Below, one piece after another: positions 1-64,000 of a DNA stretch of 64,000 nt. The translations under genes and the position numbers were made by a program. Source of the DNA: Alkalibacterium sp. (lineage in GTDB: Bacteria; Bacillota; Bacilli; Lactobacillales; Carnobacteriaceae_A); contig JAFIFE010000011.1 in the NCBI GenBank assembly GCA_020832185.1, positions 186,001 to 250,000 on the forward strand, read 5' to 3'. Under the pieces are notes generated by a model. That model did not search any database and was not told where the DNA came from. It saw nothing but the letters and a program-made list of their open reading frames with translations. Each line of letters opens with the position of its first letter. Within the stretch, counting starts at the first letter, position 1.

Positions 1-278
1 TTCCTTTAGCGTCCCCTTAAATGTCATAAAAAATTCACATTTGGTTCCACGTAAAATGTCCTATCTGACTAAAGACCATTTTCCTTCATTTCCCTGTGAC
101 TTTCAAGGCATGTTTTAACTATATAAACATGTTTTAATTAAAAATCCAGGTCAATTGTAATGGAAATGTAACTGATTTGACACCCATTCCCGCAATTTAT
201 CAGATTCATCTTCAGACACTCCTTCTATAAACATTTAAACACTAACGGTCTGAAGAGTTTATTAGAACGACCGATAGA
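1..278. other. Non-coding left edge with a possible coding remnant
   Basis: No gene of normal size is visible. On the minus strand 151-234 a 27-codon frame (ATG at 234, stop at 151) gives a charged, amphipathic peptide containing SEDESDKLREW, which reads like the C-terminal tail of a real protein. It lacks a well-spaced ribosome binding site, and the stop codons upstream in the same frame would make it a remnant. No function is assigned. Confidence 0.2.
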
Positions 279-310
279 CAAAAATCCATCCCCAAATCAG
301 GAGATGGATC
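279..310 (-). terminator. Rho-independent terminator of trxA
   Basis: Read on the minus strand, ATCCATC pairs with GATGGAT, extended by a CC/GG step, and is followed by a T run. It lies 28 bases beyond the trxA stop codon. Confidence 0.7.
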
Positions 311-337
311 CAAATGTCCACTTATTATTTTAACCGA

Positions 338-649
338 TTATTTGTGTTTAACTAGTGCAGCTTCAATCTGTTCTTTGCTGTGGTAGCCAATCAATTTGTC
401 TACTACTTCGCCATCCTTGGTTACTAGTAATGTAGGAATACTCATGATTCCAAATTTACTTGGCGTTGCCTGATTGGCATCTACATCCATCTTGAAGTAG
501 TCAACACTCCCATCAGTTTCTTCATTTAATTCGTCTATAACGGGTGACTGCATGCGACACGGGCCACACCATGTTGCCCAAAAATCAACTAATGCTAACC
601 CTGAAGCTGTTTCCTGATCAAAATTTGAATCTGTCAGTTCTCTAACCAT
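338..649 (-). CDS. trxA: Thioredoxin
   Basis: A 103-residue cytoplasmic thiol-disulfide oxidoreductase that passes electrons from thioredoxin reductase to ribonucleotide reductase, peroxiredoxins and other oxidised proteins. The active site WCGPC is at residues 27-31 (Cys28, Cys31), and the cis-Pro loop (SIPTLL) is present. Length is normal for the family. The ATG follows AGGAGG at 6 bases. It has its own promoter (TAGACA, 17 bp, TATACT) in the gap after mutS2, and a 10-bp inverted repeat lies between that promoter and the ribosome binding site. Identification is secure. Confidence 0.97.
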   Translation of the reverse strand: MVRELTDSNFDQETASGLALVDFWATWCGPCRMQSPVIDELNEETDGSVDYFKMDVDANQATPSKFGIMSIPTLLVTKDGEVVDKLIGYHSKEQIEAALVKHK

Positions 650-668
650 TATTCATCCTCCTATAATT

Positions 669-693
669 TAACTTACTTATTAAAAGTAAGTTA
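669..693. promoter_or_regulatory. Inverted repeat, candidate operator before trxA
   Basis: TAACTTACTT and its exact reverse complement AAGTAAGTTA are separated by 5 bases. The core 673-689 has the form TTACT-N7-AGTAA. It sits just downstream of the expected transcription start of trxA, where a repressor would block elongation or initiation. The same core, with identical spacing, occurs before the dioxygenase gene at 38867-38883. Confidence 0.5.
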
Positions 694-707
694 TTTAATC
701 CATTGTC

Positions 708-736
708 AGTATAGCAAAGATTGTTAATCTTGTCTA
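708..736 (-). promoter_or_regulatory. Sigma-A promoter of trxA
   Basis: On the minus strand -35 TAGACA (731-736) and -10 TATACT (708-713) are 17 bp apart, with a TG one base before the -10 (extended -10). Confidence 0.75.
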
Positions 737-750
737 GCACTTGGTTTACA

Positions 751-3123
751 TTATTTAAATTTGACTATAGTAGCCCCGCTGCCTCCCTGATTAGCTGGGG
801 CATCCTCAAACGTATTGACCTGGGAATGTTTTCTTAAGAACTGATGTACACCTTTTCTAACTGCCCCGGTCCCCATCCCATGTATGATCGTTACTTGAGG
901 GTAGTTGGCAAGGAGGGCCTGATCAATGTATTTATCCACTCGGTTGAGGGCTTCTTCCACCCGCTCGCCTCTGACATCGATTTCCGTTGACACGCCACCT
1001 GAAGATGTTCGTCTGACAGACACTCTCTGTTTAGGCTCCGCTTCTTGTTTGACCTGAAGAAGATCGGCTTCGGGCAGTTTCATTTTCAGCATTCCCATCT
1101 GGACCACCCACTGTTTATGATCCGCTTGTTCTACAATGGTTCCTTTTTGTCCGAATGACTGGACCTCTACTGCATCTCCAACCTTCAATTCTCGTTTTCG
1201 CTTCTGTTTCTGAAGGACTTTATTCTTCTGAAGGGTCTCTTCCTCCGATTTCAGGTGAGACAGTTTTGACTGTGCTTCAATAAATTCATGCTCTTTGAGC
1301 GTTCCCTGCTGTGCCCCATCCAGTTGACGCTGCCTCAAATCTTTTACAATCGCATCGGCATCCTGTTTGGCCTGCTCTACATAGGCGTTAGCCTCTTTTT
1401 CAGCCTGTTTCTTTAAGGTCTCTTTTTCATTCTGATAATCAGCATACGCCTGTTTCAACTCGCGATGCAGTTTTTTGGCATCTCTTAATTCTATGTTTGC
1501 TTTTTCAGCGCCCGTTTCTGCTTCTTTTCGTTTGGCCTCCAGATCCTGGATCATCTGATCAACACTCTGACTTTCTCCACTCATCAGCTGCTTGGCTGAA
1601 TCAATGACCATATCATTCAGTCCGAGTCTTCTGGCAATTTCGAACGCGTTACTCCGTCCCGGAATACCTATCAGTAACCGATAGGTCGGACTTAATGTGT
1701 CGACATTGAATTCCATACTAGCATTGATGGTTTCAGGGCGATTATACCCATACGCTTTCAGCTCCGGATAGTGGGAGGTGATCATAACGTAACTGCCCTT
1801 TTGAGCAATCGCATCAAGGAGCGCAATCGCTAAGGCAGCTCCCTCCTGAGGATCTGTTCCTGCTCCTAATTCGTCCAGAAGAACTAGACTTTTTTCATCG
1901 ATCTGATTCAATATTGAAACGATATTCGTCAGATGAGAAGAGAATGTCGATAAACTTTGTTCTATAGACTGTTCATCTCCTATATCTGCGAAGACACTCG
2001 AGAATATTCCCATAGTGCTGTCTTCTTCAGCAGGGAGAAACAGTCCAGACTGCCCCATCATCTGCAGGAGTCCCAGTGTTTTTAAAACCACCGTTTTCCC
2101 CCCGGTATTTGGACCGGTCACAATCATTGTTTTGTAGTCTTCTCCAATAATAATATCATTAGCTACAACTTCGTCATCAATCAGTAACGGATGTCTTGCT
2201 TGCAGCAAAGAGACTTTATTATCTGATGATACTCTCGGTTTCACTGCTTTAAGTGCTTGTGCATATCTGCCTTTAGCCTGAATGACATCCAGTTCAACTA
2301 ATCGTGACAACTGGTTTCCGATGGCTTCTCTATAGGGTTCAATAGATAATGTCAGTTCTCTTAATATACGGTCCATTTCATTTTTCTCTTCAACCTGATA
2401 CTGTCTTAACTGATTATTTAAATCAATCACACTCTGCGGTTCGATAAACAGAGTTTGTCCTGTTGAACTTTGATCATGCACGACTCCGCCAAAGGTCGTT
2501 CGGTTTTCCTGTTTGACAGGAATAACATACCGGTCATTACGCATCGTAATAATCGCATCAGTCAGAAAGCGGGACTGAGGGCCTTTCACAATACTTTCAA
2601 GTTTCTGACGTGTTCTGCTCTCTGTCTGCTTGATTCCCTGTCTCAGACCCTTTAATTTCGAACTTGCGTCATCCAGAACATACCCGCCTTCATCCACTAC
2701 TGTAAAGATTGCACGTTCAAGTTTAGCGAATGTATCCAAGTCTCTTATCTTATCATATAATCGATTCAGCGGCACTTTCTCTTCTTCTACTTTAGTAAAA
2801 AAAGTTTTAATTTCTCTAATGGTTCTGAGAATTCTCCCTATCTGTGCTAATTCCACTCCATTCAATGTCCCCTGCATACGGACTCGATTCAAATGGGGTC
2901 GAATGTCTTCATAAGATGCTAACGGCATGCCTCCTTTTAAACGCAGCAGCATCACCGCATCTTCCGTTTCTTCCAGATCACTCGTGATTTTGCCGACATC
3001 AGTTGAAGGATGGATACTTCTTGCTTTTATTTTCCCCAACGAAGACACAGTGTGTTCAGACAACTGCTGTATGACTTTTTCGTATTCTAATTTTTTATAT
3101 GATGCTTGAAATGTATCAGTCAT
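751..3123 (-). CDS. mutS2: MutS2 family ATPase with Smr endonuclease domain
   Basis: A 790-residue protein of the MutS2 (RqcU) family. Members suppress homologous recombination and, in Firmicutes, act on collided ribosomes; which role dominates here cannot be read from sequence. The Walker A motif GPNTGGKT lies near residue 330, Walker B/signature residues LLDELGAGTDP follow, then a long charged coiled coil (about 510-640), a KOW-like segment and a C-terminal Smr domain with IDVRG and the loop HGMGTGAVRKG. The ATG follows AAGGAGAG. It lies downstream of cvpA-zapA, with a strong terminator between. Confidence 0.95.
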   Translation of the reverse strand: MTDTFQASYKKLEYEKVIQQLSEHTVSSLGKIKARSIHPSTDVGKITSDLEETEDAVMLLRLKGGMPLASYEDIRPHLNRVRMQGTLNGVELAQIGRILRTIREIKTFFTKVEEEKVPLNRLYDKIRDLDTFAKLERAIFTVVDEGGYVLDDASSKLKGLRQGIKQTESRTRQKLESIVKGPQSRFLTDAIITMRNDRYVIPVKQENRTTFGGVVHDQSSTGQTLFIEPQSVIDLNNQLRQYQVEEKNEMDRILRELTLSIEPYREAIGNQLSRLVELDVIQAKGRYAQALKAVKPRVSSDNKVSLLQARHPLLIDDEVVANDIIIGEDYKTMIVTGPNTGGKTVVLKTLGLLQMMGQSGLFLPAEEDSTMGIFSSVFADIGDEQSIEQSLSTFSSHLTNIVSILNQIDEKSLVLLDELGAGTDPQEGAALAIALLDAIAQKGSYVMITSHYPELKAYGYNRPETINASMEFNVDTLSPTYRLLIGIPGRSNAFEIARRLGLNDMVIDSAKQLMSGESQSVDQMIQDLEAKRKEAETGAEKANIELRDAKKLHRELKQAYADYQNEKETLKKQAEKEANAYVEQAKQDADAIVKDLRQRQLDGAQQGTLKEHEFIEAQSKLSHLKSEEETLQKNKVLQKQKRKRELKVGDAVEVQSFGQKGTIVEQADHKQWVVQMGMLKMKLPEADLLQVKQEAEPKQRVSVRRTSSGGVSTEIDVRGERVEEALNRVDKYIDQALLANYPQVTIIHGMGTGAVRKGVHQFLRKHSQVNTFEDAPANQGGSGATIVKFK

Positions 3124-3194
3124 TCTATTCTCTCCTTCATATCCTGCACGTGGTCATCACTTTATTAGTGTTCAGTCTCCAATTTTCGGCTAAG

Positions 3195-3246
3195 AAAAAA
3201 GGAGGATTTCAGGAGAATTTGATTTTCTCCTTCAACCCATCCTCCA
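3195..3246 (-). terminator. Nested terminator between cvpA and mutS2
   Basis: On the minus strand GGAGGAT pairs with ATCCTCC, an inner AGGAGAA pairs with TTCTCCT, and a run of T follows. It lies 13 bases beyond the cvpA stop, so mutS2 probably depends on read-through or its own promoter. Confidence 0.75.
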
Positions 3247-3258
3247 TGTTATTTAGTA

Positions 3259-3816
3259 TTAGTCGAGACCTTCCATTATCCACCAGTCATAAAACTGAGT
3301 AGATAGTTCAGGTGTCGTGGTGACTATATTTCTGGCAGCATTACTGTTTTCGAACTGGTTTTGAATGATCGGTAACGGAATTGTCGATAATAAAAACAGA
3401 ACCAGAAAGAGTCCTATATAGTGAACGACAAAACTCAAAATCGCTCCTCCAATTGCATTGAGCGTTCTGACAACTGGAATATCAGCCAGGAAGTTGAACA
3501 ACCCGCCAATCAGTCTTGTAATTAGCCAGCCTGCAAATAGTATCAGAATGAATGAAATCCCTTTGTAAAATGCGCCGTCCAGATTGAAGAGGAAGTCCAT
3601 CCCATATAAAACAAACGGGTTGCTGGTGGAAGAGGTTGGTGTCGGATAAGGAATCAGCATTTCTACAAATTCACTAATCTGCTGATAGTAGGTTAAGGCA
3701 AACCAGAATGAAACGGCATACCCGATCGTCAGTACCAACTGCAGCACGAGCCCTCTTCTTGCCCCACTGTATAAAGAAAGTAATAAAACAAATAGTATAA
3801 TGGCTGTTAAAATCAT
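3259..3816 (-). CDS. cvpA: CvpA family membrane protein
   Basis: An 185-residue integral membrane protein of the CvpA/YshB family, a conserved neighbour of zapA and mutS2 in Firmicutes. Its biochemical role is unsettled; homologues were linked to colicin V export and biofilm. About four hydrophobic segments are visible, with SGARRGL near the N-terminus and a glycine-rich FLADIPVVRTLNAIGG stretch typical of the family. An upstream TTG at 3840 would add eight residues, but the ATG at 3816 is preceded by AAGGAGA at good distance and is preferred. zapA ends 30 bases upstream, so the two are probably cotranscribed. Confidence 0.88.
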   Translation of the reverse strand: MILTAIILFVLLLSLYSGARRGLVLQLVLTIGYAVSFWFALTYYQQISEFVEMLIPYPTPTSSTSNPFVLYGMDFLFNLDGAFYKGISFILILFAGWLITRLIGGLFNFLADIPVVRTLNAIGGAILSFVVHYIGLFLVLFLLSTIPLPIIQNQFENSNAARNIVTTTPELSTQFYDWWIMEGLD

Positions 3817-3846
3817 AAATTTTCTCCTTAATTGAAACAATAGAGG

Positions 3847-4113
3847 CTAAAGTGACTCGTTTTGTAATTGTTCCATTTTTTCCTTTAAGTCTTCCAGTTC
3901 TTTCTGCAATGACAGCTGATCAGAGACCGTATTGATTGCCAGCAGTATCGCTTGTTTCTCACTGCTCAATCCTTTAGTCATTTCTTTAACTTGAAGTAAT
4001 TGTTCGTCAACTGTTTCTGCTACTGTTTTCATATGTTCTTGAGATTTAGGCCCCACAATTGTGTAGCTTTCTCCGTTAATGGTTGCTTTATAACGTCGCT
4101 TCCCCTCAGGCAT
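3847..4113 (-). CDS. zapA: Cell division protein ZapA
   Basis: An 88-residue ZapA-type protein that binds and bundles FtsZ at the division ring. It shows the N-terminal sheet segment (YKATINGESYTIVGP), which forms the dimer head, followed by a long helix ending in a coiled coil (QKELEDLKEKMEQL), as in other ZapA proteins. The ATG at 4113 follows GAGGAGG closely; a longer frame from GTG at 4134 would put that ribosome binding site inside the gene and is rejected. The gene is followed by cvpA. Confidence 0.92.
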   Translation of the reverse strand: MPEGKRRYKATINGESYTIVGPKSQEHMKTVAETVDEQLLQVKEMTKGLSSEKQAILLAINTVSDQLSLQKELEDLKEKMEQLQNESL

Positions 4114-4225
4114 GAGTAAGCCTCCTCGCTTCACAAATTCTTTATTATAATAACATGAATTCAGGTTTTATGCATTATTTCCCGGCTCTTTTATAAAATT
4201 AAGCGGTCTGTTCTGCTTAAACCCA

Positions 4226-4277
4226 GAAAAAAAGCCCCCTTATTTCTAACATACCAGACAAGAAAGAAGTGGCTTTC
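4226..4277 (-). terminator. Terminator of pheST
   Basis: On the minus strand AAAGCC pairs with GGCTTT across an imperfect inner stem (TTTCT/AGAAA), followed by seven T. A second small perfect hairpin (CAGATTA/TAATCTG, 4317-4333) sits directly after the pheT stop codon. Confidence 0.65.
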
Positions 4278-4339
4278 AGTCCGCATGTCAGTAATAAGGA
4301 GGTCTTTATGGATGATCAGATTACACTAATCTGTTTTAC

Positions 4340-6754
4340 TTATCTAATATCTGCCCCGAATTGTTCAGTCAAGGCCAGTTTGACTTGTTCAAAATCTTTA
4401 GTGACTTCTTCTTCTTTAAGGGTAGCGTCCGGATTTAAATAAGACAAACTATACGCTAAGGATTTCTTCCCATCCTCAATGTTCTCTCCCTGGTAAAGGT
4501 CGAATAAGCGTACTGATTTGAGCCAATTCCCTCCTGATGCATGCATCACTTTGATGATCTCTTCATGCAGAACAGTTTCTTCGACAACAAACGCTAAGTC
4601 TCTTGATGTTCCAGGGTATTTAGGAATTGATTTGAATTTGATTGTGTCATGTTCATTATTAATGAAGGGTTCCATATCGATTTCAAAAAGAACCGTCTCA
4701 TTCAAATCTCGTTCTTTAGCCATCGATGGGTGCAGTTGACCCACCATTCCTATCAGCTGTTCATTCCAGAATACTTTAGCGGTACGCCCAGGATGCATTT
4801 CGGAGTAGTCTTTTACCGGCACAAACGTAATCGCTTCTCTTACGCCTAAGGTATCGAACCACTCGTCTATGATGCCTTTTACAGCAAAATAATCCACCTC
4901 AACATGAGATTCCTGCCAGCTGTTTTCAACTAATGCTCCAGTCATTACTCCAGCAACATGAGTGGTTTCGCTCGGTAAAGTTGAGTCCGTCTGATTGAAG
5001 ACACGCCCTATTTCAAATAAGGACACATTTTTGGATTGTCGCGCTACATTGTATTGAACATTATCCAGTAAGCCACTGACCAGGCTTTGTCTCAGTGCTT
5101 TATGTTCTTCACTCATCGGCCAGTCCAGTTCAACGGGCTCTTTGCCTGAATAGGCAAACGCCTTAGCTTTTTCAGTCGTCGTCAGTGCATAACTGATTGC
5201 TTGTCCAAGTCCGCAGCTTTCCATAAAGTGTCGTGTATAACGCGTGATTTTTTGAGCGTACGTCAACTCTCCTGGTACTGATTCACTATGAGGAAGGGTT
5301 GAAGGCAATTTATGATACCCATGTATTCGCGCCACTTCTTCGATAATGTCTGCTTCGATCGTAATATCCCATCGTCTAGGAGGGACGGTTACTTCTACAA
5401 GCTCCGTTGTCACACTGCTTTCGAATCCTAAGCGGTCAAAGATGCTTTCCAAGTCATGTACTGTCATGTCTGTACCTAAGCTTCTATTGATTTTATCAGC
5501 AGATGTGGTCACTTTCTGATAGACAGGCTGTTCCGATTCGATTTGAGCCGTTCCGGAAACGACTTGTCCATTTCCTAATGAAGCAATCAAAGCCGCCGCA
5601 TGATCAAGTGCCTGCTGAACCGTTTCTCTATTTAATCCTTTTTCAAATCTCGAACTGGATTCACTTCTCAAATTCAGTGACTGCGCAGTTTTTCGAATCA
5701 GGCTTGACTCAAACACTGCGGATTCCAGGGCTACAGTCTTAGTGTGTGCAGTGACATGGGTATTTTCTCCCCCCATAACTCCCGCAAGCGCTACAGGTAC
5801 TCTTCCGTTAGTGATCACTAAGTTGTCCTGATTCAATTCACGTTTTTGACCGTCTAATGTCACAAGGGTTTCTGATCCTTTTGCACGTCTGACTAGTATG
5901 TCTTTAGAGTCCAACGTATCGTAGTCAAAGGCATGCAGCGGTTGACCATATTCAAGCATGATATAGTTGGTTACATCCACAACAGCATCGATTGGACGAA
6001 TACCGGCATGCATCAGTTTACGCTGCAGCCACAGAGGACTTTCCGTGACCACTAAATCTTTGATGACACGCATTTTGTAAACAGAATTGTCATCAGTATT
6101 TTCAACTGAGACGTTAATATAGTTTTCAATTGAATCTGAGGTCTCTTCGTTCAAATTAACACCGGTAAATTTGGGTGTCTGGCTGAGGATCGCACCCGCT
6201 TCAAAAGCGACTCCGCGCATACTTAAAGCATCTGCACGGTTTGGGGTGATGTCCAGTTCGATGAACGCGTCATCAAGCCCGAGATAAGGTAATGCATCGG
6301 CTCCTGTTTCAGCATCCTGAGGCAGCACATAAATACCGTCTTCAGAATGTTTAGGAATAACAGAATCAGAGAACCCCAGTTCATCCAGAGAACAGATCAT
6401 TCCATTTGAGATGACGCCTCTCAGTTTACTTTTCTTGATTTTCATTCCATTTGCCAATCGAGCGCCAGGTAAAGCAACCACTACTTTCTGTCCCGCTTTA
6501 ACATTTGGTGCCCCACAGACGATTTGAACAGGGTCTTCTTCCCCGACGTCTACTGTTGTGATGTTCAAATGGTCTGAATCTTCCATTCTGTCCGCTGTCA
6601 AAACGTTTCCGACAACAATTTGTTTCAGTTCTTTAGCAGGCTCGCTTACGCTATCTACCTCGATCCCTGTAAGGGTGATTTGTTCAGCCAGGTCTTCAGG
6701 AGACACTGCTGATAAATCTAATGATTCACTTAACCAGTTGTATGATACTTTCAT
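4340..6754 (-). CDS. pheT: Phenylalanyl-tRNA synthetase beta subunit
   Basis: An 804-residue beta subunit of the alpha2-beta2 enzyme that charges tRNA-Phe. In order it shows an N-terminal domain beginning MKVSYNWL, an OB-fold tRNA-binding domain (about 40-150, with ADRMEDSDHL), the B3/B4 editing domain that hydrolyses Tyr-tRNA-Phe, the B5 domain (about 405-475), a catalytic-like core and a C-terminal FDX-ACB anticodon-binding domain (about 710-800, PKYPGTSRDLAFV). Length fits the bacterial family. It follows pheS by 6 bases and shares its T-box leader. Confidence 0.97.
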   Translation of the reverse strand: MKVSYNWLSESLDLSAVSPEDLAEQITLTGIEVDSVSEPAKELKQIVVGNVLTADRMEDSDHLNITTVDVGEEDPVQIVCGAPNVKAGQKVVVALPGARLANGMKIKKSKLRGVISNGMICSLDELGFSDSVIPKHSEDGIYVLPQDAETGADALPYLGLDDAFIELDITPNRADALSMRGVAFEAGAILSQTPKFTGVNLNEETSDSIENYINVSVENTDDNSVYKMRVIKDLVVTESPLWLQRKLMHAGIRPIDAVVDVTNYIMLEYGQPLHAFDYDTLDSKDILVRRAKGSETLVTLDGQKRELNQDNLVITNGRVPVALAGVMGGENTHVTAHTKTVALESAVFESSLIRKTAQSLNLRSESSSRFEKGLNRETVQQALDHAAALIASLGNGQVVSGTAQIESEQPVYQKVTTSADKINRSLGTDMTVHDLESIFDRLGFESSVTTELVEVTVPPRRWDITIEADIIEEVARIHGYHKLPSTLPHSESVPGELTYAQKITRYTRHFMESCGLGQAISYALTTTEKAKAFAYSGKEPVELDWPMSEEHKALRQSLVSGLLDNVQYNVARQSKNVSLFEIGRVFNQTDSTLPSETTHVAGVMTGALVENSWQESHVEVDYFAVKGIIDEWFDTLGVREAITFVPVKDYSEMHPGRTAKVFWNEQLIGMVGQLHPSMAKERDLNETVLFEIDMEPFINNEHDTIKFKSIPKYPGTSRDLAFVVEETVLHEEIIKVMHASGGNWLKSVRLFDLYQGENIEDGKKSLAYSLSYLNPDATLKEEEVTKDFEQVKLALTEQFGADIR

Positions 6755-6760
6755 ATTTAT

Positions 6761-7807
6761 CTACCCTTTCCTTTTGAATTGTTGTAAGAAGCGCTGATCG
6801 TTCAGATAGAAATTCCTGATATCATCAACCCCATATTTCAGCATGGCAATACGGTCTGGTCCTAGACCAAAAGCAAAGCCGCTGTATTTAGAAGAATCCA
6901 CGCCTGACATTTCCAGAACGTTCGGATGTGTCATTCCTGCTCCCAGAATTTCGATCCATCCTGTTCCTTTACAGACGTTACACCCTTTGCCTCCACACTT
7001 GAAGCAGCTGACATCGACTTCGACAGAAGGTTCAGTAAATGGGAAATAACTTGGACGCAATCTGATTTCACGGTCCTCACCAAACATTTTCTTGGCAAGC
7101 AGTTCCAAAGTTCCTTTTAAGTCAGCCATCGTGATATTTTCAGCGATGACCATGCCTTCGATCTGATGGAACTGGTGTGAGTGAGTCGCATCATCGGTGT
7201 CTCTTCGGTAAACTTTACCTGGACTGATCATTTTTAATGGCCCTTTAGAAAAATCATGACTTTCTAAAGTGCGTGCCTGAATAGGGGACGTATGCGTACG
7301 CAGCAGCACGTCTGGTGTGATATAAAATGTATCCTGCATATCTCTTGCCGGGTGATTTTGAGGTAAATTAACACGCTCAAAGTTATAATAATCTGACTCG
7401 ACTTCGTTTCCTTCTATAATCTGGTATCCCATCCCGAGAAACAGATCCTCAATGTCTTCCATGATTTGAGTCAGTACATGTGTCTGACCTTTAGATACTT
7501 GTTTACCTGGAAGTGTGACATCAATGGTTTCGTTCTCAAGCTGACGCTCCAGCGCCTCTTTTTCCAGTCGTTCTTTTTTATGCGACAGTAACGCTGTTAG
7601 CTCATCTCTCACTTCATTCGCTTTTTTACCGATAATGGGTCTCTCTTTGGGGTCAATATCTTTTACCCCTTTAAGTACACTGGTGATTTCCCCTTTTTTC
7701 CCTAAATAGCTTACTCTTATTGCTTCAAGTTCTTTGACGGATTCGGCTGCATTGGTTTCAATGACTGCCTTAGCTAAAACCGTAGTTAATTGTTCTTCGA
7801 TTCCCAT
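6761..7807 (-). CDS. pheS: Phenylalanyl-tRNA synthetase alpha subunit
   Basis: A 348-residue catalytic subunit, class II aminoacyl-tRNA synthetase. An N-terminal coiled coil (tRNA contact) precedes the core, which shows [11 protein letters not shown], motif 2 region [12 protein letters not shown] and motif 3 [18 protein letters not shown] Cys cluster [12 protein letters not shown] is also present, as in other Firmicute PheS proteins. The ATG at 7807 follows GAGGAGA; a longer frame starting at 7855 would run into the T-box terminator and is rejected. The operon pheST is controlled by the Phe T-box upstream. Confidence 0.97.
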
Positions 7808-7841
7808 ACTTATTCTCTCCTCTATTTTCTGTTTTAAAACG

Positions 7842-8065
7842 CAAAAAGACCCCATCCCAATAGAGGGACGAGGTCATCACGCGGTACCACCCTTGTTCAA
7901 AAGTCAGACTTTTGCACTTCTGCATAACGGCGCATACCGAGACCAGTTTCCTGGCCTAACTTCTTCTTTGACCACAAGTACATGTCAAAGGAAACGATGA
8001 AAGTGAACTTCCAGAATCCTTTCAGTCAATGCTTCCAGCCATGGCATTGTTCTCTAAAACTGATT
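7842..8065 (-). promoter_or_regulatory. T-box riboswitch, Phe-specific, before pheST
   Basis: The minus strand carries the T-box core AGGGTGGTACCGCG (7881-7894), followed by a terminator in which GACC..TCCC pairs with GGGA..GGTC, then five T (7842-7876). Upstream there is a stem I with an AGAGA bulge. The most likely specifier is UUC at 8005-8007, a Phe codon followed by A as expected. Uncharged tRNA-Phe should favour read-through into pheST. Confidence 0.92.
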
Positions 8066-8099
8066 AAATACTGTACTCTTTTTCATCAATTGTTTTACA

Positions 8100-8456
8100 T
8101 TATTTATTTTCAGAATCGCAAATCCAGTGATCTGCCCAATCCTGCACTTCATTCATTACACTTTTTAAGGCTTTGCCTTTTTCAGTTAATCGATAACCTG
8201 AACGGATATCACACGTTTCATCTAAGTCTCTCGTTACAATTGCTTCTTTTTCCAATTCTTTTAAACGCTCGACTAAGACACGGTCACTGACACCTGGTAT
8301 CGATTGAGAGAGATCTTTAAAACGTCGAGGTCCATCCAACAATACATCAATGATTAATCCAGTCCATTTTTTACCTAATATCGCGAATGTCTGTTCAAAT
8401 CTGGGACAAATGATTTTCTCAGATTCTAAATCTTTTGTATGAGTCATTTCGATCAT
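8100..8456 (-). CDS. HxlR (DUF24) family winged-helix regulator
   Basis: A 118-residue DNA-binding protein of the HxlR/DUF24 family, whose members (YodB, CatR, HypR, QsrR) often sense quinones or oxidants through an N-terminal Cys. Here KIICPRFEQTFAILGKKW carries such a Cys in the expected place near residue 17, followed by the winged helix (RRFKDLSQSIPGVSDRVLVERLKELE). A second Cys lies at DETCDI. Its promoter overlaps an inverted repeat of QsrR type, suggesting autorepression. Family assignment is firm; the inducer and regulon are inference. Confidence 0.9.
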   Translation of the reverse strand: MIEMTHTKDLESEKIICPRFEQTFAILGKKWTGLIIDVLLDGPRRFKDLSQSIPGVSDRVLVERLKELEKEAIVTRDLDETCDIRSGYRLTEKGKALKSVMNEVQDWADHWICDSENK

Positions 8457-8486
8457 ATATTGTCACCTCTTCTTTCACGTCTTTCA

Positions 8487-8504
8487 GTATACCATTATAC
8501 CAAA
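8487..8504 (-). promoter_or_regulatory. Extended -10 promoter overlapped by GTATA/TATAC operator
   Basis: On the minus strand TGGTATAAT is an extended -10 element. It overlaps GTATA-N4-TATAC (8487-8500), resembling the GTATA-N5-TATAC site reported for the DUF24 regulator QsrR. The position fits autorepression. Confidence 0.5.
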
Positions 8505-8571
8505 CAAAAGTGTAGAAGCCATACTTATTTTTTGGAAGTTTAAGATTTTGTTCACAATTCTGTGACACCTC

Positions 8572-9942
8572 TTAAAGTCGTTCAAGCAGTAGAGTAGCGA
8601 TTGAAAAGTAAATAAGCAAGCCCATTGAGTCATTGATGGTTGTGATGAATGGACCGGATGCGACAGCCGGGTCGATTTTGAATTTATTGATAATGACCGG
8701 AATGACTGTTCCAATAACCGTTGACACACTAACGGTGATAAACATTGATACACTAATAATAAAGGCGAGTACAGGGTTACCATAGACGACTAATACTATT
8801 CCAATCAGTACAACAGCAGCAACAAGACCCATCATCATGCCCGCACCTAATTCACTTCTAACCGTCTGAAAGAAGCTGTCTTTGTCTCTGTCATCATCGA
8901 TATTCAGATTACGAACCGCTACCGCTAGGGCCTGTGTCCCTACATTCCCTGCAGTATCCATGATCATGGGAATAAAGGCCGCCAGTAAAACCACTGACTC
9001 TAATGTTTCTTCAAATGCACCAATCAAGCCCCCAGTAATCATACCTAAAAAGAGAAGGATGACGATCCATGGCGTTCTGGACTTGGCTGTTTTAAAAGCA
9101 GATACTTTAGTTTTACGGTCATCATCGCTACGCTTGATCGCAGCAAATTCGTTAAAGTCTTCTGTGACCTCTTCTTCCAGAACGTCCATGACATCATCGA
9201 CCGTTACGATCCCCTGCATCGTGCCGTTATGATCTAATACTGGAATAGCCAGCAAATCATAATCCTGGATGATACGGGCAACTTGTTCCTGGTCTTTATC
9301 AATGACAACAGATACCACTTGTGTGAACATGATATTTTCCACTGTTTCTGTTTCTGGTGAAAGAAGCAGATCTCTTAATGATAGAACCCCTACCAGTTTT
9401 TCTTTTTCATCTACTACATATAAGTAGTAGATTGTTTCAGCTTCGCGTCCAATTTGTCTTAGCTGCTCAATGACTTCTGACAATGTCTGTTTGTAATGGA
9501 TCGCGATAAACTCTTTAGTCATGATGGAACCGGCTGTTTCAGGAGCATAAGACAAGAGTTCCTGAACTCGTTTACTTTCTTCATCATCCATCATAGCAAG
9601 TAACGTCTGATTATCCGTTTCATCACTCTCAGTCAGGAAATGGGCGACATCATCCGCGGCCATAAAATTGAAGACCTGGGCCATGTATTCATCAGGCAAG
9701 TAATGGACTGCATCTTCCTGATCTTCCGTTTCCATCCACTCAAAAATTTCAGCAAATTCTTCTGGTGAAAGGAATTCTGAAATCTTGCGTTTCTTTTCCG
9801 GATAAAGTAAATGAAAGACTTCGTGCTGATCTCGATCGTGAAGTCTCAGGAATAATTCTCTGAATTTTTCCCGATCATTATTTTTAGCAGCCAGAAAAAT
9901 CTGGTCGTACGTTTTTTGTTTCGTGCTTTTCATTAATTTCAT
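8572..9942 (-). CDS. mgtE: Magnesium transporter MgtE
   Basis: A 456-residue Mg2+ channel/transporter of the plasma membrane. The layout is typical: an N-terminal superhelical MgtE_N domain (about 20-135), tandem CBS domains (about 140-260) that sense cytosolic Mg2+, then about five transmembrane helices (290-456) containing PMIMDTAGNVGTQ, a family hallmark for the pore. Translation starts at ATG 9942 behind GGATGA. The long leader holds an M-box riboswitch ending in a terminator, so expression should rise when Mg2+ is scarce. Confidence 0.96.
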   Translation of the reverse strand: MKLMKSTKQKTYDQIFLAAKNNDREKFRELFLRLHDRDQHEVFHLLYPEKKRKISEFLSPEEFAEIFEWMETEDQEDAVHYLPDEYMAQVFNFMAADDVAHFLTESDETDNQTLLAMMDDEESKRVQELLSYAPETAGSIMTKEFIAIHYKQTLSEVIEQLRQIGREAETIYYLYVVDEKEKLVGVLSLRDLLLSPETETVENIMFTQVVSVVIDKDQEQVARIIQDYDLLAIPVLDHNGTMQGIVTVDDVMDVLEEEVTEDFNEFAAIKRSDDDRKTKVSAFKTAKSRTPWIVILLFLGMITGGLIGAFEETLESVVLLAAFIPMIMDTAGNVGTQALAVAVRNLNIDDDRDKDSFFQTVRSELGAGMMMGLVAAVVLIGIVLVVYGNPVLAFIISVSMFITVSVSTVIGTVIPVIINKFKIDPAVASGPFITTINDSMGLLIYFSIATLLLERL

Positions 9943-10096
9943 TTGTGATCATCCTTTTCAGTCTTATGGTTTGGCGAACAACTATCATTTGCTATCTGAG
10001 ATATTCCATTATTTATACACAAGGGAACTGAATCCAATCCGCCTCACCTCCGAAACAGTTTTTGATGATAACCTAATCTATGCGTTTAATTTATAA

Positions 10097-10312
10097 ATAA
10101 AAAAAACACGCTAAAATGAGCGTGTAAAGAACATGAAAACAGAATTCATCTTCATATACACCTCTGTCGTTGAGCTTCAGCTTCATATGGCATAGAGACG
10201 ATCTCAGCTACATTAAAAATCCCCTTCATCCGAAGATTCTTGCTGACCCATTGGCGTCTTTGGACATTTCTGGGCAGTAGCGTTTCTCCATATGGGAGCC
10301 TCACCTAACAAG
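10097..10312 (-). promoter_or_regulatory. M-box (ykoK) magnesium riboswitch
   Basis: The minus strand shows the conserved M-box blocks GTTAGGTGAGGCTCC, then CGCTACTGCCCAGAAATG, a GGGTCAGCAA segment and GTAGCTGAGATCG. It ends in a terminator, ACACGCT/AGCGTGT with eight T (10097-10125). The element leads directly into mgtE, its classic target. Bound Mg2+ should favour termination. The remainder of the leader down to mgtE shows nothing else recognisable. Confidence 0.93.
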
Positions 10313-10417
10313 GTTATTTAATTTCCTTATTAATCATAACGAATGTTCACCTTCACTTCAAGCAATACTTCTTCCATTGAGATTATATTTTCAATTCTCT
10401 TTTTCCAGTCATTATTT

Positions 10418-10446
10418 TTGTACAGTCTTAAATCTTTGGCTATACT
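10418..10446 (+). promoter_or_regulatory. Promoter of the acidic lipoprotein gene
   Basis: TTGTAC (10418-10423) and TATACT (10441-10446) are 17 bp apart, 44 bases before the start codon. Confidence 0.65.
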
Positions 10447-10489
10447 TATAAGTGAACCTGATTATAAATGCATTCTAGGAGGAGACACT

Positions 10490-10963
10490 ATGGATATAAA
10501 AAAACTATTAGCTTTACTTGTTGCTTCATCTACATTAGCTGCTTGCCAGACTAACGATACTGATACAGATTCAGGCGAAGATGACCTGGAGGATACTGAA
10601 GAAATCGGTGAAGTCGACGATACTGATGAAGACATCGACACTCAAGAAGAGGAAGCCGAACTTGATGATGACCCATCAGAGGCCGTGGTCTCTGAAGAAG
10701 ATCTTCAACCTGTCAGCGATGAGGAGCTGGATAGTGCAGAACCAATCGATGATTTATCTCAATACGAGGAATTCAATGAACAGAATGTTTTCAATCCTGA
10801 ACAATACGATGCCTATTTGGTGACTGATAATGGTGGAAATCGTGTCATTATTTTTGTTGAAGATTCCGAACAAGTCTTCAAGTCTATTTTTGTTAAGGAA
10901 GACAACCGCCTGAAAGTCATTGATTTAACCGAAAATGAACTGCTTATCAATGATCCCATTTAA
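10490..10963 (+). CDS. Acidic lipoprotein of unknown function
   Basis: A 157-residue predicted lipoprotein. The signal peptide MDIKKLLALLVASSTLAAC ends in a lipobox with the lipidated Cys at residue 19. Residues 20-100 are dominated by Asp and Glu, with almost no Lys or Arg, and form a flexible acidic spacer. The C-terminal 60 residues look folded (EQYDAYLVTDNGGNRVIIFVEDS). The frame extends upstream to 10343, but the ATG at 10490 follows AGGAGGAG and begins the signal peptide. I do not recognise the family. Such acidic exported proteins fit a salt- or alkali-adapted host. Confidence 0.8.
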   Translation: MDIKKLLALLVASSTLAACQTNDTDTDSGEDDLEDTEEIGEVDDTDEDIDTQEEEAELDDDPSEAVVSEEDLQPVSDEELDSAEPIDDLSQYEEFNEQNVFNPEQYDAYLVTDNGGNRVIIFVEDSEQVFKSIFVKEDNRLKVIDLTENELLINDPI

Positions 10964-11029
10964 CTAAATTTGTATGAGTCAATGTCATGGCCGTTAAATT
11001 AGACATCAACAACTGGAAGGAAGTATCCT

Positions 11030-11896
11030 ATGACTGACAAAGAAACGATAGACTCTCAATCACCGAAAGATGATTATGTCCTTTCTGATAAGAGTAAAGA
11101 TGCAGAGCGTAAACCTAAAATCGAAAGTGATCAATATAAAACTGCAGGTAAAATGAACGGGTTCAATACCATCGTTACTGGTTCAGACAGCGGTATAGGC
11201 CTGGCCATTGCAGTGGCTTTTGCTAAAGAAGGCGCCAATGTCGCTCTTGTTGACCTTGAAGATAATGATGACCTTCAGTCCGCAAAAACAAGAATAGAAG
11301 AGCTCGGTGTCAACTGTCTCGCTTTTGCTGGAGATGTTGCTGACGAGACATTCACTTCTCTTACATTAAAAACAGTTTACGATGCTTGGGGACCCATTCA
11401 TACTCTAGTCAACAATGCTGCTGAACAGCATCCACAAGACAGTATTTTAGAAATAGATGCAGCTCAACTTGATCGGACATTCCGTACTAATATATTTTCG
11501 ATAATCAATTGGTCCAGAGAAATTTTTCCTTATATGGCTGATGAAGGAACAATCATCAACTCATCCTCCATTACTGCCTACAAGGGTTCTCCCAGTTTAC
11601 TGGATTACTCTGCTACAAAAGGAGCCATTGTCTCATTTACACGTTCGTTATCGCAAAATAGTGAATTTGTTCAGAAAAAAATTAGAGTTAATGCGGTCGC
11701 CCCTGGACCTATCTGGACACCTCTTATCCCTGCCACTTTAGGCATTTCCTATGATGATTTTGGAGGAGGGGCATTAGGCAGGCCAGGAGAAGCCTTTGAA
11801 CTAGCCCCTGCTTATGTGTATTTAGCATCTAGTGACTCAAGCTATGTTACGGGTCAGACGATTCACGTCAATGGTGGCACCATAGTAAACGGGTAA
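11030..11896 (+). CDS. SDR family oxidoreductase (YhxC/YghA-like)
   Basis: A 288-residue short-chain dehydrogenase with the N-terminal extension of about 40 residues typical of the general-stress SDR group (YhxC, YdaD, YghA). The nucleotide-binding motif TGSDSGIG is at 50-57, NNAA follows, and the catalytic Ser (INSSSITAYKG) and YSATKG supply Ser-Tyr-Lys. The C-terminal VNGGTIVNG is typical. Substrate is unknown; such enzymes usually act on alcohols or aldehydes with NAD(P)H. Own ribosome binding site GGAAGGA and a good terminator make it monocistronic. Confidence 0.9.
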   Translation: MTDKETIDSQSPKDDYVLSDKSKDAERKPKIESDQYKTAGKMNGFNTIVTGSDSGIGLAIAVAFAKEGANVALVDLEDNDDLQSAKTRIEELGVNCLAFAGDVADETFTSLTLKTVYDAWGPIHTLVNNAAEQHPQDSILEIDAAQLDRTFRTNIFSIINWSREIFPYMADEGTIINSSSITAYKGSPSLLDYSATKGAIVSFTRSLSQNSEFVQKKIRVNAVAPGPIWTPLIPATLGISYDDFGGGALGRPGEAFELAPAYVYLASSDSSYVTGQTIHVNGGTIVNG

Positions 11897-11933
11897 GAGT
11901 ACACATGTATGTGACAGCTTAAAAGTTTCAGTA

Positions 11934-11973
11934 AGGATACCTATCCAGTTGATGGTCAGGTATCCTTTTTTTT
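11934..11973 (+). terminator. Terminator of the SDR gene
   Basis: AGGATACC (11934-11941) pairs exactly with GGTATCCT (11959-11966), followed by eight T. Confidence 0.88.
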
Positions 11974-12137
11974 GTTTATACTTCCCTTTTAAATTATATC
12001 CTGACACATCGATTTAACTTTTCTGTCACCTAATCGCTCTCTGTCCTGTGTTTAATTCATGTTATACTAGGTCACATTGAGGCATCTACTGACATGTGGG
12101 TATAGCACACATTTTTTTCAGAAGAGGCTCTTTTTAT

Positions 12138-12161
12138 TTGTTTTTAACCTGTTAAAAACAA
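12138..12161. promoter_or_regulatory. 24-bp palindrome before the YibE/F gene
   Basis: TTGTTTTTAAC is followed after two bases by its exact reverse complement. It lies 28 bases before the start codon and has no T tract after it, so it looks more like an operator than a terminator. Upstream at about 12057-12117 there is an extended -10 element (TGTTATACT) and then ATGTG/CACAT followed by seven T, which might be a short terminated leader. Confidence 0.4.
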
Positions 12162-12189
12162 CCTACACTATACATGAGGAGAGTATATA

Positions 12190-13446
12190 ATGAACAAACG
12201 ATTACTGGCATTCATGTTTTTGCTGAGCATGATGATGCTTTCTTTTACGATTACAGCACATGCAGACGACTCCCCTGATTCAGTTGAATCCGGAGATGAA
12301 TCACTGTCCTCAGACTATTCTCAAGACTTTGATGATTTTGAAGAGTTTGAAGAGTTCGACGACTTTGATGAGGAACCTTATGATGAAACCACCGATCAAA
12401 TCGAGAGAGCACGAGTCCTGGAAGTTGAAGAGCCTTCTGGACCCGTCAACTCAGATGATTTTTATTCGGAAACCTTGGCTGTCAGAATCGTCTTTTTATC
12501 TGGAGATCAAAGAGGCGAAGAAATTGAAGCCATCAACACAGTCACAGGAAATCCGAGTTACGACTTCGATTTATCTCCCGGTGACAGAGTGCTGGTGAAT
12601 ACCATTGAGCTTCAAGGACAGACAGAAGTTCATGTAGTCGAATTCTTACGCGATTTTCATATTTACATCGTCTTAGGTATTTTTCTAGCTTTACTTGTTC
12701 TGCTCGGAGGGAAAAAAGGAATAAAAACCATTTTCACTTTAGGCTTGACCCTTTTCCTATTATTGAGAGTACTGATCCCAGGTTTATTAGCCGGATATAG
12801 TCCCATTCTGCTCACAATAGGTATTTCATTCATCATTACTGTCACTACGATCTTGTTAGTAGGCGGTAGAAATATTAAATCTTATGCAGCAATCATTGGC
12901 GTCCTGGGTGGTGTATTCATAGCCGGTTTAATAGCGTATGTCGTCGGTGGTCAAATCAATTTGACGGGTCTTTCAAGTCAGGAATCCATGATGCTTATGT
13001 ATATTCCACAAGATGTTGACTTTAACTTCGGCGGATTATTATTTGCTGGTATCATTATGGGAGCACTAGGTGCGGTAATGGATGTAGGCATGTCTATCGC
13101 TTCCGCAATGGAAGAGATTCGACTCGTCGATCCCAGCATCTCCACAAAGAAACTGATTTTAGCAGGGATGAATGTGGGTAAAGATATTATGGGTACCATG
13201 GCTAATACACTGATTTTAGCTTATATAGGGAGTCTCATTCCCATATTGTTACTATTTACTGCTTACCAGGAACCTTTCATTAGTATAATCAATATGGACA
13301 TCATTGCTACTGAGGTCATCAGAGCTTTAGCAGGAAGCATCGGCTTGATTTTATCGATTCCACTGACTGCCGTTAGCGCAGGCGTGCTGAGAGATAAGTT
13401 AAAACCTCAGAAAGTCTCACTTACTTCAGATGAAATCAGCGAGTAA
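12190..13446 (+). CDS. YibE/F family membrane protein
   Basis: A 418-residue protein with a signal peptide (cleavage near HADD, residue 25), an extracytoplasmic Asp/Glu-rich stretch (about 27-70, repeated DDFEEFEEFDDFDEE-type text), a small beta domain (70-155) and about seven to eight transmembrane helices of the YibE/F family. Family motifs visible are GKKGIK, GGVFIAGLIAYVVG and GMNVGKDIMGTMANTL. B. subtilis and lactococcal homologues are poorly characterised. In some genomes YibE and YibF are separate genes; only one long protein is present here. The start has GAGGAGAG at good spacing. Confidence 0.87.
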   Translation: MNKRLLAFMFLLSMMMLSFTITAHADDSPDSVESGDESLSSDYSQDFDDFEEFEEFDDFDEEPYDETTDQIERARVLEVEEPSGPVNSDDFYSETLAVRIVFLSGDQRGEEIEAINTVTGNPSYDFDLSPGDRVLVNTIELQGQTEVHVVEFLRDFHIYIVLGIFLALLVLLGGKKGIKTIFTLGLTLFLLLRVLIPGLLAGYSPILLTIGISFIITVTTILLVGGRNIKSYAAIIGVLGGVFIAGLIAYVVGGQINLTGLSSQESMMLMYIPQDVDFNFGGLLFAGIIMGALGAVMDVGMSIASAMEEIRLVDPSISTKKLILAGMNVGKDIMGTMANTLILAYIGSLIPILLLFTAYQEPFISIINMDIIATEVIRALAGSIGLILSIPLTAVSAGVLRDKLKPQKVSLTSDEISE

Positions 13447-13478
13447 AAAATTTTATCAGCTCATATGATCAATAATGT

Positions 13479-13517
13479 AACGAAGCCTGGGTGTAATGCT
13501 CAGCTTCGTTTTTTCTT
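13479..13517 (+). terminator. Terminator of the YibE/F gene
   Basis: AACGAAGC (13479-13486) pairs with GCTTCGTT (13503-13510), followed by a T run. Confidence 0.88.
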
Positions 13518-13534
13518 TACGTGATCCGCAGACA

Positions 13535-13588
13535 CAAAAAAACTGTTTCCATTTAAGTGATATTCCCACTTAAAAAGAAACAGTTTAT
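13535..13588 (-). terminator. Terminator of the HD-domain gene
   Basis: AAACTGTTTC pairs with GAAACAGTTT, and the inner CACTTAAA pairs with TTTAAGTG. On the minus strand the stem is followed by seven T. Confidence 0.88.
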
Positions 13589-13610
13589 TTTAATGACTTA
13601 TATTTGGTGA

Positions 13611-14138
13611 TCAAGCGTGGACGACTCTTAATTTCATGCCCCACTCTGATACTTTTCCTTTAACTCTCATTCTTAATGGTGTGGACACTTCACTGATTGC
13701 GCAGTATTTATCCACACAGGTAACGATCATGCTCTCTTTATACTTAGGAACACCCACGCCAACTGTAGTCAGGAACATATGCTTTAAGATAATATCCTTT
13801 TCAAGTTCGCTTAATTCTGTAAGGGTTTCTGCGTTTTTAATAGCTATTTTAGGGTGAACAAAGTTATGTGATCCCTGTTTCAGTGCAGCAATTTCTTCTC
13901 TGCCTTCGTGGAAGAAATCATGAAGAATTCCAGCACGGGCAACTGCACGTTCATTTAAGTTGAACCGTTTTGCTATTCTATAGCTCACATAAGATACATA
14001 GATTGAGTGAATCAAGCGTGTAGTGTAATGGTGATGAACAATATCATCTAATTTAAGTAGGTTTTCGTCTTCTAATAAGTCTTCAACCAACGCCATATAG
14101 TCTTTGTCATTTTCCCAAATTGAACGAACAAATTCCAT
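13611..14138 (-). CDS. HD-domain phosphohydrolase
   Basis: A 175-residue cytoplasmic protein of the HD superfamily of metal-dependent phosphohydrolases. Metal ligands are visible as HHHYTTRLIHSIYVSY (H), the HD pair in GILHDFFHEG and a later Asp in VDKYCAISEV. The substrate cannot be inferred; relatives hydrolyse nucleotides or other phosphoesters. The ATG at 14138 follows AAGGAGA. Its promoter region contains a good match to a CcpA site, suggesting repression by preferred sugars. Confidence 0.85.
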   Translation of the reverse strand: MEFVRSIWENDKDYMALVEDLLEDENLLKLDDIVHHHYTTRLIHSIYVSYVSYRIAKRFNLNERAVARAGILHDFFHEGREEIAALKQGSHNFVHPKIAIKNAETLTELSELEKDIILKHMFLTTVGVGVPKYKESMIVTCVDKYCAISEVSTPLRMRVKGKVSEWGMKLRVVHA

Positions 14139-14262
14139 CGAACGTCTCCTTTATTGTATGTTAGTTTAAAAAGTAAGAGGATAAAATAAAAGACTGCCTT
14201 ATCGACTGTCCAGTACATATCTTACTCCTAATCAAAACAGAATAAAAGGATGAAACATTACT

Positions 14263-14291
14263 TTAAAACGTTTTCATAGCGAATGTGTCAA
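14263..14291 (-). promoter_or_regulatory. Candidate promoter with CcpA cre site
   Basis: A consensus -35 TTGACA (14286-14291, minus strand) precedes TGAAAACGTTTTAA (14263-14276), which matches 13 of 14 positions of the usual cre consensus TGWAARCGYTWNCW. The cre would overlap the -10 region, a repressing position. Confidence 0.5.
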
Positions 14292-14307
14292 ATTTGTCAT
14301 AATTGCT

Positions 14308-15063
14308 TTACTTATATAAGGTGAACATCAGGATACTTGCAGCAATAGCAACGTTGAGAGATTCAGCCTGTCCTTTTATAGGAATGTAAAGATTTTCCGT
14401 CGTCGTCTCAAGAATTTTTGGATCTACTCCATTCCCTTCATTCCCCACTATTAATGCAAAGGTATCCGCAGGCTTGATTTGATGATACGAGACTGCCCGT
14501 TCATCCAGTGCTGTTCCATAAACAGCTATTTCTTTTGCTTTGAACCGTTCGATCCACACGGATAGATCATCATGCAGGACCGTCAAGTGAAAATGGCTTC
14601 CCTGAGCTGAACGCAATGCTTTTGAATTGTATAAATCAACAGACCCTTTTCCTATGATGACTCCCTCAAAACCTGCTGCATCTGCTGAGCGTATCAATGT
14701 TCCTAAATTACCTGGATCCTGAACCTCATCTAAAAGTAACACAGGTTTATTCCCCGTGATTTTTTCCTGTTCCTCATCCATCTTCAGTACAGCAAAAACA
14801 CCCTGATCAGTTACTGTATCGGTTAATAAAAGACTGATTTCTTCAGAAATAAGGATAGTCAGTTCCTCATCGTATTCACTATAAGCACTCCACTTGTCTT
14901 CTCTAACAAGGATCGTTTCGATCGGAGCACCCGCTTTGATTGCTTCCTCTACTAAATGTTCGCCTTCGATGATGTATTTGTTCTGTTTTTTTCTTCCTTT
15001 ACGAGTCAGTAATTTTTTCCACTCTTTAACTTGATTATTTTGCGTTGATTCTATCCTGTTCAT
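14308..15063 (-). CDS. TrmH/SpoU family RNA methyltransferase (YsgA-like)
   Basis: A 251-residue SPOUT methyltransferase that moves a methyl group from S-adenosylmethionine to ribose 2'-OH or a base in rRNA. It has an N-terminal L30e-like substrate-binding domain (about 1-95, KYIIEGEHLVEEA) and the knotted catalytic domain with motif 1 DPGNLGTLIRSADAAGF, motif 2 IVGNEGNGVD and motif 3 IPIKGQAESLNVAIAASI. The exact rRNA position is uncertain. The ATG at 15063 is better spaced from GGAGG than the one at 15069. Confidence 0.9.
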   Translation of the reverse strand: MNRIESTQNNQVKEWKKLLTRKGRKKQNKYIIEGEHLVEEAIKAGAPIETILVREDKWSAYSEYDEELTILISEEISLLLTDTVTDQGVFAVLKMDEEQEKITGNKPVLLLDEVQDPGNLGTLIRSADAAGFEGVIIGKGSVDLYNSKALRSAQGSHFHLTVLHDDLSVWIERFKAKEIAVYGTALDERAVSYHQIKPADTFALIVGNEGNGVDPKILETTTENLYIPIKGQAESLNVAIAASILMFTLYK

Positions 15064-15106
15064 TTTCATTCCTCCGACTTTTTCATACTTCTACTATACC
15101 ACAGGC

Positions 15107-15142
15107 AAAAAAAAGAGAGAGAAAGATTTTACTCTTTCTCTC
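15107..15142 (-). terminator. Terminator of the M23 peptidase gene
   Basis: On the minus strand GAGAGAAAGA pairs exactly with TCTTTCTCTC across a 6-base loop, followed by eight T. Confidence 0.92.
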
Positions 15143-15154
15143 AATCGTATGGTC

Positions 15155-16639
15155 TTAATTGATGTAGTTTTGAGGGTTAACCGGTGAGCCATTGCGGTGT
15201 ACTTCAAAGTGCAAGTGAACACCTGTAGATGTTCCAGTCGTTCCCATGATTCCGATTTGCTGACCTTGTGATACTTGTTGTCCAGGTGCCACGCTTAAGT
15301 TAGGTGTCATGTGAGCGTACATTGATGAATACCCATCACCATGATTAATCACAACATAGTATCCTAAACTTCCGTTGTATGCTGCTGTAGTAACCGTTCC
15401 TGCTCTTGAAGCTCTGATAGGTCCGCTACCCGCAATATCCAGACCGCTGTGGAAGGCTCTTCCGCCATGTACAGGGTGTGTACGGTAACCAAATGGTGAC
15501 GTATTACGTCCACTTGCCGGACGAATCCAACCAGTGCTTGCTTGTGCTGCGTTTCCTGAGTTGTTTGAGTTACTAGAATTGTTTGAATTATTTGAGTTGC
15601 TAGAATTATTCGATTTGCTTGAACTGTTATTAGTTGAAGACGTTTGAGCCTGCTGTTCTTTTTTCTCAGCTGCTGCTCTGGCATTTGCCTGTGCTCTTCT
15701 TGATTCAGCTGCTGCTTCTGCCTCAGCTTGTGCTCTTGCTTTTGCTTCTGCTTTTGCCTCAGCTACTGCACGGGCTTCTGCTTCTGCTCTTCTTTTTTCT
15801 TCAGCAATTCTTATTTCTTCTTGTCTTTTACGCTCTGCTTCAATAATACGCTGTTGTTCTGCTCTCATTTCTTTGCTCAAGTTGCTTGCACGTTCCGCTA
15901 CAATCGTCTGTTCATTAATGAATGAATTTTTTTCTTTTTCATTCATGTTAAACCGTTCAGCTACTTCAATAATTTTATCATCCAGCGCTACTCGCTGAGT
16001 GACTAAATTGTTACGGCTGACTTCCATTTGAGCTTTAACGTTTTCCATTTCTTCTTGTTCCGCTACAACCTGTGCTTCATTTTCTTCTAATTGTAACTGA
16101 TCATCGAGTTGAGCCTGCATAATGTTCTGGTTAGCAGAAACGAGCTGACTGACTACTCCGATACGTCCAATCAAATCAGACAAACTTTCAGCCGACATCA
16201 TCATATCTACTATGTCAGCAGGATTTGCATGTGTTTGTACTGATCGTGCCTGAGATTCCAGCTGATCATTACGTCGTGCAATCTGTTCAATCAGTTGTTC
16301 GATTTCTTCATTTAAACGTTCGATTTCTTTTTCGATGCGTTCAATTTCTTTAGTCTGCTCATCGATTTGTGTGACTAATACATCGATGTTTTGCTGCAGT
16401 TCAGCAACTTCAGCTTCCAGTTGTTTTTTCTCTTCGTCTAAAGACTGCATGTTCTGTTCTCTATTTGAAATTTCGCCATCCAACTGGTTAGACTTTTCAT
16501 TTAATTCCTGTTGCTGTTGTTCAAGCTCTCTCAGTTTTTGAGAAGAGGCTTCTACATTTATTGCACTAAAGGTCGGTGCTGCCATAACAGCCGCTGCTAA
16601 AAGTGTTAAGATTCGTTTTTTATTCAATATGATAACCAT
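15155..16639 (-). CDS. Secreted M23 peptidase with coiled coil (PcsB/EnvC-like)
   Basis: A 494-residue exported murein hydrolase or hydrolase activator. A signal peptide (cleavage near NVEA, residue 31) is followed by long coiled coils (about 35-330, Gln/Glu-rich, ending in Ala/Arg/Glu runs), a Ser/Asn linker (about 340-370) and a C-terminal LytM/M23 domain. The zinc ligands are complete: HSGLD and HLHFE. That favours real peptidase activity on peptidoglycan cross-bridges during division. The N-terminus is uncertain: the ATG has a weak ribosome binding site, and a TTG five codons later is better spaced from GGATGG. Confidence 0.9.
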   Translation of the reverse strand: MVIILNKKRILTLLAAAVMAAPTFSAINVEASSQKLRELEQQQQELNEKSNQLDGEISNREQNMQSLDEEKKQLEAEVAELQQNIDVLVTQIDEQTKEIERIEKEIERLNEEIEQLIEQIARRNDQLESQARSVQTHANPADIVDMMMSAESLSDLIGRIGVVSQLVSANQNIMQAQLDDQLQLEENEAQVVAEQEEMENVKAQMEVSRNNLVTQRVALDDKIIEVAERFNMNEKEKNSFINEQTIVAERASNLSKEMRAEQQRIIEAERKRQEEIRIAEEKRRAEAEARAVAEAKAEAKARAQAEAEAAAESRRAQANARAAAEKKEQQAQTSSTNNSSSKSNNSSNSNNSNNSSNSNNSGNAAQASTGWIRPASGRNTSPFGYRTHPVHGGRAFHSGLDIAGSGPIRASRAGTVTTAAYNGSLGYYVVINHGDGYSSMYAHMTPNLSVAPGQQVSQGQQIGIMGTTGTSTGVHLHFEVHRNGSPVNPQNYIN

Positions 16640-17202
16640 CCGTTTCTGTTTAAATTCTAGAAAATTTAATAGTTCATTTTATAATTTAGTAAGGGCTTCG
16701 TCTATTGTTCAATCGCAGGAACGTTTATATTTCACCGTCCGTTCGAAGCACTAATGAAATCATAACACGGGGAAGAAGGCTGTAATTTTTAAATCGTATG
16801 ACAAAAACTATCCCACTTTGTTACATAACTGTATTGTATGGCGGAATTTTGACTAATCGGAACGGCCTTGAACGTTGATATGATAGCCTTTTTACGAATT
16901 ATTCAATTTATAACGATTGTTATCAGCCGTTCAACTAGTGAACAATAAGTGACAAATACTCCTCACCTATTAACTCGGCCTAAACGTGTAAGCGCTATCC
17001 ATATTGGTAAATTCTGAATAATCTTGGAAAGTTAATCATTTCCTATAAAATAAATGCGTCAAAGGTGGGATGATTGTAGCTTTTTTTGGAAGTTTATTCT
17101 TTTGCTTGTAATTAATTTACATTTCCCCTGGTGGTCTCTCTTGCTTTTCAATTCTAGGGTAATTTGATATTCTAGTAGAGATAAGAAAGGACGGTTCCTT
17201 AA
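16640..17202. other. Intergenic region with promoters of both flanking genes
   Basis: No gene seen in 563 bases. For the M23 gene the minus strand has an extended -10 TGTTATGAT near 16760. On the plus strand TGTTAC-N5-TGTATT (16819-16835) matches 11 of 12 positions of the WalR consensus TGTWAH-N5-TGTWAH, and WalR homologues control pcsB-type genes. For the acetyltransferase gene TTTTCA and TATTCT 17 bp apart lie near 17148-17176. A cre-like site is listed separately. Confidence 0.4.
16987..17000 (+). promoter_or_regulatory. CcpA cre-like site
   Basis: TGTAAGCGCTATCC matches 13 of 14 positions of TGWAARCGYTWNCW. It lies about 200 bases before the acetyltransferase pair and about 350 before the M23 gene, so the target is unclear. 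Confidence 0.4.
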
Positions 17203-17964
17203 TTGAATTTCAATACGCTTTACACCTACAGTGCGCCACTCGATCAGAATGATTTTTTTATTCAGTACTATAATCCGAATGCCCTTTTCCGTTACGATTC
17301 GAATTTTTTCGAGCTCTTGTATTCTCCTTCCGTTGAGGAATTTAAATTGATTGAAGACATGCACTGGCAGTTTTCTCTTGATTATTCACTCACTCATGTC
17401 AAATTTATCTGGCCACAGGATCAAGGTATCCTTCTACGTACGCTTGATTACTTGAGTCAAGAAGCATATGGCCTTGAGAAGTTAGAACTTTACTCAATCA
17501 CTCCCCAGGCTTTCAAGGGAACACCCAATAAAGACGTGGTTATAGAAACAGTCGATTCGTCAACTCTTCAGACATTCAAAGCGATTAATTATGTGGAAGA
17601 TCTTGAAAGCTCAAAGTCTTTTGCAGAAAAGAAACAGTCCTTCTATGATCTCATTTTTGACGATTCAGCAGTCACCCTTAGATTAGCTTATTTGAATTCT
17701 ATTCCAGTAGGCTGCTGTATTACTATTGAGCAGTCACAAACGATCGAAATCGATGATTTATTTACACTCCCTGACTATAGAGGCGCAAGAATCGCCGGAA
17801 CTCTCCAGTCTGCTGTCATGTCAGCGGCTTTTAATTCTGACAAAAAAGTGATCCTGGCTGCAGATGCAGAAGATAGTCCTAAAGAGATGTATATAAAACA
17901 AGGGTACTGCTATGAAGGGTTCCGCATTGGAGCGATTAAGAGACTTAAGGAGGAAACTGAGTGA
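17203..17964 (+). CDS. GNAT family acetyltransferase
   Basis: A 253-residue protein. The C-terminal half (about 110-245) is a GNAT acetyl-CoA-binding domain with DDLFTLPDYRGARIAGTLQ, a variant of the pyrophosphate-binding loop, and YIKQGYCYEGFR. The N-terminal half is not recognised and may be a degenerate GNAT fold, giving a double-domain protein. Substrate is unknown. The start is a TTG about 11 bases after AAAGGA, which is weak; no better start exists before residue 50. The stop overlaps the start of the next gene by 4 bases, so the two are translationally coupled. Confidence 0.8.
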   Translation: MNFNTLYTYSAPLDQNDFFIQYYNPNALFRYDSNFFELLYSPSVEEFKLIEDMHWQFSLDYSLTHVKFIWPQDQGILLRTLDYLSQEAYGLEKLELYSITPQAFKGTPNKDVVIETVDSSTLQTFKAINYVEDLESSKSFAEKKQSFYDLIFDDSAVTLRLAYLNSIPVGCCITIEQSQTIEIDDLFTLPDYRGARIAGTLQSAVMSAAFNSDKKVILAADAEDSPKEMYIKQGYCYEGFRIGAIKRLKEETE

Positions 17965-18977
17965 GTTTGTCATTTAGACCATTAACAGCTAACGATTTTG
18001 AGTTGTATAAAACCATGGAAACAGGACTGAAGGACGATTATATGCTTAAAGTCTTCGACCGTTTATCAGTCAATGGAAATGCCTTATTTGGATTGTTTGA
18101 AGACGACACTTTAGTAGCTGTCGCCGGGTATACCCTTTTCGCAGGAGAATTTGCCATGCTCGGTCGCTTGAGAAGTGATAAGCGTTACAGAAAGAACGGA
18201 TATGGAACAAAAATTACCGAGTATATTTTAAATAAAGCGAAAGACACCTCTTCTGTGAAATGGGTCGGTGCAAATACTGAACGACATAACAAAGCTGCCC
18301 AGAAGGTATTACAGAAAATCAGTGTCCCTCATGTCATCACCCTTTATGCAGCTCAGGCAGATGATTTGGACGTTTTAGTAACCAATGATGACCCTTGGGA
18401 ACGAGTCGAAAGTAATCAGGAAAAGAGACACTGGATCGACAAGACCTACTTAAACCCATCATTTGAGAAGTCGGTTTTTCCTTTTGAAGCGTACTATCCG
18501 TTCCCCGCTCGTCCATCTTTGTTTACTGAAGATAAACTCGACCAGATGATCTGCTTTAAAAACCAGACCAATACTCGTGTTGTTTTCATGTGGGAAGAAG
18601 AAAAAGGAGATAAGTATCTGCATGTGGTTTATCCTTGGTCAGATTTTTCTGATCAGCCTGGCTTATTCGAGACTATGTCTCAAGAATTCAATAAACGAAA
18701 AGCCAATGGGACCTCTTCACGTATTTGGATGGATCTGACTGAAGAAGAAGCGGCATCCTTACCTGCAGGTCATCCCTTTGATTTGCCCTCACCCTGGATG
18801 CTTCACGGCTTCTTTACAGAAGACACTGCTGAGCTTGATACTTCATTAAATACTGCACGTCAGTTGATCGATCAAATAGAAAATGAATTGAGCGATTTGA
18901 CTACAATCGTAGAACACAACAAGGAGACACTCGATTCTTTAGACAAACGAAACGATGAGTTGGATTCTTCTTTTTAA
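17961..18977 (+). CDS. GNAT acetyltransferase with C-terminal extension
   Basis: A 338-residue protein. Residues 1-130 form a GNAT domain (LGRLRSDKRYRKNGYGTKI is the acetyl-CoA loop). The remaining 200 residues contain a second, weakly similar region and end in a heptad-rich helix (LIDQIENELSDLTTIVEHN) suggestive of oligomerisation. It starts at GTG 17961 behind AAGGAGG, overlapping the stop of the preceding gene in GTGA. The overlapping pair implies a joint function, perhaps acting on one small molecule, but the substrate is not known. Confidence 0.82.
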   Translation: MSLSFRPLTANDFELYKTMETGLKDDYMLKVFDRLSVNGNALFGLFEDDTLVAVAGYTLFAGEFAMLGRLRSDKRYRKNGYGTKITEYILNKAKDTSSVKWVGANTERHNKAAQKVLQKISVPHVITLYAAQADDLDVLVTNDDPWERVESNQEKRHWIDKTYLNPSFEKSVFPFEAYYPFPARPSLFTEDKLDQMICFKNQTNTRVVFMWEEEKGDKYLHVVYPWSDFSDQPGLFETMSQEFNKRKANGTSSRIWMDLTEEEAASLPAGHPFDLPSPWMLHGFFTEDTAELDTSLNTARQLIDQIENELSDLTTIVEHNKETLDSLDKRNDELDSSF

Positions 18978-18993
18978 TTGATTGACACAACAC

Positions 18994-19063
18994 AAAATCC
19001 CTCTGGAGAACAAGTGGACAGCCAGGTTACTGACCGTCTTTACTTGTTCCTCAGAGGGATTAG
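18994..19063. terminator. Long hairpin between convergent genes
   Basis: AATCCCTCTG and ACAAGT pair with ACTTGT and CAGAGGGATT, forming a stem of about 17 pairs with small mismatches. T tracts on either side are weak (TTTT at best), yet the convergent position fits a two-way terminator. Confidence 0.55.
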
Positions 19064-19075
19064 TTTATGTGCAGA

Positions 19076-20773
19076 TTATAATGCTTTATCGTCTACTGCT
19101 TCGAGTGCCTCATCTATCGTTTTAACGACTCCTTCTAGAGAGCCTTCTTCAAATGGTGAACGTAACTTAGCCGTTGCTACAGTTTCCAGGAAGCTTTGCG
19201 TTCCTCCCGCCTTACAGATAGCCAGATAATCACTCCACGCCTGTTCATCTTTGTCCACGATTGCTCGTTTCCAGAATTGAAGCGCACATACTTGAGCCAG
19301 TGTGTAATCGATATAATAAAACGGCATCCCAAATATATGTCCCTGTCTGAACCAGAATGTCCCTTTATCAAGGAAGGAATTCTCAGAAAAATCTCTTTCA
19401 GGAAGATACTGTTTCTCTAATTCGCGCCAGACTGCTTTGCGTTTATCTGCTGACCATTCAGGATTCTCATACACTTCATGCTGGAAGTGGTCGACCAGTA
19501 CGCCGTATGGAAGGAATCTGATGGCTCCACTTAAATGATCAAATTTGTATTTTTCCGTCTGTTCTTTAAAGAAAAGCTCCATCCATGGGTAAGTGAAAAA
19601 TTCCATACTCATTGAGTGGATCTCACACGTTTCGAATGTCGGGAAGACGATCTCAGGCTGTTTGATCCATCTTGACTGATACACCTGGAAAGCGTGTCCT
19701 GCTTCATGCGTCAGAACATCGATATCTCCTGATGTTCCATTAAAGTTGGCAAAAATGAATGGCGATTTATAATCAGGGATATACGTACAATACCCTCCAC
19801 CCGCTTTTCCTTCTTTAGAAAGGAGATCAACTAAGTTTTTATCAAACAAAAAGTCGATAAATTCAGCTGTTTCATCACTTAATTCATGATACATTTTAAG
19901 TCCGTTCTCGATTATATAATCCGGATCGCCTTGAGGTGTCGGGTTGCCATTCAAGAATTGGAGTGAAGTATCATAGTGCTTCATATCTGTGATTCCGATA
20001 CGATCAGCCTGTCGTTTCGCCAGTTTTTGAGTCACTGGCACGACATAGTCAAGCACTTGTTTTCTGTAGACTTCGACCATGTCTCTATCGTAGTCAAAGC
20101 GCTTCATGCGCACATAACCAAGCTCCACAAAATCTTTATAGCCCAGTTTTTTCGCTATTGTATCTCTCACTTGAACCAGTTCGTCATAGAGGTCATCCAG
20201 TTTCGCTTCATTTTCTTCGAAAAAGCTCCACTGTGCATCTGATGCTGATTTTCGTGTCTCCCGTTCTGTGGACTCTAAATAAGGTCCAAATTGAGAAAGT
20301 GTCAGTTTTTTGCCATCATAATCCACTTCTGCTGAGGCTATAAGTTTCTGATAGTCACTGCTCAGCTGATTCTCTTTTTGAAGCAGGTCTATGACTTTTG
20401 AGTCGAATGAATCCAATTCGAACTGCATATTCTGGAAAAATGTGCGCGGATAGAAATCCTTCAACTCATCCAGGTATGGCGAGTTCATGATTGCTTTATA
20501 ATAAGTTGTGCTCAGTTCCTGGAACAATGGAGAGTATTCATTCCAGTATTTATCTTCCTCGTCGTAAAACTCATCTTTCGTATTGATCGAGTTACGGATC
20601 GATGCCAGTGTGGACATCGTGTCAAGTGAGGCTGTCAATTCTGACACATCATCAATTGCCTGCTTAACGGCTTCCACTGAATCTGCCTCATTTAAGATAT
20701 CTACCAGGTGCAGAAAATCTTTTTTGTACAAATCGTACTCCGGGCGTTCATACGTATATTCCTCAAAAATCAT
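19076..20773 (-). CDS. pepF: M3 family oligoendopeptidase
   Basis: A 565-residue cytoplasmic zinc metallopeptidase of family M3 that cleaves oligopeptides. The zinc motif HEAGHAF is present, followed by the downstream glutamate ligand region (FETCEIHSMSMEFF). The rest is the large helical M3 fold with DGKKLTLSQFGPYLES. It belongs to the shorter M3 subgroup (about 565 residues) rather than the 600-residue PepF1/PepB type, so the symbol is by family. It starts at ATG behind AGGAGG, divergent from rpoN. Confidence 0.92.
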   Translation of the reverse strand: MIFEEYTYERPEYDLYKKDFLHLVDILNEADSVEAVKQAIDDVSELTASLDTMSTLASIRNSINTKDEFYDEEDKYWNEYSPLFQELSTTYYKAIMNSPYLDELKDFYPRTFFQNMQFELDSFDSKVIDLLQKENQLSSDYQKLIASAEVDYDGKKLTLSQFGPYLESTERETRKSASDAQWSFFEENEAKLDDLYDELVQVRDTIAKKLGYKDFVELGYVRMKRFDYDRDMVEVYRKQVLDYVVPVTQKLAKRQADRIGITDMKHYDTSLQFLNGNPTPQGDPDYIIENGLKMYHELSDETAEFIDFLFDKNLVDLLSKEGKAGGGYCTYIPDYKSPFIFANFNGTSGDIDVLTHEAGHAFQVYQSRWIKQPEIVFPTFETCEIHSMSMEFFTYPWMELFFKEQTEKYKFDHLSGAIRFLPYGVLVDHFQHEVYENPEWSADKRKAVWRELEKQYLPERDFSENSFLDKGTFWFRQGHIFGMPFYYIDYTLAQVCALQFWKRAIVDKDEQAWSDYLAICKAGGTQSFLETVATAKLRSPFEEGSLEGVVKTIDEALEAVDDKAL

Positions 20774-20878
20774 TGGTTTCCTCCTGTGACTATATTAATT
20801 TTCCTTAAGTATATCATAAGAATTTACAAATTAAATATAAAATGCCGTTTGTGGTAAAATATCTATAGAAAGGATGTG

Positions 20879-22168
20879 ATGGAGATGGCCTTTAAACCCG
20901 GACAGCATTTATCTCAAAAACAAAAACAGACCTACATTCCACATCTCGTTCAGAATGTTCAGTTACTGCAATTGAACAGATTAGAATTATCCACTTTTTT
21001 AAACAATTTAATTGTCGGAAATCCATTAGTGGACTTACCAGAATCTGAAAATCAGCTCATTCAAAGAGCCTTGAAGAACAGTTCAGCTGTTATTGAAGAG
21101 ACAGCTACCAGCCAGCAGTCTTTATACGAGTATTTAAAAGAACAAGTAGAGTTGCTTTACCGTCCCACCTATTTGAGAGAACTTATTTTCTGGTGGATCA
21201 ACCAGCTGGATCACAAAGGGTATGTGACAAAAGATATAGACGAGGCTGCAGCAGAAACTGGAGCCTCCTCTGTCCAAGTCCTGGATGCCCTCACTTTACT
21301 CCAGCAGCTTGATCCTCCTGGTATCGGTGCCCGTTCATTACAGGAATGTCTGATGCTGCAGACCGAACGCATCGATTTTTCACCCCCAACTGCCTATATC
21401 ATTCTCGAGGAAAATTTTGACAGATTATCTCACCGAAAATGGAAACAGCTAGCTGAAATTTATTCAATTTCTGAAGCCGAAGTGAAAGAGGTCCTTGAGT
21501 TTGTCCAGACACTTTCACCTCATCCTGCTGATGCGTTTCAGCCGAGTTATACCCCTTTTATCCTTCCAGAATTGAGTATCATTTTTGAAGATGGGGAAAT
21601 GACATTGAAAGAGACTAAATATAAAACGCCCCTCCTCTCTTTTAATTCTTCTTACTATACTGAATTGAAAGAGAAGAATGACCAGACAATCGATCAGTAT
21701 ATAGAAGAAAAGAAAAAAGAGTATGAGAATCTTCAAGCTGGTCTGGAGAAGAGGAAAGAAACGATCCTGCGCGTTGGAGCAGCCATCGCCAAGCATCAGT
21801 ATAAGTTCTTCGCTGACAGTAAAAATGGATTAGTTTCTCTACAGCTGAATGATTTAGCCCAGGAACTGCAATTGAATGAATCCACGGTGAGTCGGGCAGT
21901 CAGAGACTCTTATATCCAAACGAAGACAGGTACTTACGAATTGAAAACTTTCTTGTCCCGTCGATCATCAAGTGGGGACTCACAGCATCAGGTAGAAAGA
22001 CACCTCATTTCTCTTATCGAGAACGAAAACAAAGCAAAACCTTTATCCGATCAGCTGCTTTCTGATAAGTTGACAGAATCCGGTGTGACCTTATCAAGAA
22101 GAGGGGTCACAAAATACAGAAAGAAGCTGAATATTCCTTCATCCACTGAACGGAAGCACACCGATTGA
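20879..22168 (+). CDS. rpoN: RNA polymerase sigma-54 factor
   Basis: A 429-residue sigma-54. Region I is Gln/Leu-rich (QKQKQTYIPHLVQNVQLLQL), the core-binding domain contains LDPPGIGARSLQECL, and the C-terminal DNA-binding part has an HTH (LNESTVSRAVRD) and the RpoN box as SRRGVTKYR, a variant of ARRTVAKYR. It directs transcription from -24/-12 promoters with an AAA+ activator. In this window the partner is LevR and the target is the mannose PTS promoter. Starts at GTG 20876, ATG 20879 and ATG 20885 are all possible; 20879 is best spaced from AAAGGA. Confidence 0.94.
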   Translation: MEMAFKPGQHLSQKQKQTYIPHLVQNVQLLQLNRLELSTFLNNLIVGNPLVDLPESENQLIQRALKNSSAVIEETATSQQSLYEYLKEQVELLYRPTYLRELIFWWINQLDHKGYVTKDIDEAAAETGASSVQVLDALTLLQQLDPPGIGARSLQECLMLQTERIDFSPPTAYIILEENFDRLSHRKWKQLAEIYSISEAEVKEVLEFVQTLSPHPADAFQPSYTPFILPELSIIFEDGEMTLKETKYKTPLLSFNSSYYTELKEKNDQTIDQYIEEKKKEYENLQAGLEKRKETILRVGAAIAKHQYKFFADSKNGLVSLQLNDLAQELQLNESTVSRAVRDSYIQTKTGTYELKTFLSRRSSSGDSQHQVERHLISLIENENKAKPLSDQLLSDKLTESGVTLSRRGVTKYRKKLNIPSSTERKHTD

Positions 22169-22200
22169 ATGACAGCAAGGAAACCTTGCTGTCATTTTCC
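22168..22200 (+). terminator. Terminator of rpoN
   Basis: AATGACAGCAAGG pairs exactly with CCTTGCTGTCATT across a 3-base loop, followed by TTCCTTTTG. A second imperfect hairpin (CGGGGC..CCCG) follows at about 22242-22280. Confidence 0.88.
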
Positions 22201-22360
22201 TTTTGTTCATTATTCGGCACTTATTATCTCGAACAAACAGAAACGGGGCCTGACTATTTTTAATAGTTCAAGTCCCGCTTTTGATTTATCTAGTGCCCTT
22301 AAGAGATTATTTGCCGTTTTTTTCTTAGCTGTCGGACTATTCATGGGCTTACGGTTGATC

Positions 22361-22765
22361 GCGCTATAACGGCGATAGTTACTTAGGACTCGGCAGATGT
22401 ATCTCAACCGAGTGCTACACTTCTCTTCATTTGTGTAGCACTCACTCCTTTACTTCTGGTCGAGCACGCTTTAATAGCGGCAGTTAGGTAGGACTCGCCG
22501 GATGTTTCTCAACCGAGTGCTACACTTCTCTTCATTTGTGTAGCACTCACTCCTTTACTTCTGGTAGAGCACGCTTTAATAGCAGTAGTTGAGTCGGTCT
22601 CGGCAGACAATTTCAGCCGAGTGCTACACTTCTATTCATTACTGTAGCACTCACTCCTTTACTTCTGGTCGAGCACGCTTTAATAGCAGTAGTTGAGGCG
22701 GTCTCGGCAGACAATTTCAACCGAGTGCTACACTTCTCTTCATTACTGTAGGACTCAACACTTTA
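22361..22765. repeat. Tandem array of four ~105-bp units with internal hairpins
   Basis: Four head-to-tail copies have their shared core GAGTGCTACAC at 22410, 22515, 22619 and 22723, giving periods of 105, 104 and 104 bp. In units 1 and 2 the core is followed 12 bases later by its exact reverse complement GTGTAGCACTC. Unit 3 keeps 10 of the 11 pairs, and unit 4 is degraded (TGTAGGACTC). Other shared text includes ACTCCTTTACTTCTGG, GAGCACGCTTTAATAGC and TCTCGGCAGACAATTTCA. The period is not kept as a multiple of three, so it is not a protein repeat. The remaining gap to 22920 shows nothing recognisable. Confidence 0.85.
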
Positions 22766-22920
22766 TTTCTAGTACAGTCATACTTAATTTTAGACTTACA
22801 CATGGAGTCGCATTATTCTTCCAGTAAATAGTTTAGTACTCGACAGTTTGTGGAAATAATTACACATAACCTGGCAGATCATTCTCTAAGAAAATGTAAG
22901 TAAGGGAGAAATCTGAACCT

Positions 22921-24387
22921 TTATATGAACAGACCGTCCCGTTCCATCAGCTCTCCGATTTTAAGCAACCAATGTTCTTTTCCTTTTGGAGCTGTTATCT
23001 GCACCCCAATAGGCAGCCCTTCTTCGCTCAAGTGAACGGGTAGACTAATTGAAGGCTGTCCAGTTAAATTAGACTGCTGTGTAAACGGTGTGAGTGATAA
23101 ACTCTCTTCCCACATATCCCAGATCAGATCCTGCTGGGCTTTAGAACTCATGGACTCTACTTGTTTCATTTTAGCTATAAAGTCGTCTTTCCAGTATACC
23201 CGATCGACGGATGGTGCAGTTTCCGCCGTGGCTGGCTGAATCAGGAGATCGACTTCCTTATGAAACTGATCGGCCTTCTCTGCTGCAGCATCCCACTGAC
23301 TGATAGCATTTGAATAGTCGGCTGCACTTGTTTTTTTGCCTGCCAGATATAAAACCCATGTCAGCAGTTCAACATCGGTTTCCTCTACAGGACGTCCCAT
23401 ACTCTTTTCAATAGTTGAAAACATCGCTGCAGTTTCTCCCGCATTCATTGTATAGTATGCACGCATCAGTTCGACTCCGTCTGTATCAGGGGCTGCTTCA
23501 GAAACCTTATAACCTGATTCTTCAAGCCATTTCACTACTTTCTCCACAGCACATTTCGCATCAGCACTGACCTTTGTGTGAACAGGCGAATCGAGAGAAA
23601 ATGAAAAGGTGAACGGTCGCTCAAGGGGTTGCTTGATATAGTTCAGGTACCCTTCGTTAAATAATGGTGTCTGAAAAGCGGCTGCCGGTTGAATGATCTG
23701 CATGGCATCCATCATTGCCGCAGTGTCGCGAATCGATTTAGTTAATGCAAAACTGATGGCCGCACCTTGCCAGTTTCTCCCACTCCCAGGCCCCACCGGT
23801 GTTCTTCCTCTAGTGGGTTTCAGTCCAATCAACCCTGTGAATGAGGCTGGAATACGAATCGATCCACCTCCGTCACTAGCTCCAGCAATTGGTACCATTC
23901 CTGATGCGACCGCAGCCGACGCCCCTCCGCTGGACCCACCAGCACTGAACTCAGCATTAAAAGGATTACGTGCCGGCCCATACAATTCAGAGTGAGTAAT
24001 GTTGGTAAAACCAAATTCTGGAACATTGGTCGATCCAATAGGAATAAACCCTGCCTTCAGGAGCTGACTGACAAAATGACTGGTCTGTTGTGCAGTTACA
24101 TTTCTAAATAGACGTGAGCCAGCAGTAGCGGGCTCTCCTTTCAGATTTTGCCCTAGTTCTTTAAGCAAAATCGGGACTCCTCCAAACGGTTTTCCATTCC
24201 AACCCTTTTTGCCGGCTTCTTTCAGTGCCTTTTCCTTACGTGTATGAATCACAGCATTGAGCAACGGATTCTGCTCTTCGATCACACTAAAAGAGCGTTC
24301 GATCAGTTCCTGCGAGGACACGTCTCCTTTTTTGATCAGTTCTGCAAAGTAAAGCCCATCTTCTTTTCGGTTAATATGATGGATCAT
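22921..24387 (-). CDS. Amidase-signature hydrolase
   Basis: A 488-residue enzyme of the amidase signature family, which hydrolyses amides through a Ser-cisSer-Lys triad. The Lys is in PILLKELGQ, the Ser-rich loop is GGSSGGASAA, and the nucleophile and cis-Ser region is GASDGGGSIRIPASF. It resembles the group annotated as 6-aminohexanoate-cyclic-dimer hydrolase or generic amidase rather than GatA: no gatB or gatC is nearby. Natural substrate unknown. The ATG lies at 24387 behind AGGAGAG. Confidence 0.9.
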   Translation of the reverse strand: MIHHINRKEDGLYFAELIKKGDVSSQELIERSFSVIEEQNPLLNAVIHTRKEKALKEAGKKGWNGKPFGGVPILLKELGQNLKGEPATAGSRLFRNVTAQQTSHFVSQLLKAGFIPIGSTNVPEFGFTNITHSELYGPARNPFNAEFSAGGSSGGASAAVASGMVPIAGASDGGGSIRIPASFTGLIGLKPTRGRTPVGPGSGRNWQGAAISFALTKSIRDTAAMMDAMQIIQPAAAFQTPLFNEGYLNYIKQPLERPFTFSFSLDSPVHTKVSADAKCAVEKVVKWLEESGYKVSEAAPDTDGVELMRAYYTMNAGETAAMFSTIEKSMGRPVEETDVELLTWVLYLAGKKTSAADYSNAISQWDAAAEKADQFHKEVDLLIQPATAETAPSVDRVYWKDDFIAKMKQVESMSSKAQQDLIWDMWEESLSLTPFTQQSNLTGQPSISLPVHLSEEGLPIGVQITAPKGKEHWLLKIGELMERDGLFI

Positions 24388-24692
24388 CTGTCTCTCCTTT
24401 CGCTAATACACTATTAATTAATATCCATATAAAGTATAGCAGTTCATAAAGTTTTCACTACAAATATGATGGAGAATCATTGAAAAAATTGCACTGATAC
24501 GTTTCTTTATTTACTTTTCTTGTTTTTATCCTTGTATCACCAGACTCTCTAACCATTACGACATCTCTCTGAACTAGTGTAGGAGCAGTCTATAAGAACA
24601 ATAATGTTTTTTATCTTTTACCGAAACAAGCGAAACAGCAGGGTTTGTTACTTGCTCGACAGACCTTTCATATGTGCTGATGTCCGATTATT

Positions 24693-24722
24693 TTGACGAC
24701 TGTATGTGAGCCCTGTTACACT
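24693..24722 (+). promoter_or_regulatory. Promoter of the amino-acid ABC genes
   Basis: TTGACG (24693-24698) and TACACT (24717-24722) are 18 bp apart, with TG one base before the -10. The rest of the gap from 24388 shows nothing recognisable. Confidence 0.6.
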
Positions 24723-24747
24723 TTTTCAGAAAAGGAGAGGATACATT

Positions 24748-25608
24748 ATGATCAGTCAACGAATAAAATGGACAACATTACTTGCTGGGGCGGCCGTGCT
24801 TATGTCCGCGTGCAGTACGGATACAACGGGAGCAACTGACACACCGGAGGATAGATGGGCAGAGATTCAGGAGAACGGGGTGCTGAGAGCAGCCACTTCA
24901 GGAACCTATTTCCCCAACTCCTATCATGATGCTGAAACGAATGAGTTAACAGGCTTTGAGGTAGAGATTTTAAAAGAAATAGGCCAACGCCTGGAACTGG
25001 AAATCGATTTTACAGAGATGAATGTGGATGGCATGCTGACGTCCCTAAACAGCGAGCAGATCGACATTGCAGCATTGAGTATAAGCCACGCCGGTGAGAA
25101 TGCTGACAAGTATAACTATTCGATTCCCTATAAGTACAGCTTCATGTCTATGATTGTCCGAGAAGATGATCAGTCGGGGATTGAAACAATGGAAGATTTG
25201 GATGGAAAGCGGGCGGCTGGTGCAGCTACGACTACATACATGAAAATTGCGGAGACCTTTGGAGCAGAATTGGTCATCTATGATAATGTAACGAATGACC
25301 AGTATTTATGGGATGTGGCCAATGAGCGGACAGATTTAATTGTCAATGACTATTACGGTCAGACTATGGCTCTATCTGCTCTTCCCGATATACCTGTTCA
25401 GATAAATGATGGATTGTTTTTCAATCCAAGTTACACCAATTTTTCTATGAAATTGGGCAATGATGTGTTAACAGAAATGATTGATGATACGCTGGAAGAT
25501 ATGCACGATGATGGGACCTTAAGTGAACTGTCTGAAACTTTTTACTATGGTGAAGATGTCACGGTCGAACAGGACCTGGATATCCCCACTTATGAAATCG
25601 AGGATTGA
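24748..25608 (+). CDS. Polar amino-acid ABC transporter, substrate-binding lipoprotein
   Basis: A 286-residue extracellular lipoprotein that captures an amino acid for import. The signal peptide ends in the lipobox LMSAC with the lipidated Cys at residue 22. The mature part is a family 3 solute-binding fold (GVLRAATSGTYFPNSYHDAETNELTGFEVEI; the window around Arg, Asp and Glu residues that bind alpha-amino and carboxyl groups). The ATG at 24748 follows AAGGAGAGG; an upstream GTG frame is rejected. It is followed by the permease after 3 bases. No ATPase gene is adjacent. Confidence 0.92.
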   Translation: MISQRIKWTTLLAGAAVLMSACSTDTTGATDTPEDRWAEIQENGVLRAATSGTYFPNSYHDAETNELTGFEVEILKEIGQRLELEIDFTEMNVDGMLTSLNSEQIDIAALSISHAGENADKYNYSIPYKYSFMSMIVREDDQSGIETMEDLDGKRAAGAATTTYMKIAETFGAELVIYDNVTNDQYLWDVANERTDLIVNDYYGQTMALSALPDIPVQINDGLFFNPSYTNFSMKLGNDVLTEMIDDTLEDMHDDGTLSELSETFYYGEDVTVEQDLDIPTYEIED

Positions 25609-25611
25609 TCC

Positions 25612-26292
25612 ATGAGATCCATTCAATGGCAGTATATATTTAATCCGGAACTAGCCTGGGAGTCTCTTCCCTTTCTGCTCAGGGGGTTGCCGTACACTTT
25701 AGGTATTGCTCTGATCAGTACCTTGTTAGGTATTATTCTGGGCTTCGGTCTTGCCTTGATGCGTATGTCGTCGAACCCCGTTCTTCAGTGGACAGCACGT
25801 ACCTATATTTCCTTCATGCGCGGGACACCGGCACTAGTCTTTTTGTTCCTAATCTATTTTGGACTCCCCTTTGCAGGGATACAATTAGGCGCACTAACTT
25901 CTGCTGTGATATGCTTCAGCCTTAATTCTGCAGCTTATATATCTGAAATTTTCCGTTCATCACTCTATTCTGTGGATAAAGGACAGTGGGAGGCAGCAAA
26001 AGCACTGGGATTAAACTATAAAGTAACGATGGGATCGATTATTTTACCTCAAGCCATACGTATTGCTATCCCTCCACTAAGTAATGTGATGCTGGATATT
26101 ATAAAAGGAACCTCACTTGCCGCTATGATCACCGTAAATGAAGTGTTTCAGAATGCCAGAATAGTGGGAGGAAGAGAACATGATTTTATGACGATGTATA
26201 TCCTGGTTGCCGGCATATACTGGGCAGTGTGTGGCCTGTTTGGCTTTCTTCAAAATCATCTGGAGGTCATTTCTTCCAGATATGTCTCGTGA
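25612..26292 (+). CDS. Amino-acid ABC transporter permease
   Basis: A 226-residue membrane permease of the HisM/GlnP family, with about five helices. The EAA loop that contacts the ATPase is present as KGQWEAAKALGLNYKVTM...ILPQAIRIAIPPLSN. It starts 3 bases after the binding-protein stop, implying translational coupling. The cassette ends here at a strong terminator, without an ATPase, so it must borrow one encoded elsewhere. Confidence 0.92.
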   Translation: MRSIQWQYIFNPELAWESLPFLLRGLPYTLGIALISTLLGIILGFGLALMRMSSNPVLQWTARTYISFMRGTPALVFLFLIYFGLPFAGIQLGALTSAVICFSLNSAAYISEIFRSSLYSVDKGQWEAAKALGLNYKVTMGSIILPQAIRIAIPPLSNVMLDIIKGTSLAAMITVNEVFQNARIVGGREHDFMTMYILVAGIYWAVCGLFGFLQNHLEVISSRYVS

Positions 26293-26313
26293 TCTAAGAA
26301 CATACGCAAAGAA

Positions 26314-26353
26314 ACCCCCGCAATCATCAAAGGTAAGTGATGATTGCGGGGGT
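26314..26353. terminator. Bidirectional terminator between ABC permease and PTS operon
   Basis: ACCCCCGCAATCATCA (26314-26329) pairs exactly with the complementary stretch at 26338-26353, a 16-pair GC-rich stem between convergent genes. Confidence 0.85.
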
Positions 26354-26362
26354 AGTTATTTA

Positions 26363-27310
26363 TTATCCTAAAATACCTGCTACATATGCAAGTGTTCCGA
26401 TTACGAACAAGCCAGCAATAATAGTGATTGGGCTAACTTTACGACGTAATAACCAGATACAAGCTAGAGTCAGTAGTAATGGTGCAAGTCCAGGAATCAA
26501 ATCATCCAGAGTATTCTGTAAAGTTGTGACTTGTACAGGATCAATACTCATGCCTGATTGGATTTCATGTACAACATTACGAAGCATATCGCCTGAAAGA
26601 ACGCCTTCGTTAGCTGCTTCTGAAATCGCACCGAAGTTGACCATTTCATTCTCAGCTACATCTACTCGACTGAGTACCAGCGGGAAGTTCATATTAGTCC
26701 ACCTTGGAACCAATACTCCCAAGATAAACATCCCTAAAACAGATGCGCCTTGAGTTAATTTCTGCATCAATCCACCAGCTAAGTTCTGAGTGATGTTACC
26801 CCCTTGTACATATCCCAATTCCTGAGAATACCACAAGAATGCCATACGGATAATATTCCAAGCCAGGAAGAAGATGATTGGACCTAACCAGCTTCCGCTT
26901 AATGCTAAAGATGCTGCGAAGGCACCAAGTACCGGTCTGATTGTTCCCCAGAAAATCGGGTCACCAACACCAGCAAGAGGACCCATCATACCAATTTTAA
27001 CCCCTTGAATAGCGGCATTATCGATATCTTCTCCGCCTGCTTTCTCTTCTTCAAGAGTTAACGTTACACCCAGTACGGGTGCTGCAAGATATGGGTGTGT
27101 ATTAAAGAATTCCAAGTGACGTTTTAAAGCCAATGCACGGTCTTCTTTAGTTGTATATAATTTTTTCAATGCGGGAATCATTGCATAAGCCCAGCCAATG
27201 TTCTGCATACGTTCAAAGTTCCATGAAGCTTGCAGGAACTGACTTCTCCAAAATACATGTAATCGATCTTTTTTTGTTAATCTGTATTTATTTTTATTTT
27301 CTTCAGCCAT
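26363..27310 (-). CDS. Mannose-family PTS component IID
   Basis: A 315-residue membrane subunit of a mannose/fructose/sorbose PTS (ManZ/MptD type) that works with IIC to carry sugar across the membrane while IIAB phosphorylates it. The N-terminal cytoplasmic part contains FWRSQFLQASWNFERMQNIGWAYAMIP, a family hallmark, and GVGDPIFWGTIRP sits before the hydrophobic segments. The C-terminus is membrane-embedded. It is the last gene of the sigma-54-driven operon. In related bacteria IIC/IID is also the receptor for class IIa bacteriocins. Confidence 0.95.
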   Translation of the reverse strand: MAEENKNKYRLTKKDRLHVFWRSQFLQASWNFERMQNIGWAYAMIPALKKLYTTKEDRALALKRHLEFFNTHPYLAAPVLGVTLTLEEEKAGGEDIDNAAIQGVKIGMMGPLAGVGDPIFWGTIRPVLGAFAASLALSGSWLGPIIFFLAWNIIRMAFLWYSQELGYVQGGNITQNLAGGLMQKLTQGASVLGMFILGVLVPRWTNMNFPLVLSRVDVAENEMVNFGAISEAANEGVLSGDMLRNVVHEIQSGMSIDPVQVTTLQNTLDDLIPGLAPLLLTLACIWLLRRKVSPITIIAGLFVIGTLAYVAGILG

Positions 27311-27329
27311 GTTTAATCAACGCTCCTTT

Positions 27330-28130
27330 TTAGTAGTCATTCAGAATATCATCAAGTGGGTCGCCGTTTGAGGAGCTTCCGCCGCCTCCGCCTCCACCTT
27401 GATTAAATTCTGGTGCAAATTGTAGGTATAATAGTGCTAATACAACACCGATGATACCCATAGCGATCAAGTTTAATTCGCCGATTGCTGATAACGCAAA
27501 TCCTAAAGCGAAGAATAACCATAACTTAGGTGTAGCCATCATGTTGATAACCATTGCATAACCAACGGCAACGATCATTCCACCGGCAACTGCCAGTCCA
27601 CCTGTTAACCATGCTGGAATAGCATTCAAAGCGTCTGTTACAAATTCTGGTGGTACAGATAAAATAATTGCTGCTGGGATAGCGATACGTAATCCCTGAA
27701 GCATTAAGGCACCGATATGATAAAATTCGACAGCTTTAAATGATCCTTCAGTCGCTTTTTTATCTGCTGCGTGAGCAATCCCTACTGTAATTGTACGAAC
27801 AAAGATTGTTAATACTTGTCCTGCAATAGCTAGAGGAATAGCTAATGCGATACCTTCTGAAATACCTGCTCCGTAATAAACGACTAAAATAGCTGATGCA
27901 ATAGAAGCAAGTGCCGCATCTGGTGCAACTGCAGCTCCGATGTTCATCCAACCTAATGCTATTAACTGAAGTGTTCCTCCTAGTAATAATCCCTGCATTG
28001 GGTTCCCTGCTGCCAAACCAATTAACGTACATGCCACAATCGGCTGATGGAATTGGAATTGGTCTAAAATCCCTTCCATACCGGCTAAAAATGCTACAAA
28101 AATGACCAATACAATTGTAATGATGTCCAT
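27330..28130 (-). CDS. Mannose-family PTS component IIC
   Basis: A 266-residue integral membrane subunit (ManY/MptC type) with about six to eight helices. It shows IVACTLIGLAAGNPMQGLLLGG and GGTLQLIALGWMNIGAA, the substrate-pocket region of this family. The C-terminus is a soluble tail with seven consecutive Gly followed by Ser/Asn and an acidic end, a low-complexity linker. It sits between IIAB and IID with its own AAGGAGGG ribosome binding site. Confidence 0.95.
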   Translation of the reverse strand: MDIITIVLVIFVAFLAGMEGILDQFQFHQPIVACTLIGLAAGNPMQGLLLGGTLQLIALGWMNIGAAVAPDAALASIASAILVVYYGAGISEGIALAIPLAIAGQVLTIFVRTITVGIAHAADKKATEGSFKAVEFYHIGALMLQGLRIAIPAAIILSVPPEFVTDALNAIPAWLTGGLAVAGGMIVAVGYAMVINMMATPKLWLFFALGFALSAIGELNLIAMGIIGVVLALLYLQFAPEFNQGGGGGGGSSSNGDPLDDILNDY

Positions 28131-28157
28131 ATTTATTTTCCCTCCTTGATAAGTTTC

Positions 28158-29132
28158 TTAATTAACGTACTTTGTTTTTTTCAATAAGTTCCACATATCT
28201 TTACGCTGATCTGCGGGTACTTTTCTTACATCAAATGTTACGCCGTGATCTTTCATTTTCTTGAATGCTTCAACGTCTTTTTCATCAACAGATAACACGT
28301 TATTGATCATGACTTTACCTTCTGAGTGAGCCATAGACCCAACGTTGACTTCTTCAAGTTCAACTCCGCCTTCAATTACACGTAATGCGTCTGTTGGATT
28401 TTCAAATAACAGCAATGCGCTTGTTTTACCGAAACGAGGATCGTTCCAGACTTCAATCATTTTATCGATTGGAACAACGTTAGCTTTGATTCCTGGTGGT
28501 GATGCTTGAGTGATCAATGATTTACGTAAATCATCTTTCGCTACTTCATCAGAAACAACAATAATACGTGTAGGGTTAACGTCTTTAGACCATGCAGTAG
28601 CCACTTGACCATGCAAAAGTCTTGAATCGATACGTGCTAGACGAATGTCTATTTTCCCTGTTCCTACGACTGTTCCTTCTGGTAATGGGCTGTTCGGCTC
28701 ATCTGAAACTGCTGCTGCTTTAGTTTCAGCAGGCTGCAAGCTTTCTGGTCTCACCTTAACACTGTCTTTAGCGACATCAATCAATGATGCTGCAATATCA
28801 TGTGCTGTGTCCATTGAGAAACGTGCTGTGAATGATTCAATCAACATGGGTAAGTTAAGTCCTGCAACAATTGCCCATTTGTCTTTCTTGTCTTCGAACA
28901 ATGTATTTGCCTGATTGAATGGAGTACCTCCCCATAAATCAACTAAGAACAATACTTCATCTGTATCAAATGATGCAATAGCTTTTTCCATTTTTCTGCG
29001 AATATCATCCGGACCTTCACTTGGAAGTAACGTGACTGCTTTTACATTTTCCTGTTCTCCTACGATCATAGAACCTGACTGTAAAATTCCTTCAGCAAAC
29101 TCGCCATGGCTTGCTAATATAATTCCTACCAT
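28158..29132 (-). CDS. Mannose-family PTS component IIAB
   Basis: A 324-residue cytoplasmic phosphotransfer protein (ManX/MptA type). The IIA domain (1-125) has its phospho-His at residue 9 (ILASHGEF) and LVDLWGGTPFNQA. A flexible linker rich in Ala, Glu and Pro (about 130-155) leads to the IIB domain (160-324), with phospho-His 174 in DSRLLHGQV. Phosphate passes HPr to IIA to IIB to sugar. It is preceded in the operon by a second, free-standing IIB. Confidence 0.95.
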   Translation of the reverse strand: MVGIILASHGEFAEGILQSGSMIVGEQENVKAVTLLPSEGPDDIRRKMEKAIASFDTDEVLFLVDLWGGTPFNQANTLFEDKKDKWAIVAGLNLPMLIESFTARFSMDTAHDIAASLIDVAKDSVKVRPESLQPAETKAAAVSDEPNSPLPEGTVVGTGKIDIRLARIDSRLLHGQVATAWSKDVNPTRIIVVSDEVAKDDLRKSLITQASPPGIKANVVPIDKMIEVWNDPRFGKTSALLLFENPTDALRVIEGGVELEEVNVGSMAHSEGKVMINNVLSVDEKDVEAFKKMKDHGVTFDVRKVPADQRKDMWNLLKKTKYVN

Positions 29133-29182
29133 TTATTTCCCTCCTACTACTAGCGGACTGCCGCTATTTATTATGATCTTTC

Positions 29183-29674
29183 TTACAAAAAATTCCCTTT
29201 TTTCAAAACATCCATGACTAACTGTTTTCGATCACTCGGGACTTTCCTTATTTCCAACTCTATTCCTTGTGCATCTAAATATTGAAAGGCCTCAATATCC
29301 TCCTGGTCAACTGAAACAAAATGGGTGACCATCTGCTTCCCTTCAGTGAACTTCATTCCACCAATATTCACTTCATCAAATCTGATTCCATTTCTATAAC
29401 TTTCCATGACATCAGCGGGATTTGTGAACAGCAGCATGACTTTCACATCATTCATTAAAGGATGCCCTGCAATTTCGGCCAGCTTAGATACGGAAATGAC
29501 ATGAGCTTTTATTTCAGGGGGAGCAGCCTGTTTTAGAAGTAATTTTTGCAGCGGACTTGCAGCAACTTGATCACTTACGACTATAATACGGCTGATTCCT
29601 GTTGATTTTGCCCATGTTGTGGCTACCTGACCATGTATTAACCGGTCGTCGATACGCAGTAACCTGATATCCAT
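29183..29674 (-). CDS. Free-standing mannose-family PTS component IIB
   Basis: A 163-residue IIB domain protein, first gene of the PTS operon. Phospho-His 14 lies in DRLIHGQV, and the rest aligns by eye with the IIB half of the downstream IIAB protein (KQAAPPEIKAHVISV; FDEVNIGGMKFTEGK). So the operon has two IIB domains. An operon with an extra IIB at its head (mptBACD type) is known to me from enterococci. It may phosphorylate the sugar or serve in signalling to LevR. Start ATG behind GAGGAGG. Confidence 0.93.
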   Translation of the reverse strand: MDIRLLRIDDRLIHGQVATTWAKSTGISRIIVVSDQVAASPLQKLLLKQAAPPEIKAHVISVSKLAEIAGHPLMNDVKVMLLFTNPADVMESYRNGIRFDEVNIGGMKFTEGKQMVTHFVSVDQEDIEAFQYLDAQGIELEIRKVPSDRKQLVMDVLKKGNFL

Positions 29675-29771
29675 CTCTATTTACCCCTCCTCTATATACA
29701 GTCACTCTCCTTTCAATTATATAGTGAGAAAAAATGGTGCAGCGTGTTGTTTTTCTCTTCTAATCTATATA

Positions 29772-29787
29772 AGCAAGAAGCGTGCCA
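29772..29787 (-). promoter_or_regulatory. Sigma-54 (-24/-12) promoter of the mannose PTS operon
   Basis: The minus strand reads TGGCACGCTTCTTGCT, a full match to TGGCACR-N4-TTGCW with correct GG/GC spacing. It lies about 100 bases before the first PTS gene. Confidence 0.95.
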
Positions 29788-29830
29788 AGTTTTCTGTCTG
29801 ATGAATGTTGTCATATCAACGTTTCTGACG

Positions 29831-29880
29831 ACACACTATAAAAACACACTAAAAGAGTGTGTCGATTAGTGTGTTTTTAA
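29831..29880. promoter_or_regulatory. Repeated ACACACT/AGTGTGT sites; levR terminator and candidate activator sites
   Basis: Half-sites are ACACACT at 29831 and 29844 and AGTGTGT at 29856 and 29868. On the minus strand the outer pair also folds into AAACACACTAA/TTAGTGTGTTT followed by T, a terminator just after the levR stop codon. The block lies about 45-95 bp upstream of the -24 element. The same half-sites recur before levR. Confidence 0.6.
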
Positions 29881-29883
29881 TCC

Positions 29884-32742
29884 TTAAATATCAAATAGTG
29901 TATCGATTTCTTCTATATCTCCTTCATCTTTATTGATGAAGTATAAAATGTAACTATATTCTTCAGCTGGAATAGTAATGCTTAATTTTTTCTCGAACTG
30001 TCTGATCACCTTCTCCACCTCTTTGCCTAAACTACTGTATTTCTCATCGACATCAAGCTGAGGGTCACTTAAGCTGTCTTGGTGTATCAGACGTTCTATC
30101 ACACCTGCCATATGCAGAATCAGATTGATATGAAACGCGTACTCTTCAGAACTGTTTTTCTGAAGTAACGCACAGGTATCAGCAAAATCCCACAACGGTT
30201 GAAATACTTTTTTAGGATTAAGAAAAGTGTAGTTCTCTTCAAGGAAAGAGAATACCATTTCTTTCGCTTTTTCTTCATTTGCAATAATATCGGCTGTATA
30301 CACAGTCGTTTCATTAATGATTGCATCAAGTAACTTTTTAGGTTCTCCCTCGATAAAGCGTTCAAGCGGGATAAAGGGGGCTGTCAGTTTAGGATCGATT
30401 ATACCTGTCGTGGCAATGATTGAATAATGCTTCTGCCACTCTTCGATCTTGGAGTCCATATCTGCGACAGAACATGTCTTCACTTCCACCATTACTTTGT
30501 CCCCTTGCCTTAAGGGTTTTTCAATAATTTCTTTGATTTTTCTGGCCGTTCCTTCTCCGCTGGCACATACTGCAAGTACGATTGGAGGCTTAGTTGCCAT
30601 TTTCTTTTCGACAACAGGTTCTTTAGGTAGTTCTCTTGAGTACCCGCTGAATTTCATCAGTGATTCATGAAGGAGATCTAGATCAGCATCGACTAAGGAG
30701 GCCTTTCTGACCGCTTCCAGTACCATAGGAGTGGAGACCATATCGATCGACCGCACGAGTACTCCTGTATCTTTTTCTAGAGCGGACTCGAAGGTAGCCA
30801 AAGATCCCATGTCTACCAGAAGCAGTACGCCGCTTCCCTGATTCACTTCAACAACAGCCTGTTTGATTCGCTCATAAACAACAGTAGGAGACATATCCAA
30901 AGGCATATCAACTGAGCTGACGCCACTTGTATCTAGCAGTTCTTCAGCCACCCTGGCCATACTGCTGGCAGTGGAGTTCCCGTGTGTCGCAATAACCACT
31001 CCCACCTGTCCGGCAGACTGTTCTTCTTTCAATGACACTAGTAATACCGTCAGATAATACACTTCATTCTCAGGAATGCTTACTTGGAAAAACTCTCCAA
31101 TTTTTTCTTTTATTTCAGAAGCAACTTCGAATTCTTTTCCGTAATTCATAGCCATTTCCCGAATACGGCTGTTCATCTTTCTTTCTTTTCCGCTGTTTAT
31201 TTTATTTAACAATGAGCTTATATGCAGGCTGATCGCATATATAAAATTCTGTTTGAACCCTGATCCCAAAGCTTCTTCAACCACAGATACCATCTGATGA
31301 GCAAACTCTATCACTTCTTTGTTCACGACATCCGCCAGTTTTGACTCCGTCTGTAAAGAAAAGCCGTGATTGCGGTAAAAGGATTTCAAGTGAACATTGA
31401 TATCTGTGGAAATGTACTGATTGATCGAATCCTGATCGAGCCCTTCAGCTTCGAGTAATGTGGCTTTATCGCCAATAATGTCATAAATATTGTACGGCAG
31501 CTCGTACGAATCCATCTCCATTTTATAAAATGGTTCGTTAGGATTCACTGTTATTTTCGCTTCCAGATAGTTCGACATTTCCATCTGTTCCCGACGGTTG
31601 GATGATAAGCCGACCAGATGCGATTGAATGCTGTCCGGTATATCCTTAATGGTCAGACTGATTTCTTCTTTGTTCAACTGATTCATGAATCCTCGTGCAC
31701 AAACCAGCTGTATCGTGGATTTTAACTGCCCCACGTTTCCGTACCCGACGCTTGCGAGTAACCCCTTGACAACATCTTCAGTCAGTGTGATTTTTCGCTG
31801 AATACGGTTGGCTTCAAGGCCCGTCAGTAGTTTTAGTAAATCCAGCTGTTCACTTACAGGTCGCTCTTTGAATGACGGCATATGAATGTTGATTGGAATA
31901 CGTCTCATAAAGGTATCCAGGAATGTTGATTTAGGATCTTCAGTCGTCGCACACACGATTCTTACATTGGCTTCTCGACTCTTGCCTGTTTCCCCTAGAC
32001 GACTGTATTTCCCGGTATCCATGAAATAGAAAATCATTTCCTGACCTTCTGGAGGCAGGCGATGCACTTCATCTAAAAACAGCATGCCTTTATCCGCCTG
32101 CTGAATCATGCCTTCTTTTTCACTAGCAGCACCCGTAAATGCACCTTTGGCATACCCAAATAAATAACTCATCAGCAGCTCAGGGTTGTTGGCATAATCG
32201 GCACAATTAAACACCATTAATTCTTGTTCGGAATCGATCAGTTCATGAGATTGCGCAAAACGAAACATTGCATGAGCGAAGAACGACTTCCCAGAACCGG
32301 TCGGACCCGTAATGAGTGTATTTAATCCTTTAGGCGGATATAATACCGCAGCTTTAGCCTGATCTACTGCGTTTTTCATACTTCCATTTGACCCAATGAT
32401 CGACTGGAAAATATCCTTGGTTTCCTTGTAAGAATAATCAAAGACTTCTTGAGTCACCCCTTTTTGAACAGGCTGCTTCTCTTTATAGCTAGGCACATGA
32501 GAGGTCAAGGGCTGATGCCTGACTGCTTCAATAGATACAAAACGAACAGGGCGTCCGTCGATTTTTTTCAGTTCGCCTTCTCTTACTAGGTGATTTAAAT
32601 CCTTAGAGACGTTGCTTCTTAAAATATTTAGTTCATCTGCTACATCTTTAGTGGTGATTCCCATGCCCATATCGATTTCTCTTTTAGAAAACTGGTCACT
32701 TGCTTCTTTGACAAATCGAAGAATCCTATCTTTTCTATTCAA
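29884..32742 (-). CDS. levR: Sigma-54-dependent activator with PRD domains (LevR/ManR/MptR type)
   Basis: A 952-residue transcription activator. In order: N-terminal winged HTH (about 30-65), AAA+ sigma-54 interaction domain with Walker A TGPTGSGKS (about 145-154), GAFTGA loop (about 200) and DEVHRLP Walker B, PRD1, an EIIA-Man-like domain with VIATHGNS, an EIIB-Gat-like domain with VCASGEGT, and PRD2. PTS phosphorylation of the PRDs and EII-like domains sets its activity in LevR homologues. It starts at TTG 32742, 8 bases after GGAGG; the GTG three codons earlier sits inside the ribosome binding site. Its target is the adjacent PTS operon. Confidence 0.95.
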   Translation of the reverse strand: MNRKDRILRFVKEASDQFSKREIDMGMGITTKDVADELNILRSNVSKDLNHLVREGELKKIDGRPVRFVSIEAVRHQPLTSHVPSYKEKQPVQKGVTQEVFDYSYKETKDIFQSIIGSNGSMKNAVDQAKAAVLYPPKGLNTLITGPTGSGKSFFAHAMFRFAQSHELIDSEQELMVFNCADYANNPELLMSYLFGYAKGAFTGAASEKEGMIQQADKGMLFLDEVHRLPPEGQEMIFYFMDTGKYSRLGETGKSREANVRIVCATTEDPKSTFLDTFMRRIPINIHMPSFKERPVSEQLDLLKLLTGLEANRIQRKITLTEDVVKGLLASVGYGNVGQLKSTIQLVCARGFMNQLNKEEISLTIKDIPDSIQSHLVGLSSNRREQMEMSNYLEAKITVNPNEPFYKMEMDSYELPYNIYDIIGDKATLLEAEGLDQDSINQYISTDINVHLKSFYRNHGFSLQTESKLADVVNKEVIEFAHQMVSVVEEALGSGFKQNFIYAISLHISSLLNKINSGKERKMNSRIREMAMNYGKEFEVASEIKEKIGEFFQVSIPENEVYYLTVLLVSLKEEQSAGQVGVVIATHGNSTASSMARVAEELLDTSGVSSVDMPLDMSPTVVYERIKQAVVEVNQGSGVLLLVDMGSLATFESALEKDTGVLVRSIDMVSTPMVLEAVRKASLVDADLDLLHESLMKFSGYSRELPKEPVVEKKMATKPPIVLAVCASGEGTARKIKEIIEKPLRQGDKVMVEVKTCSVADMDSKIEEWQKHYSIIATTGIIDPKLTAPFIPLERFIEGEPKKLLDAIINETTVYTADIIANEEKAKEMVFSFLEENYTFLNPKKVFQPLWDFADTCALLQKNSSEEYAFHINLILHMAGVIERLIHQDSLSDPQLDVDEKYSSLGKEVEKVIRQFEKKLSITIPAEEYSYILYFINKDEGDIEEIDTLFDI

Positions 32743-32815
32743 TGGGCACACCTCCTTTAATACGTTGAGTTTAACTTAGTGAGTCATTCATAGTATACAA
32801 TAAAACTGTAAATTT

Positions 32816-32848
32816 CGACACACAGTAACACACTAATCTAAGTGTGTT
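32816..32848. promoter_or_regulatory. Inverted repeat before levR, same half-sites as before the PTS operon
   Basis: AACACACT (32827-32834) and AGTGTGTT (32841-32848) are exact reverse complements 6 bases apart, with an additional ACACAC at 32818. No -24/-12 promoter is visible here; TATACT at about 32793-32798 may serve as the -10 of levR. Confidence 0.5.
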
Positions 32849-32888
32849 TTTGTTAGTCATTCATTTGGCGTTGAAAAAAAGACACAAA

Positions 32889-32929
32889 TAAAAAAGCAGC
32901 TCTGTGTACAATTAAGTACAAGAGCTGCC
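32889..32929 (-). terminator. Terminator of the single-domain lipoprotein gene
   Basis: GCAGCTCT pairs with AGAGCTGC, and the inner TGTAC pairs with GTACA; six T follow on the minus strand. Confidence 0.88.
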
Positions 32930-33004
32930 CCCTTTTTAGGTAATATGAGTAAATAACCTGTTGTCTCCCGTGTCCGCAGGTGGTTATTCAATTGTAGGAC
33001 GTGA

Positions 33005-33583
33005 TTATTCGTCTACGCTTACTTCGCCTTCAACAGTTCCTTCGTCCATTAATGCAGCATCCATTAAGTCTTCAGAAGCAAATGTAACGTTACCTGTTAC
33101 AGTAGCGTTGTATAATTCGAATCCTTCAGCGTCAACATAAACGTCTCCGTCTAATGTTCCTTCTTGAATACGGAAGTTTGGAGATTCAACTGTCATCGTT
33201 CCAACTGATAGAGTGTACTCATCAGTAACATTACGATCGTCATCTTGAGCGTATAATGCTAATTTACGGTACTCATCCTGATCTTCGTCATCCTGGTTGT
33301 GGAAAGTTCCTGCAACTGTTACATCTTCGTCGATTGCAACGTCAGCTGTAATAGCTGTGATCCAGTTTCCTTCAGTGCTTAATGAAGCAACGACTTCATC
33401 AGCGTTATCAGTAATAGATGCAGCAGTTACTACATCTTCACCTTCTGCTTCTTCTGTTTCTTCGCCTTCGTCAACGATTTCCATATCTTCAGCTGCGTCA
33501 TCATCTGACTCACATGCTGCTAAAAATCCTCCAAGAGCGATTACTGCAGCACCTGCTGCTAATTTCTTTTTCAAAAATTCCAT
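33005..33583 (-). CDS. Acidic lipoprotein with one beta-repeat domain
   Basis: A 192-residue predicted lipoprotein; lipobox LAAC with the lipidated Cys at 24. An acidic spacer (25-50) precedes one domain of about 140 residues (52-192) that clearly matches each of the two domains in the lipoprotein at 34181-35218: RKLALYAQDDDRNVT, EGTLDGDVYVDAEGF and GNVTFASEDL. The short alternating segments with Gly turns suggest a beta-solenoid like bactofilins, but that is inference. Family and function are not recognised. Own promoter and terminator. Confidence 0.82.
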   Translation of the reverse strand: MEFLKKKLAAGAAVIALGGFLAACESDDDAAEDMEIVDEGEETEEAEGEDVVTAASITDNADEVVASLSTEGNWITAITADVAIDEDVTVAGTFHNQDDEDQDEYRKLALYAQDDDRNVTDEYTLSVGTMTVESPNFRIQEGTLDGDVYVDAEGFELYNATVTGNVTFASEDLMDAALMDEGTVEGEVSVDE

Positions 33584-34119
33584 AATTATCCCTTACCTTT
33601 CCTGATGGAAATTTTATTGTGTACATAGAATGAACGGAGAAGATGGAGAGAATAAACATTCCGGACAGTTCTTCTCCTATTCATTACTATAGTATACTAT
33701 ATATCACATTTGTGAAGTAGTCAACAAATGCACTCAATAGAATTATTTTACTTAACTCTAATAGTATTTTAATGTTCTTAAATCCCATCTTTTTAAAAAA
33801 TTTTAACCATAAAATTGCAAATAAATATAATTTCATCTCTTTTTTATAAACTAGCGAGATTGTGATTTGGTGACAAAAATATGTTATTAACTTAGCTCGA
33901 CTAGTGACTTAAGTTGATTTTAATTTATTCTTTCAGAAACGCTCACTCAGAAAACCGTTCATTTTCAGTTAGGGGGCTTCACACGTTGCTTGTCGACTCA
34001 ATTCACTTATTAATTCCACTTAGGAAGGTAGATTCCACAAGCGTACCCCTTATCACTTAAAAACGGATTAACTTAAGGGTAACCCATTTAATTCGCCTTA
34101 ATCAAGTAGAATGCATGCT
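33584..34119. other. AT-rich intergenic region with promoter of the downstream lipoprotein gene
   Basis: No gene seen. On the minus strand TTCACA (33711-33716) and TACTAT (33689-33694) are 16 bp apart and form the best promoter for the lipoprotein gene. It overlaps a 14-bp palindrome (TATAGTATACTATA) and an inverted repeat TCACA-N2-TGTGA. The long leader from 33680 to 33584 shows no known element. Nothing is recognised between 33730 and 34119. Confidence 0.4.
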
Positions 34120-34169
34120 TTCTGAAAAATAAAGGACCAGCACAGACTTTCTGTGCTGGTCCTTTATTT
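34120..34169 (-). terminator. Terminator of the two-domain lipoprotein gene
   Basis: A perfect 20-pair stem: 34127-34146 pairs with 34150-34169 (core GGACCAGCACAGA/TCTGTGCTGGTCC) with a 3-base loop. It is symmetrical enough to act both ways. Confidence 0.88.
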
Positions 34170-34180
34170 AGTTTTTTTAA

Positions 34181-35218
34181 TTAATCTACGCGTGTTTCAC
34201 CAGTGATTGTTGCGTCGTCATCAATTTCTGCTGACTCTTCAAATTCTTCACTTGCAAAAATCAAGTCGCCATCAATTGTTCCACCAAGTAGTTTGAATCC
34301 GTTCGCTTCTACGTATACATCACCTTCGAAAGTTCCATACTGCAGGCGAGTATTTTCATTTTGAATAGTAATGCTTGGTGCGCTTAATGTAAATGTTCCT
34401 GTTACGTTACGGTCAGCATCTTGCTCATATAATGCCAGTTTACGTTCGACTTCACCATTGTTGTTTTCAAACCCATCTACCATTACCAATTCTTCATCAG
34501 ATGAAACGTCGTCCTGGAAGATAACGATCCATCCACCTTCATTAGATAATCCTTCGAGTAAGGAATCTTCATCGTTTACTACTGATTGAGTTGCTCCAGT
34601 AGTAGCATCTGCAGTTTCACCATTATCAGATGCTTCACCGTCTACGCGTGTTTCACCAGTGATAGTAGCATCTTCATCGATCTCAGCTGAGTCTTGTAAT
34701 TCTTCACTTGCGAAAATCAAGTCTCCATCGATTGTGCCACCTAGTAAGCGGAATCCTTCTGCTTCTACATAAACGTCACCTTCGAATGTTCCGTACTGTA
34801 ATCGCGTGTTTTCTTGTTCAATAGTTAAACTTGGTGCGCTTAATGTAAATGTACCCGTTACGTTACGGTCAGCATCTTGTTCGTACAATGCCAGTTTACG
34901 TTCAGATTCGCCATCATTATTTTCGAATCCGCCAGTTAAAACTAGTTCTTCATCTGAAGAAACGTTATCTTCAAAAATAACGATCCATGCTCCCTCATCT
35001 GAAATGCCTTCCAGAAGTGACTCTTCATCGCTGACTCTGCTTTGAGTTGCTCCGGTTGTTACATCAGACCCTTCTTCTGTTTCTTCATTGCTCTCTTCAA
35101 CGACTTCTCCAGTTTCATCAACCGTTTCATCTTCTGTTGCAGAGTCGTCTCCGTTACCACAAGCAGCTAGTAACCCCATGCTTGCTGTGATTAATAATAG
35201 TCTGTTCCACTTTACCAT
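34181..35218 (-). CDS. Acidic lipoprotein with two tandem beta-repeat domains
   Basis: A 345-residue predicted lipoprotein; lipobox LLAAC with the lipidated Cys at 20, acidic spacer 24-53. Residues 54-193 and 206-345 are near-identical 140-residue repeats, both starting TTGATQS and ending TGETRVD, joined by an acidic 12-residue linker. Each contains RKLALYEQDADRNVTGTF and YGTFEGDVYVEA. It is the two-domain relative of the gene at 33005. Likely outer-surface, anchored in the membrane. Function unknown. Promoter TTGACA-16-TATGAT with a Rex/CRP-like site just after it. Confidence 0.84.
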   Translation of the reverse strand: MVKWNRLLLITASMGLLAACGNGDDSATEDETVDETGEVVEESNEETEEGSDVTTGATQSRVSDEESLLEGISDEGAWIVIFEDNVSSDEELVLTGGFENNDGESERKLALYEQDADRNVTGTFTLSAPSLTIEQENTRLQYGTFEGDVYVEAEGFRLLGGTIDGDLIFASEELQDSAEIDEDATITGETRVDGEASDNGETADATTGATQSVVNDEDSLLEGLSNEGGWIVIFQDDVSSDEELVMVDGFENNNGEVERKLALYEQDADRNVTGTFTLSAPSITIQNENTRLQYGTFEGDVYVEANGFKLLGGTIDGDLIFASEEFEESAEIDDDATITGETRVD

Positions 35219-35241
35219 AATTTGTTCCTCCTACTTTTTAG

Positions 35242-35259
35242 TTGTGATTTAATTCACAT
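35242..35259. promoter_or_regulatory. Rex- or CRP/FNR-type operator
   Basis: TTGTGATTTAATTCACAT contains TGTGA-N6-TCACA and matches 16 of 18 positions of the Rex consensus TTGTGAAWWWWTTCACAA. It lies directly downstream of the -10 of the two-domain lipoprotein gene, a repressor position. Confidence 0.5.
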
Positions 35260-35261
35260 TA

Positions 35262-35289
35262 ATCATATCATGTTTCATTAATATGTCAA
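35262..35289 (-). promoter_or_regulatory. Promoter of the two-domain lipoprotein gene
   Basis: Consensus TTGACA (35284-35289) and TATGAT (35262-35267) are 16 bp apart on the minus strand; AGGAGGAA precedes the start codon. Confidence 0.75.
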
Positions 35290-35329
35290 TTATAATTTGA
35301 GAAGAACTTTCTAATGTTGTGAAAACAAA

Positions 35330-35367
35330 AATAAAAAAACGCTATATAATGGCTTATACAGCGTTTT
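35330..35367 (-). terminator. Terminator of the gpx transcript
   Basis: On the minus strand AACGCT pairs with AGCGTT with an imperfect inner stem, followed by seven T. Between it and the gpx stop lies a second small repeat GTGAT/ATCAC (35375-35388). Confidence 0.7.
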
Positions 35368-35432
35368 ATCTATTGTGATTTTTATCACTTTTTTTGTTTT
35401 TTTATTACTTTTGTTACGTTAAATATTTTGTA

Positions 35433-35906
35433 TTAATTATCACCAAGACAGTGTATCAGCTCTTTTTCAATTTTATCTGGTGTGGTCACTGGTGCAAAAC
35501 GGATGACTGATTCATCTTCAGGATTAATCAGAAACTTTGTAAAATTCCATTTAACTGATTTTCCTCCTGTTTCTCTCTTGAGGTGCTGGAATAGAGGATG
35601 AGCCCCAGAGCCATTGACTTTGATTTTTTCAAATAATGGAAACGTCACATTGAAATTCATTGAACAAAATTGTTTTATTCCCTCACTGTTTAAAGGCTCC
35701 TGGCCCATAAACTGGTCACAGGGAAACCCTAAAACAATTAATCCTTTATCTTTGTATTTTTTATATAGGTATTCGAGGCCTTCCAGCTGATTGACTAACC
35801 CACATTTACTTGCGGTGTTGACAATAAGGAGCCAGTTATCTTTATACTCTGATAAATCTGTCGCATTCCCATCAATGGTGATGACTTCTGTTTCATACAT
35901 TGACAT
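35433..35906 (-). CDS. Glutathione peroxidase family thiol peroxidase
   Basis: A 157-residue cytoplasmic peroxidase of the GPx/BsaA family that reduces hydrogen or organic peroxides. The peroxidatic Cys is Cys35 (NTASKCGL); the Gln and Trp partners are in GFPCDQF and KWNFTKFL. Bacterial members of this type usually use thioredoxin rather than glutathione, and trxA is in the same window. It follows the P-type ATPase gene by 20 bases, so the two probably form an operon. Confidence 0.93.
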   Translation of the reverse strand: MSMYETEVITIDGNATDLSEYKDNWLLIVNTASKCGLVNQLEGLEYLYKKYKDKGLIVLGFPCDQFMGQEPLNSEGIKQFCSMNFNVTFPLFEKIKVNGSGAHPLFQHLKRETGGKSVKWNFTKFLINPEDESVIRFAPVTTPDKIEKELIHCLGDN

Positions 35907-35926
35907 TTTCTGTTCCTCTTTTCATA

Positions 35927-37807
35927 TTAAATTATTTTTAAAGGTTTAAGTAACCTTAATCCATTCAAGATGACTAAGATCGTGCTTCCCTCATGTCCAA
36001 TCACCCCTAAAGGCAGGTTGATCAACTGCAGCACGTTAACTGTAATCAGGAAAAGGATAACGCTGATTGAGAACACAACATTCTGAAGAATGATTTTGTT
36101 CAACCGTTTAGACAGCTGATGACTGTACGGCAATTGCCCCAGATCGTTTTTGACCAGCACGACATCTGCCGATTCCATTGCCAAGTCCGTTCCTGCCCCC
36201 ATTGCAATACCAATAGACGCATTCGCCAGCGCTGGTGCATCATTGATGCCATCGCCTACCATAACAATCGTGCCATACTTTTCTTTCAATTCCAGAATCA
36301 GTTTTGCTTTTTTATCTGGAAGGCAGTTGGCTTTTACTTCATCGACTCCTATCATTGAACCGATCGACTGACCTGTAGCCTCATTATCACCTGTGATCAT
36401 GATCGTATAAATCCCCTGAGCTTTGAAATAGTCAACCACTTCTTTTGCTCCCGGCGCAGGAATATCCTGAAGGGCTACAAATCCTCTTAGTGCTCCATTT
36501 AATGAAATATAGAGCACGGTTTTTCCTTCTTTTTGCTTTTCAAGCGCCTCTGCTGCAAGCCTATCGGACTCATCTCTCACGACAAATTCTTTTTTGCCGA
36601 TTTTCCAATGATCCGCCCCACTGAAGCCTTCCAAACCATTTCCTTCGACCTCATTAATAGAAGACAGTAAATCAGCCTCTTCAAAAGCGACCGATTGATA
36701 ATACTCTACAACAGCTCGAGCAAGGGGGTGAGAGGATGCCCTTTCCATCTGAACAACAGCTGCCTTAATCTTTCCTTCATCACCTTTTGAATCAAATCTT
36801 TCGTACGTGACTTTTGGTCGGCCTTCGGTCAATGTTCCTGTCTTGTCAAAAGCTATCGCATTCACTGTACTGAAATTCTCGAGAAAGGAGCCCCCTTTAT
36901 ATAAGACTCCTTTTTTGGCGCCATTGGAGATAGCTGATAACGTGGCCGGACTGGCTGATGCCATTAAAGCACACGGAGAAGCCACCGTTAGCAGGACCAT
37001 TCCTCTATAAAAGCTTTCATTAAAGCCCCAGTTTAATCCATACTGAAAAAAGAGAATCATTACCGGAACAAAGATCAGAACGATTTTGACATATTTAGTC
37101 TCGATCGAATGGATCAAAGTTGCTGTTTTAGATGGTGTGCCTTGAGCTTCGTCTACAAGACGGATGATTTTAGCAAATAATGTGTCCCCATAATCAGTCG
37201 ATACTTCCATTGTAATAGCATTGGTGACATTTAATGTCCCTCCGATGACTTCACTGCCTTTCGACTTGTTGACGGGAATCGATTCTCCGGATATCGCTGA
37301 CTCATCAATCAAAGCATAGTCACTTAGCAGGATGCCATCGATTGGGATAGCGGATCCTTTTGGAACCATCACTGTATCATGAATGGATAATTGTTCCGTA
37401 CTCACTTCTTCGGTCGATCCATCTTCCTTTACCCTTAAGGCTGTATCAGGAGTCAGCTGCATCAAACTTGAAATTGCATCGGTACTTTTATTAGTCGTAT
37501 ACACTTCAAGTGACCCACTGAGTGAAAAAATAAAGATTAAAAGTGCTCCCTCCAGCCAGTACCCGATAACAGAGGCCCCTATGGCTGCTAATATCATCAG
37601 AATATCCACATTTAATGTTTTGTCCTTCACCAGTTCCGTAATGCCTTCTTTTCCCTGGTAATACCCCCCAATTAAAAAGGAGACTAAAAAGACAAGCGCA
37701 TCGACAGGCGCAAGATCCCAATACATAAATAACCCGCCGATCATTATTAGACCCCCACTAATAATAGTGAGCATCATAGGTTTATTGTTTTTTAATAAAG
37801 CTGACAT
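35927..37807 (-). CDS. P1B-type metal ATPase (ZosA/CadA-like)
   Basis: A 626-residue membrane ATPase for divalent metal. It lacks an N-terminal HMA domain and starts directly with transmembrane helices. Motifs: SPCALMAS in the transport helix, phosphorylation site DKTGTLTEG, HP motif SSHPLARA, and GDGINDAPAL. The SPC motif and no HMA resemble B. subtilis ZosA, which is tied to Zn uptake and peroxide resistance; Cd, Zn or Co export is also possible. Cotranscription with a peroxidase supports an oxidative-stress link. A Fur-family-like box lies upstream. Confidence 0.92.
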   Translation of the reverse strand: MSALLKNNKPMMLTIISGGLIMIGGLFMYWDLAPVDALVFLVSFLIGGYYQGKEGITELVKDKTLNVDILMILAAIGASVIGYWLEGALLIFIFSLSGSLEVYTTNKSTDAISSLMQLTPDTALRVKEDGSTEEVSTEQLSIHDTVMVPKGSAIPIDGILLSDYALIDESAISGESIPVNKSKGSEVIGGTLNVTNAITMEVSTDYGDTLFAKIIRLVDEAQGTPSKTATLIHSIETKYVKIVLIFVPVMILFFQYGLNWGFNESFYRGMVLLTVASPCALMASASPATLSAISNGAKKGVLYKGGSFLENFSTVNAIAFDKTGTLTEGRPKVTYERFDSKGDEGKIKAAVVQMERASSHPLARAVVEYYQSVAFEEADLLSSINEVEGNGLEGFSGADHWKIGKKEFVVRDESDRLAAEALEKQKEGKTVLYISLNGALRGFVALQDIPAPGAKEVVDYFKAQGIYTIMITGDNEATGQSIGSMIGVDEVKANCLPDKKAKLILELKEKYGTIVMVGDGINDAPALANASIGIAMGAGTDLAMESADVVLVKNDLGQLPYSHQLSKRLNKIILQNVVFSISVILFLITVNVLQLINLPLGVIGHEGSTILVILNGLRLLKPLKII

Positions 37808-37886
37808 CTCTATATCACCCTATCTGTTTAACTTCTACCCTAAAGATAGCACAGTCTCGACTTATAAAATAGAAAAGAGAGTCAAA

Positions 37887-37907
37887 TGAGAATGATAGTA
37901 TTTCTCA
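37887..37907. promoter_or_regulatory. Fur-family-like box before the P-type ATPase gene
   Basis: TGAGAA-N9-TTCTCA; the 19 bases 37888-37906 match 14 of 19 positions of the classical Fur box. Fur, PerR or Zur could bind such a site. A -35-like TTGACT lies just downstream on the minus strand. Confidence 0.4.
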
Positions 37908-37931
37908 CTATCCATAATTAAGACAATAAGC

Positions 37932-37971
37932 AAAAAAGACGGTCATTCTTTAAAGAGTAATGAGCCGTCTT
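37932..37971 (-). terminator. Terminator of the dioxygenase gene
   Basis: AAGACGG pairs with CCGTCTT, with an inner CATT/AATG, followed by six T on the minus strand. Confidence 0.8.
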
Positions 37972-37982
37972 CTTATAATCTG

Positions 37983-38843
37983 TTACTTGTCTAAATACCT
38001 GACTATAACTTGAATCCCATTTGGGTCAGTTAATGTGAGAGAGTCTGCTTCAGCATCAATGTCATATCCTCTACTGCTTAACTGGTCAGTCAGTTTTTTT
38101 AATGCTGTTTTGGAAGACAGGTTTATAGAAAACTCACTAAGTCCAAGATCTTCCCGTTCACGTATAGGGAGACCTTTTCCGGCCCATGTATTGATTCCTA
38201 TATGGTGATGGTATGATCCCCCTGCAAGAAAACGCGCCTGTGTGCCATAGGTGTATTTCAAGCTCAATCCAAGTGTTTCTCTATAAAAGGCCTCTGTCTC
38301 ATCCAGATCACTGACAGATAGATGCATGTGGCCAATTACAGTCCCTTCAGGAAGTCTGCCCGTGGGCTCTTCATCTCTGCTTTGTAACACACCCTCTGCA
38401 TCCATTTCTTCTGTAACTCCCGGAATCGTTCCATCCTCATTTATTGTCCATTCATCCCTAGGTTTGTCGCGGTAAATTTCTATCCCGTTACCTTCAGGAT
38501 CCTGCAAATAAATGGCTTCGCTGTAACCATGATCGGACGCCCCACCAATCGGTACGTCTTTGTTTAAAAGTGAAAACACACAGTTGCCTAAATCTCTTCT
38601 TGTCGGCAGAAGAAATGCTGTGTGAAACAGCCCCGCTTTTAAACTCCCTGTCTCTTGTGTGGCCACTTTTTTTAGGACTATCAAGACAGTCCCCGTTTCT
38701 TTTATCCCCAGGTCAACCTGCAGTTCATCTTCTTTTAAAATAGCCAGTCCTATTTTTTCAGCGTAATACTCTTTCATTTGGTCTAAATGACTGACATTCA
38801 GTTGTGCGTACCCACAAGCCATCTCGTTATCTATCTTAAACAT
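37983..38843 (-). CDS. VOC family protein, catechol 2,3-dioxygenase-like (CatE-like)
   Basis: A 286-residue protein with two vicinal-oxygen-chelate modules (about 10-130 and 165-285). Metal ligands appear in the expected places: HLDQ/QLNVSHL and HTAFLL, GNGIEIYRD in the first half; HMHLSVSDL and HHHIGINTWAG with GIQVIV in the second. It resembles B. subtilis CatE, which opens catechol rings and is controlled by DUF24 repressors. Here a TTACT-N7-AGTAA repeat overlaps the promoter. Ring cleavage of catechols is the best guess; the exact substrate is unproven. Confidence 0.88.
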   Translation of the reverse strand: MFKIDNEMACGYAQLNVSHLDQMKEYYAEKIGLAILKEDELQVDLGIKETGTVLIVLKKVATQETGSLKAGLFHTAFLLPTRRDLGNCVFSLLNKDVPIGGASDHGYSEAIYLQDPEGNGIEIYRDKPRDEWTINEDGTIPGVTEEMDAEGVLQSRDEEPTGRLPEGTVIGHMHLSVSDLDETEAFYRETLGLSLKYTYGTQARFLAGGSYHHHIGINTWAGKGLPIREREDLGLSEFSINLSSKTALKKLTDQLSSRGYDIDAEADSLTLTDPNGIQVIVRYLDK

Positions 38844-38866
38844 CTATACACTCCTCACTCATTTAC

Positions 38867-38905
38867 TTACTTTTTAATAGTAACATGGATTCTATATAAA
38901 GTCAG
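38867..38905 (-). promoter_or_regulatory. Promoter of the dioxygenase gene with overlapping operator
   Basis: CTGACT (38900-38905) and TACTAT (38877-38882) are 17 bp apart with an extended TG. The inverted repeat TTACT-N7-AGTAA (38867-38883) covers the -10, and has the same arms and spacing as the repeat before trxA. Confidence 0.55.
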
Positions 38906-39381
38906 CCTGATTTTTTCCTCAGCAAATGAACGATTTTACCTAAACGTATCCGATTATACCGCTGAATGATGATGAACGGCACATTGACTGCGAGTGCATA
39001 CACTATCATGAGGTGTCCTGCCCAGAGTGGGTTCCACAAATAAAATAAAGGGGCTGGAAAAAGCAGTAAGACATGGGTCAGCTCTGCTCGTTTGGTTTCT
39101 TTGATGAACACTTCAAGTGAATCTATCTGTGCTTCAGGAAGTTTCTTTTTTTTGTACCCTGTGTTAAATAGAGAAGCCCCGTCCGGCAGTATATCCTTCC
39201 ATTTATGGACCTTAAAGGTCTGACGCCACAGCTTACCCTCTTTCTCGAAAGGTCTTTTTATAAATAAGCGGTTCAGCTGATGTGACTCATCAAACCAGCT
39301 ATAGGGCAGCTTTAATAATCCAAGTGATATACTTAGATGGAAGAAAAGCCATATGAATATATTAAGCATTACAAGTCTCAC
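38902..39381 (-). CDS. crtO: Glycosyl-4,4'-diaponeurosporenoate acyltransferase
   Basis: A 159-residue membrane protein like staphylococcal CrtO (165 residues), which adds a fatty acyl chain to the glucosylated carotenoid in the last step of staphyloxanthin-type synthesis. Family text is NRLFIKRPFEKEGKLW and WKDILPDG; hydrophobic segments lie at both ends. The GTG start at 39381 is 6 bases after GAGGTG; earlier starts run into crtQ and are rejected. It ends the crtM-crtP-crtQ-crtO order. Confidence 0.9.
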   Translation of the reverse strand: MRLVMLNIFIWLFFHLSISLGLLKLPYSWFDESHQLNRLFIKRPFEKEGKLWRQTFKVHKWKDILPDGASLFNTGYKKKKLPEAQIDSLEVFIKETKRAELTHVLLLFPAPLFYLWNPLWAGHLMIVYALAVNVPFIIIQRYNRIRLGKIVHLLRKKSG

Positions 39382-39395
39382 TTCTTTCACCTCAT

Positions 39396-40508
39396 CTAAG
39401 TCTTGATTTCTCTGTCTCTCCATTTCACTTTTTTCAGGAAATTTACCTGGATGACAGCCCAGGCATACAGCACCAAAAAGGCAGTAATAGATATGACGGG
39501 TATAATCATAGTCCAGACAGGGAAACTCCCCACCTTATTCATCAGCCACCTGAACTGTACACAGTACCCAGCATACACAGCCAAAGCAATGAAAAAGACT
39601 TCAGGTTCAAAGGGAACTGCGGATCGGATGAGAAGAATGGCTGTGAGAAAACTGCCTGTTATCCACAAACCGATGCTGATATGCACCAGCAAGTGGGTCC
39701 CTTTAGCCCCATGAATCAGACTTTTCGTCCAGCCGTTGACTAATTGTCTAACCCCTTCCGGGAACATTCTGAAATGGATCGAACCCTGGCCGCCATATAC
39801 GTTTACTGGCCACTTTTTCTTTTTGTAAAGCTTAGCTAATTCAATATCATCCATATGGCTGTCCAGAATGGCGTAATGCCCTCCCGTTTGCATGTATTGT
39901 TTTCGGGTAGTTAGTAAAAAGGGACCAAATGCTCCTCTATGAGGGAGCTTATCTCTAAATAGACTGAATCGGTTAAGACCGGCCATGACCATGACATTCA
40001 AAACGACTGAAAGGGTTTCATAGAATTGTTTTATTTCATGGTAAGGCTGAATCGAAAGCAGCCCGTTTTCTTTATTAGTCACAAAAACAGAAGCAATCGC
40101 TCGTAACGCATCATTATGTACAAAGTAAGTATCTGAATCAAGAAACACCAGCCAGTCCCCTTTTGCTGCCTGAGCACCTAACCAGCAAGCAGCTGACTTT
40201 CCCTTAGGTGTAACGGAATGGGACTTAGTAGACAAAACGGTTGCCTTAAATTGTTCAGCAATTTGCACCGTCCGGTCTGACGAATCATCGTCTACAACGA
40301 TAACCTCCAATGGACGGAGAGTCTGCTCGTGTATGGATGCCAGCAGCAGAGGCAAGGATTGTTCTTCATTACGTGCGGGGATGATAATGGAAACGGAAGC
40401 CGTCTTCTGATTCACATTGGTTCTTGGAATGATGGGGATTTTCCACAAAAAGAAAAAACCACTAATCAGACCGAGAAAAAGGAATAAGCCGATTATAAAC
40501 CAGACCAT
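39396..40508 (-). CDS. crtQ: 4,4'-diaponeurosporenoate glycosyltransferase
   Basis: A 370-residue family 2 glycosyltransferase of CrtQ type, which joins glucose to the carotenoid carboxylate. An N-terminal membrane helix is followed by SIIIPARNEEQSLP and VIVVDDDSSDRT (nucleotide-sugar binding), FLDSDTYF (metal-binding DXD) and a GGHYAILDSHMDDIEL segment, then C-terminal membrane helices. ATG behind GGATGAG. It sits between crtP and crtO and completes a staphyloxanthin-like tail pathway. Confidence 0.92.
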   Translation of the reverse strand: MVWFIIGLFLFLGLISGFFFLWKIPIIPRTNVNQKTASVSIIIPARNEEQSLPLLLASIHEQTLRPLEVIVVDDDSSDRTVQIAEQFKATVLSTKSHSVTPKGKSAACWLGAQAAKGDWLVFLDSDTYFVHNDALRAIASVFVTNKENGLLSIQPYHEIKQFYETLSVVLNVMVMAGLNRFSLFRDKLPHRGAFGPFLLTTRKQYMQTGGHYAILDSHMDDIELAKLYKKKKWPVNVYGGQGSIHFRMFPEGVRQLVNGWTKSLIHGAKGTHLLVHISIGLWITGSFLTAILLIRSAVPFEPEVFFIALAVYAGYCVQFRWLMNKVGSFPVWTMIIPVISITAFLVLYAWAVIQVNFLKKVKWRDREIKT

Positions 40509-40544
40509 CTGACACTCATCCTTTCCTTCACTCTTTTAATGGTT

Positions 40545-42050
40545 TTATTTGTCTTCATTAACAATGATATCTGTGACCTGCAGCCCACTTAATGTCACCA
40601 TAGGCATGCCGCCACCTGGGTTGACAGATCCTCCAACAAAATAAAGATTGCTGAACTGATCACTTTTTTTGGGAAACTTAAATCCTTTGTTCTTTTTGCG
40701 ATCTGAGACCACACCGTAAATCGCACCATGCGTCGAATAATAGGTTTCTTCAATATCAACAGGTGTCCACTGATCCTCGACCACAATGTGCTTTCTCAAA
40801 TCGGTCAGTCCCATGTTTTCCAGTTTTATAAGGACACGTTCTCTAAGAGCGGCGTAATCTTCATCAGTGAATGGTTTATCTTGTATATAGGGAATATGGG
40901 GAAGGATCTTGATGTTCTCATGACCTTCCGGAGCCTGTGTCTTATCTGTTTTATTGCTGTTCACTAAATAAATCGTAGGATCCTCCGGCAGTTCTTTTTG
41001 ATTGAATACCGTTTTATAATTGCTGTTTGAGTCTCCTGAAAAGAAAAAGTTATGGTGTGCCAACTGTGGGTACAGTTTATTCACTCCCAGATGCAGCACT
41101 AAGCCTGAAGCAGCCGGTTCGAAAGTCTGTTCAAGCTTTTTAGTATAAGCGGCATCCAGCTTAAGCAAACGGTCATACGTTGGAATGACTTCCATATTTG
41201 AGACAACGCGGTCAGCAGGGACTCTTTCTCCCGACTCCAGAACCACACCTGTGACCTCTTTGCCCACAGACGTTTCAATAGAGATCACTTCTGTTCCGGT
41301 GTGGAGACTGACCCCTTCTTCTTCTGCCAGCTTGACCAGTCCTTCTGCCAGCTTGTGCATGCCTCCATCGACATACCATAGACCCATGTGACTTTGAACG
41401 TAAGCCAGAACATTCAGTATAGCTGGAGCATTCTCAGCAGAGGACCCCACATATTTAATATAGTACTTCAGCATATCTCTTAAATACGGATTAGACACCC
41501 GTTTTTCAATGCCTTGAGACATCGTGTGAAAGTAATCAAAATCTTTAAGTGCTGAAAAGAGGCCGTGATGATCAATGATTGCCTTTAAATCATCCAGTCC
41601 TTTCTCAAAATACCCTTCGTTAGTTGCCTCGTACAGTTTTTTTGTATACGTTAAGTACTGTCTGTATTCCTGTAAATCCTTATCACTCAAACTTGGGTTT
41701 TTCTCTTTCATCTCATCAAGATCATTATAGAGATCTACATGTGTTCCATCAGTAAAAAATGAACGCCATTCAAACTGTAGCTGTTTAATTGAGACATAAT
41801 CACTCATGTGCTTTCCGCTCGCACGAAATAATCTGTCGAATATATGGGGCATCGTAAGGATCGACGGGCCTAAATCAAATCCGAATCCCTCTGTCTCCAA
41901 TCGATTGAGTTTTCCTCCGAGATGATTGTTTTTTTCATAAAGGGATACACTATACCCTTTTTGTGCTAATGATATAGCAGCAGATAATCCACCAAGGCCG
42001 CCGCCAACCACAACAACTGTAGATTGTTCAGTTTCTGATTCTCTATTCAT
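40545..42050 (-). CDS. crtP: Diaponeurosporene oxidase (CrtP/CrtNb)
   Basis: A 501-residue FAD-dependent carotenoid oxidoreductase. The dinucleotide motif [13 protein letters not shown] is N-terminal; text such as [50 protein letters not shown] closely recalls S. aureus CrtP (497 residues), which oxidises the terminal methyl of diaponeurosporene to an aldehyde, rather than the desaturase CrtN. I prefer ATG 42050 (behind TGAGGCAT) to 42065. A desaturase activity cannot be excluded, because no separate crtN is seen nearby. Confidence 0.88.
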
Positions 42051-42083
42051 TATAATATGCCTCATTCTGAAAATGATTTTGAT

Positions 42084-42980
42084 TTAAAATTTACTTTTGA
42101 CTTCCCTCAGTATACACATTTTTTTTAAAAAGGATGTTTTATTTTTTTTAGAAAAACAGTCATAATTATTTTGACGCACTGCATCTAAAATCCCAGCATA
42201 CACTCGTGAGGATAAAGCTACCGGAAACTGACTGTCTTTATCGAACAGGTGTAGGGCATTAGTAAAATCAAGATACCTCTGCTCTGCCCTAATAGCGATA
42301 CTTTCCCAAATAGCTATGAATTCATCATTTATTGTATCTTTTGCCAGATCATCTACTGAATAATTTAATTTCTTCATCAGTTCAACGGGCAGATAAATAC
42401 GGTTGATTTTTTTATAATCTTCACCGATATCTCTTAAAATATTGGTGAGCTGCATCGCTACACCTAAGGATATTGCGGGTTCGGCCAGTTCTCTGTGATT
42501 TTCAGTCGCAATGATCGGCAACAGCATCAACCCGACAGATCCGGCAACATAATAACTATAATCCTCAACTTCAGCCATTGTACAGGGTTGTTCAAATTTA
42601 TAGTCCATTGCCTGTCCTTCGAGCTGATCGTAAAAAGGCTGAATAGACATGTCGTAACGATTGAATACATCTCTTAATGCCCGCCAGATAGGATGATCCG
42701 CTTCTCTTCCCTCTTCAAAACGGTTTAATTCATTAATCAGAAACGTTAATGCCTGCGCTTGTTCTTCACTTGTTTCAGCTTCGTCGATGCTGTCATCAGC
42801 TAGACGACAAAACGCATAAATCGCATATACAGCTTGTGCTTTTTCTCTCGGCAATTTTGAGAATGCGAAATAAAAGCTTTTAGAATGTTCTTTTATAATA
42901 TCTTCACAGTATAAATAGTCCTGTTGAATACTGGAAGTATCAGTTTTTTCCTTTTCGATATAAGTTCCTCCTCTAGTCAT
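42084..42980 (-). CDS. crtM: Dehydrosqualene synthase
   Basis: A 298-residue trans-isoprenyl diphosphate synthase that condenses two farnesyl diphosphates to dehydrosqualene, the first committed step to C30 carotenoids. Both Asp-rich motifs are present: RLADDSIDEAE and LRDIGEDYK. Length is close to S. aureus CrtM (287). The start is uncertain: the ATG at 42980 has no ribosome binding site, while AGAGGAGG lies 8-16 bases downstream, just before an ATC codon. It begins the carotenoid operon. Confidence 0.93.
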   Translation of the reverse strand: MTRGGTYIEKEKTDTSSIQQDYLYCEDIIKEHSKSFYFAFSKLPREKAQAVYAIYAFCRLADDSIDEAETSEEQAQALTFLINELNRFEEGREADHPIWRALRDVFNRYDMSIQPFYDQLEGQAMDYKFEQPCTMAEVEDYSYYVAGSVGLMLLPIIATENHRELAEPAISLGVAMQLTNILRDIGEDYKKINRIYLPVELMKKLNYSVDDLAKDTINDEFIAIWESIAIRAEQRYLDFTNALHLFDKDSQFPVALSSRVYAGILDAVRQNNYDCFSKKNKTSFLKKMCILREVKSKF

Positions 42981-43101
42981 TGAGGTGGTTATGAGAGGGT
43001 GAGCTTATGACACATCTCTATAACGCTTGTCATTTTTAAATGTTTTATCTATAGTAACATATATTTATCTCGAACTACATCTAATATGCAACTGTTGAAA
43101 T

Positions 43102-43136
43102 TAAAGAAGCTGCTCATACGTTATGAGCAACTTCTA
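43102..43136 (-). terminator. Terminator of the 74-residue gene
   Basis: GAAG..TGCTCAT pairs with ATGAGCA..CTTC, a near-perfect 12-pair stem, with a modest T-rich tail on the minus strand. Confidence 0.7.
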
Positions 43137-43155
43137 TAACATTTATTGTATATTT

Positions 43156-43380
43156 TTATAATAAAGTAACGTCTAGATAGCCAAGTTTCCGTGCTTCTTT
43201 GATACGGTTCTGATCTTCTTCAGTAATTTTTAACAGAGCTGGATTTTCGAGTATCATTTCGTAGCCATATTCCTGAACGCCCGATTGTATAATCGCATGG
43301 TCAATCCCTGTTACTATCGCTAAAATTTCAGCCGGTTTCTTGTCTTTCGCTCTTTCATCTGTTACTTCAGTAAATAACAT
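43156..43380 (-). CDS. Small conserved-looking hypothetical protein
   Basis: A 74-residue, acidic, probably soluble protein of unknown family. It is credible as a gene because a strong AAGGAGGAG sits 6 bases before the ATG, an extended -10 promoter (TGTTATACT) lies upstream and a hairpin terminator follows. The middle reads IVTGIDHAIIQSGVQEYGYEMI and the C-terminal third is helical and charged. No signal peptide or membrane segment. A CcpA-like site overlaps its promoter. Confidence 0.75.
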   Translation of the reverse strand: MLFTEVTDERAKDKKPAEILAIVTGIDHAIIQSGVQEYGYEMILENPALLKITEEDQNRIKEARKLGYLDVTLL

Positions 43381-43424
43381 GTCAGCTCCTCCTTCCCAAG
43401 CTCCTTTACCTTTATGTCACCTAA

Positions 43425-43451
43425 AGTATAACATATATGTAAGCGCTTGAA
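43425..43451 (-). promoter_or_regulatory. Promoter with CcpA cre site before the 74-residue gene
   Basis: On the minus strand TGTTATACT gives an extended -10 (43425-43433). TGTAAGCGCTTGAA (43438-43451, plus strand) matches 13 of 14 positions of the cre consensus and covers the spacer to -35 region, a repressing position. Confidence 0.55.
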
Positions 43452-43534
43452 CAGAGAAAAGCCGATCTGGTAATGAATAATTAAACCCTCCGATTGTATT
43501 TGAAGGCACGTGATCCTCTGCTTCCTTTATAAGC

Positions 43535-44713
43535 TTAATCTTGATTCTGATGCTGAGGGACTCTCACGAAAAATGTCACTGTCAAGCCTAACAAAGCAAG
43601 TAGGCTGGCCCATAAAAAGGCTTGTGTTTCTCTTGCAGCGAGGGATAAGAGTAATGGCCCTACTAATGCAGAAATCCCATACGCCTGGTATAACAATCCG
43701 TAATTTGACCCAAAATAGTATGAGCCGAAATAATCACTGCAGACTGCCGGAAAGGTGGCCAGAAATCCACCGAAACAGCTGACTATGATTCCAAGCAGGA
43801 TATAATACGTTACAGCATTGAGCGGTGCCAGGCTTAAGGCCGCCATTGAAACAGCAGTCAAGCCGAACAGTAAGGTAAACACTTTAAGTCTTCCGAATAT
43901 ATCAGACAAGGCTCCCCAGCCTAAGCGTCCTAAAGCATTCGACACAGCAGCTACCGCTACAGCGTAGCCTGCGATCCTTGGAGATAACCCTACTAGATCT
44001 CTAGCAATATCCTGAGATAATCCAATAATCAGAAGCCCACTTAAACTCCCTGTAAAGTACATGATCCAGAGTAAGTAAAAGGCTTTTGTTTTCAGCATGC
44101 CTTTTGTCGAAAAATCGTGTTCGTTTACCAACACGTGGTGATCGCCTTCATGTTCTGGAACGCGCAGCAACTGTGCCCCGCTGATCCCAACTACTGCATA
44201 AACGAGCCCTTGCACTAGAAACGTTTGCGATACGCCTATTGAGGCAATCAACCCTGATAAGACAAAGTTAAAGATAAACCCTCCGAGGCCAAACGCGCCA
44301 ATAATTATTCCTGTAACCATTCCTTTTTTTCTGGGATACCATTTAAGCCCTGTGGATAAAGGACAGACATATACCATTCCAACACCTATGCCTCCCAGCA
44401 GACTATACCCTAGATAAAGTGTCATCAGGGTTGTAGCCTGAGAGACGATGATGAGTCCTGTACTGAAACAAATCATTCCAATCGTTCCGACCAGTCTCGG
44501 CCCTACTTTATCCTGAAGTCGTCCTGAAAAGATTGTGACGAAGGCAAAAATAAAGACAATGAGCGAATACGCAGTATACACTTCGGTTCTTGCCCAGCCG
44601 AACTTGTCTACTAAAGGTTGATTAAACAAGCTCCACGTATAGATGCCTCCTATACATAACTGCATCAGAACGCCCCCTAAAAGGACTTTCCACCTTACCG
44701 ACGATTTTTCCAT
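43535..44713 (-). CDS. OFA-type MFS transporter
   Basis: A 392-residue, 12-helix major facilitator of the oxalate/formate antiporter (OFA) family, usually monocarboxylate carriers. Family text includes GGIYTWSLFNQPL, GIGVGMVYVCPLSTGLKWYP and FGFW-like FGSNYGLLYQAYG near the end. Lactate, pyruvate or formate are possible substrates. The second ATG (44713) is better spaced from AAGGGG than the first (44719). It is monocistronic, and is followed by the small gene under catabolite control. Confidence 0.88.
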   Translation of the reverse strand: MEKSSVRWKVLLGGVLMQLCIGGIYTWSLFNQPLVDKFGWARTEVYTAYSLIVFIFAFVTIFSGRLQDKVGPRLVGTIGMICFSTGLIIVSQATTLMTLYLGYSLLGGIGVGMVYVCPLSTGLKWYPRKKGMVTGIIIGAFGLGGFIFNFVLSGLIASIGVSQTFLVQGLVYAVVGISGAQLLRVPEHEGDHHVLVNEHDFSTKGMLKTKAFYLLWIMYFTGSLSGLLIIGLSQDIARDLVGLSPRIAGYAVAVAAVSNALGRLGWGALSDIFGRLKVFTLLFGLTAVSMAALSLAPLNAVTYYILLGIIVSCFGGFLATFPAVCSDYFGSYYFGSNYGLLYQAYGISALVGPLLLSLAARETQAFLWASLLALLGLTVTFFVRVPQHQNQD

Positions 44714-44866
44714 AAACATTTCCCCTTTTCAGAAATAGTATAGCAGATTGTTACTTTGAGATTCAAACTAATTATGCTTTTTAGCGATGTCTTATCTCTG
44801 ATTCTTTTCACAATTCAAAGCTGATAATGGTATACTATATCAGGAAAATGAACAGGAGGACATATT

Positions 44867-45778
44867 ATGCTTCAAGTTTTACTACAGTCAGTTCAATTTT
44901 TACTTGTTATTATTATTGCTTATCTATTTAAGAAAGCGCATATTCTCAGGTCAACTGATGGTGTTGCTTTGCAGAAAATAATTCTTAACCTGACACTCCC
45001 TGCCACAATAATCATAGGGTTTAACGGTGTCACGGTTGAACCTATTTTATTCATCATGATTTCACTCGGTCTCTTATCAAATATTATGCTTGTCAGCTTA
45101 GGGGGCTTTATCTGGCGCAGAAAAGAAGCACCCCTTCAGTCACTGATGATGTTCAGTCAGGCTGGCTATAATATCGGGAACTTTACGATTCCATTCGTTC
45201 AGGGATTTTTCCCGGCAGCTATCCCTTATATAGGTAGTTTTGACATGGGTAACGCACTGATGCTGTTTGGTGGGTCTCCCATGCTTGTAGACAAGGTGAT
45301 ACATAAAGAAAGAGAACATAGTGGCTACTTAAGACGGATCATCAGGTTATTCAAGTCCCCATCATTTACAACCTACATTATTATGTTTATTCTGGCCTTA
45401 CTTGGAATCGTCCTGTCAGATCGTGTTTTATCTATTTTTGAATTATTCGCAAGCGGGAATGCTTTTCTATCCATGTTCATGGTGGGTCTTTATCTTGAGA
45501 TTTCAATTGATTCCGTTTCATTCAATCGTGTGAAGAAGCTGCTGGTCACTCGGTATGTGTTAGGTGTGGCTCTTGCTTTAGTCTTTTTCCTTCTATTACC
45601 CTTACCAGAACTTGTTCGTGTCTCTTTAGTCCTGGTCGCTTTAGCGCCTATCGGAACTGTTTCTACTATTAATATGATCGTTTACGGGACCAGTCGAGCT
45701 CTGTCCAGTTTTCTGGCCTCTATCAGTATTATCATCTCTCTCGTACTGATGACGGGTGCCCTGCTGCTGATACTGTAA
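44867..45778 (+). CDS. AEC family transporter
   Basis: A 303-residue membrane protein of the auxin efflux carrier (AEC) family, with about ten helices. Typical text is LILNLTLPATIIIGFNG, MMFSQAGYNIGNFTIPFVQGFFP and the C-terminal ALAPIGTVSTINMIVYG. In bacteria such carriers are thought to move malate, malonate or other carboxylates. The ATG follows AGGAGGA. No partner gene is coupled to it; the neighbouring MFS is divergent. Confidence 0.87.
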   Translation: MLQVLLQSVQFLLVIIIAYLFKKAHILRSTDGVALQKIILNLTLPATIIIGFNGVTVEPILFIMISLGLLSNIMLVSLGGFIWRRKEAPLQSLMMFSQAGYNIGNFTIPFVQGFFPAAIPYIGSFDMGNALMLFGGSPMLVDKVIHKEREHSGYLRRIIRLFKSPSFTTYIIMFILALLGIVLSDRVLSIFELFASGNAFLSMFMVGLYLEISIDSVSFNRVKKLLVTRYVLGVALALVFFLLLPLPELVRVSLVLVALAPIGTVSTINMIVYGTSRALSSFLASISIIISLVLMTGALLLIL

Positions 45779-45853
45779 CAGTTACGCCCCACATTTGTTT
45801 TCGCTTTCATTGTGAGGTAAACTAAACTTACTAATTTGAGAGCAGGTGTTTGA

Positions 45854-46675
45854 ATGACAAACGATATAGTACACTATACTTTAAATGATGGACTCAAGGT
45901 GCCGGCTATTGGCTTTGGTACGGATGTGTTAAAAGGGGCAAAAGGGGTGCTGACGATCAAGCAGGCCTTGTCTAACGGGTATCGTTTTTTGGATACAGCT
46001 TATGCATACGAGAATGAGGCAACGGTTGGAAAGGCTGTTAAAGAGAGTGGCATATCCAGACAAGAAGTGATCATATCATCAAAACTTCCTGAAAAATATC
46101 ATTCCTACGACTTAGCTGTTCCTGCAATTCAGGAATCTTTATTCAGAGCCGGCCTTGATTACTATGATATATACTTAATACACTGGCCTGATCCAGAACA
46201 GGACAAGTTTGTCGAAGCGTGGCAGGCTTTGATCGATGCTCAGAAATGGGGCTTAGTTCGTTCGATCGGTGTCTCTAACTTCCAGCCGGATCAGTTAAAA
46301 CGTCTGAAAGATGAAACAGGTGTGATGCCGGTCATCAATCAGATCCAGACTCATCCTTATTTCACCCAGGATGATGTGCTGAAAGCAAATAAGGAGCACT
46401 CTATTCTGACTCAATCCTGGAGTCCCTTGGGAAATCGAATGGCTGATGATCTGCTGGATAATGAGACCTTAAGAACAATCGGGAACCAATACAACAAGTC
46501 GATTGGTCAAGTCATACTAAGGTGGCATGTTCAAAATGGCTACATGCCTATTCCCCGTTCAAGTTCACCTGTCCGTCAAAAAGATAATTTAACCGTCTTT
46601 GACTTTGAATTGTCTGAAAAAGACCTGACTGCTATTTCATCATTAGCAAGACCTGACGGTAATATTTATGGATAA
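45854..46675 (+). CDS. Aldo/keto reductase
   Basis: A 273-residue NADPH-dependent reductase with a TIM barrel. Catalytic residues are visible: Asp and Tyr in DTAYAYENE, Lys in ISSKLPE, His in IHWPDP. It also has the usual SIGVSNFQPDQL and IPRSSSP coenzyme-binding text. It probably reduces small aldehydes or ketones, as 2,5-diketogluconate reductase-like enzymes do. A starting ATG behind GCAGGTG and a strong terminator make it monocistronic. Confidence 0.92.
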   Translation: MTNDIVHYTLNDGLKVPAIGFGTDVLKGAKGVLTIKQALSNGYRFLDTAYAYENEATVGKAVKESGISRQEVIISSKLPEKYHSYDLAVPAIQESLFRAGLDYYDIYLIHWPDPEQDKFVEAWQALIDAQKWGLVRSIGVSNFQPDQLKRLKDETGVMPVINQIQTHPYFTQDDVLKANKEHSILTQSWSPLGNRMADDLLDNETLRTIGNQYNKSIGQVILRWHVQNGYMPIPRSSSPVRQKDNLTVFDFELSEKDLTAISSLARPDGNIYG

Positions 46676-46691
46676 CCCCCTCACATAAAAT

Positions 46692-46748
46692 AAGACTATC
46701 CCCCTTCGACTCGATTCAAACATTTGAGTCAAAGGGGGTAGTCTTTTA
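46692..46748 (+). terminator. Terminator of the aldo/keto reductase gene
   Basis: AAGACTA..CCCCCTT..GACTC pairs with GAGTC..AAGGGGG..TAGTCTT, a stem of about 19 pairs followed by TTTTAG. The minus-strand pspC-like gene ends just beyond it. Confidence 0.88.
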
Positions 46749-46783
46749 GTTTATGGCGATCTTAAACGTGTGATAGAACTAGG

Positions 46784-46960
46784 TTAAGCATCATCTGGCA
46801 TAATTAATGCAAGAATTATATATAAAAGCAGATTTGACGGCAACAGAATAAATGCAATACGGACAGCAAGTGAAGAGATGCCAAAGAATTCAGCAATCCC
46901 CCCGCAGACGCCTGATATCATTCGATCTGTTGAGGACTTTCTTAATTTGTTTCCATCCAT
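46784..46960 (-). CDS. PspC-domain mini-protein
   Basis: A 58-residue protein translated directly from the minus strand: ATG at 46960 behind AAGGAGG, stop TAA at 46784. It contains LRKSSTDRMISGVCGGIAEF followed by FFGIS and one hydrophobic helix (FILLPSNLLLYIILALIMP), the signature of the PspC/LiaY-type envelope-stress family. It is too short for a length cutoff of 60 residues and so is easily missed. It probably sits in the membrane. Homologues take part in phage-shock or LiaFSR responses; no partner genes are adjacent here. Confidence 0.88.
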   Translation of the reverse strand: MDGNKLRKSSTDRMISGVCGGIAEFFGISSLAVRIAFILLPSNLLLYIILALIMPDDA

Positions 46961-47039
46961 AGGTCGTTCCTCCTTATTCTTATTTATCTCCTTCTACTTT
47001 ACCGTTCCTGCTGTTAATTCTCAACACTTACCCTTTTCA

Positions 47040-47945
47040 TTACAGGTACTCTCTTTTTTTCAGGTAAACAGCCATTATCGCTCCGAGTATGATCGACACG
47101 AGTATAACTACGAGCGTTCCCGTAGGAGAGTGTCTGCCGATCAATCCGCCAGTATTCATCCCGAACAAACTAAATACCAGCGTGGGTATAGAAATAACAA
47201 GGGTCAGTGATTCCAGAAACTCCATAATACTGTTCAATTTATTATCTATACTATCTGACAGCAGTCCACTGGTCGATTCAATCAGTTCTTTATAAAGATG
47301 ACTATTGAACTGGCTTTTCTTGATTCTAAGATGAATCATGTCCCGTTCACTGTCAGAGGTATTTTTAATCGCTATGTCATCGTTCAACCACTCAGAGATC
47401 GTGTCATCATAATCGTCGATACGCTTTGAGAAGAAAACAAGTTCCTGCTCAAGGTCTGTAAGAGTGAGCAATACCTCTCGATTTGCTTTCTCTTTCGCTT
47501 CTGACATCAAGTGTTCAATGTTGACTTCTACATGTTTGAGTCTTTCTTCGATGTCGTTATAGAGCAGTTTGATTGTCTCCAGCATCACCTGGTGCGGAAT
47601 CTTCCCACTTTCCAGATGAGATATGATCCACTCTTTATCCAATCCATTTAACACACATATAAGCCGATCATTTGAGTAAATAAACGATGCGGTAGATTCA
47701 GCCGACTGCATTTTCCCATAGGATTCCTTCCTTCTAACAGGAAGATGCAGTACACGAAGAGGCTGGTGGGGATCGGTTGTGACCGTGTTGAAATATGAAA
47801 TATCTGCTTCTCTACTGATAGAGTAAACATCCATCGTTATAGCCTGATTCATGCAGAATTGAAGGATTTCTTCTTCAGACGCCTCACTAATGACGGTCCA
47901 TTCGTATGCTTTTTCGCTGTAAGACAGTTGACCGTGTTCAATCAT
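47040..47945 (-). CDS. CorA-like divalent cation transporter
   Basis: A 301-residue protein of the CorA metal-ion transporter superfamily. A large cytoplasmic N-terminal domain with long helices (IEERLKHVEVNIEHLMSEAKEKA) precedes two C-terminal membrane helices, with the signature FGMNTGG at the loop between them. The ATG at 47945 follows GAGGGA; a longer frame from 48041 lacks a ribosome binding site and is rejected. Mg2+ or Co2+ transport is likely by family; mgtE elsewhere in the window already covers Mg2+. Confidence 0.9.
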   Translation of the reverse strand: MIEHGQLSYSEKAYEWTVISEASEEEILQFCMNQAITMDVYSISREADISYFNTVTTDPHQPLRVLHLPVRRKESYGKMQSAESTASFIYSNDRLICVLNGLDKEWIISHLESGKIPHQVMLETIKLLYNDIEERLKHVEVNIEHLMSEAKEKANREVLLTLTDLEQELVFFSKRIDDYDDTISEWLNDDIAIKNTSDSERDMIHLRIKKSQFNSHLYKELIESTSGLLSDSIDNKLNSIMEFLESLTLVISIPTLVFSLFGMNTGGLIGRHSPTGTLVVILVSIILGAIMAVYLKKREYL

Positions 47946-48097
47946 TTTAGATCCCTCATTTACCCGTAGATTCTTTTCTTTATCATACTCTACATCTGCT
48001 TTTTTCTCTAGGATTGTCCTTCGATGAGCTTGCCCCCACATCCTTCAATAGGAATTTTTTTCAATATAGTGTACACTCAAACTAAACACATCTGAAA

Positions 48098-48130
48098 GGG
48101 AGGAATAGCTAGTACTTTCTAGCTTATATG
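48098..48130 (+). promoter_or_regulatory. Hairpin-bridged ribosome binding site
   Basis: GGGAGG (48098-48103) lies 24 bases before ATG 48128, too far for normal use. Between them AGCTAG (48107-48112) pairs exactly with CTAGCT (48119-48124). Removing that 18-base hairpin leaves 6 bases, an ideal spacing. Confidence 0.55.
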
Positions 48131-48856
48131 ACTATGTGGATACCTTTTATATTAGCGATTGGTTTTGTACTCATTCATTTCTTTTCCATCTATATTTCTC
48201 TCCCTGAACCGTTACTTAGAAAATTTGTGTCCTTCTCTGCAGGTGTCGGTATTGCCTATGTCTTTATTCATCTGTGGCCTCAAGTAGCTCACACTCAAGC
48301 GCTGGCGGAGCAGGAGATTCACTGGCTGGAAGGCCACTTGCTCCATTATGCGCTCTACATTATTGCCTTACTGGGCTTAGCTGTTTTTTATACGATGGAC
48401 CGGCTCATTGCAAGAGCATATGAAATCGAAGATAAGACTGATCCCAATTTAATTGAATCCCATCTTTTCTGGGCTCATATAGGGTTTTTTGCTTTATACA
48501 ATGCGATGATCGGCTATTTATTGAATCACCTGGATGAGCCAGATACATCACTGCTTATTTTTTCCATCGCTTTTGCTCTTCACTTTGTGACGAATGACTG
48601 GGGCCTTCGTCACCATCATGAAATTGTTTATGATAAGTACGGGCGTTATATCCTTTCATTAGCGATTCTAGCGGGATTTGCCGCTGGTGCGATTTCTGAT
48701 TTCCCAGAATACTTTATCGGCAGTGTCGAAGCATTCGTTGCAGGAGCTATGACATTGAACGTCATCAAGCATGAGTTGCCATCCGAACGAGAAGGCAACC
48801 TGGAAGGGTTTCTACTTGGGATTATTTCTGCCGGTCTGTTATTCGTATTCATTTAA
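48128..48856 (+). CDS. ZIP-like membrane protein
   Basis: A 242-residue membrane protein with about seven to eight helices. The overall layout and the segment VAGAMTLNVIKHELPSEREGN resemble the ZIP metal transporter fold, where His and Glu in the fourth and fifth helices bind metal; here HLWPQVAH and NDWGLRHHHEIVYD add further His residues. No clear function is established for this subgroup. Its ribosome binding site is unusual (see the hairpin just upstream). Monocistronic, with a shared bidirectional terminator. Confidence 0.8.
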   Translation: MTMWIPFILAIGFVLIHFFSIYISLPEPLLRKFVSFSAGVGIAYVFIHLWPQVAHTQALAEQEIHWLEGHLLHYALYIIALLGLAVFYTMDRLIARAYEIEDKTDPNLIESHLFWAHIGFFALYNAMIGYLLNHLDEPDTSLLIFSIAFALHFVTNDWGLRHHHEIVYDKYGRYILSLAILAGFAAGAISDFPEYFIGSVEAFVAGAMTLNVIKHELPSEREGNLEGFLLGIISAGLLFVFI

Positions 48857-48903
48857 AAAGCTTGATGAGACGCTTAGGATTCTAGCGTCTCATCAAGCTT
48901 TTT
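48855..48903. terminator. Bidirectional terminator between ZIP-like gene and riboflavin operon
   Basis: A 20-pair perfect stem (48855-48874 with 48884-48903; core GCTTGATGAGACGCT) with A and T tracts on both sides, and overlapping the stop codons of both convergent genes. Confidence 0.93.
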
Positions 48904-49565
48904 TAAAGTATCGTTCTCAATTCACTTATATCATCGATTAAGATGTCCGACCGTTTGAGCTCATCTTTTTTACCGAATCCGTAAGAGCAGCCAATCGAAT
49001 GAATCCCATCCAGCTCAGCCACCTCGATATCCTGAAACCGGTCACCTATAACTACAAACTCAGCCGGGTAATCCTGTTTCACAATTTTGACGATTTCTTT
49101 TTTTGTTTTTTTGAATTTAAACAGTTCCGTGCAGAACAGTTTTGAGAAGTACTGTTCCAAGTTGAATCGCTCTGAGTGATGTTCCATATAATCGATCGAA
49201 CAATTACTTAGAAACAATAGGGTGTAGCCTTTGTCTTTGAGGTACCCTAATGTTTCTAATGCACCTGGATAGAGTTTAGCTTCATTATTCAACAGTTTGG
49301 CCTGCATCGTATCCCCGATTATAGCTGATGCTCTCCTCTGATAGTCTTCTTCAAGATCTGGCATGAAGAGCTGCCACATTTCCTGCTTACTGTATCCCAG
49401 CCATTGTGTAATCTCTTCATCAGACCAGTCTTTAGGCGGTGCCTGCTGATGATCAACTAGAAAGTCATACGCACGCTTGAATGCTGGGATATATATCGCT
49501 CTGCTGTCGTGCAGTGTCCCGTCATAGTCAAAAATAAGTGTCTTCACAGCTTTCAAATCAGCCAT
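48903..49565 (-). CDS. HAD-superfamily phosphatase, coupled to ribH
   Basis: A 220-residue subfamily IA HAD phosphatase. Nucleophile Asp13 and acid Asp15 are in FDYDGTLHDS; motif II Ser in LFLSNCS, motif III Lys in FKKTKKE, motif IV in VVIGDRFQDIEVA. Its ATG shares one base with the ribH stop (TGATG) and has no ribosome binding site of its own, so it is translated with the riboflavin genes. It is a good candidate for the dephosphorylation of 5-amino-6-(5-phosphoribitylamino)uracil, the step no Rib protein performs. In B. subtilis that step is done by HAD enzymes encoded elsewhere. Confidence 0.85.
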   Translation of the reverse strand: MADLKAVKTLIFDYDGTLHDSRAIYIPAFKRAYDFLVDHQQAPPKDWSDEEITQWLGYSKQEMWQLFMPDLEEDYQRRASAIIGDTMQAKLLNNEAKLYPGALETLGYLKDKGYTLLFLSNCSIDYMEHHSERFNLEQYFSKLFCTELFKFKKTKKEIVKIVKQDYPAEFVVIGDRFQDIEVAELDGIHSIGCSYGFGKKDELKRSDILIDDISELRTIL

Positions 49566-50029
49566 CAGGATAACTGTTTGACCAGGTTAGCCATTTCAAT
49601 TGCTCCAACGGCTACTTCTGCCCCTTTATTCCCTGCTTTAGTTCCTGCTCGTTCGATTGCCTGTTCAATAGTGTCTACTGTCAGGACGCCGAACATCACT
49701 GGCACTCCTGTGCTGTCTGCTGCCGAGGTCACACCTTTAGCTGCTTCAGAACAGACGATGTCATAGTGAGATGTCGCCCCTCTGATAACGGCTCCTAAAG
49801 TAATAACGGCATCATACTTGCCTGAAGCAGCCATTTTCTTAGCAACTAAGGGAATTTCAAATGCTCCCGGCACCCATGCAACCGTTATGGCTGATTCTTC
49901 CATTCCATGTCTCTTTAAGGTATCAACCGCTCCATCTAATAACCGTGACCCTATAAAATCGTTAAAGCGGGCGACTACTATTCCTATTTTTAAATCCGTT
50001 GCGATCAATTGTCCTTCGATTGTATTCAT
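49565..50029 (-). CDS. ribH: 6,7-dimethyl-8-ribityllumazine synthase
   Basis: A 154-residue enzyme that condenses 5-amino-6-ribitylaminouracil with 3,4-dihydroxy-2-butanone 4-phosphate; forms icosahedral shells in many bacteria. Family text: [21 protein letters not shown] and [12 protein letters not shown] with the catalytic His. ATG behind GGAGG. Operon order ribD-ribE-ribBA-ribH matches B. subtilis, with an added HAD gene at the end. Confidence 0.97.
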
Positions 50030-50074
50030 TGTGTTATTCCTCCAAATTTATATTTTTAAGTGGTCAGGCGTCTA

Positions 50075-51268
50075 TCAATATTCCAGATAGTGACCCATTT
50101 TTTCTTTCTTCGTGCGCAGATACGCTTCGTCTTCATCATAAAGCTCCATCTGAATAGGAATGCGTTTTTCAACTGTTAATCCATATTTATCTAAACTTGA
50201 AACTTTTAACGGATTGTTAGTCATTAGATTTAAACGGCTGACGCCCAGATCGTCAAATATCTGTTTACATTCATAGTACTCTCTTAAATCAACCGGGAAA
50301 CCAAGCAGGGTGTTGGCCTGTATGGTGTCATGCCCCTGATCCTGCAGGGCATACGCTTTGATTTTATTGACCAGTCCAATTCCACGGCCCTCCTGACGCA
50401 TGTAGAGTAGGACTCCTCTGCCTTCCTTGGCAATCCGTTCCAGAGCTGTATCGAGCTGCTGTCCACAGTCACATTTCTTCGACCCAAACACATCGCCTGT
50501 CAGACACTCAGAATGAATACGAGCCAGTACGGGTTCACCATCTGATACGTCTCCTTTTACCAGAGCAATGTGATGTTCACCGGTAAACTTATGTTCATAA
50601 GCATAAATATCAAATTCTCCGAACTTCGTCGGCAGCTTTGCTTTTGACTCTCTAAAAATGACTTGCTCATTTGCTTTACGGTATTCGATCAGTTCAGTGA
50701 TGGTCGCAATTTTCATATCGTGCTCTTTAGAAAATGCAATCAATTCGTCACGTCTAGCCATCGTTCCGTCATCATTCATGATCTCACAACATAGACCAGC
50801 CGGTTTCAGACCTGCTAAACGCATCAGGTCGACCGTTGCTTCTGTATGTCCGTTTCTGGCTAAAATTCCCCCATCAACTGCTTCAAGTGGAAACATATGT
50901 CCAGGTCTTTTGAAATCAGCCGGTTTGCTGTCATCCGCAACCGTCTGCATCGCTGTTAATGAGCGTTCAGCCGCTGAAATCCCTGTAGTTGTGCTCTCGT
51001 GATCTATTGATACGGTGAAAGCTGTTGTATGGTCATCTGTGTTATACAAACTCATTTGAGACAAGCCTAATTTTTTTGTGTACTCTTTCGTCATAGGGAT
51101 ACAGATCAGACCCCGTGCATACTTAGCCATAAAATTGACATTTTCTGGTGTGGCAAATTCAGCTGCACACACAATGTCTCCTTCATTCTCTCTGTCTTCA
51201 TCGTCTACAATAATCACGTTTTTCCCTTGCTTTAAATCCTCTAATAAATCTTCAATTTTATCAAACAT
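50075..51268 (-). CDS. ribBA: Bifunctional DHBP synthase / GTP cyclohydrolase II
   Basis: A 397-residue fusion. The N-terminal half (1-200) is 3,4-dihydroxy-2-butanone 4-phosphate synthase with the metal site DDEDRENEGD and GHTEATVDL. The C-terminal half (205-397) is GTP cyclohydrolase II, with Zn ligands in SECLTGDVFGSKKCDCG and RQEGRGIGL. Together they supply both branches of riboflavin precursor synthesis. ATG behind AGGAG. Named ribA in B. subtilis. Confidence 0.97.
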   Translation of the reverse strand: MFDKIEDLLEDLKQGKNVIIVDDEDRENEGDIVCAAEFATPENVNFMAKYARGLICIPMTKEYTKKLGLSQMSLYNTDDHTTAFTVSIDHESTTTGISAAERSLTAMQTVADDSKPADFKRPGHMFPLEAVDGGILARNGHTEATVDLMRLAGLKPAGLCCEIMNDDGTMARRDELIAFSKEHDMKIATITELIEYRKANEQVIFRESKAKLPTKFGEFDIYAYEHKFTGEHHIALVKGDVSDGEPVLARIHSECLTGDVFGSKKCDCGQQLDTALERIAKEGRGVLLYMRQEGRGIGLVNKIKAYALQDQGHDTIQANTLLGFPVDLREYYECKQIFDDLGVSRLNLMTNNPLKVSSLDKYGLTVEKRIPIQMELYDEDEAYLRTKKEKMGHYLEY

Positions 51269-51291
51269 GCAAACACTCCTGTCTCTTTGTG

Positions 51292-51939
51292 TTAGAACCC
51301 ATTCGTTTTCAGTAATGCCTGTGTCAGTTCATTCTTAGTGTCCGACTGATTTGAAAGACCTAATAGTTTTTCAACATATTTTCCGATCAGATCACATTCC
51401 AGATTGACTTTGTCTCCTACCTTGTGTTTCAGCAAGGTGGTTTCTTCTCCTGTGTGAGGAATGATCGACACCTGGAACTCTTTATCAGTCACTGTAACGA
51501 CCGTTAAACTGATTCCATCGATTGCAATCGATCCTTTTTCTATCACATACCGCAGCAAGTCTTTATCTGCCTGAACCGTCACCCATACGGCATTATCATC
51601 TTTTCTAAACTGGGTGATAACTCCTGTCCCATCTATGTGTCCACTGACCATATGGCCTCCTAGTCGTGTCTGCAGATTCAGTGCACGCTCCAGATTCAAT
51701 TGACTTCCGGTCGAAAGCGATCCAATCGTGGTGCGCTTCAAGGTTTCTGACATCACATCCGTTGTAAATGAGTCAGTGTTCAAGCTTGTCACTGTCAGAC
51801 ACACGCCACTTGTCATGATGCTGTCTCCAACAGCCGTATCCCCCAGGACTTTCGCTGCTTTGATCGTTAATTCACTCGACTTGGCGCCTTTTTTGATACT
51901 TTTGATTTCGCCGACTTCTTCTACTATTCCGGTAAACAT
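51292..51939 (-). CDS. ribE: Riboflavin synthase alpha subunit
   Basis: A 215-residue enzyme that dismutates two lumazines to riboflavin. Two lumazine-binding repeats are visible: MFTGIVEEVG..SVCLTV-type text in the first and RLGGHMVSGHIDG..SLTV in the second. The N-terminal MFTGIVEE is invariant in the family. It starts 3 bases after the ribD stop, with its ribosome binding site inside ribD. The trailing 20 residues are slightly longer than usual. Confidence 0.97.
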   Translation of the reverse strand: MFTGIVEEVGEIKSIKKGAKSSELTIKAAKVLGDTAVGDSIMTSGVCLTVTSLNTDSFTTDVMSETLKRTTIGSLSTGSQLNLERALNLQTRLGGHMVSGHIDGTGVITQFRKDDNAVWVTVQADKDLLRYVIEKGSIAIDGISLTVVTVTDKEFQVSIIPHTGEETTLLKHKVGDKVNLECDLIGKYVEKLLGLSNQSDTKNELTQALLKTNGF

Positions 51940-51942
51940 TTA

Positions 51943-53043
51943 CTAGTCACTCCTATCCATATATGCTTCAATGTGAATATCTTCTTTGATTCTATTAATT
52001 TCCATGTGTTTGATTTTATACACATCCGACATATGCTGCACACCATGACCCATGATTGGAGCGGTTGCGTGCTCTCCTCCAATCAGAATGGGGGCAATAT
52101 AGACGATCAGTTTACTGACAATATCTGCTGATAAAGCAGATGCGTTTACTGTGCCTCCCCCTTCAAGCAATATACTGTCTATTCCTTTTTTGCCCATTAC
52201 CTGCATCGCTTTTCTTAAATCGATCTGTCCATTCAGTTCTGATACAGTGATGACTTCTATGTTCTTTTTCTCCAATTCAGTTCGCTTTTCTTCTGAAGCC
52301 TGACTCGTAGTCAAAATAAGTGAGGGTGCCTCATGCTGATTTGATAGAACCGCTGCATCCAGGGGAATCCGTAACTTACTGTCTAATATGATGCGTGTCG
52401 GGTTAGGATAACCAGGAATACGGCAGGTCAGTCTCGGATCATCTTTTAAAATGGTTCCGATCCCCACCATTATTGCTGATAAGTGTCCTCTTAAGTGATG
52501 GGCATGTTTTCTGGAATCTTCAGATGAAATCCATTTCGACTCACCTGTTTCTGTCGCAATCTTTCCATCCAGAGACATGGCATATTTCATGACTACGAAC
52601 GGCAATTTTGTCGTGATGTAGGTGTTGAACACCTCGTTCAACTGATGGCTTTCTTTTTCGCACACTCCGGTGATGACTTCTATACCGGCCTTTCTTATGC
52701 GTTCGATTCCACTGCCAGAAACAAGTGGATTGGGATCAGTGGCAGCTACGACCACTTTTCTAAATTTTTTATCTATTATCAAGTCGGAACAGGGAGGGGT
52801 TTTCCCAAAATGTGAGCAAGGTTCAAGCGTCACATAAATAGTTGCCCCTTCCACAGATTCTGTTGCTGAATGGATGGCATTCACTTCAGCGTGAGCTTCC
52901 CCAGCTTTTTTGTGGTACCCTTCTCCTATGATTTTTCCGTTTTTCACGATAACGGCACCCACCATTGGGTTAGGCGAAGTGAATCCACGGCCTTTACCAG
53001 CCAGTTCTAACGCTCTTTTCATGTAGGTTTGATCAGTTGTCAC
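51943..53043 (-). CDS. ribD: Bifunctional deaminase/reductase RibD
   Basis: A 366-residue bifunctional enzyme. The N-terminal zinc deaminase (1-145) shows HAEVNAI and TLEPCSHFGKTPPCSD; the C-terminal reductase (148-366) shows KYAMSLDGKIAT and LLEGGGTVNASAL. It converts the GTP cyclohydrolase product to the ribitylamino uracil 5'-phosphate. It starts at GTG 53043 behind GGGGTG, only a few bases after the second terminator of the FMN leader, so translation also depends on that leader. Confidence 0.96.
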   Translation of the reverse strand: MTTDQTYMKRALELAGKGRGFTSPNPMVGAVIVKNGKIIGEGYHKKAGEAHAEVNAIHSATESVEGATIYVTLEPCSHFGKTPPCSDLIIDKKFRKVVVAATDPNPLVSGSGIERIRKAGIEVITGVCEKESHQLNEVFNTYITTKLPFVVMKYAMSLDGKIATETGESKWISSEDSRKHAHHLRGHLSAIMVGIGTILKDDPRLTCRIPGYPNPTRIILDSKLRIPLDAAVLSNQHEAPSLILTTSQASEEKRTELEKKNIEVITVSELNGQIDLRKAMQVMGKKGIDSILLEGGGTVNASALSADIVSKLIVYIAPILIGGEHATAPIMGHGVQHMSDVYKIKHMEINRIKEDIHIEAYMDRSD

Positions 53044-53056
53044 TCTTTCACCCCAT

Positions 53057-53092
53057 TAAAAAATGCCCTGAACCAGTAACTGATTCAGGGCA
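53057..53092 (-). terminator. Second terminator of the FMN leader
   Basis: On the minus strand TGCCCTGAA pairs with TTCAGGGCA, with inner CAGT/ACTG, then six T. It lies 13 bases before ribD. Its 5' arm GCCCTGAA is exactly complementary to the start of the FMN aptamer. Confidence 0.85.
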
Positions 53093-53161
53093 TAGACTTT
53101 GAGTACATTTTTTGCACAAAGCAAATAAAGATTTGCCTGCACTCAAGACAGCAAAAAATTT

Positions 53162-53194
53162 AAAAAAATACCCTGGAACATTACATTCCAGGGC
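53162..53194 (-). terminator. First terminator of the FMN leader
   Basis: CCCTGGAA and TTCCAGGG pair across a short loop, followed by seven T on the minus strand. Between this and the second terminator lies a nested structure (TTGAGT/ACTCAA and GCAAAT/ATTTGC). Confidence 0.85.
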
Positions 53195-53267
53195 ATCATT
53201 AAATGCAACTTAAGTGTACTTTAAAAAGGCCTAGTCCTCCCTTTTAAAGGTTAATTGTGCATACGTG

Positions 53268-53373
53268 TGTCTTCTTTCATCCAGACTATACTGTCGGCTT
53301 CGGAATCTAACCGAATCTGCCTTACGGCTCGTGGGCTTTACCACCGGTAGGGACTTGCACCCTGCCCTGAAGA
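53268..53373 (-). promoter_or_regulatory. FMN riboswitch (RFN element)
   Basis: The minus strand carries the RFN hallmark blocks AGGGCAGGGTG, CCCTACCGGTGGTAAAGCCC, ACGAGCC and GCCGACAGTATAGTCTGGAT. Binding of FMN should stop ribDEAH transcription at the terminators downstream. Confidence 0.97.
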
Positions 53374-53393
53374 CTATTTAATTGTGTAAGTTA

Positions 53394-53422
53394 AGAATAA
53401 ATAGAAATTTATGCGTTGTCAA
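53394..53422 (-). promoter_or_regulatory. Promoter of the riboflavin operon
   Basis: Consensus TTGACA (53417-53422) and TATTCT (53394-53399) 17 bp apart, directly before the RFN element and next to the 3' end of the thiolase gene. Confidence 0.88.
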
Positions 53423-53429
53423 TAGTTAT

Positions 53430-54644
53430 TTATTCAACCTCTACATTTTTCAGTAAAACTGCCACACCCATTCCGCCACCGATACACAGTGACGCCAGGC
53501 CATATTTAAGTCCCCTCTGTTTCATTAAGTGGACTAAGGTGACTAAAATACGGTTCCCACTGGCTCCAACTGGATGTCCTAATGCAACGGCTCCTCCATT
53601 CAGATTTGTGCGTTCAAGCATGTAGTCTTTACTTACGCCAAACTCATCTGATATTTCTTTAATGACGCCTAAGCTTTGAGATGCGAATGCTTCGTTCAGT
53701 TCAAATACATCGATATCTTCGAATGAAATACCTGAGCGTTCGACTGCCTGCTTGATTGCAGGGGTCGGACCTAATCCCATAACAGAAGGATTTACTCCAC
53801 CTTGACCAATACCGATGATTTCAACTAAAGGCGTCAGATTATTAGCTTTGAGATACTCTTCTTTGACGATCAGGGTTGCACTCGCTCCATCATTGATCCC
53901 TGACGCATTTCCAGCTGTCACAGATCCATCTTTTTTAAAGGCAGGTCTTAAGCTGTTCAGCTTTTCTTCAGTCGTTTTTCGGTTAGGATATTCATCGGTG
54001 TCCACAGTCACGGTTTCGCGACGGACCTTTGTTTCGACTGGAACAATTTCTTCTTTAAACGAGCCATTATCTATCGCTTCGATTGCACGCTTTTGTGAGG
54101 TGAATGCAAAATGGTCCTGGTCTTCACGCGTCAAGTTGTAACGCTCCACAATGTTTTCTGCGGTCACACCCATATGGTAGCCTTCGAACGCATCAGTCAA
54201 TGCATCATCAAGCATATGATCCCCTACTTGATAGCCACCCATTTTCTGACCTGTTCTTGTTTTGCCAGGGATGAGATAGGGTGCCTGACTCATAGACTCT
54301 GTTCCACCAGCAATGATTGCCTGGTATTCCCCAGCCTTAATGCCCAGATAGGCATTCATCACTGATTTAAGGCCGCTTCCGCAAACCATATTGAGTGAAT
54401 AAGCAGGGACCGAAACGGCGATCCCGGCTTTTATTGCTGCCTGTCTGGCTACTCCCTGACCTTGTCCGGCGGGGAGTACGTTTCCCAAGACAACTTCATC
54501 AATGTCTTCATGATTGATCTTGCTTTGTTCAAGAACTCCCTTGATAGCGTAGCTTCCCAGATCTGAAGCTGAAACATCTTTCAGTGCGCCCAAAAATGAT
54601 CCGATTGGTGTGCGTTTAGCTCCTGCAATATAGACTTTACTCAT
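53430..54644 (-). CDS. Acetyl-CoA C-acetyltransferase (thiolase)
   Basis: A 404-residue biosynthetic-type thiolase that joins two acetyl-CoA to acetoacetyl-CoA. The nucleophile Cys is in NMVCGSG, the His in GHPVGASG and the second Cys in CIGGGMGVAV. In Lactobacillales it often feeds the mevalonate pathway, which would supply isoprenoids for the carotenoid genes in this window; that link is inference. No beta-oxidation neighbours are present. ATG follows AAGGATG. Confidence 0.94.
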   Translation of the reverse strand: MSKVYIAGAKRTPIGSFLGALKDVSASDLGSYAIKGVLEQSKINHEDIDEVVLGNVLPAGQGQGVARQAAIKAGIAVSVPAYSLNMVCGSGLKSVMNAYLGIKAGEYQAIIAGGTESMSQAPYLIPGKTRTGQKMGGYQVGDHMLDDALTDAFEGYHMGVTAENIVERYNLTREDQDHFAFTSQKRAIEAIDNGSFKEEIVPVETKVRRETVTVDTDEYPNRKTTEEKLNSLRPAFKKDGSVTAGNASGINDGASATLIVKEEYLKANNLTPLVEIIGIGQGGVNPSVMGLGPTPAIKQAVERSGISFEDIDVFELNEAFASQSLGVIKEISDEFGVSKDYMLERTNLNGGAVALGHPVGASGNRILVTLVHLMKQRGLKYGLASLCIGGGMGVAVLLKNVEVE

Positions 54645-54753
54645 GCGTTCATTTCATCCTTTCGATACTCATAATAAAACTCATAGATTCATTATTGACT
54701 ACCGTAATGATCAAGTAAAGCCATACGCAAAAGTTTAGACTTTTCTTAAACTA

Positions 54754-55575
54754 TTATTCGTCAACTGGAAGAACTGCGCCGTCCCATGTGTCAAGAATGA
54801 ATTCTTGTGTTTCCTCAGAACGAAGCACTTCAACTAAACGGGCAATCAGTTCATTATCTTCATCTTCTGATCTGACTGCTACGATGTTAGCATAAGGCGA
54901 TGAGGCATCTTCCAGCGCAATGGATTCTTCAATCGGGCTGATCCCCTGGTCCACCGCAAAGTTCGAATTGATGAAAATGACATCCCCTTCGTCTTCAGCG
55001 TAAAGTGTTGTAAGCAAAGCGGCATCGTACTCGTATTCAAACTGCAGATTACGCTCATTTTCAACTACATCATCAAACGTTGCATCAACTAAATCAATTG
55101 AATCATCAACTGTTATAAGTCCAGCTTCCTGGAGAATACCCAAAACGCGTCCATGGTCTGCCACACTGCTGCTAGTAAGGATGGTGGCATTATCAGGCAA
55201 ATCATCTAAGCTTTCGTGGCGATTTGAATAAGCACCAAGCGGTTCAATATGAATGGCTCCCGCATTTGCGAAGTCATAATCATTTTCTGCTATCTGTCCT
55301 TCAAAGTAAGGGACGTGCTGGAAATAGTTTGCATCTATATCCCCATCTGATAAAGCCAGGTTTGGAATAATGTAATCATTGTACGTTTCGATCTGCAAGT
55401 CTATTCCTTCTTCTGCTAAAGTAGGCTGAACAAATTCCAGTACTTCTGCGTGAGGGACATTTGTTGCGCCCACAGTTAACACTTGCGTTTCTTCAGCTGA
55501 TTCTCCTTCTCCGTTTCCACATGCTGCCAATAATACTGCACTACTTAATAGTCCTAATCTGATTGCTTTTTTCAT
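54754..55575 (-). CDS. metQ: Methionine ABC transporter, substrate-binding lipoprotein
   Basis: A 273-residue NlpA/MetQ-type lipoprotein that binds methionine outside the membrane. The signal peptide ends LLAAC, Cys19 lipidated. The mature part shows VGATNVPHAEVLEF, YFQHVPYFE and GAIHIEPLGAYSNRHES, all typical. It is the last gene of metN-metI-metQ, starting behind AGAGGAG. Confidence 0.95.
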   Translation of the reverse strand: MKKAIRLGLLSSAVLLAACGNGEGESAEETQVLTVGATNVPHAEVLEFVQPTLAEEGIDLQIETYNDYIIPNLALSDGDIDANYFQHVPYFEGQIAENDYDFANAGAIHIEPLGAYSNRHESLDDLPDNATILTSSSVADHGRVLGILQEAGLITVDDSIDLVDATFDDVVENERNLQFEYEYDAALLTTLYAEDEGDVIFINSNFAVDQGISPIEESIALEDASSPYANIVAVRSEDEDNELIARLVEVLRSEETQEFILDTWDGAVLPVDE

Positions 55576-55608
55576 TTTTCATTCTCCTCTTTTTTTGGTT
55601 TAGTTTTA

Positions 55609-56310
55609 TTAACGCTTATCAATATAAGACACCCATCGGTCTCCTATGAATTGAATCACGAATACAATAATGAGTATAACGGCTGTTGCAACTAAGGTGA
55701 CGCTTGCTCTATTTCTCTGGAACCCTTCAAGGTAAGCTAGATTACCCAGCCCACCAGCTCCTATTACCCCAGCCATTGCTGTGTACCCGACTAAGCTGAT
55801 TGCCGTCACTGTTATTCCGGCAATGATAGAAGGAAGGCTTTCTGGAATATAGACTTTTAAAATCAATTCCAGTTTTGATGCGCCCATGGCCTCTGCTGCT
55901 TCGATTACCCCTTTATCAACTTCTCTCAAACCTGTTTCAACCAGTCTGGCATAAAAGGGAGCAGCTGATAAAATCAATGCCGGTAACGCGGCAGTTGGAC
56001 CGGTCATACTCTGAACAATTGCTTTGGTAAATGGAATCAGCAGGACAATCAGAATGATGAATGGGATCGACCTGAAAATATTGACGAATACTGATACTGT
56101 TTTGTATAAAGCCACCGACCATATCGTTTGATGATGACGTGTCTCATACAAGATCAGTCCTAGTATCAATCCAAATATAAAGACCAGAAGGACCGATATT
56201 GCTGTCATGTAAAGTGTTTGTTGTGTGGCATTCCACATTCTATCCCACGGGACCTCTTGTAAATCAGTGTATTCTGCCAAAATGGATCCTGTTAATAATT
56301 GATTAAACAT
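55609..56310 (-). CDS. metI: Methionine ABC transporter permease
   Basis: A 233-residue membrane permease with five helices and the EAA loop VIEAAEAMGASKLELILKVYIPESLP that contacts MetN. The ATG at 56310 is preferred; a TTG three codons earlier is too near the ribosome binding site GAGGTG. Its start overlaps the end of metN by 8 bases, so the two are translated together. Confidence 0.95.
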   Translation of the reverse strand: MFNQLLTGSILAEYTDLQEVPWDRMWNATQQTLYMTAISVLLVFIFGLILGLILYETRHHQTIWSVALYKTVSVFVNIFRSIPFIILIVLLIPFTKAIVQSMTGPTAALPALILSAAPFYARLVETGLREVDKGVIEAAEAMGASKLELILKVYIPESLPSIIAGITVTAISLVGYTAMAGVIGAGGLGNLAYLEGFQRNRASVTLVATAVILIIVFVIQFIGDRWVSYIDKR

Positions 56311-57337
56311 CTTTTTCAATCACCTCTACTTCTACTGGATACGTTCTAAATAACTCCAGCGCTTTATCCTGTTTTTCCTGATCCCCTATGATTTGAACGA
56401 TCAAGGTTCCCATTGGTGTATTATGAGTGGACTGGATGCTTCCTTGAATAATGTTGATATCACAGTCACACTCCCTGCTGACTTTCGTTATGATCGGTGA
56501 GCCGACATGTGTTCCCTGGAAGAACAACTGAAGAATTCTACCCTCCGGATAAGCGTTCTTTAGTTCCGTCAGTGCTTGTCTGGTTTCTTTATTATCTGTT
56601 TCCCTATCCTGCTTGATGAACCGTTTGGTGATGTCCTCTTTGGGTTCTCTGAATACATGAAGAACAGATCCTTCCTCAACGATTGCTCCTTTGTTCATCA
56701 CGGCAACCCGGTCACAAATTTTTCTGACGACTTCCATTTCGTGAGTGATGAGAACGATCGTGACATCCAGCTCCTCATTTATTTTAGCCAGAAGATCCAG
56801 CACTTCATCAGTAGTCTGCGGGTCAAGTGCACTAGTCGCCTCGTCGCATAGAAGGACTTTGGGTTTATTCGCCAGTGCCCTCGCAATACCCACTCTCTGT
56901 TTTTCACCGCCGGACAACTGCGCCGGGTAGGCTTCTGCTTTATCACTCAATCCAACTAACTCGATCAGCTCTCGAGCTCTTTCGATGCGTTCACTCTTGC
57001 TGACATTAGCTATTTCTAGTGGGAAACAGACATTTTCCAGTACAGTACGGCTCCATAGCAAGTTGAAATGCTGAAAAATCATGCCGATGGACTGACGTTC
57101 CTTTCGCAGCCCTTTTTTACTGAGTGGCGTTAATTCACTTTGGTCAATGACCACTTTCCCTGAAGAGGGGCGCTCCAACCCATTCAGCAGTCTGAGCAAG
57201 GTGCTTTTTCCTGCACCTGAATACCCGACAATGCCGTATATTTCCCCTTTTTCAATTGTCAGACTTGTCTCTTTTACAGCTTCAAATGGCTGCTTATTAT
57301 TTAAAAATGTTTTCGTTACTTTTTCTAATGTGATCAT
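56303..57337 (-). CDS. metN: Methionine ABC transporter ATPase
   Basis: A 344-residue ABC ATPase with Walker A GYSGAGKSTLL, signature LSGGEKQRVGIARAL and LLCDEATSALDP. A C-terminal NIL domain (about 265-344) marks MetN and mediates inhibition by methionine in homologues. First gene of the operon, translated from ATG behind GAGAGGTG and controlled by the Met T-box. Confidence 0.96.
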   Translation of the reverse strand: MITLEKVTKTFLNNKQPFEAVKETSLTIEKGEIYGIVGYSGAGKSTLLRLLNGLERPSSGKVVIDQSELTPLSKKGLRKERQSIGMIFQHFNLLWSRTVLENVCFPLEIANVSKSERIERARELIELVGLSDKAEAYPAQLSGGEKQRVGIARALANKPKVLLCDEATSALDPQTTDEVLDLLAKINEELDVTIVLITHEMEVVRKICDRVAVMNKGAIVEEGSVLHVFREPKEDITKRFIKQDRETDNKETRQALTELKNAYPEGRILQLFFQGTHVGSPIITKVSRECDCDINIIQGSIQSTHNTPMGTLIVQIIGDQEKQDKALELFRTYPVEVEVIEKDV

Positions 57338-57362
57338 GTTACCAGCACCTCTCTTTTTGCAT

Positions 57363-57685
57363 AAAAAAACGCCCTTTTCGAGTATTCAGACTCAAAAAGG
57401 GCGAATAGGTCTATTCGCGGTTCCACCTTTGTTTGTCACTCCATCACTGAAGCGACCTCTCCCAGTACTTAAAAGACACTGCCTTTTGTATACTGTGGCA
57501 CGTTACCGGGTGCAACCGGAAATGGCTCATGAAGACACTCACCATTTCTGCTCAAAGACCATTTTCCAGACCGATCATCGTGTCCCTTCTCACCACCCAG
57601 GAACTCTCTGCTTTGAATTACTAATCTGTACTTATCTTTTCAACGCTCATTTTTCTCATTTAAATTTAATTTTCGTATCGACTGA
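57363..57685 (-). promoter_or_regulatory. T-box riboswitch, Met-specific, before metNIQ
   Basis: The minus strand shows the T-box core AGGTGGAACCGCG (57416-57428), then a terminator CGCCCTTTT/AAAAGGGCG with inner GAGT/ACTC and seven T (57363-57403). Stem I contains AGCAGAGAG and GGGTGGTGAGAAGGGA. The likely specifier is AUG at 57560-57562. Uncharged tRNA-Met should allow metNIQ expression. Confidence 0.92.
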
Positions 57686-57690
57686 TTAGT

Positions 57691-57720
57691 ACTATATCAG
57701 ACCAACCAATTACCTGTCAA
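57691..57720 (-). promoter_or_regulatory. Promoter of metNIQ
   Basis: TTGACA (57715-57720) and TATAGT (57691-57696) are 18 bp apart on the minus strand. The stretch from 57721 to 57844 shows only a weak hairpin (GACTA/TAGTC near 57795-57817) after ackA. Confidence 0.8.
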
Positions 57721-57844
57721 CACTTTAAATCGAAATAATTATGTTTTAGATGACGTGCAGTCACAGCCTTCTCATTTTAATGATCTTAAAACACTAGACT
57801 AAAGCTTTTTATAGTCCTATTACAGTTACTTCCACTCTCGAGAA

Positions 57845-59032
57845 TTATCTCAACCTCTCAATGTCTCTTGCAATCATCAGTTCTTCGTCTGTTGGAATGA
57901 GTAATACATCCACTCCTGATTCTTTTGCTGAAATCCGTTTTTCTATTCCCCGACAATTATTTTCGTCAGCATCGATCACTACATTTAAAAACCCAAGACC
58001 TGATATGATATTGTGGCGTGTTTGTATAGCATTTTCTCCTATTCCCGCTGTAAAGATAATAGCATCCACGCCATTCATTGTGGCGGCATATGCCCCAATA
58101 TACTTTTTCACACGGTCTTCAAAAATCCTTAAGGCCAAGGTCGCCCGTTCATTTTCTTCTTCCTGTTCAAACAAGTCTCTCATATCACTTGAGAAACCTG
58201 ATAGCCCCTTCAGACCCGACTCTTTGTTTAAAATAGTCATCATATCGTTTAAATCCGATATGTTTTCTTTTTCCATAAGATACGGCAGCAGAGAAACATC
58301 AATGTCCCCCGAGCGTGTACCCATAGTCAAACCGGCCATTGGTGTAAATCCCATTGACGTGACAACAGATTTTCCCCCTTCAACAGCACAGACAGAAGCG
58401 CCATTTCCCAGGTGACATGAGATGAGTTTCAATTTCTCAACCGGTTTGTTCAGTATTTCTGCTGCCCTCTGTGATACGTATTTATGGCTTGTCCCGTGAT
58501 AGCCGTATCGTCTGGCGTGGTGCTTTTCATAATATTCTATGGGAATACTGTATAAATACTGTTCTTTTGCCATTGTCTGATGAAAAGATGTATCAAAGAC
58601 AGCTACACTCGCGATATCGGGTAATACCTGTTTAAATGCTCTGATCCCCATCGCATTTGCCGGATTATGAAGAGGAGCTAACTCAGCCAACCGCTCGATT
58701 TCTTTCAAATCCCCTTCAGTAATCAGAACAGAATCAGCGAATGATTCTCCTCCTGCCGCCACACGGTGTCCTACTCCTGTTATTTCCGAGTAATCTTCAA
58801 TAATCGCTAAATCGATCAATTGCTCAAGCAGCATTTCTACAGCGACTTCGTGAGTGTCGATGTTAATTACCATATTGAACGCTTGTCCTTCGTTGTAATC
58901 AATCGAGAAAAGGGACTCTTTTAATCCGATCCGTTCAACGATACCTGAAGCTATGACTTTTTCCTCAGGCATTTCATAACATTTCCACTTCAAACTCGAA
59001 CTTCCTGCATTGATTGCCATTGTTTTATACAT
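57845..59032 (-). CDS. ackA: Acetate kinase
   Basis: A 395-residue enzyme interconverting acetyl phosphate plus ADP with acetate plus ATP, an energy-yielding end step of fermentation. Family text: INAGSSSLKWK, VGHRVAAGGE, GYHGTSHKYVSQRA, HLGNGASVCAV and FTAGIGENA. Length is normal. No pta is adjacent. ATG behind AGAGGAA. A 12-of-14 match to cre overlaps its candidate promoter. Confidence 0.97.
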   Translation of the reverse strand: MYKTMAINAGSSSLKWKCYEMPEEKVIASGIVERIGLKESLFSIDYNEGQAFNMVINIDTHEVAVEMLLEQLIDLAIIEDYSEITGVGHRVAAGGESFADSVLITEGDLKEIERLAELAPLHNPANAMGIRAFKQVLPDIASVAVFDTSFHQTMAKEQYLYSIPIEYYEKHHARRYGYHGTSHKYVSQRAAEILNKPVEKLKLISCHLGNGASVCAVEGGKSVVTSMGFTPMAGLTMGTRSGDIDVSLLPYLMEKENISDLNDMMTILNKESGLKGLSGFSSDMRDLFEQEEENERATLALRIFEDRVKKYIGAYAATMNGVDAIIFTAGIGENAIQTRHNIISGLGFLNVVIDADENNCRGIEKRISAKESGVDVLLIPTDEELMIARDIERLR

Positions 59033-59062
59033 GATTATTCCTCTTCTCTATTAGTTTCATTT

Positions 59063-59091
59063 ATAATAAAACGCATACATTGCCAGTTTAA
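59063..59091 (-). promoter_or_regulatory. Candidate promoter of ackA with weak cre
   Basis: TTAAAC (59086-59091) and TATTAT (59063-59068) lie 17 bp apart. TGTATGCGTTTTAT (59066-59079, minus) matches 12 of 14 cre positions. ackA is a known CcpA target in Bacillus, though activated there from further upstream. Confidence 0.4.
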
Positions 59092-59154
59092 CATACTAAA
59101 ACAGGCTTGCAATTAACGTCTTGTTATAGGAACTATTAGCTTTTCTTTTAGAAC

Positions 59155-59196
59155 AAAAAAAAACAATGACCACCTTATCTCTAAGACGGTCATTGC
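59155..59196 (-). terminator. Terminator of cutC
   Basis: CAATGACC pairs with GGTCATTG across an 16-base loop with partial pairing, followed by nine T on the minus strand. Confidence 0.82.
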
Positions 59197-59209
59197 TCTT
59201 TTATCATTT

Positions 59210-59842
59210 TCAACCCTTAACGATTTTTGTTCCATGAAACTGATCAGTATGAATAATGGTTGAGGCCTTGTCGATATTTGCAGCTGTTATGCCCCCACCG
59301 ACAAGGATTTCCAGACGTCCACTACTCGCCTCAATCAACTGGTTGATCCATTCGGCGTTATCTATTGCCGCACCCGAGGCTGCTCCTCTAGTGAGTAAAC
59401 GGGTCACATGCGCGTCGGCCAGAGCTTTGACAGACTCCAGCTGATCGCTTTTGGACAGACTATCAAACGCCATATGGAACACCGTTTGTCTGTTTCCTGC
59501 TAATTGGACCATCTCATCTACAAAAGACCAGTCGACCTTGTTGTCGGGCGTTAGTGCGCCAAATACGATTCCATCAGCACCTATGCTTAATGCATAACGA
59601 GCCTCTGCTTTCATCGCTTCTTTTTCACTGTCTGAATAAACAAAATTTCCGCCTCGTGGACGTATCATCGTTACGACTTTTACATTGTGCTGGTGTGCGT
59701 AATGAGTGACCTGTTCCTGAACGTCTCTTTCAGGTGTCGTTCCGCCGATATCGAGTCGGTCACACAACTCGATACGCATAATACCCGCTTTGATTGCTTC
59801 AGGTACTCCTTGACTATTTTCTGCACAGAATTCTTTGATCAT
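59210..59842 (-). CDS. cutC: CutC family protein
   Basis: A 210-residue TIM-barrel protein of the CutC family, historically tied to copper homeostasis; direct copper binding is debated. Family text: RIELCDRLDIGGTTPE, VKVVTMIRPRGGNFVYSD, GADGIVFGAL and LVGGGI. It is somewhat shorter than E. coli CutC (248). It starts one base after the permease stop and uses AGAGGG within that gene, so the two are coupled. Confidence 0.92.
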   Translation of the reverse strand: MIKEFCAENSQGVPEAIKAGIMRIELCDRLDIGGTTPERDVQEQVTHYAHQHNVKVVTMIRPRGGNFVYSDSEKEAMKAEARYALSIGADGIVFGALTPDNKVDWSFVDEMVQLAGNRQTVFHMAFDSLSKSDQLESVKALADAHVTRLLTRGAASGAAIDNAEWINQLIEASSGRLEILVGGGITAANIDKASTIIHTDQFHGTKIVKG

Positions 59843-59843
59843 G

Positions 59844-61202
59844 TTATCCCTCTTTAAGTCTGCTAGTGTTGTGGCGGATACTGTAAATATACCCTAATAC
59901 ACAGATAACTGCAGAGAATCCAATAAATATCGGCATGTAAACAGGATTAGAGAACCAGCCGCCGAGCAAGATAACAAGAGAGCCCAGTGTGCCTAATACA
60001 GGCGCAACAATCCCCAGGAACCTGCTCTTGATGACTTTCTCTTTTTTGAGTTGAAGCACTTTGATATAGAGCACGATATACAGCACATAACTGAATACAA
60101 TTGCTATCTCACTAATGTCTCCACCCGCAAGGATATCCCATCTCTGAGTGACATAATGCATCATCAACCAGAAGGCGGTCAAAACATATGCAGTTAATGC
60201 AGAATAAGGAGATAACCCCTTCTTCTCATCCAGTTCTCTGATTTTAGAGCTCATCGGCACCATATTTTTTATGGCTAACGTATGAGGCAGACGAATGTAG
60301 CCTAGGCTGATTCCGTTAACAACACCCAGAATCGAAATCAAAACGAAACTAAGCAGGATGCGCTCGCCGTAAAGTCCAAATATTGACTGGCCGACTTGAC
60401 CGATGGCCTGGTCACCGGCAGACAGGATAAATTCAACTCCGACTATGGCGATCAGTCCAAGGAAAAAGGCTAAATAAACAGCTAACACGAGCAATGGTCC
60501 GAGAGTCAAGGCAAACGGCATCGTGCGTCTGTGATCCCTTACTTCCTGAGTGATCGTAGTGGAAACGATCCATCCATCAAATGAAAAGGCCACGGGTGCT
60601 AAAGCCCCTAACCAAGCCCATCCCACGTTACTTCTTTCAACCAGCATGATGCCCTCTGGTAGAGAAGGAGCAGATTGTGTCCAGAATAATCCTAGTAATC
60701 CGATCCCAATGAGTGGAATCATTTTTATAATTGTCGTCACGTTTTGAAAACGTCCCCCACTTTTATATGAAAAATAATTCATCGTAAAGAAGAATGTCAT
60801 ATAAAGGAACCCAATGAACGTCTGCAATTCAAGCGAGGATGGCAGATTGAATAATAAGATCGTATAAATTCCCGACACCCAGCTGACTACAGCTGTAATG
60901 GTCGGAAAATAAACAAATAACTGGAACCATCCAAAGGCGTTGGCCGCTTTAGGAGAGACAAATTCTTCGTAGTATGAAACAACTCCTCCTCTCATCGATG
61001 ACCGACTCGCTAATTGAGACAAAGTAATGCTCCCGAAAATGACGCAGAGTGCTCCAATAACAAAGACAAGCACGCCCAGCCAGACACTCCCACCTGTTGC
61101 TATTAAAATCTCATCTGCTTTGAAAAATATTCCTGACCCGATACTGATTCCTACAATCATGGAGATTGCAGTTCCCAGGCCGTAATGTTCTCTTTCTTTC
61201 AT
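59844..61202 (-). CDS. APC family amino-acid permease
   Basis: A 452-residue, 12-helix permease of the amino acid-polyamine-organocation superfamily. The first helix motif ISIGSGIFFK is the substrate-backbone binding site. Text ESR-type loop and LASRSSMRGGVVSYYEEFVSPKAANAFGW is typical of the LAT/SteT-like serine/threonine exchanger subgroup. Which amino acid is moved cannot be said. Strong AAGGAGGG before the ATG; coupled to cutC downstream. Confidence 0.9.
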   Translation of the reverse strand: MKEREHYGLGTAISMIVGISIGSGIFFKADEILIATGGSVWLGVLVFVIGALCVIFGSITLSQLASRSSMRGGVVSYYEEFVSPKAANAFGWFQLFVYFPTITAVVSWVSGIYTILLFNLPSSLELQTFIGFLYMTFFFTMNYFSYKSGGRFQNVTTIIKMIPLIGIGLLGLFWTQSAPSLPEGIMLVERSNVGWAWLGALAPVAFSFDGWIVSTTITQEVRDHRRTMPFALTLGPLLVLAVYLAFFLGLIAIVGVEFILSAGDQAIGQVGQSIFGLYGERILLSFVLISILGVVNGISLGYIRLPHTLAIKNMVPMSSKIRELDEKKGLSPYSALTAYVLTAFWLMMHYVTQRWDILAGGDISEIAIVFSYVLYIVLYIKVLQLKKEKVIKSRFLGIVAPVLGTLGSLVILLGGWFSNPVYMPIFIGFSAVICVLGYIYSIRHNTSRLKEG

Positions 61203-61303
61203 GATGACTCCCTCCTTCTTTGCCTAATTGGCTAGTGTAAAAAATGCATTCTATCACTATAGCAAAAAGACCACTTAAAAGAAAGAGATAAAACAACTGT
61301 TTT

Positions 61304-61897
61304 TTAATACCTGTCGGGACTTTCTTTGACCATAAAGTGATAGTCTATTTTCTGAAGGTCTATTTTTTCCGAGAATCCATATTTCAAATACAGATGTCTT
61401 GCACGTGCATTGCTTTTCAGAACGTATAAACTGAGTTTTCCGGCCTTCGGATCACGGGTAACCATCTCATCTAAAGCTGAAAGAATGGCATGCCCCAGGT
61501 TCTGGTTTCGATGGCCTTCCTTTACCACTATGAAATCGATATACCACTCGTCAGACTCTGGGGTACGGTTAGTTTCCCATCCCACTTTTATGAAGGATAT
61601 AAAGTCCCTCCACCCGATTTTCTTAATGACAGCTAGCGCTTTCGCACCTAATCTTATGCTGGGCCGGATTTTCTGTCTTGTGCTCACACCGAATGCCGCA
61701 GCAACCTCTTTTCCCACTTTGACAGTGTAAACTGACATACCGAAGGCATTTGCTTCCTCCAGCCAAATCAGTTTCACTATCTTCTGAATCATCTGCTTGT
61801 TTAATGAGGTTTTTCCAGAAAATTTCGCATAAAAAGCATTAGCTACCATTTGACTAACTAGTTCTGATTCATCCACGTCCATATGTGTGATTTTCAT
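61304..61897 (-). CDS. GNAT family acetyltransferase
   Basis: A 197-residue single-domain GNAT. The acetyl-CoA loop reads EGHRNQNLGHAIL, preceded by WYIDFIVVK and followed by LKSNARARHLYLKYGF, as in the family. Substrate unknown. The ATG follows AGAAGGGAG. It stands alone, divergent from the acetyltransferase at 62047. Confidence 0.88.
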   Translation of the reverse strand: MKITHMDVDESELVSQMVANAFYAKFSGKTSLNKQMIQKIVKLIWLEEANAFGMSVYTVKVGKEVAAAFGVSTRQKIRPSIRLGAKALAVIKKIGWRDFISFIKVGWETNRTPESDEWYIDFIVVKEGHRNQNLGHAILSALDEMVTRDPKAGKLSLYVLKSNARARHLYLKYGFSEKIDLQKIDYHFMVKESPDRY

Positions 61898-62046
61898 TGT
61901 TGTATACTCCCTTCTATATTGGTCATTCTTAGTGTAACAATAGATTAGAAAAATATCTTCAGTGACGGGTCATTCTGCATAGTCACGTTTTATGGATGTT
62001 CAAATATGGTATACTGTTGAAGATTATATATAGAAAGGGCGATTTT

Positions 62047-62700
62047 ATGCCTCAGAATCCCATTAGTTACAGACCCCTAGAAAAAAAAGACTTTAAAGGT
62101 TTAGCAGCCGTCATCAGTGACACATGGCACTATGAGAAAATCTCATCGCCTTTCACTGCCACTCACCTGGCGTATGCGTTTTTGTATTCGAGTTTAGCAC
62201 ATCATACCTATACACAAATCGCCATCAAGGAAGATACTCCTGTAGGTCTAATTATTGGACGAACCAATACTGTTCCTTTTCAGCATAAACGCTACTATGT
62301 TCATCTGTTTTTCCATTTGTTTTTATTGGTGTTTACTTCTGAAGGAAAGCAGGCTATTCAGTCATTCAGACGCAACACTCAAGTCACTCACGCTCTGCTT
62401 AAGTTGACTTATGAATCCTATGACGGTGAAGTACTGCTTTTCGCAGTCGACAAGTCCACCAGGGGCAACGGTGTGGGATCGACTCTGTTTAATGGCTACC
62501 TTACCTACTTAAGAAGTGAGGGGGCACGCACCTTTTACCTGTTTACCGACACAAGCTGCTCCTATACGTTTTATGAGCACAAAGGCTTAAAGCGTATTGG
62601 TGCACTTACACGCAGGATGCCGTTTTTACAGAAGGAAATTAGTTTTTTCCTGTACAGAGGGGACCTTCAGGGCGGAGACATAACAATCGATCATAACTAA
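62047..62700 (+). CDS. GNAT family acetyltransferase
   Basis: A 217-residue GNAT. ISYRPLEKKDFKGLAAVI begins the fold; the acetyl-CoA loop is VDKSTRGNGVGSTLFNGYL, and the C-terminal FYEHKGLKRIG is typical. A hydrophobic insert YYVHLFFHLFLLVF around residue 85 is unusual. The ATG at 62047 follows AAAGGGCG; the longer frame from 61996 has no ribosome binding site. Substrate unknown; divergent from the preceding GNAT gene. Confidence 0.85.
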   Translation: MPQNPISYRPLEKKDFKGLAAVISDTWHYEKISSPFTATHLAYAFLYSSLAHHTYTQIAIKEDTPVGLIIGRTNTVPFQHKRYYVHLFFHLFLLVFTSEGKQAIQSFRRNTQVTHALLKLTYESYDGEVLLFAVDKSTRGNGVGSTLFNGYLTYLRSEGARTFYLFTDTSCSYTFYEHKGLKRIGALTRRMPFLQKEISFFLYRGDLQGGDITIDHN

Positions 62701-62703
62701 ATT

Positions 62704-62748
62704 AAGAGCCATCACTTCGTAGACTACAGCTACTAGTGATGGCTCTCT
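62704..62748. terminator. Bidirectional terminator
   Basis: AGAGCCATCACT (62705-62716) pairs exactly with AGTGATGGCTCT (62735-62746), between convergent genes. Confidence 0.8.
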
Positions 62749-62770
62749 TATATTCCTATGAACTTACTGA

Positions 62771-64000
62771 TTATGCGGTTTTATTACGACCTTTACGGTT
62801 TGGATTGAATTTGACCAGACCAAAAATCAGGAACGCAACCGTAATAACAGTTGAAATGATCAAAAAGACTACAGGACCAAACTGATAGATGAACGGTAAA
62901 GAAGCTGCCGTCACCAGTCCTCCTCCAACAAATGGTTCAAATAGAATCTGTTTGTAACCGAATCCCATTAACGCCGGAGTCTGATATTCAGGATCTGCAA
63001 TTTTCATGAGCAGCAAGCCCGTTGCCGTCATCCCGGTTGCTTGTCCAAAATCACCTAACCCTCTTTCAAACCAGTGTTCCGGTATCATACGTGGGCCTAA
63101 ATACAAGAATGCAAATACATTCCATGCAGTCGCCACGATTGCCAGCAGCATAAACGGAATAAAGTTTGCCCCGATTACTTGAAGGGATAAGGTTGCAAGT
63201 GCAGAAACAAGCAAGACATCCAGTGCAAAACCGGAGATTTTGCTGATTAAATTCTGATCGATATACATATTGATATCTAATCTATCGAAGAAAATCTGAA
63301 CAATGACTCCCCCGATCATTGCAAGTGGGAAAAGTGGCACGTAGGGGAATAAGAGCACATCTGTCCATGCTCCCCATGTTGCAGCCTCAAGTAAAATCAA
63401 GCCTTGCTGAAGTGCATATCCAATCGCGATCGCGACAGCAACTAAAGAAAGATGCAGAGCTAGCGGTTCAATGGCTTTAGCCTCTTTAACCTGTGGCTCC
63501 ATTTCAAATCCATAAGATTCTCCTAATCGCTCTCGCTCTTCTTCTGTAAAGTATTCTTTTCCTCCGACATGTTTTGCGAAGCCTTTTCTGAATCCAATAT
63601 TTATGATGAGGATTCCGGCAACGACTCCCACTAAGATCCCCACTGTAGCTAGACCTAAAGCTAAGTCGGCTCCTTCTGGAAAGCCTAGATTCACAAATGT
63701 ATCGGCTAATCCAGCTGCTGTTCCGTGACCACCCACGAAACTGATCTCAATCAATGCCCCTGCCAATGGATTCATACCAAATAACGGCGTTAATACAAGC
63801 ATTGTCAGTAACAGTCCGATGACATATTGTCCCCAGGATACAGCCTGACCCATAACAATCTGCGGTCCGGCAACGCGCCAGATTTTTTTGACCCCTGGTA
63901 CTTTTTTCCCTAAAAATAACGCCGCAAAGACGATATTAATAAACATCCCAGGTAATGGACGCCAGACATCTAAAATGAACTCAGGAATCAATCCATTGTA
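62771..64000 (-). CDS. Sodium/glutamate symporter-like protein, 5' end missing
   Basis: At least 409 residues of a GltS (ESS family) sodium:glutamate symporter. The frame is open to the right edge of the window, so the N-terminus is outside. Family text: WRPLPGMFINIVFAALFLG, GGHGTAAGLADTF (a re-entrant loop), and GFGQATGMTATGLLLM-like DFGQATGMTATGLLL. A cytoplasmic insert with FTEEERERLGESYGFEMEP separates the halves. Glutamate is the known substrate of the family; this longer subgroup is less studied. Confidence 0.85.
   Translation of the reverse strand, partial: YNGLIPEFILDVWRPLPGMFINIVFAALFLGKKVPGVKKIWRVAGPQIVMGQAVSWGQYVIGLLLTMLVLTPLFGMNPLAGALIEISFVGGHGTAAGLADTFVNLGFPEGADLALGLATVGILVGVVAGILIINIGFRKGFAKHVGGKEYFTEEERERLGESYGFEMEPQVKEAKAIEPLALHLSLVAVAIAIGYALQQGLILLEAATWGAWTDVLLFPYVPLFPLAMIGGVIVQIFFDRLDINMYIDQNLISKISGFALDVLLVSALATLSLQVIGANFIPFMLLAIVATAWNVFAFLYLGPRMIPEHWFERGLGDFGQATGMTATGLLLMKIADPEYQTPALMGFGYKQILFEPFVGGGLVTAASLPFIYQFGPVVFLIISTVITVAFLIFGLVKFNPNRKGRNKTA

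Follow-up and report, generated by a model that had tools for sequence, protein, structure and literature searches.

Phased arrays of alternating half-sites at gene junctions in Alkalibacterium and its relatives, candidate binding arrays for a co-evolving DNA-binding protein

Several described systems come close to the arrays reported here, one of which lies between rpoN and an amidase gene in Alkalibacterium sp. The operator of the repressor HrcA, CIRCE, has the form TTAGCACTC-N9-GAGTGCTAA, and sites of the loxP/dif type have 13-bp arms around an 8-bp centre. REP/BIME elements, as presented in two reports, are extragenic, regularly spaced and alternating in orientation, occupy convergent-gene sites and form lineage-specific families (PMC2817692, PMC3733652). 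The sopC locus of plasmid F consists of twelve 43-bp tandem repeats, each with a dimer-bound inverted repeat, according to one account (PMC9178275), and TIGR arrays have 36-nt units, with two repeats of 8-12 nt and 9-nt variable spacers, and lie beside a Tas gene (PMC12045711).

The arrays described here are built from a 14-bp half-site, Y-GAGT-N6-WWW, that alternates in orientation along a ladder: GAGT-to-GAGT over 17/18 bp, then tail-to-tail over about 8 bp, repeating every 51-53 bp, or about five helical turns. They share with REP/BIME elements their abundance in a genome, extragenic location, regular alternating spacing, occurrence between convergent genes, species-specific families and proposed protein binding. 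They differ in that the REP/BIME element is a 20-40-bp hairpin with a GTAG/CGTC tag, while the element here is a 14-bp half-site set on a rigid 52-bp grid with two alternating half-site types. GTAG does occur inside the arms in the genome under study (G000), but it is absent from the consensus words of G001, G005, G007 and G083. REP/BIME membership was rejected because the tagged palindrome is not shared, although the layout is; the REP-like option in the earlier note on this DNA nevertheless named the nearest known architecture. Tandem repeats carrying inverted repeats, in a comparable geometry, are also found in sopC/parS, a centromere array with a ParB-type dimer, which is, however, one plasmid array beside par genes, whereas here there are many chromosomal arrays with a 52-bp period, and no par genes were noticed among their neighbors.

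The own-genome word GAGTGCTA matches the CIRCE half-site, and CIRCE shares the GAGT-to-GAGT orientation, but its linker is 9 bp rather than 17/18 bp, and tandem arrays with lineage-variable inner six bases are particular to the present family. With no exact CIRCE match in 231 loci, the resemblance is limited to the half-site. TIGR arrays likewise have two alternating short repeats in tandem; here, however, the units are 52 bp, the two repeats are oppositely oriented, the gaps, of about 8 and 16-18 bp, are unconserved, linkers are often identical within an array and there are many arrays per genome. TIGR-Tas was rejected on unit size and orientation, and no Nop-domain (Tas) gene was noticed in the flanking ORFs (Pfam on 25, the others by eye). 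The earlier note had dismissed a CRISPR, and we concur, as the half-sites alternate in orientation and many arrays contain the same linker more than once. Literature searches confined to open-licence papers brought up no account of such arrays.

The array between rpoN and the amidase gene

In the window (the whole 64-kb stretch of DNA that was analyzed), Tandem Repeats Finder (TRF) called a repeat at 22389-22757 with a period of 104, 3.5 copies and a score of 559. The tandem repeat previously noted between rpoN and an amidase gene is thus real, both neighbors bear the expected domains, and the direct-repeat spacing of 105/104/104 is as it had been given. The 104/105-bp unit is, however, a double one, because a degraded second palindrome lies midway between successive hairpins, and the true period is 51-53 bp. 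Between about 22382 and 22784, half-sites follow one another at intervals of 24/25 and 27/28 bp, so that the array occupies the span 22361-22765 assigned to it but runs slightly further, with a possible weak unit at its left end (Table 1). In the hairpins at 22410, 22515, 22619 and 22723, which have 11-bp arms around a 12-base loop, the number of complementary arm positions is 11, 11, 10 and 9, in agreement with the description of arms that are exact in the first two copies and decay in the last two. A terminator-like hairpin follows rpoN, whose transcript may therefore end before the array. Elsewhere in the window, a 456-bp tandem duplication (34185-35053) has 1.9 copies with 79% matches.

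Table 1. Features of the rpoN/amidase locus, in window positions. Unit coordinates are those of the core 10-mers; tails add about 3 bp on each side.
Feature	Position	Strand	Remark
rpoN (sigma-54), left flank	20876..22168	+	Sigma54 domains
Terminator-like hairpin 3' of rpoN	22167..22197	+	13-bp perfect arms; 1 found vs 0.7 expected in shuffles
Possible further degraded unit, left end	22330..22366		half-site scores 11.3 and 5.1 (perfect site 15.4)
Main array	22382..22784		8 consecutive GAGT-to-GAGT units, period 51-53 bp
Unit 1	22382..22419
Unit 2	22434..22471		right half-site degraded
Unit 3	22487..22524
Unit 4	22539..22576		right half-site degraded
Unit 5	22592..22628
Unit 6	22643..22680		right half-site degraded
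Unit 7	22696..22732		left half-site weaker
Unit 8	22747..22784		right half-site weaker
Hairpin 1	22410..22443		tail-to-tail junction, units 1/2
Hairpin 2	22515..22548		tail-to-tail junction, units 3/4
Hairpin 3	22619..22652		tail-to-tail junction, units 5/6
Hairpin 4	22723..22756		tail-to-tail junction, units 7/8
Amidase gene, right flank, convergent with rpoN	22921..24387	-	PF01425

The array stands far above chance. A family profile made from 24 array stretches, by sequence only, matched four plus-strand stretches of this array with E values of 1e-13 to 7e-13 each, and all nine matches in the window up to E 1 fell inside it; one of the 24 stretches was taken from this same array, so that its match there is by construction. 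Searching the whole array against relatives' DNA gave no useful match; that in G033 was short and weak (E 0.003), looked coding-like by eye and was rejected.

A family of arrays on a common grid

Following up weak BLAST matches, we located additional arrays in this genome that share the word but are otherwise different in sequence. With E values up to 0.05, the profile gave 127 matches in G000 and 151 in G003, counting overlapping matches on both strands. A chain finder given nothing but the GAGT grid was run on loci fetched from 16 genomes and returned 65 arrays with 963 half-sites. Of these arrays 16 are in G000, which thus has at least that number; a single shuffled version of these loci (388 kb) yielded none. 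Two chains, L032 and L165 (G004), have four half-sites only and a score of 14.5, equal to that of chance matches in viral contigs; exact words support L032 but not L165. The chain set omits profile matches in ribosomal-RNA regions of G002 (L110, L111), and L109 yielded no chain.

The grid was also recovered by exact searches for half-site pairs in which the gap was left free (3-32 bp). All 12 tail-to-tail pairs in G000 had 14/15 bp between their 10-mers, and all 12 GAGT-to-GAGT pairs found among 27 genomes (nine in G000, three in G003) had 17/18 bp. The period averaged 52.1 bp for G000 and G003, and 51.9 bp for a further eleven genomes, within the 51-53 bp that the chain finder permits, and adjacent gaps showed no mutual compensation. 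When the arrays of each of five genomes were compared with one another, one genome at a time, identity was 0.41-0.98 in the GAGT columns, which the chain finder fixes, 0.45-0.66 at column -1, 0.25-0.89 in the N6 and 0.34-0.84 in columns 10-12, as against 0.24-0.37 in the linker (columns -9 to -2) and 0.22-0.40 in columns 13 to 16, which form the gap on the tail side. Linkers of different arrays in one genome are thus at about random identity (~0.25), and the flanking columns are unconserved except for the pyrimidine at -1. Columns -1, 11 and 12 are conserved although they were unused in the first site scoring. Tandem duplication acts inside many arrays, in which units are often near-identical, but TRF found no tandem repeat in the arrays at C26:47.6k and C16:286.3k, where only the half-sites and the grid recur. 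At L035:5231-5896 (G003) the period is 105 bp, and a repetitive ORF of about 222 codons that spans the array could be annotated as a protein.

We then asked which pair of half-sites forms the unit. A hairpin unit predicts that an array starts with a forward half-site and ends with a reverse one. The opposite was seen: 88 of 112 array ends have their tails outward (p=9e-10), 42 of 56 arrays starting with a reverse half-site and 46 finishing with a forward one. This count is restricted to arrays that have four or more exact GAGT sites and leaves out seven loci that contain masked stretches or lie at or close to the end of a contig; it includes arrays at shared junctions, which are not fully independent. 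A laxer rule gave 90 of 114. The repeating unit is therefore the GAGT-to-GAGT pair, and the hairpins that had been taken as the basic unit are the junctions of neighboring units.

Half-sites were sorted by two-class unsupervised clustering of columns 4-12 in 14 genomes (G004 and G006, with too few sites, were omitted). Tail-to-tail pairs of mixed type (A+B) made up 37/42 in G001, 19/24 in G002, 37/39 in G005, 13/14 in G083, 7/8 in G103, 12/12 in G010 (one locus) and 5/6 in G009. G007 alternated in one of two arrays (9/18 pairs), while G000 (25/102) and G003 (21/102) carry mostly one type. Clustering revealed no alternation in G011, G013, G021 or G027; a rule-based split showed it in one of the two G021 arrays. 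Within one array, alternation can arise from unit duplication, but this does not explain why, in G001, G002 and G005, it holds from array to array in either orientation. The two alternating words suggest two related subunits, and the single main word of G000 and G003 suggests that a homodimer may serve there.

To define the reach of the family, we applied a geometry-only pattern, with GAG/CTC-type cores at the grid positions but without the inner motif, to 395 genomes of the order, of which 25 matched. These comprise (i) all 12 genomes of the genus, ten with two or more forward matches; (ii) three genomes of sister genera, G013, G021 and G026, the last at two overlapping places; (iii) four genomes of a second family, G027 (213 forward matches), G062, G083 and G103; and (iv) six genomes with a single match. 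The control gave no match in any of the 19 genomes under (i) to (iii) and a single match in seven other genomes. The geometry is thus above chance in ten genomes of the genus, the three of sister genera and the four of the second family. Within the genus, G004 has one match and G008 only one, in reverse, neither of which is alone better than chance. At class level, 31 of 398 genomes (359 of them new) matched, including G000 and G027 as before; the other 29 had one or two matches each, as compared with 19 genomes with one or two control matches, and no series of geometry matches was present at any listed place in these 29. Over the 754 Bacilli genomes in all, the geometry outside the named groups is near control level. 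The exact three-half-site pattern matched only A. olivapovliticus (Carnobacteriaceae, Lactobacillales) in GTDB r220, because the word differs in other species.

Gene junctions and the words they carry

Among the 59 arrays for which both neighbors were seen, the flanking genes, called by a simple ORF rule, are convergent in 30, co-directional in 25 and divergent in four. Comparison gaps of at least 100 bp in the array loci of five genomes were convergent in only 9 of 60 cases (p=3.5e-5), and the excess persisted when shared junctions were counted once (21/45, p=5e-4 vs 9/60). Elsewhere, the convergent share was 18/93 in 20 stretches of G083 and G103 and 3/26 in the window. The neighbors that were read are mostly metabolic or housekeeping genes, and share no theme, although several ABC transporters and glycosidases are among them. 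No recurrent neighbor emerged as the binding protein among 236 flanking ORF entries (blastp clusters by eye; Pfam on 25 ORFs). Genes of the phage-integrase family lie near two of the 65 arrays: two ORFs from L040 in G000, and beside L097 in G001, which is situated between topA and an xerC-like member of that family. In the two genomes sampled for skew (ten 10-kb points each), 8/8 arrays of G103:C2 and 7/8 of G083:C4 are in one replichore, and seven G103 arrays fall within 0.78-1.08 Mb, near the GC-skew terminus.

Eleven gene junctions hold arrays in two or three species. The rpoN/amidase, HI0933/PepF, dnaJ/lepA, DUF554 and YidC/NERD junctions each do so in G000 and G003; the 3' side of a GerM-like gene in G000, G003 and G005; rpiA/epimerase in G000, G001 and G003; DUF72 in G001 and G003; acyltransferase/ABC transporter in G001 and G005; a flavodoxin-fold gene in G002 and G005; and GH65/HAD hydrolase in G002, G009 and G021, the last from another genus. 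The names rest on Pfam for one member of each junction, and the GerM, rpiA, HI0933 and DUF72 junctions are interrupted by an additional ORF in one or more species. The G000 array L037 is on the opposite side of its gene pair from the G002/G005 arrays and was not counted as shared. At the GH65/HAD-hydrolase arrays (L102, L112, L169) the genes are co-directional, and the HAD protein appears beta-phosphoglucomutase-like by eye. A search for rpoN across the genus matched 11 of 12 genomes, with none in G009. In G001, G002, G004-G007, G010 and G011 a different gene follows rpoN, and no above-shuffle chain was found within 1.5 kb. In G008, rpoN is in two pieces and there is no GAGT chain; downstream, on the reverse strand (L155:1055-1369), lies a 103-bp tandem repeat of 3.1 copies without the GAGT core. 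This genome is almost without GAGT arrays; the repeat is possibly the same system with a changed core.

The inner six bases of the half-site vary by lineage, and for 17 of the 25 shared-junction arrays the best-scoring profile is the one built from the remaining arrays of the genome in which they lie. Eight arrays depart from this: those at rpiA/epimerase, three in number, whose half-sites are of a different class; four in the G002/G005/G021 group, which have a single word in common; and one in G009, for which there is no own-genome profile. This homogeneity is partly a matter of ascertainment, because most arrays of G000 and G003 were found through a GAGTNCTACA-type word; motif-free matches (C5:20.6k, C5:79.8k, C9:28.5k) indicate that other words occur in these genomes. 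Since G000 holds at least two half-site classes (that at C5:79.8 kb differs), one protein may not explain all arrays. These sequence comparisons show that arrays keep their junctions across species yet mostly carry their own lineage's words.

A candidate binding protein and the alternatives

We consider it probable, at roughly two in three, that these are binding arrays for a candidate DNA-binding protein, probably dimeric, whose gene lies elsewhere in the genome and which co-evolves with them. Such a protein is the simplest agent that could keep 14-bp words and their helical phase while the rest drifts, and change the word at many loci of one lineage. Each unit would be bound by a dimer or, in genomes with two alternating half-site types, by two related proteins; successive dimers on one helix face could then form a filament or cluster, often at convergent gene ends; and as the specificity of the protein drifts, the arrays would follow. 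The least certain step is the job of the arrays: most likely they serve to organize the chromosome or to insulate transcription units from one another, in a centromere-like or BIME-like manner. Their position at gene ends, the absence of a theme among the flanking genes read and the filament-like phasing favor this over control of single genes. The interpretation in the earlier note is thus partly supported: of its four options, the protein-binding array is preferred, while structured RNA, a plain minisatellite and a REP with the GTAG tag are not.

The main rival, which we regard as unlikely, is a BIME-like non-autonomous mobile repeat, in which a transposase or recombinase reading the half-sites spreads and lengthens the arrays and any host function is incidental. 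It shares the alternating orientation, regular spacing, extragenic and convergent sites and lineage families given for BIMEs in the reports cited above (PMC2817692, PMC3733652), and in G083 and G103 (family f2) an 18-bp linker, present in both orientations, is common to different arrays, unlike in Alkalibacterium and like a dispersed repeat. Against mobility, arrays stay put at junctions across species and, at GH65/HAD hydrolase, across two genera; half-sites are preserved although the linkers between them have drifted to random identity; and most lineages' consensus words contain no GTAG tag. In IMG/VR viral contigs, the exact grid gave only isolated, chance-like matches of four or five sites and the three-half-site word none, and blastn returned no plasmid match for three arrays and no phage match for two. 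A separate, improbable reading would make the half-sites Xer/Cre-type recombination sites, with 13-bp arms, AT-rich inner ends and an 8-bp centre (34 bp), at which recombination between direct repeats resizes the array. The 13-8-13 dimensions and the A/B arm types do resemble loxP/dif, and there are the two phage-integrase-family genes described above; these were, however, the only ones noticed near 65 arrays, and the array ends dictate the opposite pairing (88/112), on which ground we rejected this reading.

It is very improbable that the hairpins act as structured RNA or as transcription terminators between genes. On either strand, folding is more stable for the array than for shuffled sequence (z -6.6 and -5.0), which is to be expected of any inverted repeat, and the convergent bias suits terminators, but a separate terminator-like hairpin already follows rpoN. 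Compensatory changes in the arms, which the earlier note had proposed as a check, were sought in 81 distinct hairpin pairs from G000 and G003 with 500 shuffles. At variable position 4, partners agree in 22/81 against a within-array shuffle mean of 24.7, and no arm position exceeded the within-array shuffles (lowest 101 of 500), positions 6 and 12 being at chance. Across-array shuffles were exceeded at positions 6 (18 of 500) and 12 (3 of 500), an excess that reflects array composition. For GAGT-to-GAGT pairs, agreement at position 3 was slightly raised (38 of 500, and 12 of 500 when only low-duplication arrays were taken), which is unremarkable in 40 tests. In G001, G002 and G005, moreover, the inner bases of the two arms differ, and the covariance-model search yielded no Rfam family at gathering score, its one sub-threshold match lying at the rpoN terminator, outside the array. 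Variable arm positions without covariation within arrays thus disfavor structured RNA or a cruciform. A neutral minisatellite that expands and contracts by slippage, the least credible alternative, is already refuted as a full explanation. Units within one array are often near-identical, and the number of sites differs at shared junctions (e.g., 14 and 30 in L031 and L035), as slippage would have it; it does not account for the many arrays per genome, the shared junctions, the conservation of half-sites against random linkers or the full grid in the two TRF-negative arrays.

For the favored protein-binding reading, the five-turn phasing, shared positions and lineage-wide turnover of words are strong signs of a dedicated DNA-binding protein. 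More tentatively, and at rather less than even odds, the arrays may represent a new chromosome-wide DNA-organizing system of a Lactobacillales branch, in which one or two fast-evolving proteins polymerize on dozens of 52-bp-phased gene-end arrays whose target words are rewritten in concert as the proteins evolve. If true, this would be a bacterial counterpart of the arms race between centromere proteins and satellites. The family, which provides about ten species with numerous target loci in each genome, offers a natural experiment in protein-DNA co-evolution, and a directly testable candidate for a chromosome-organizing or insulating system outside the well-studied model bacteria.
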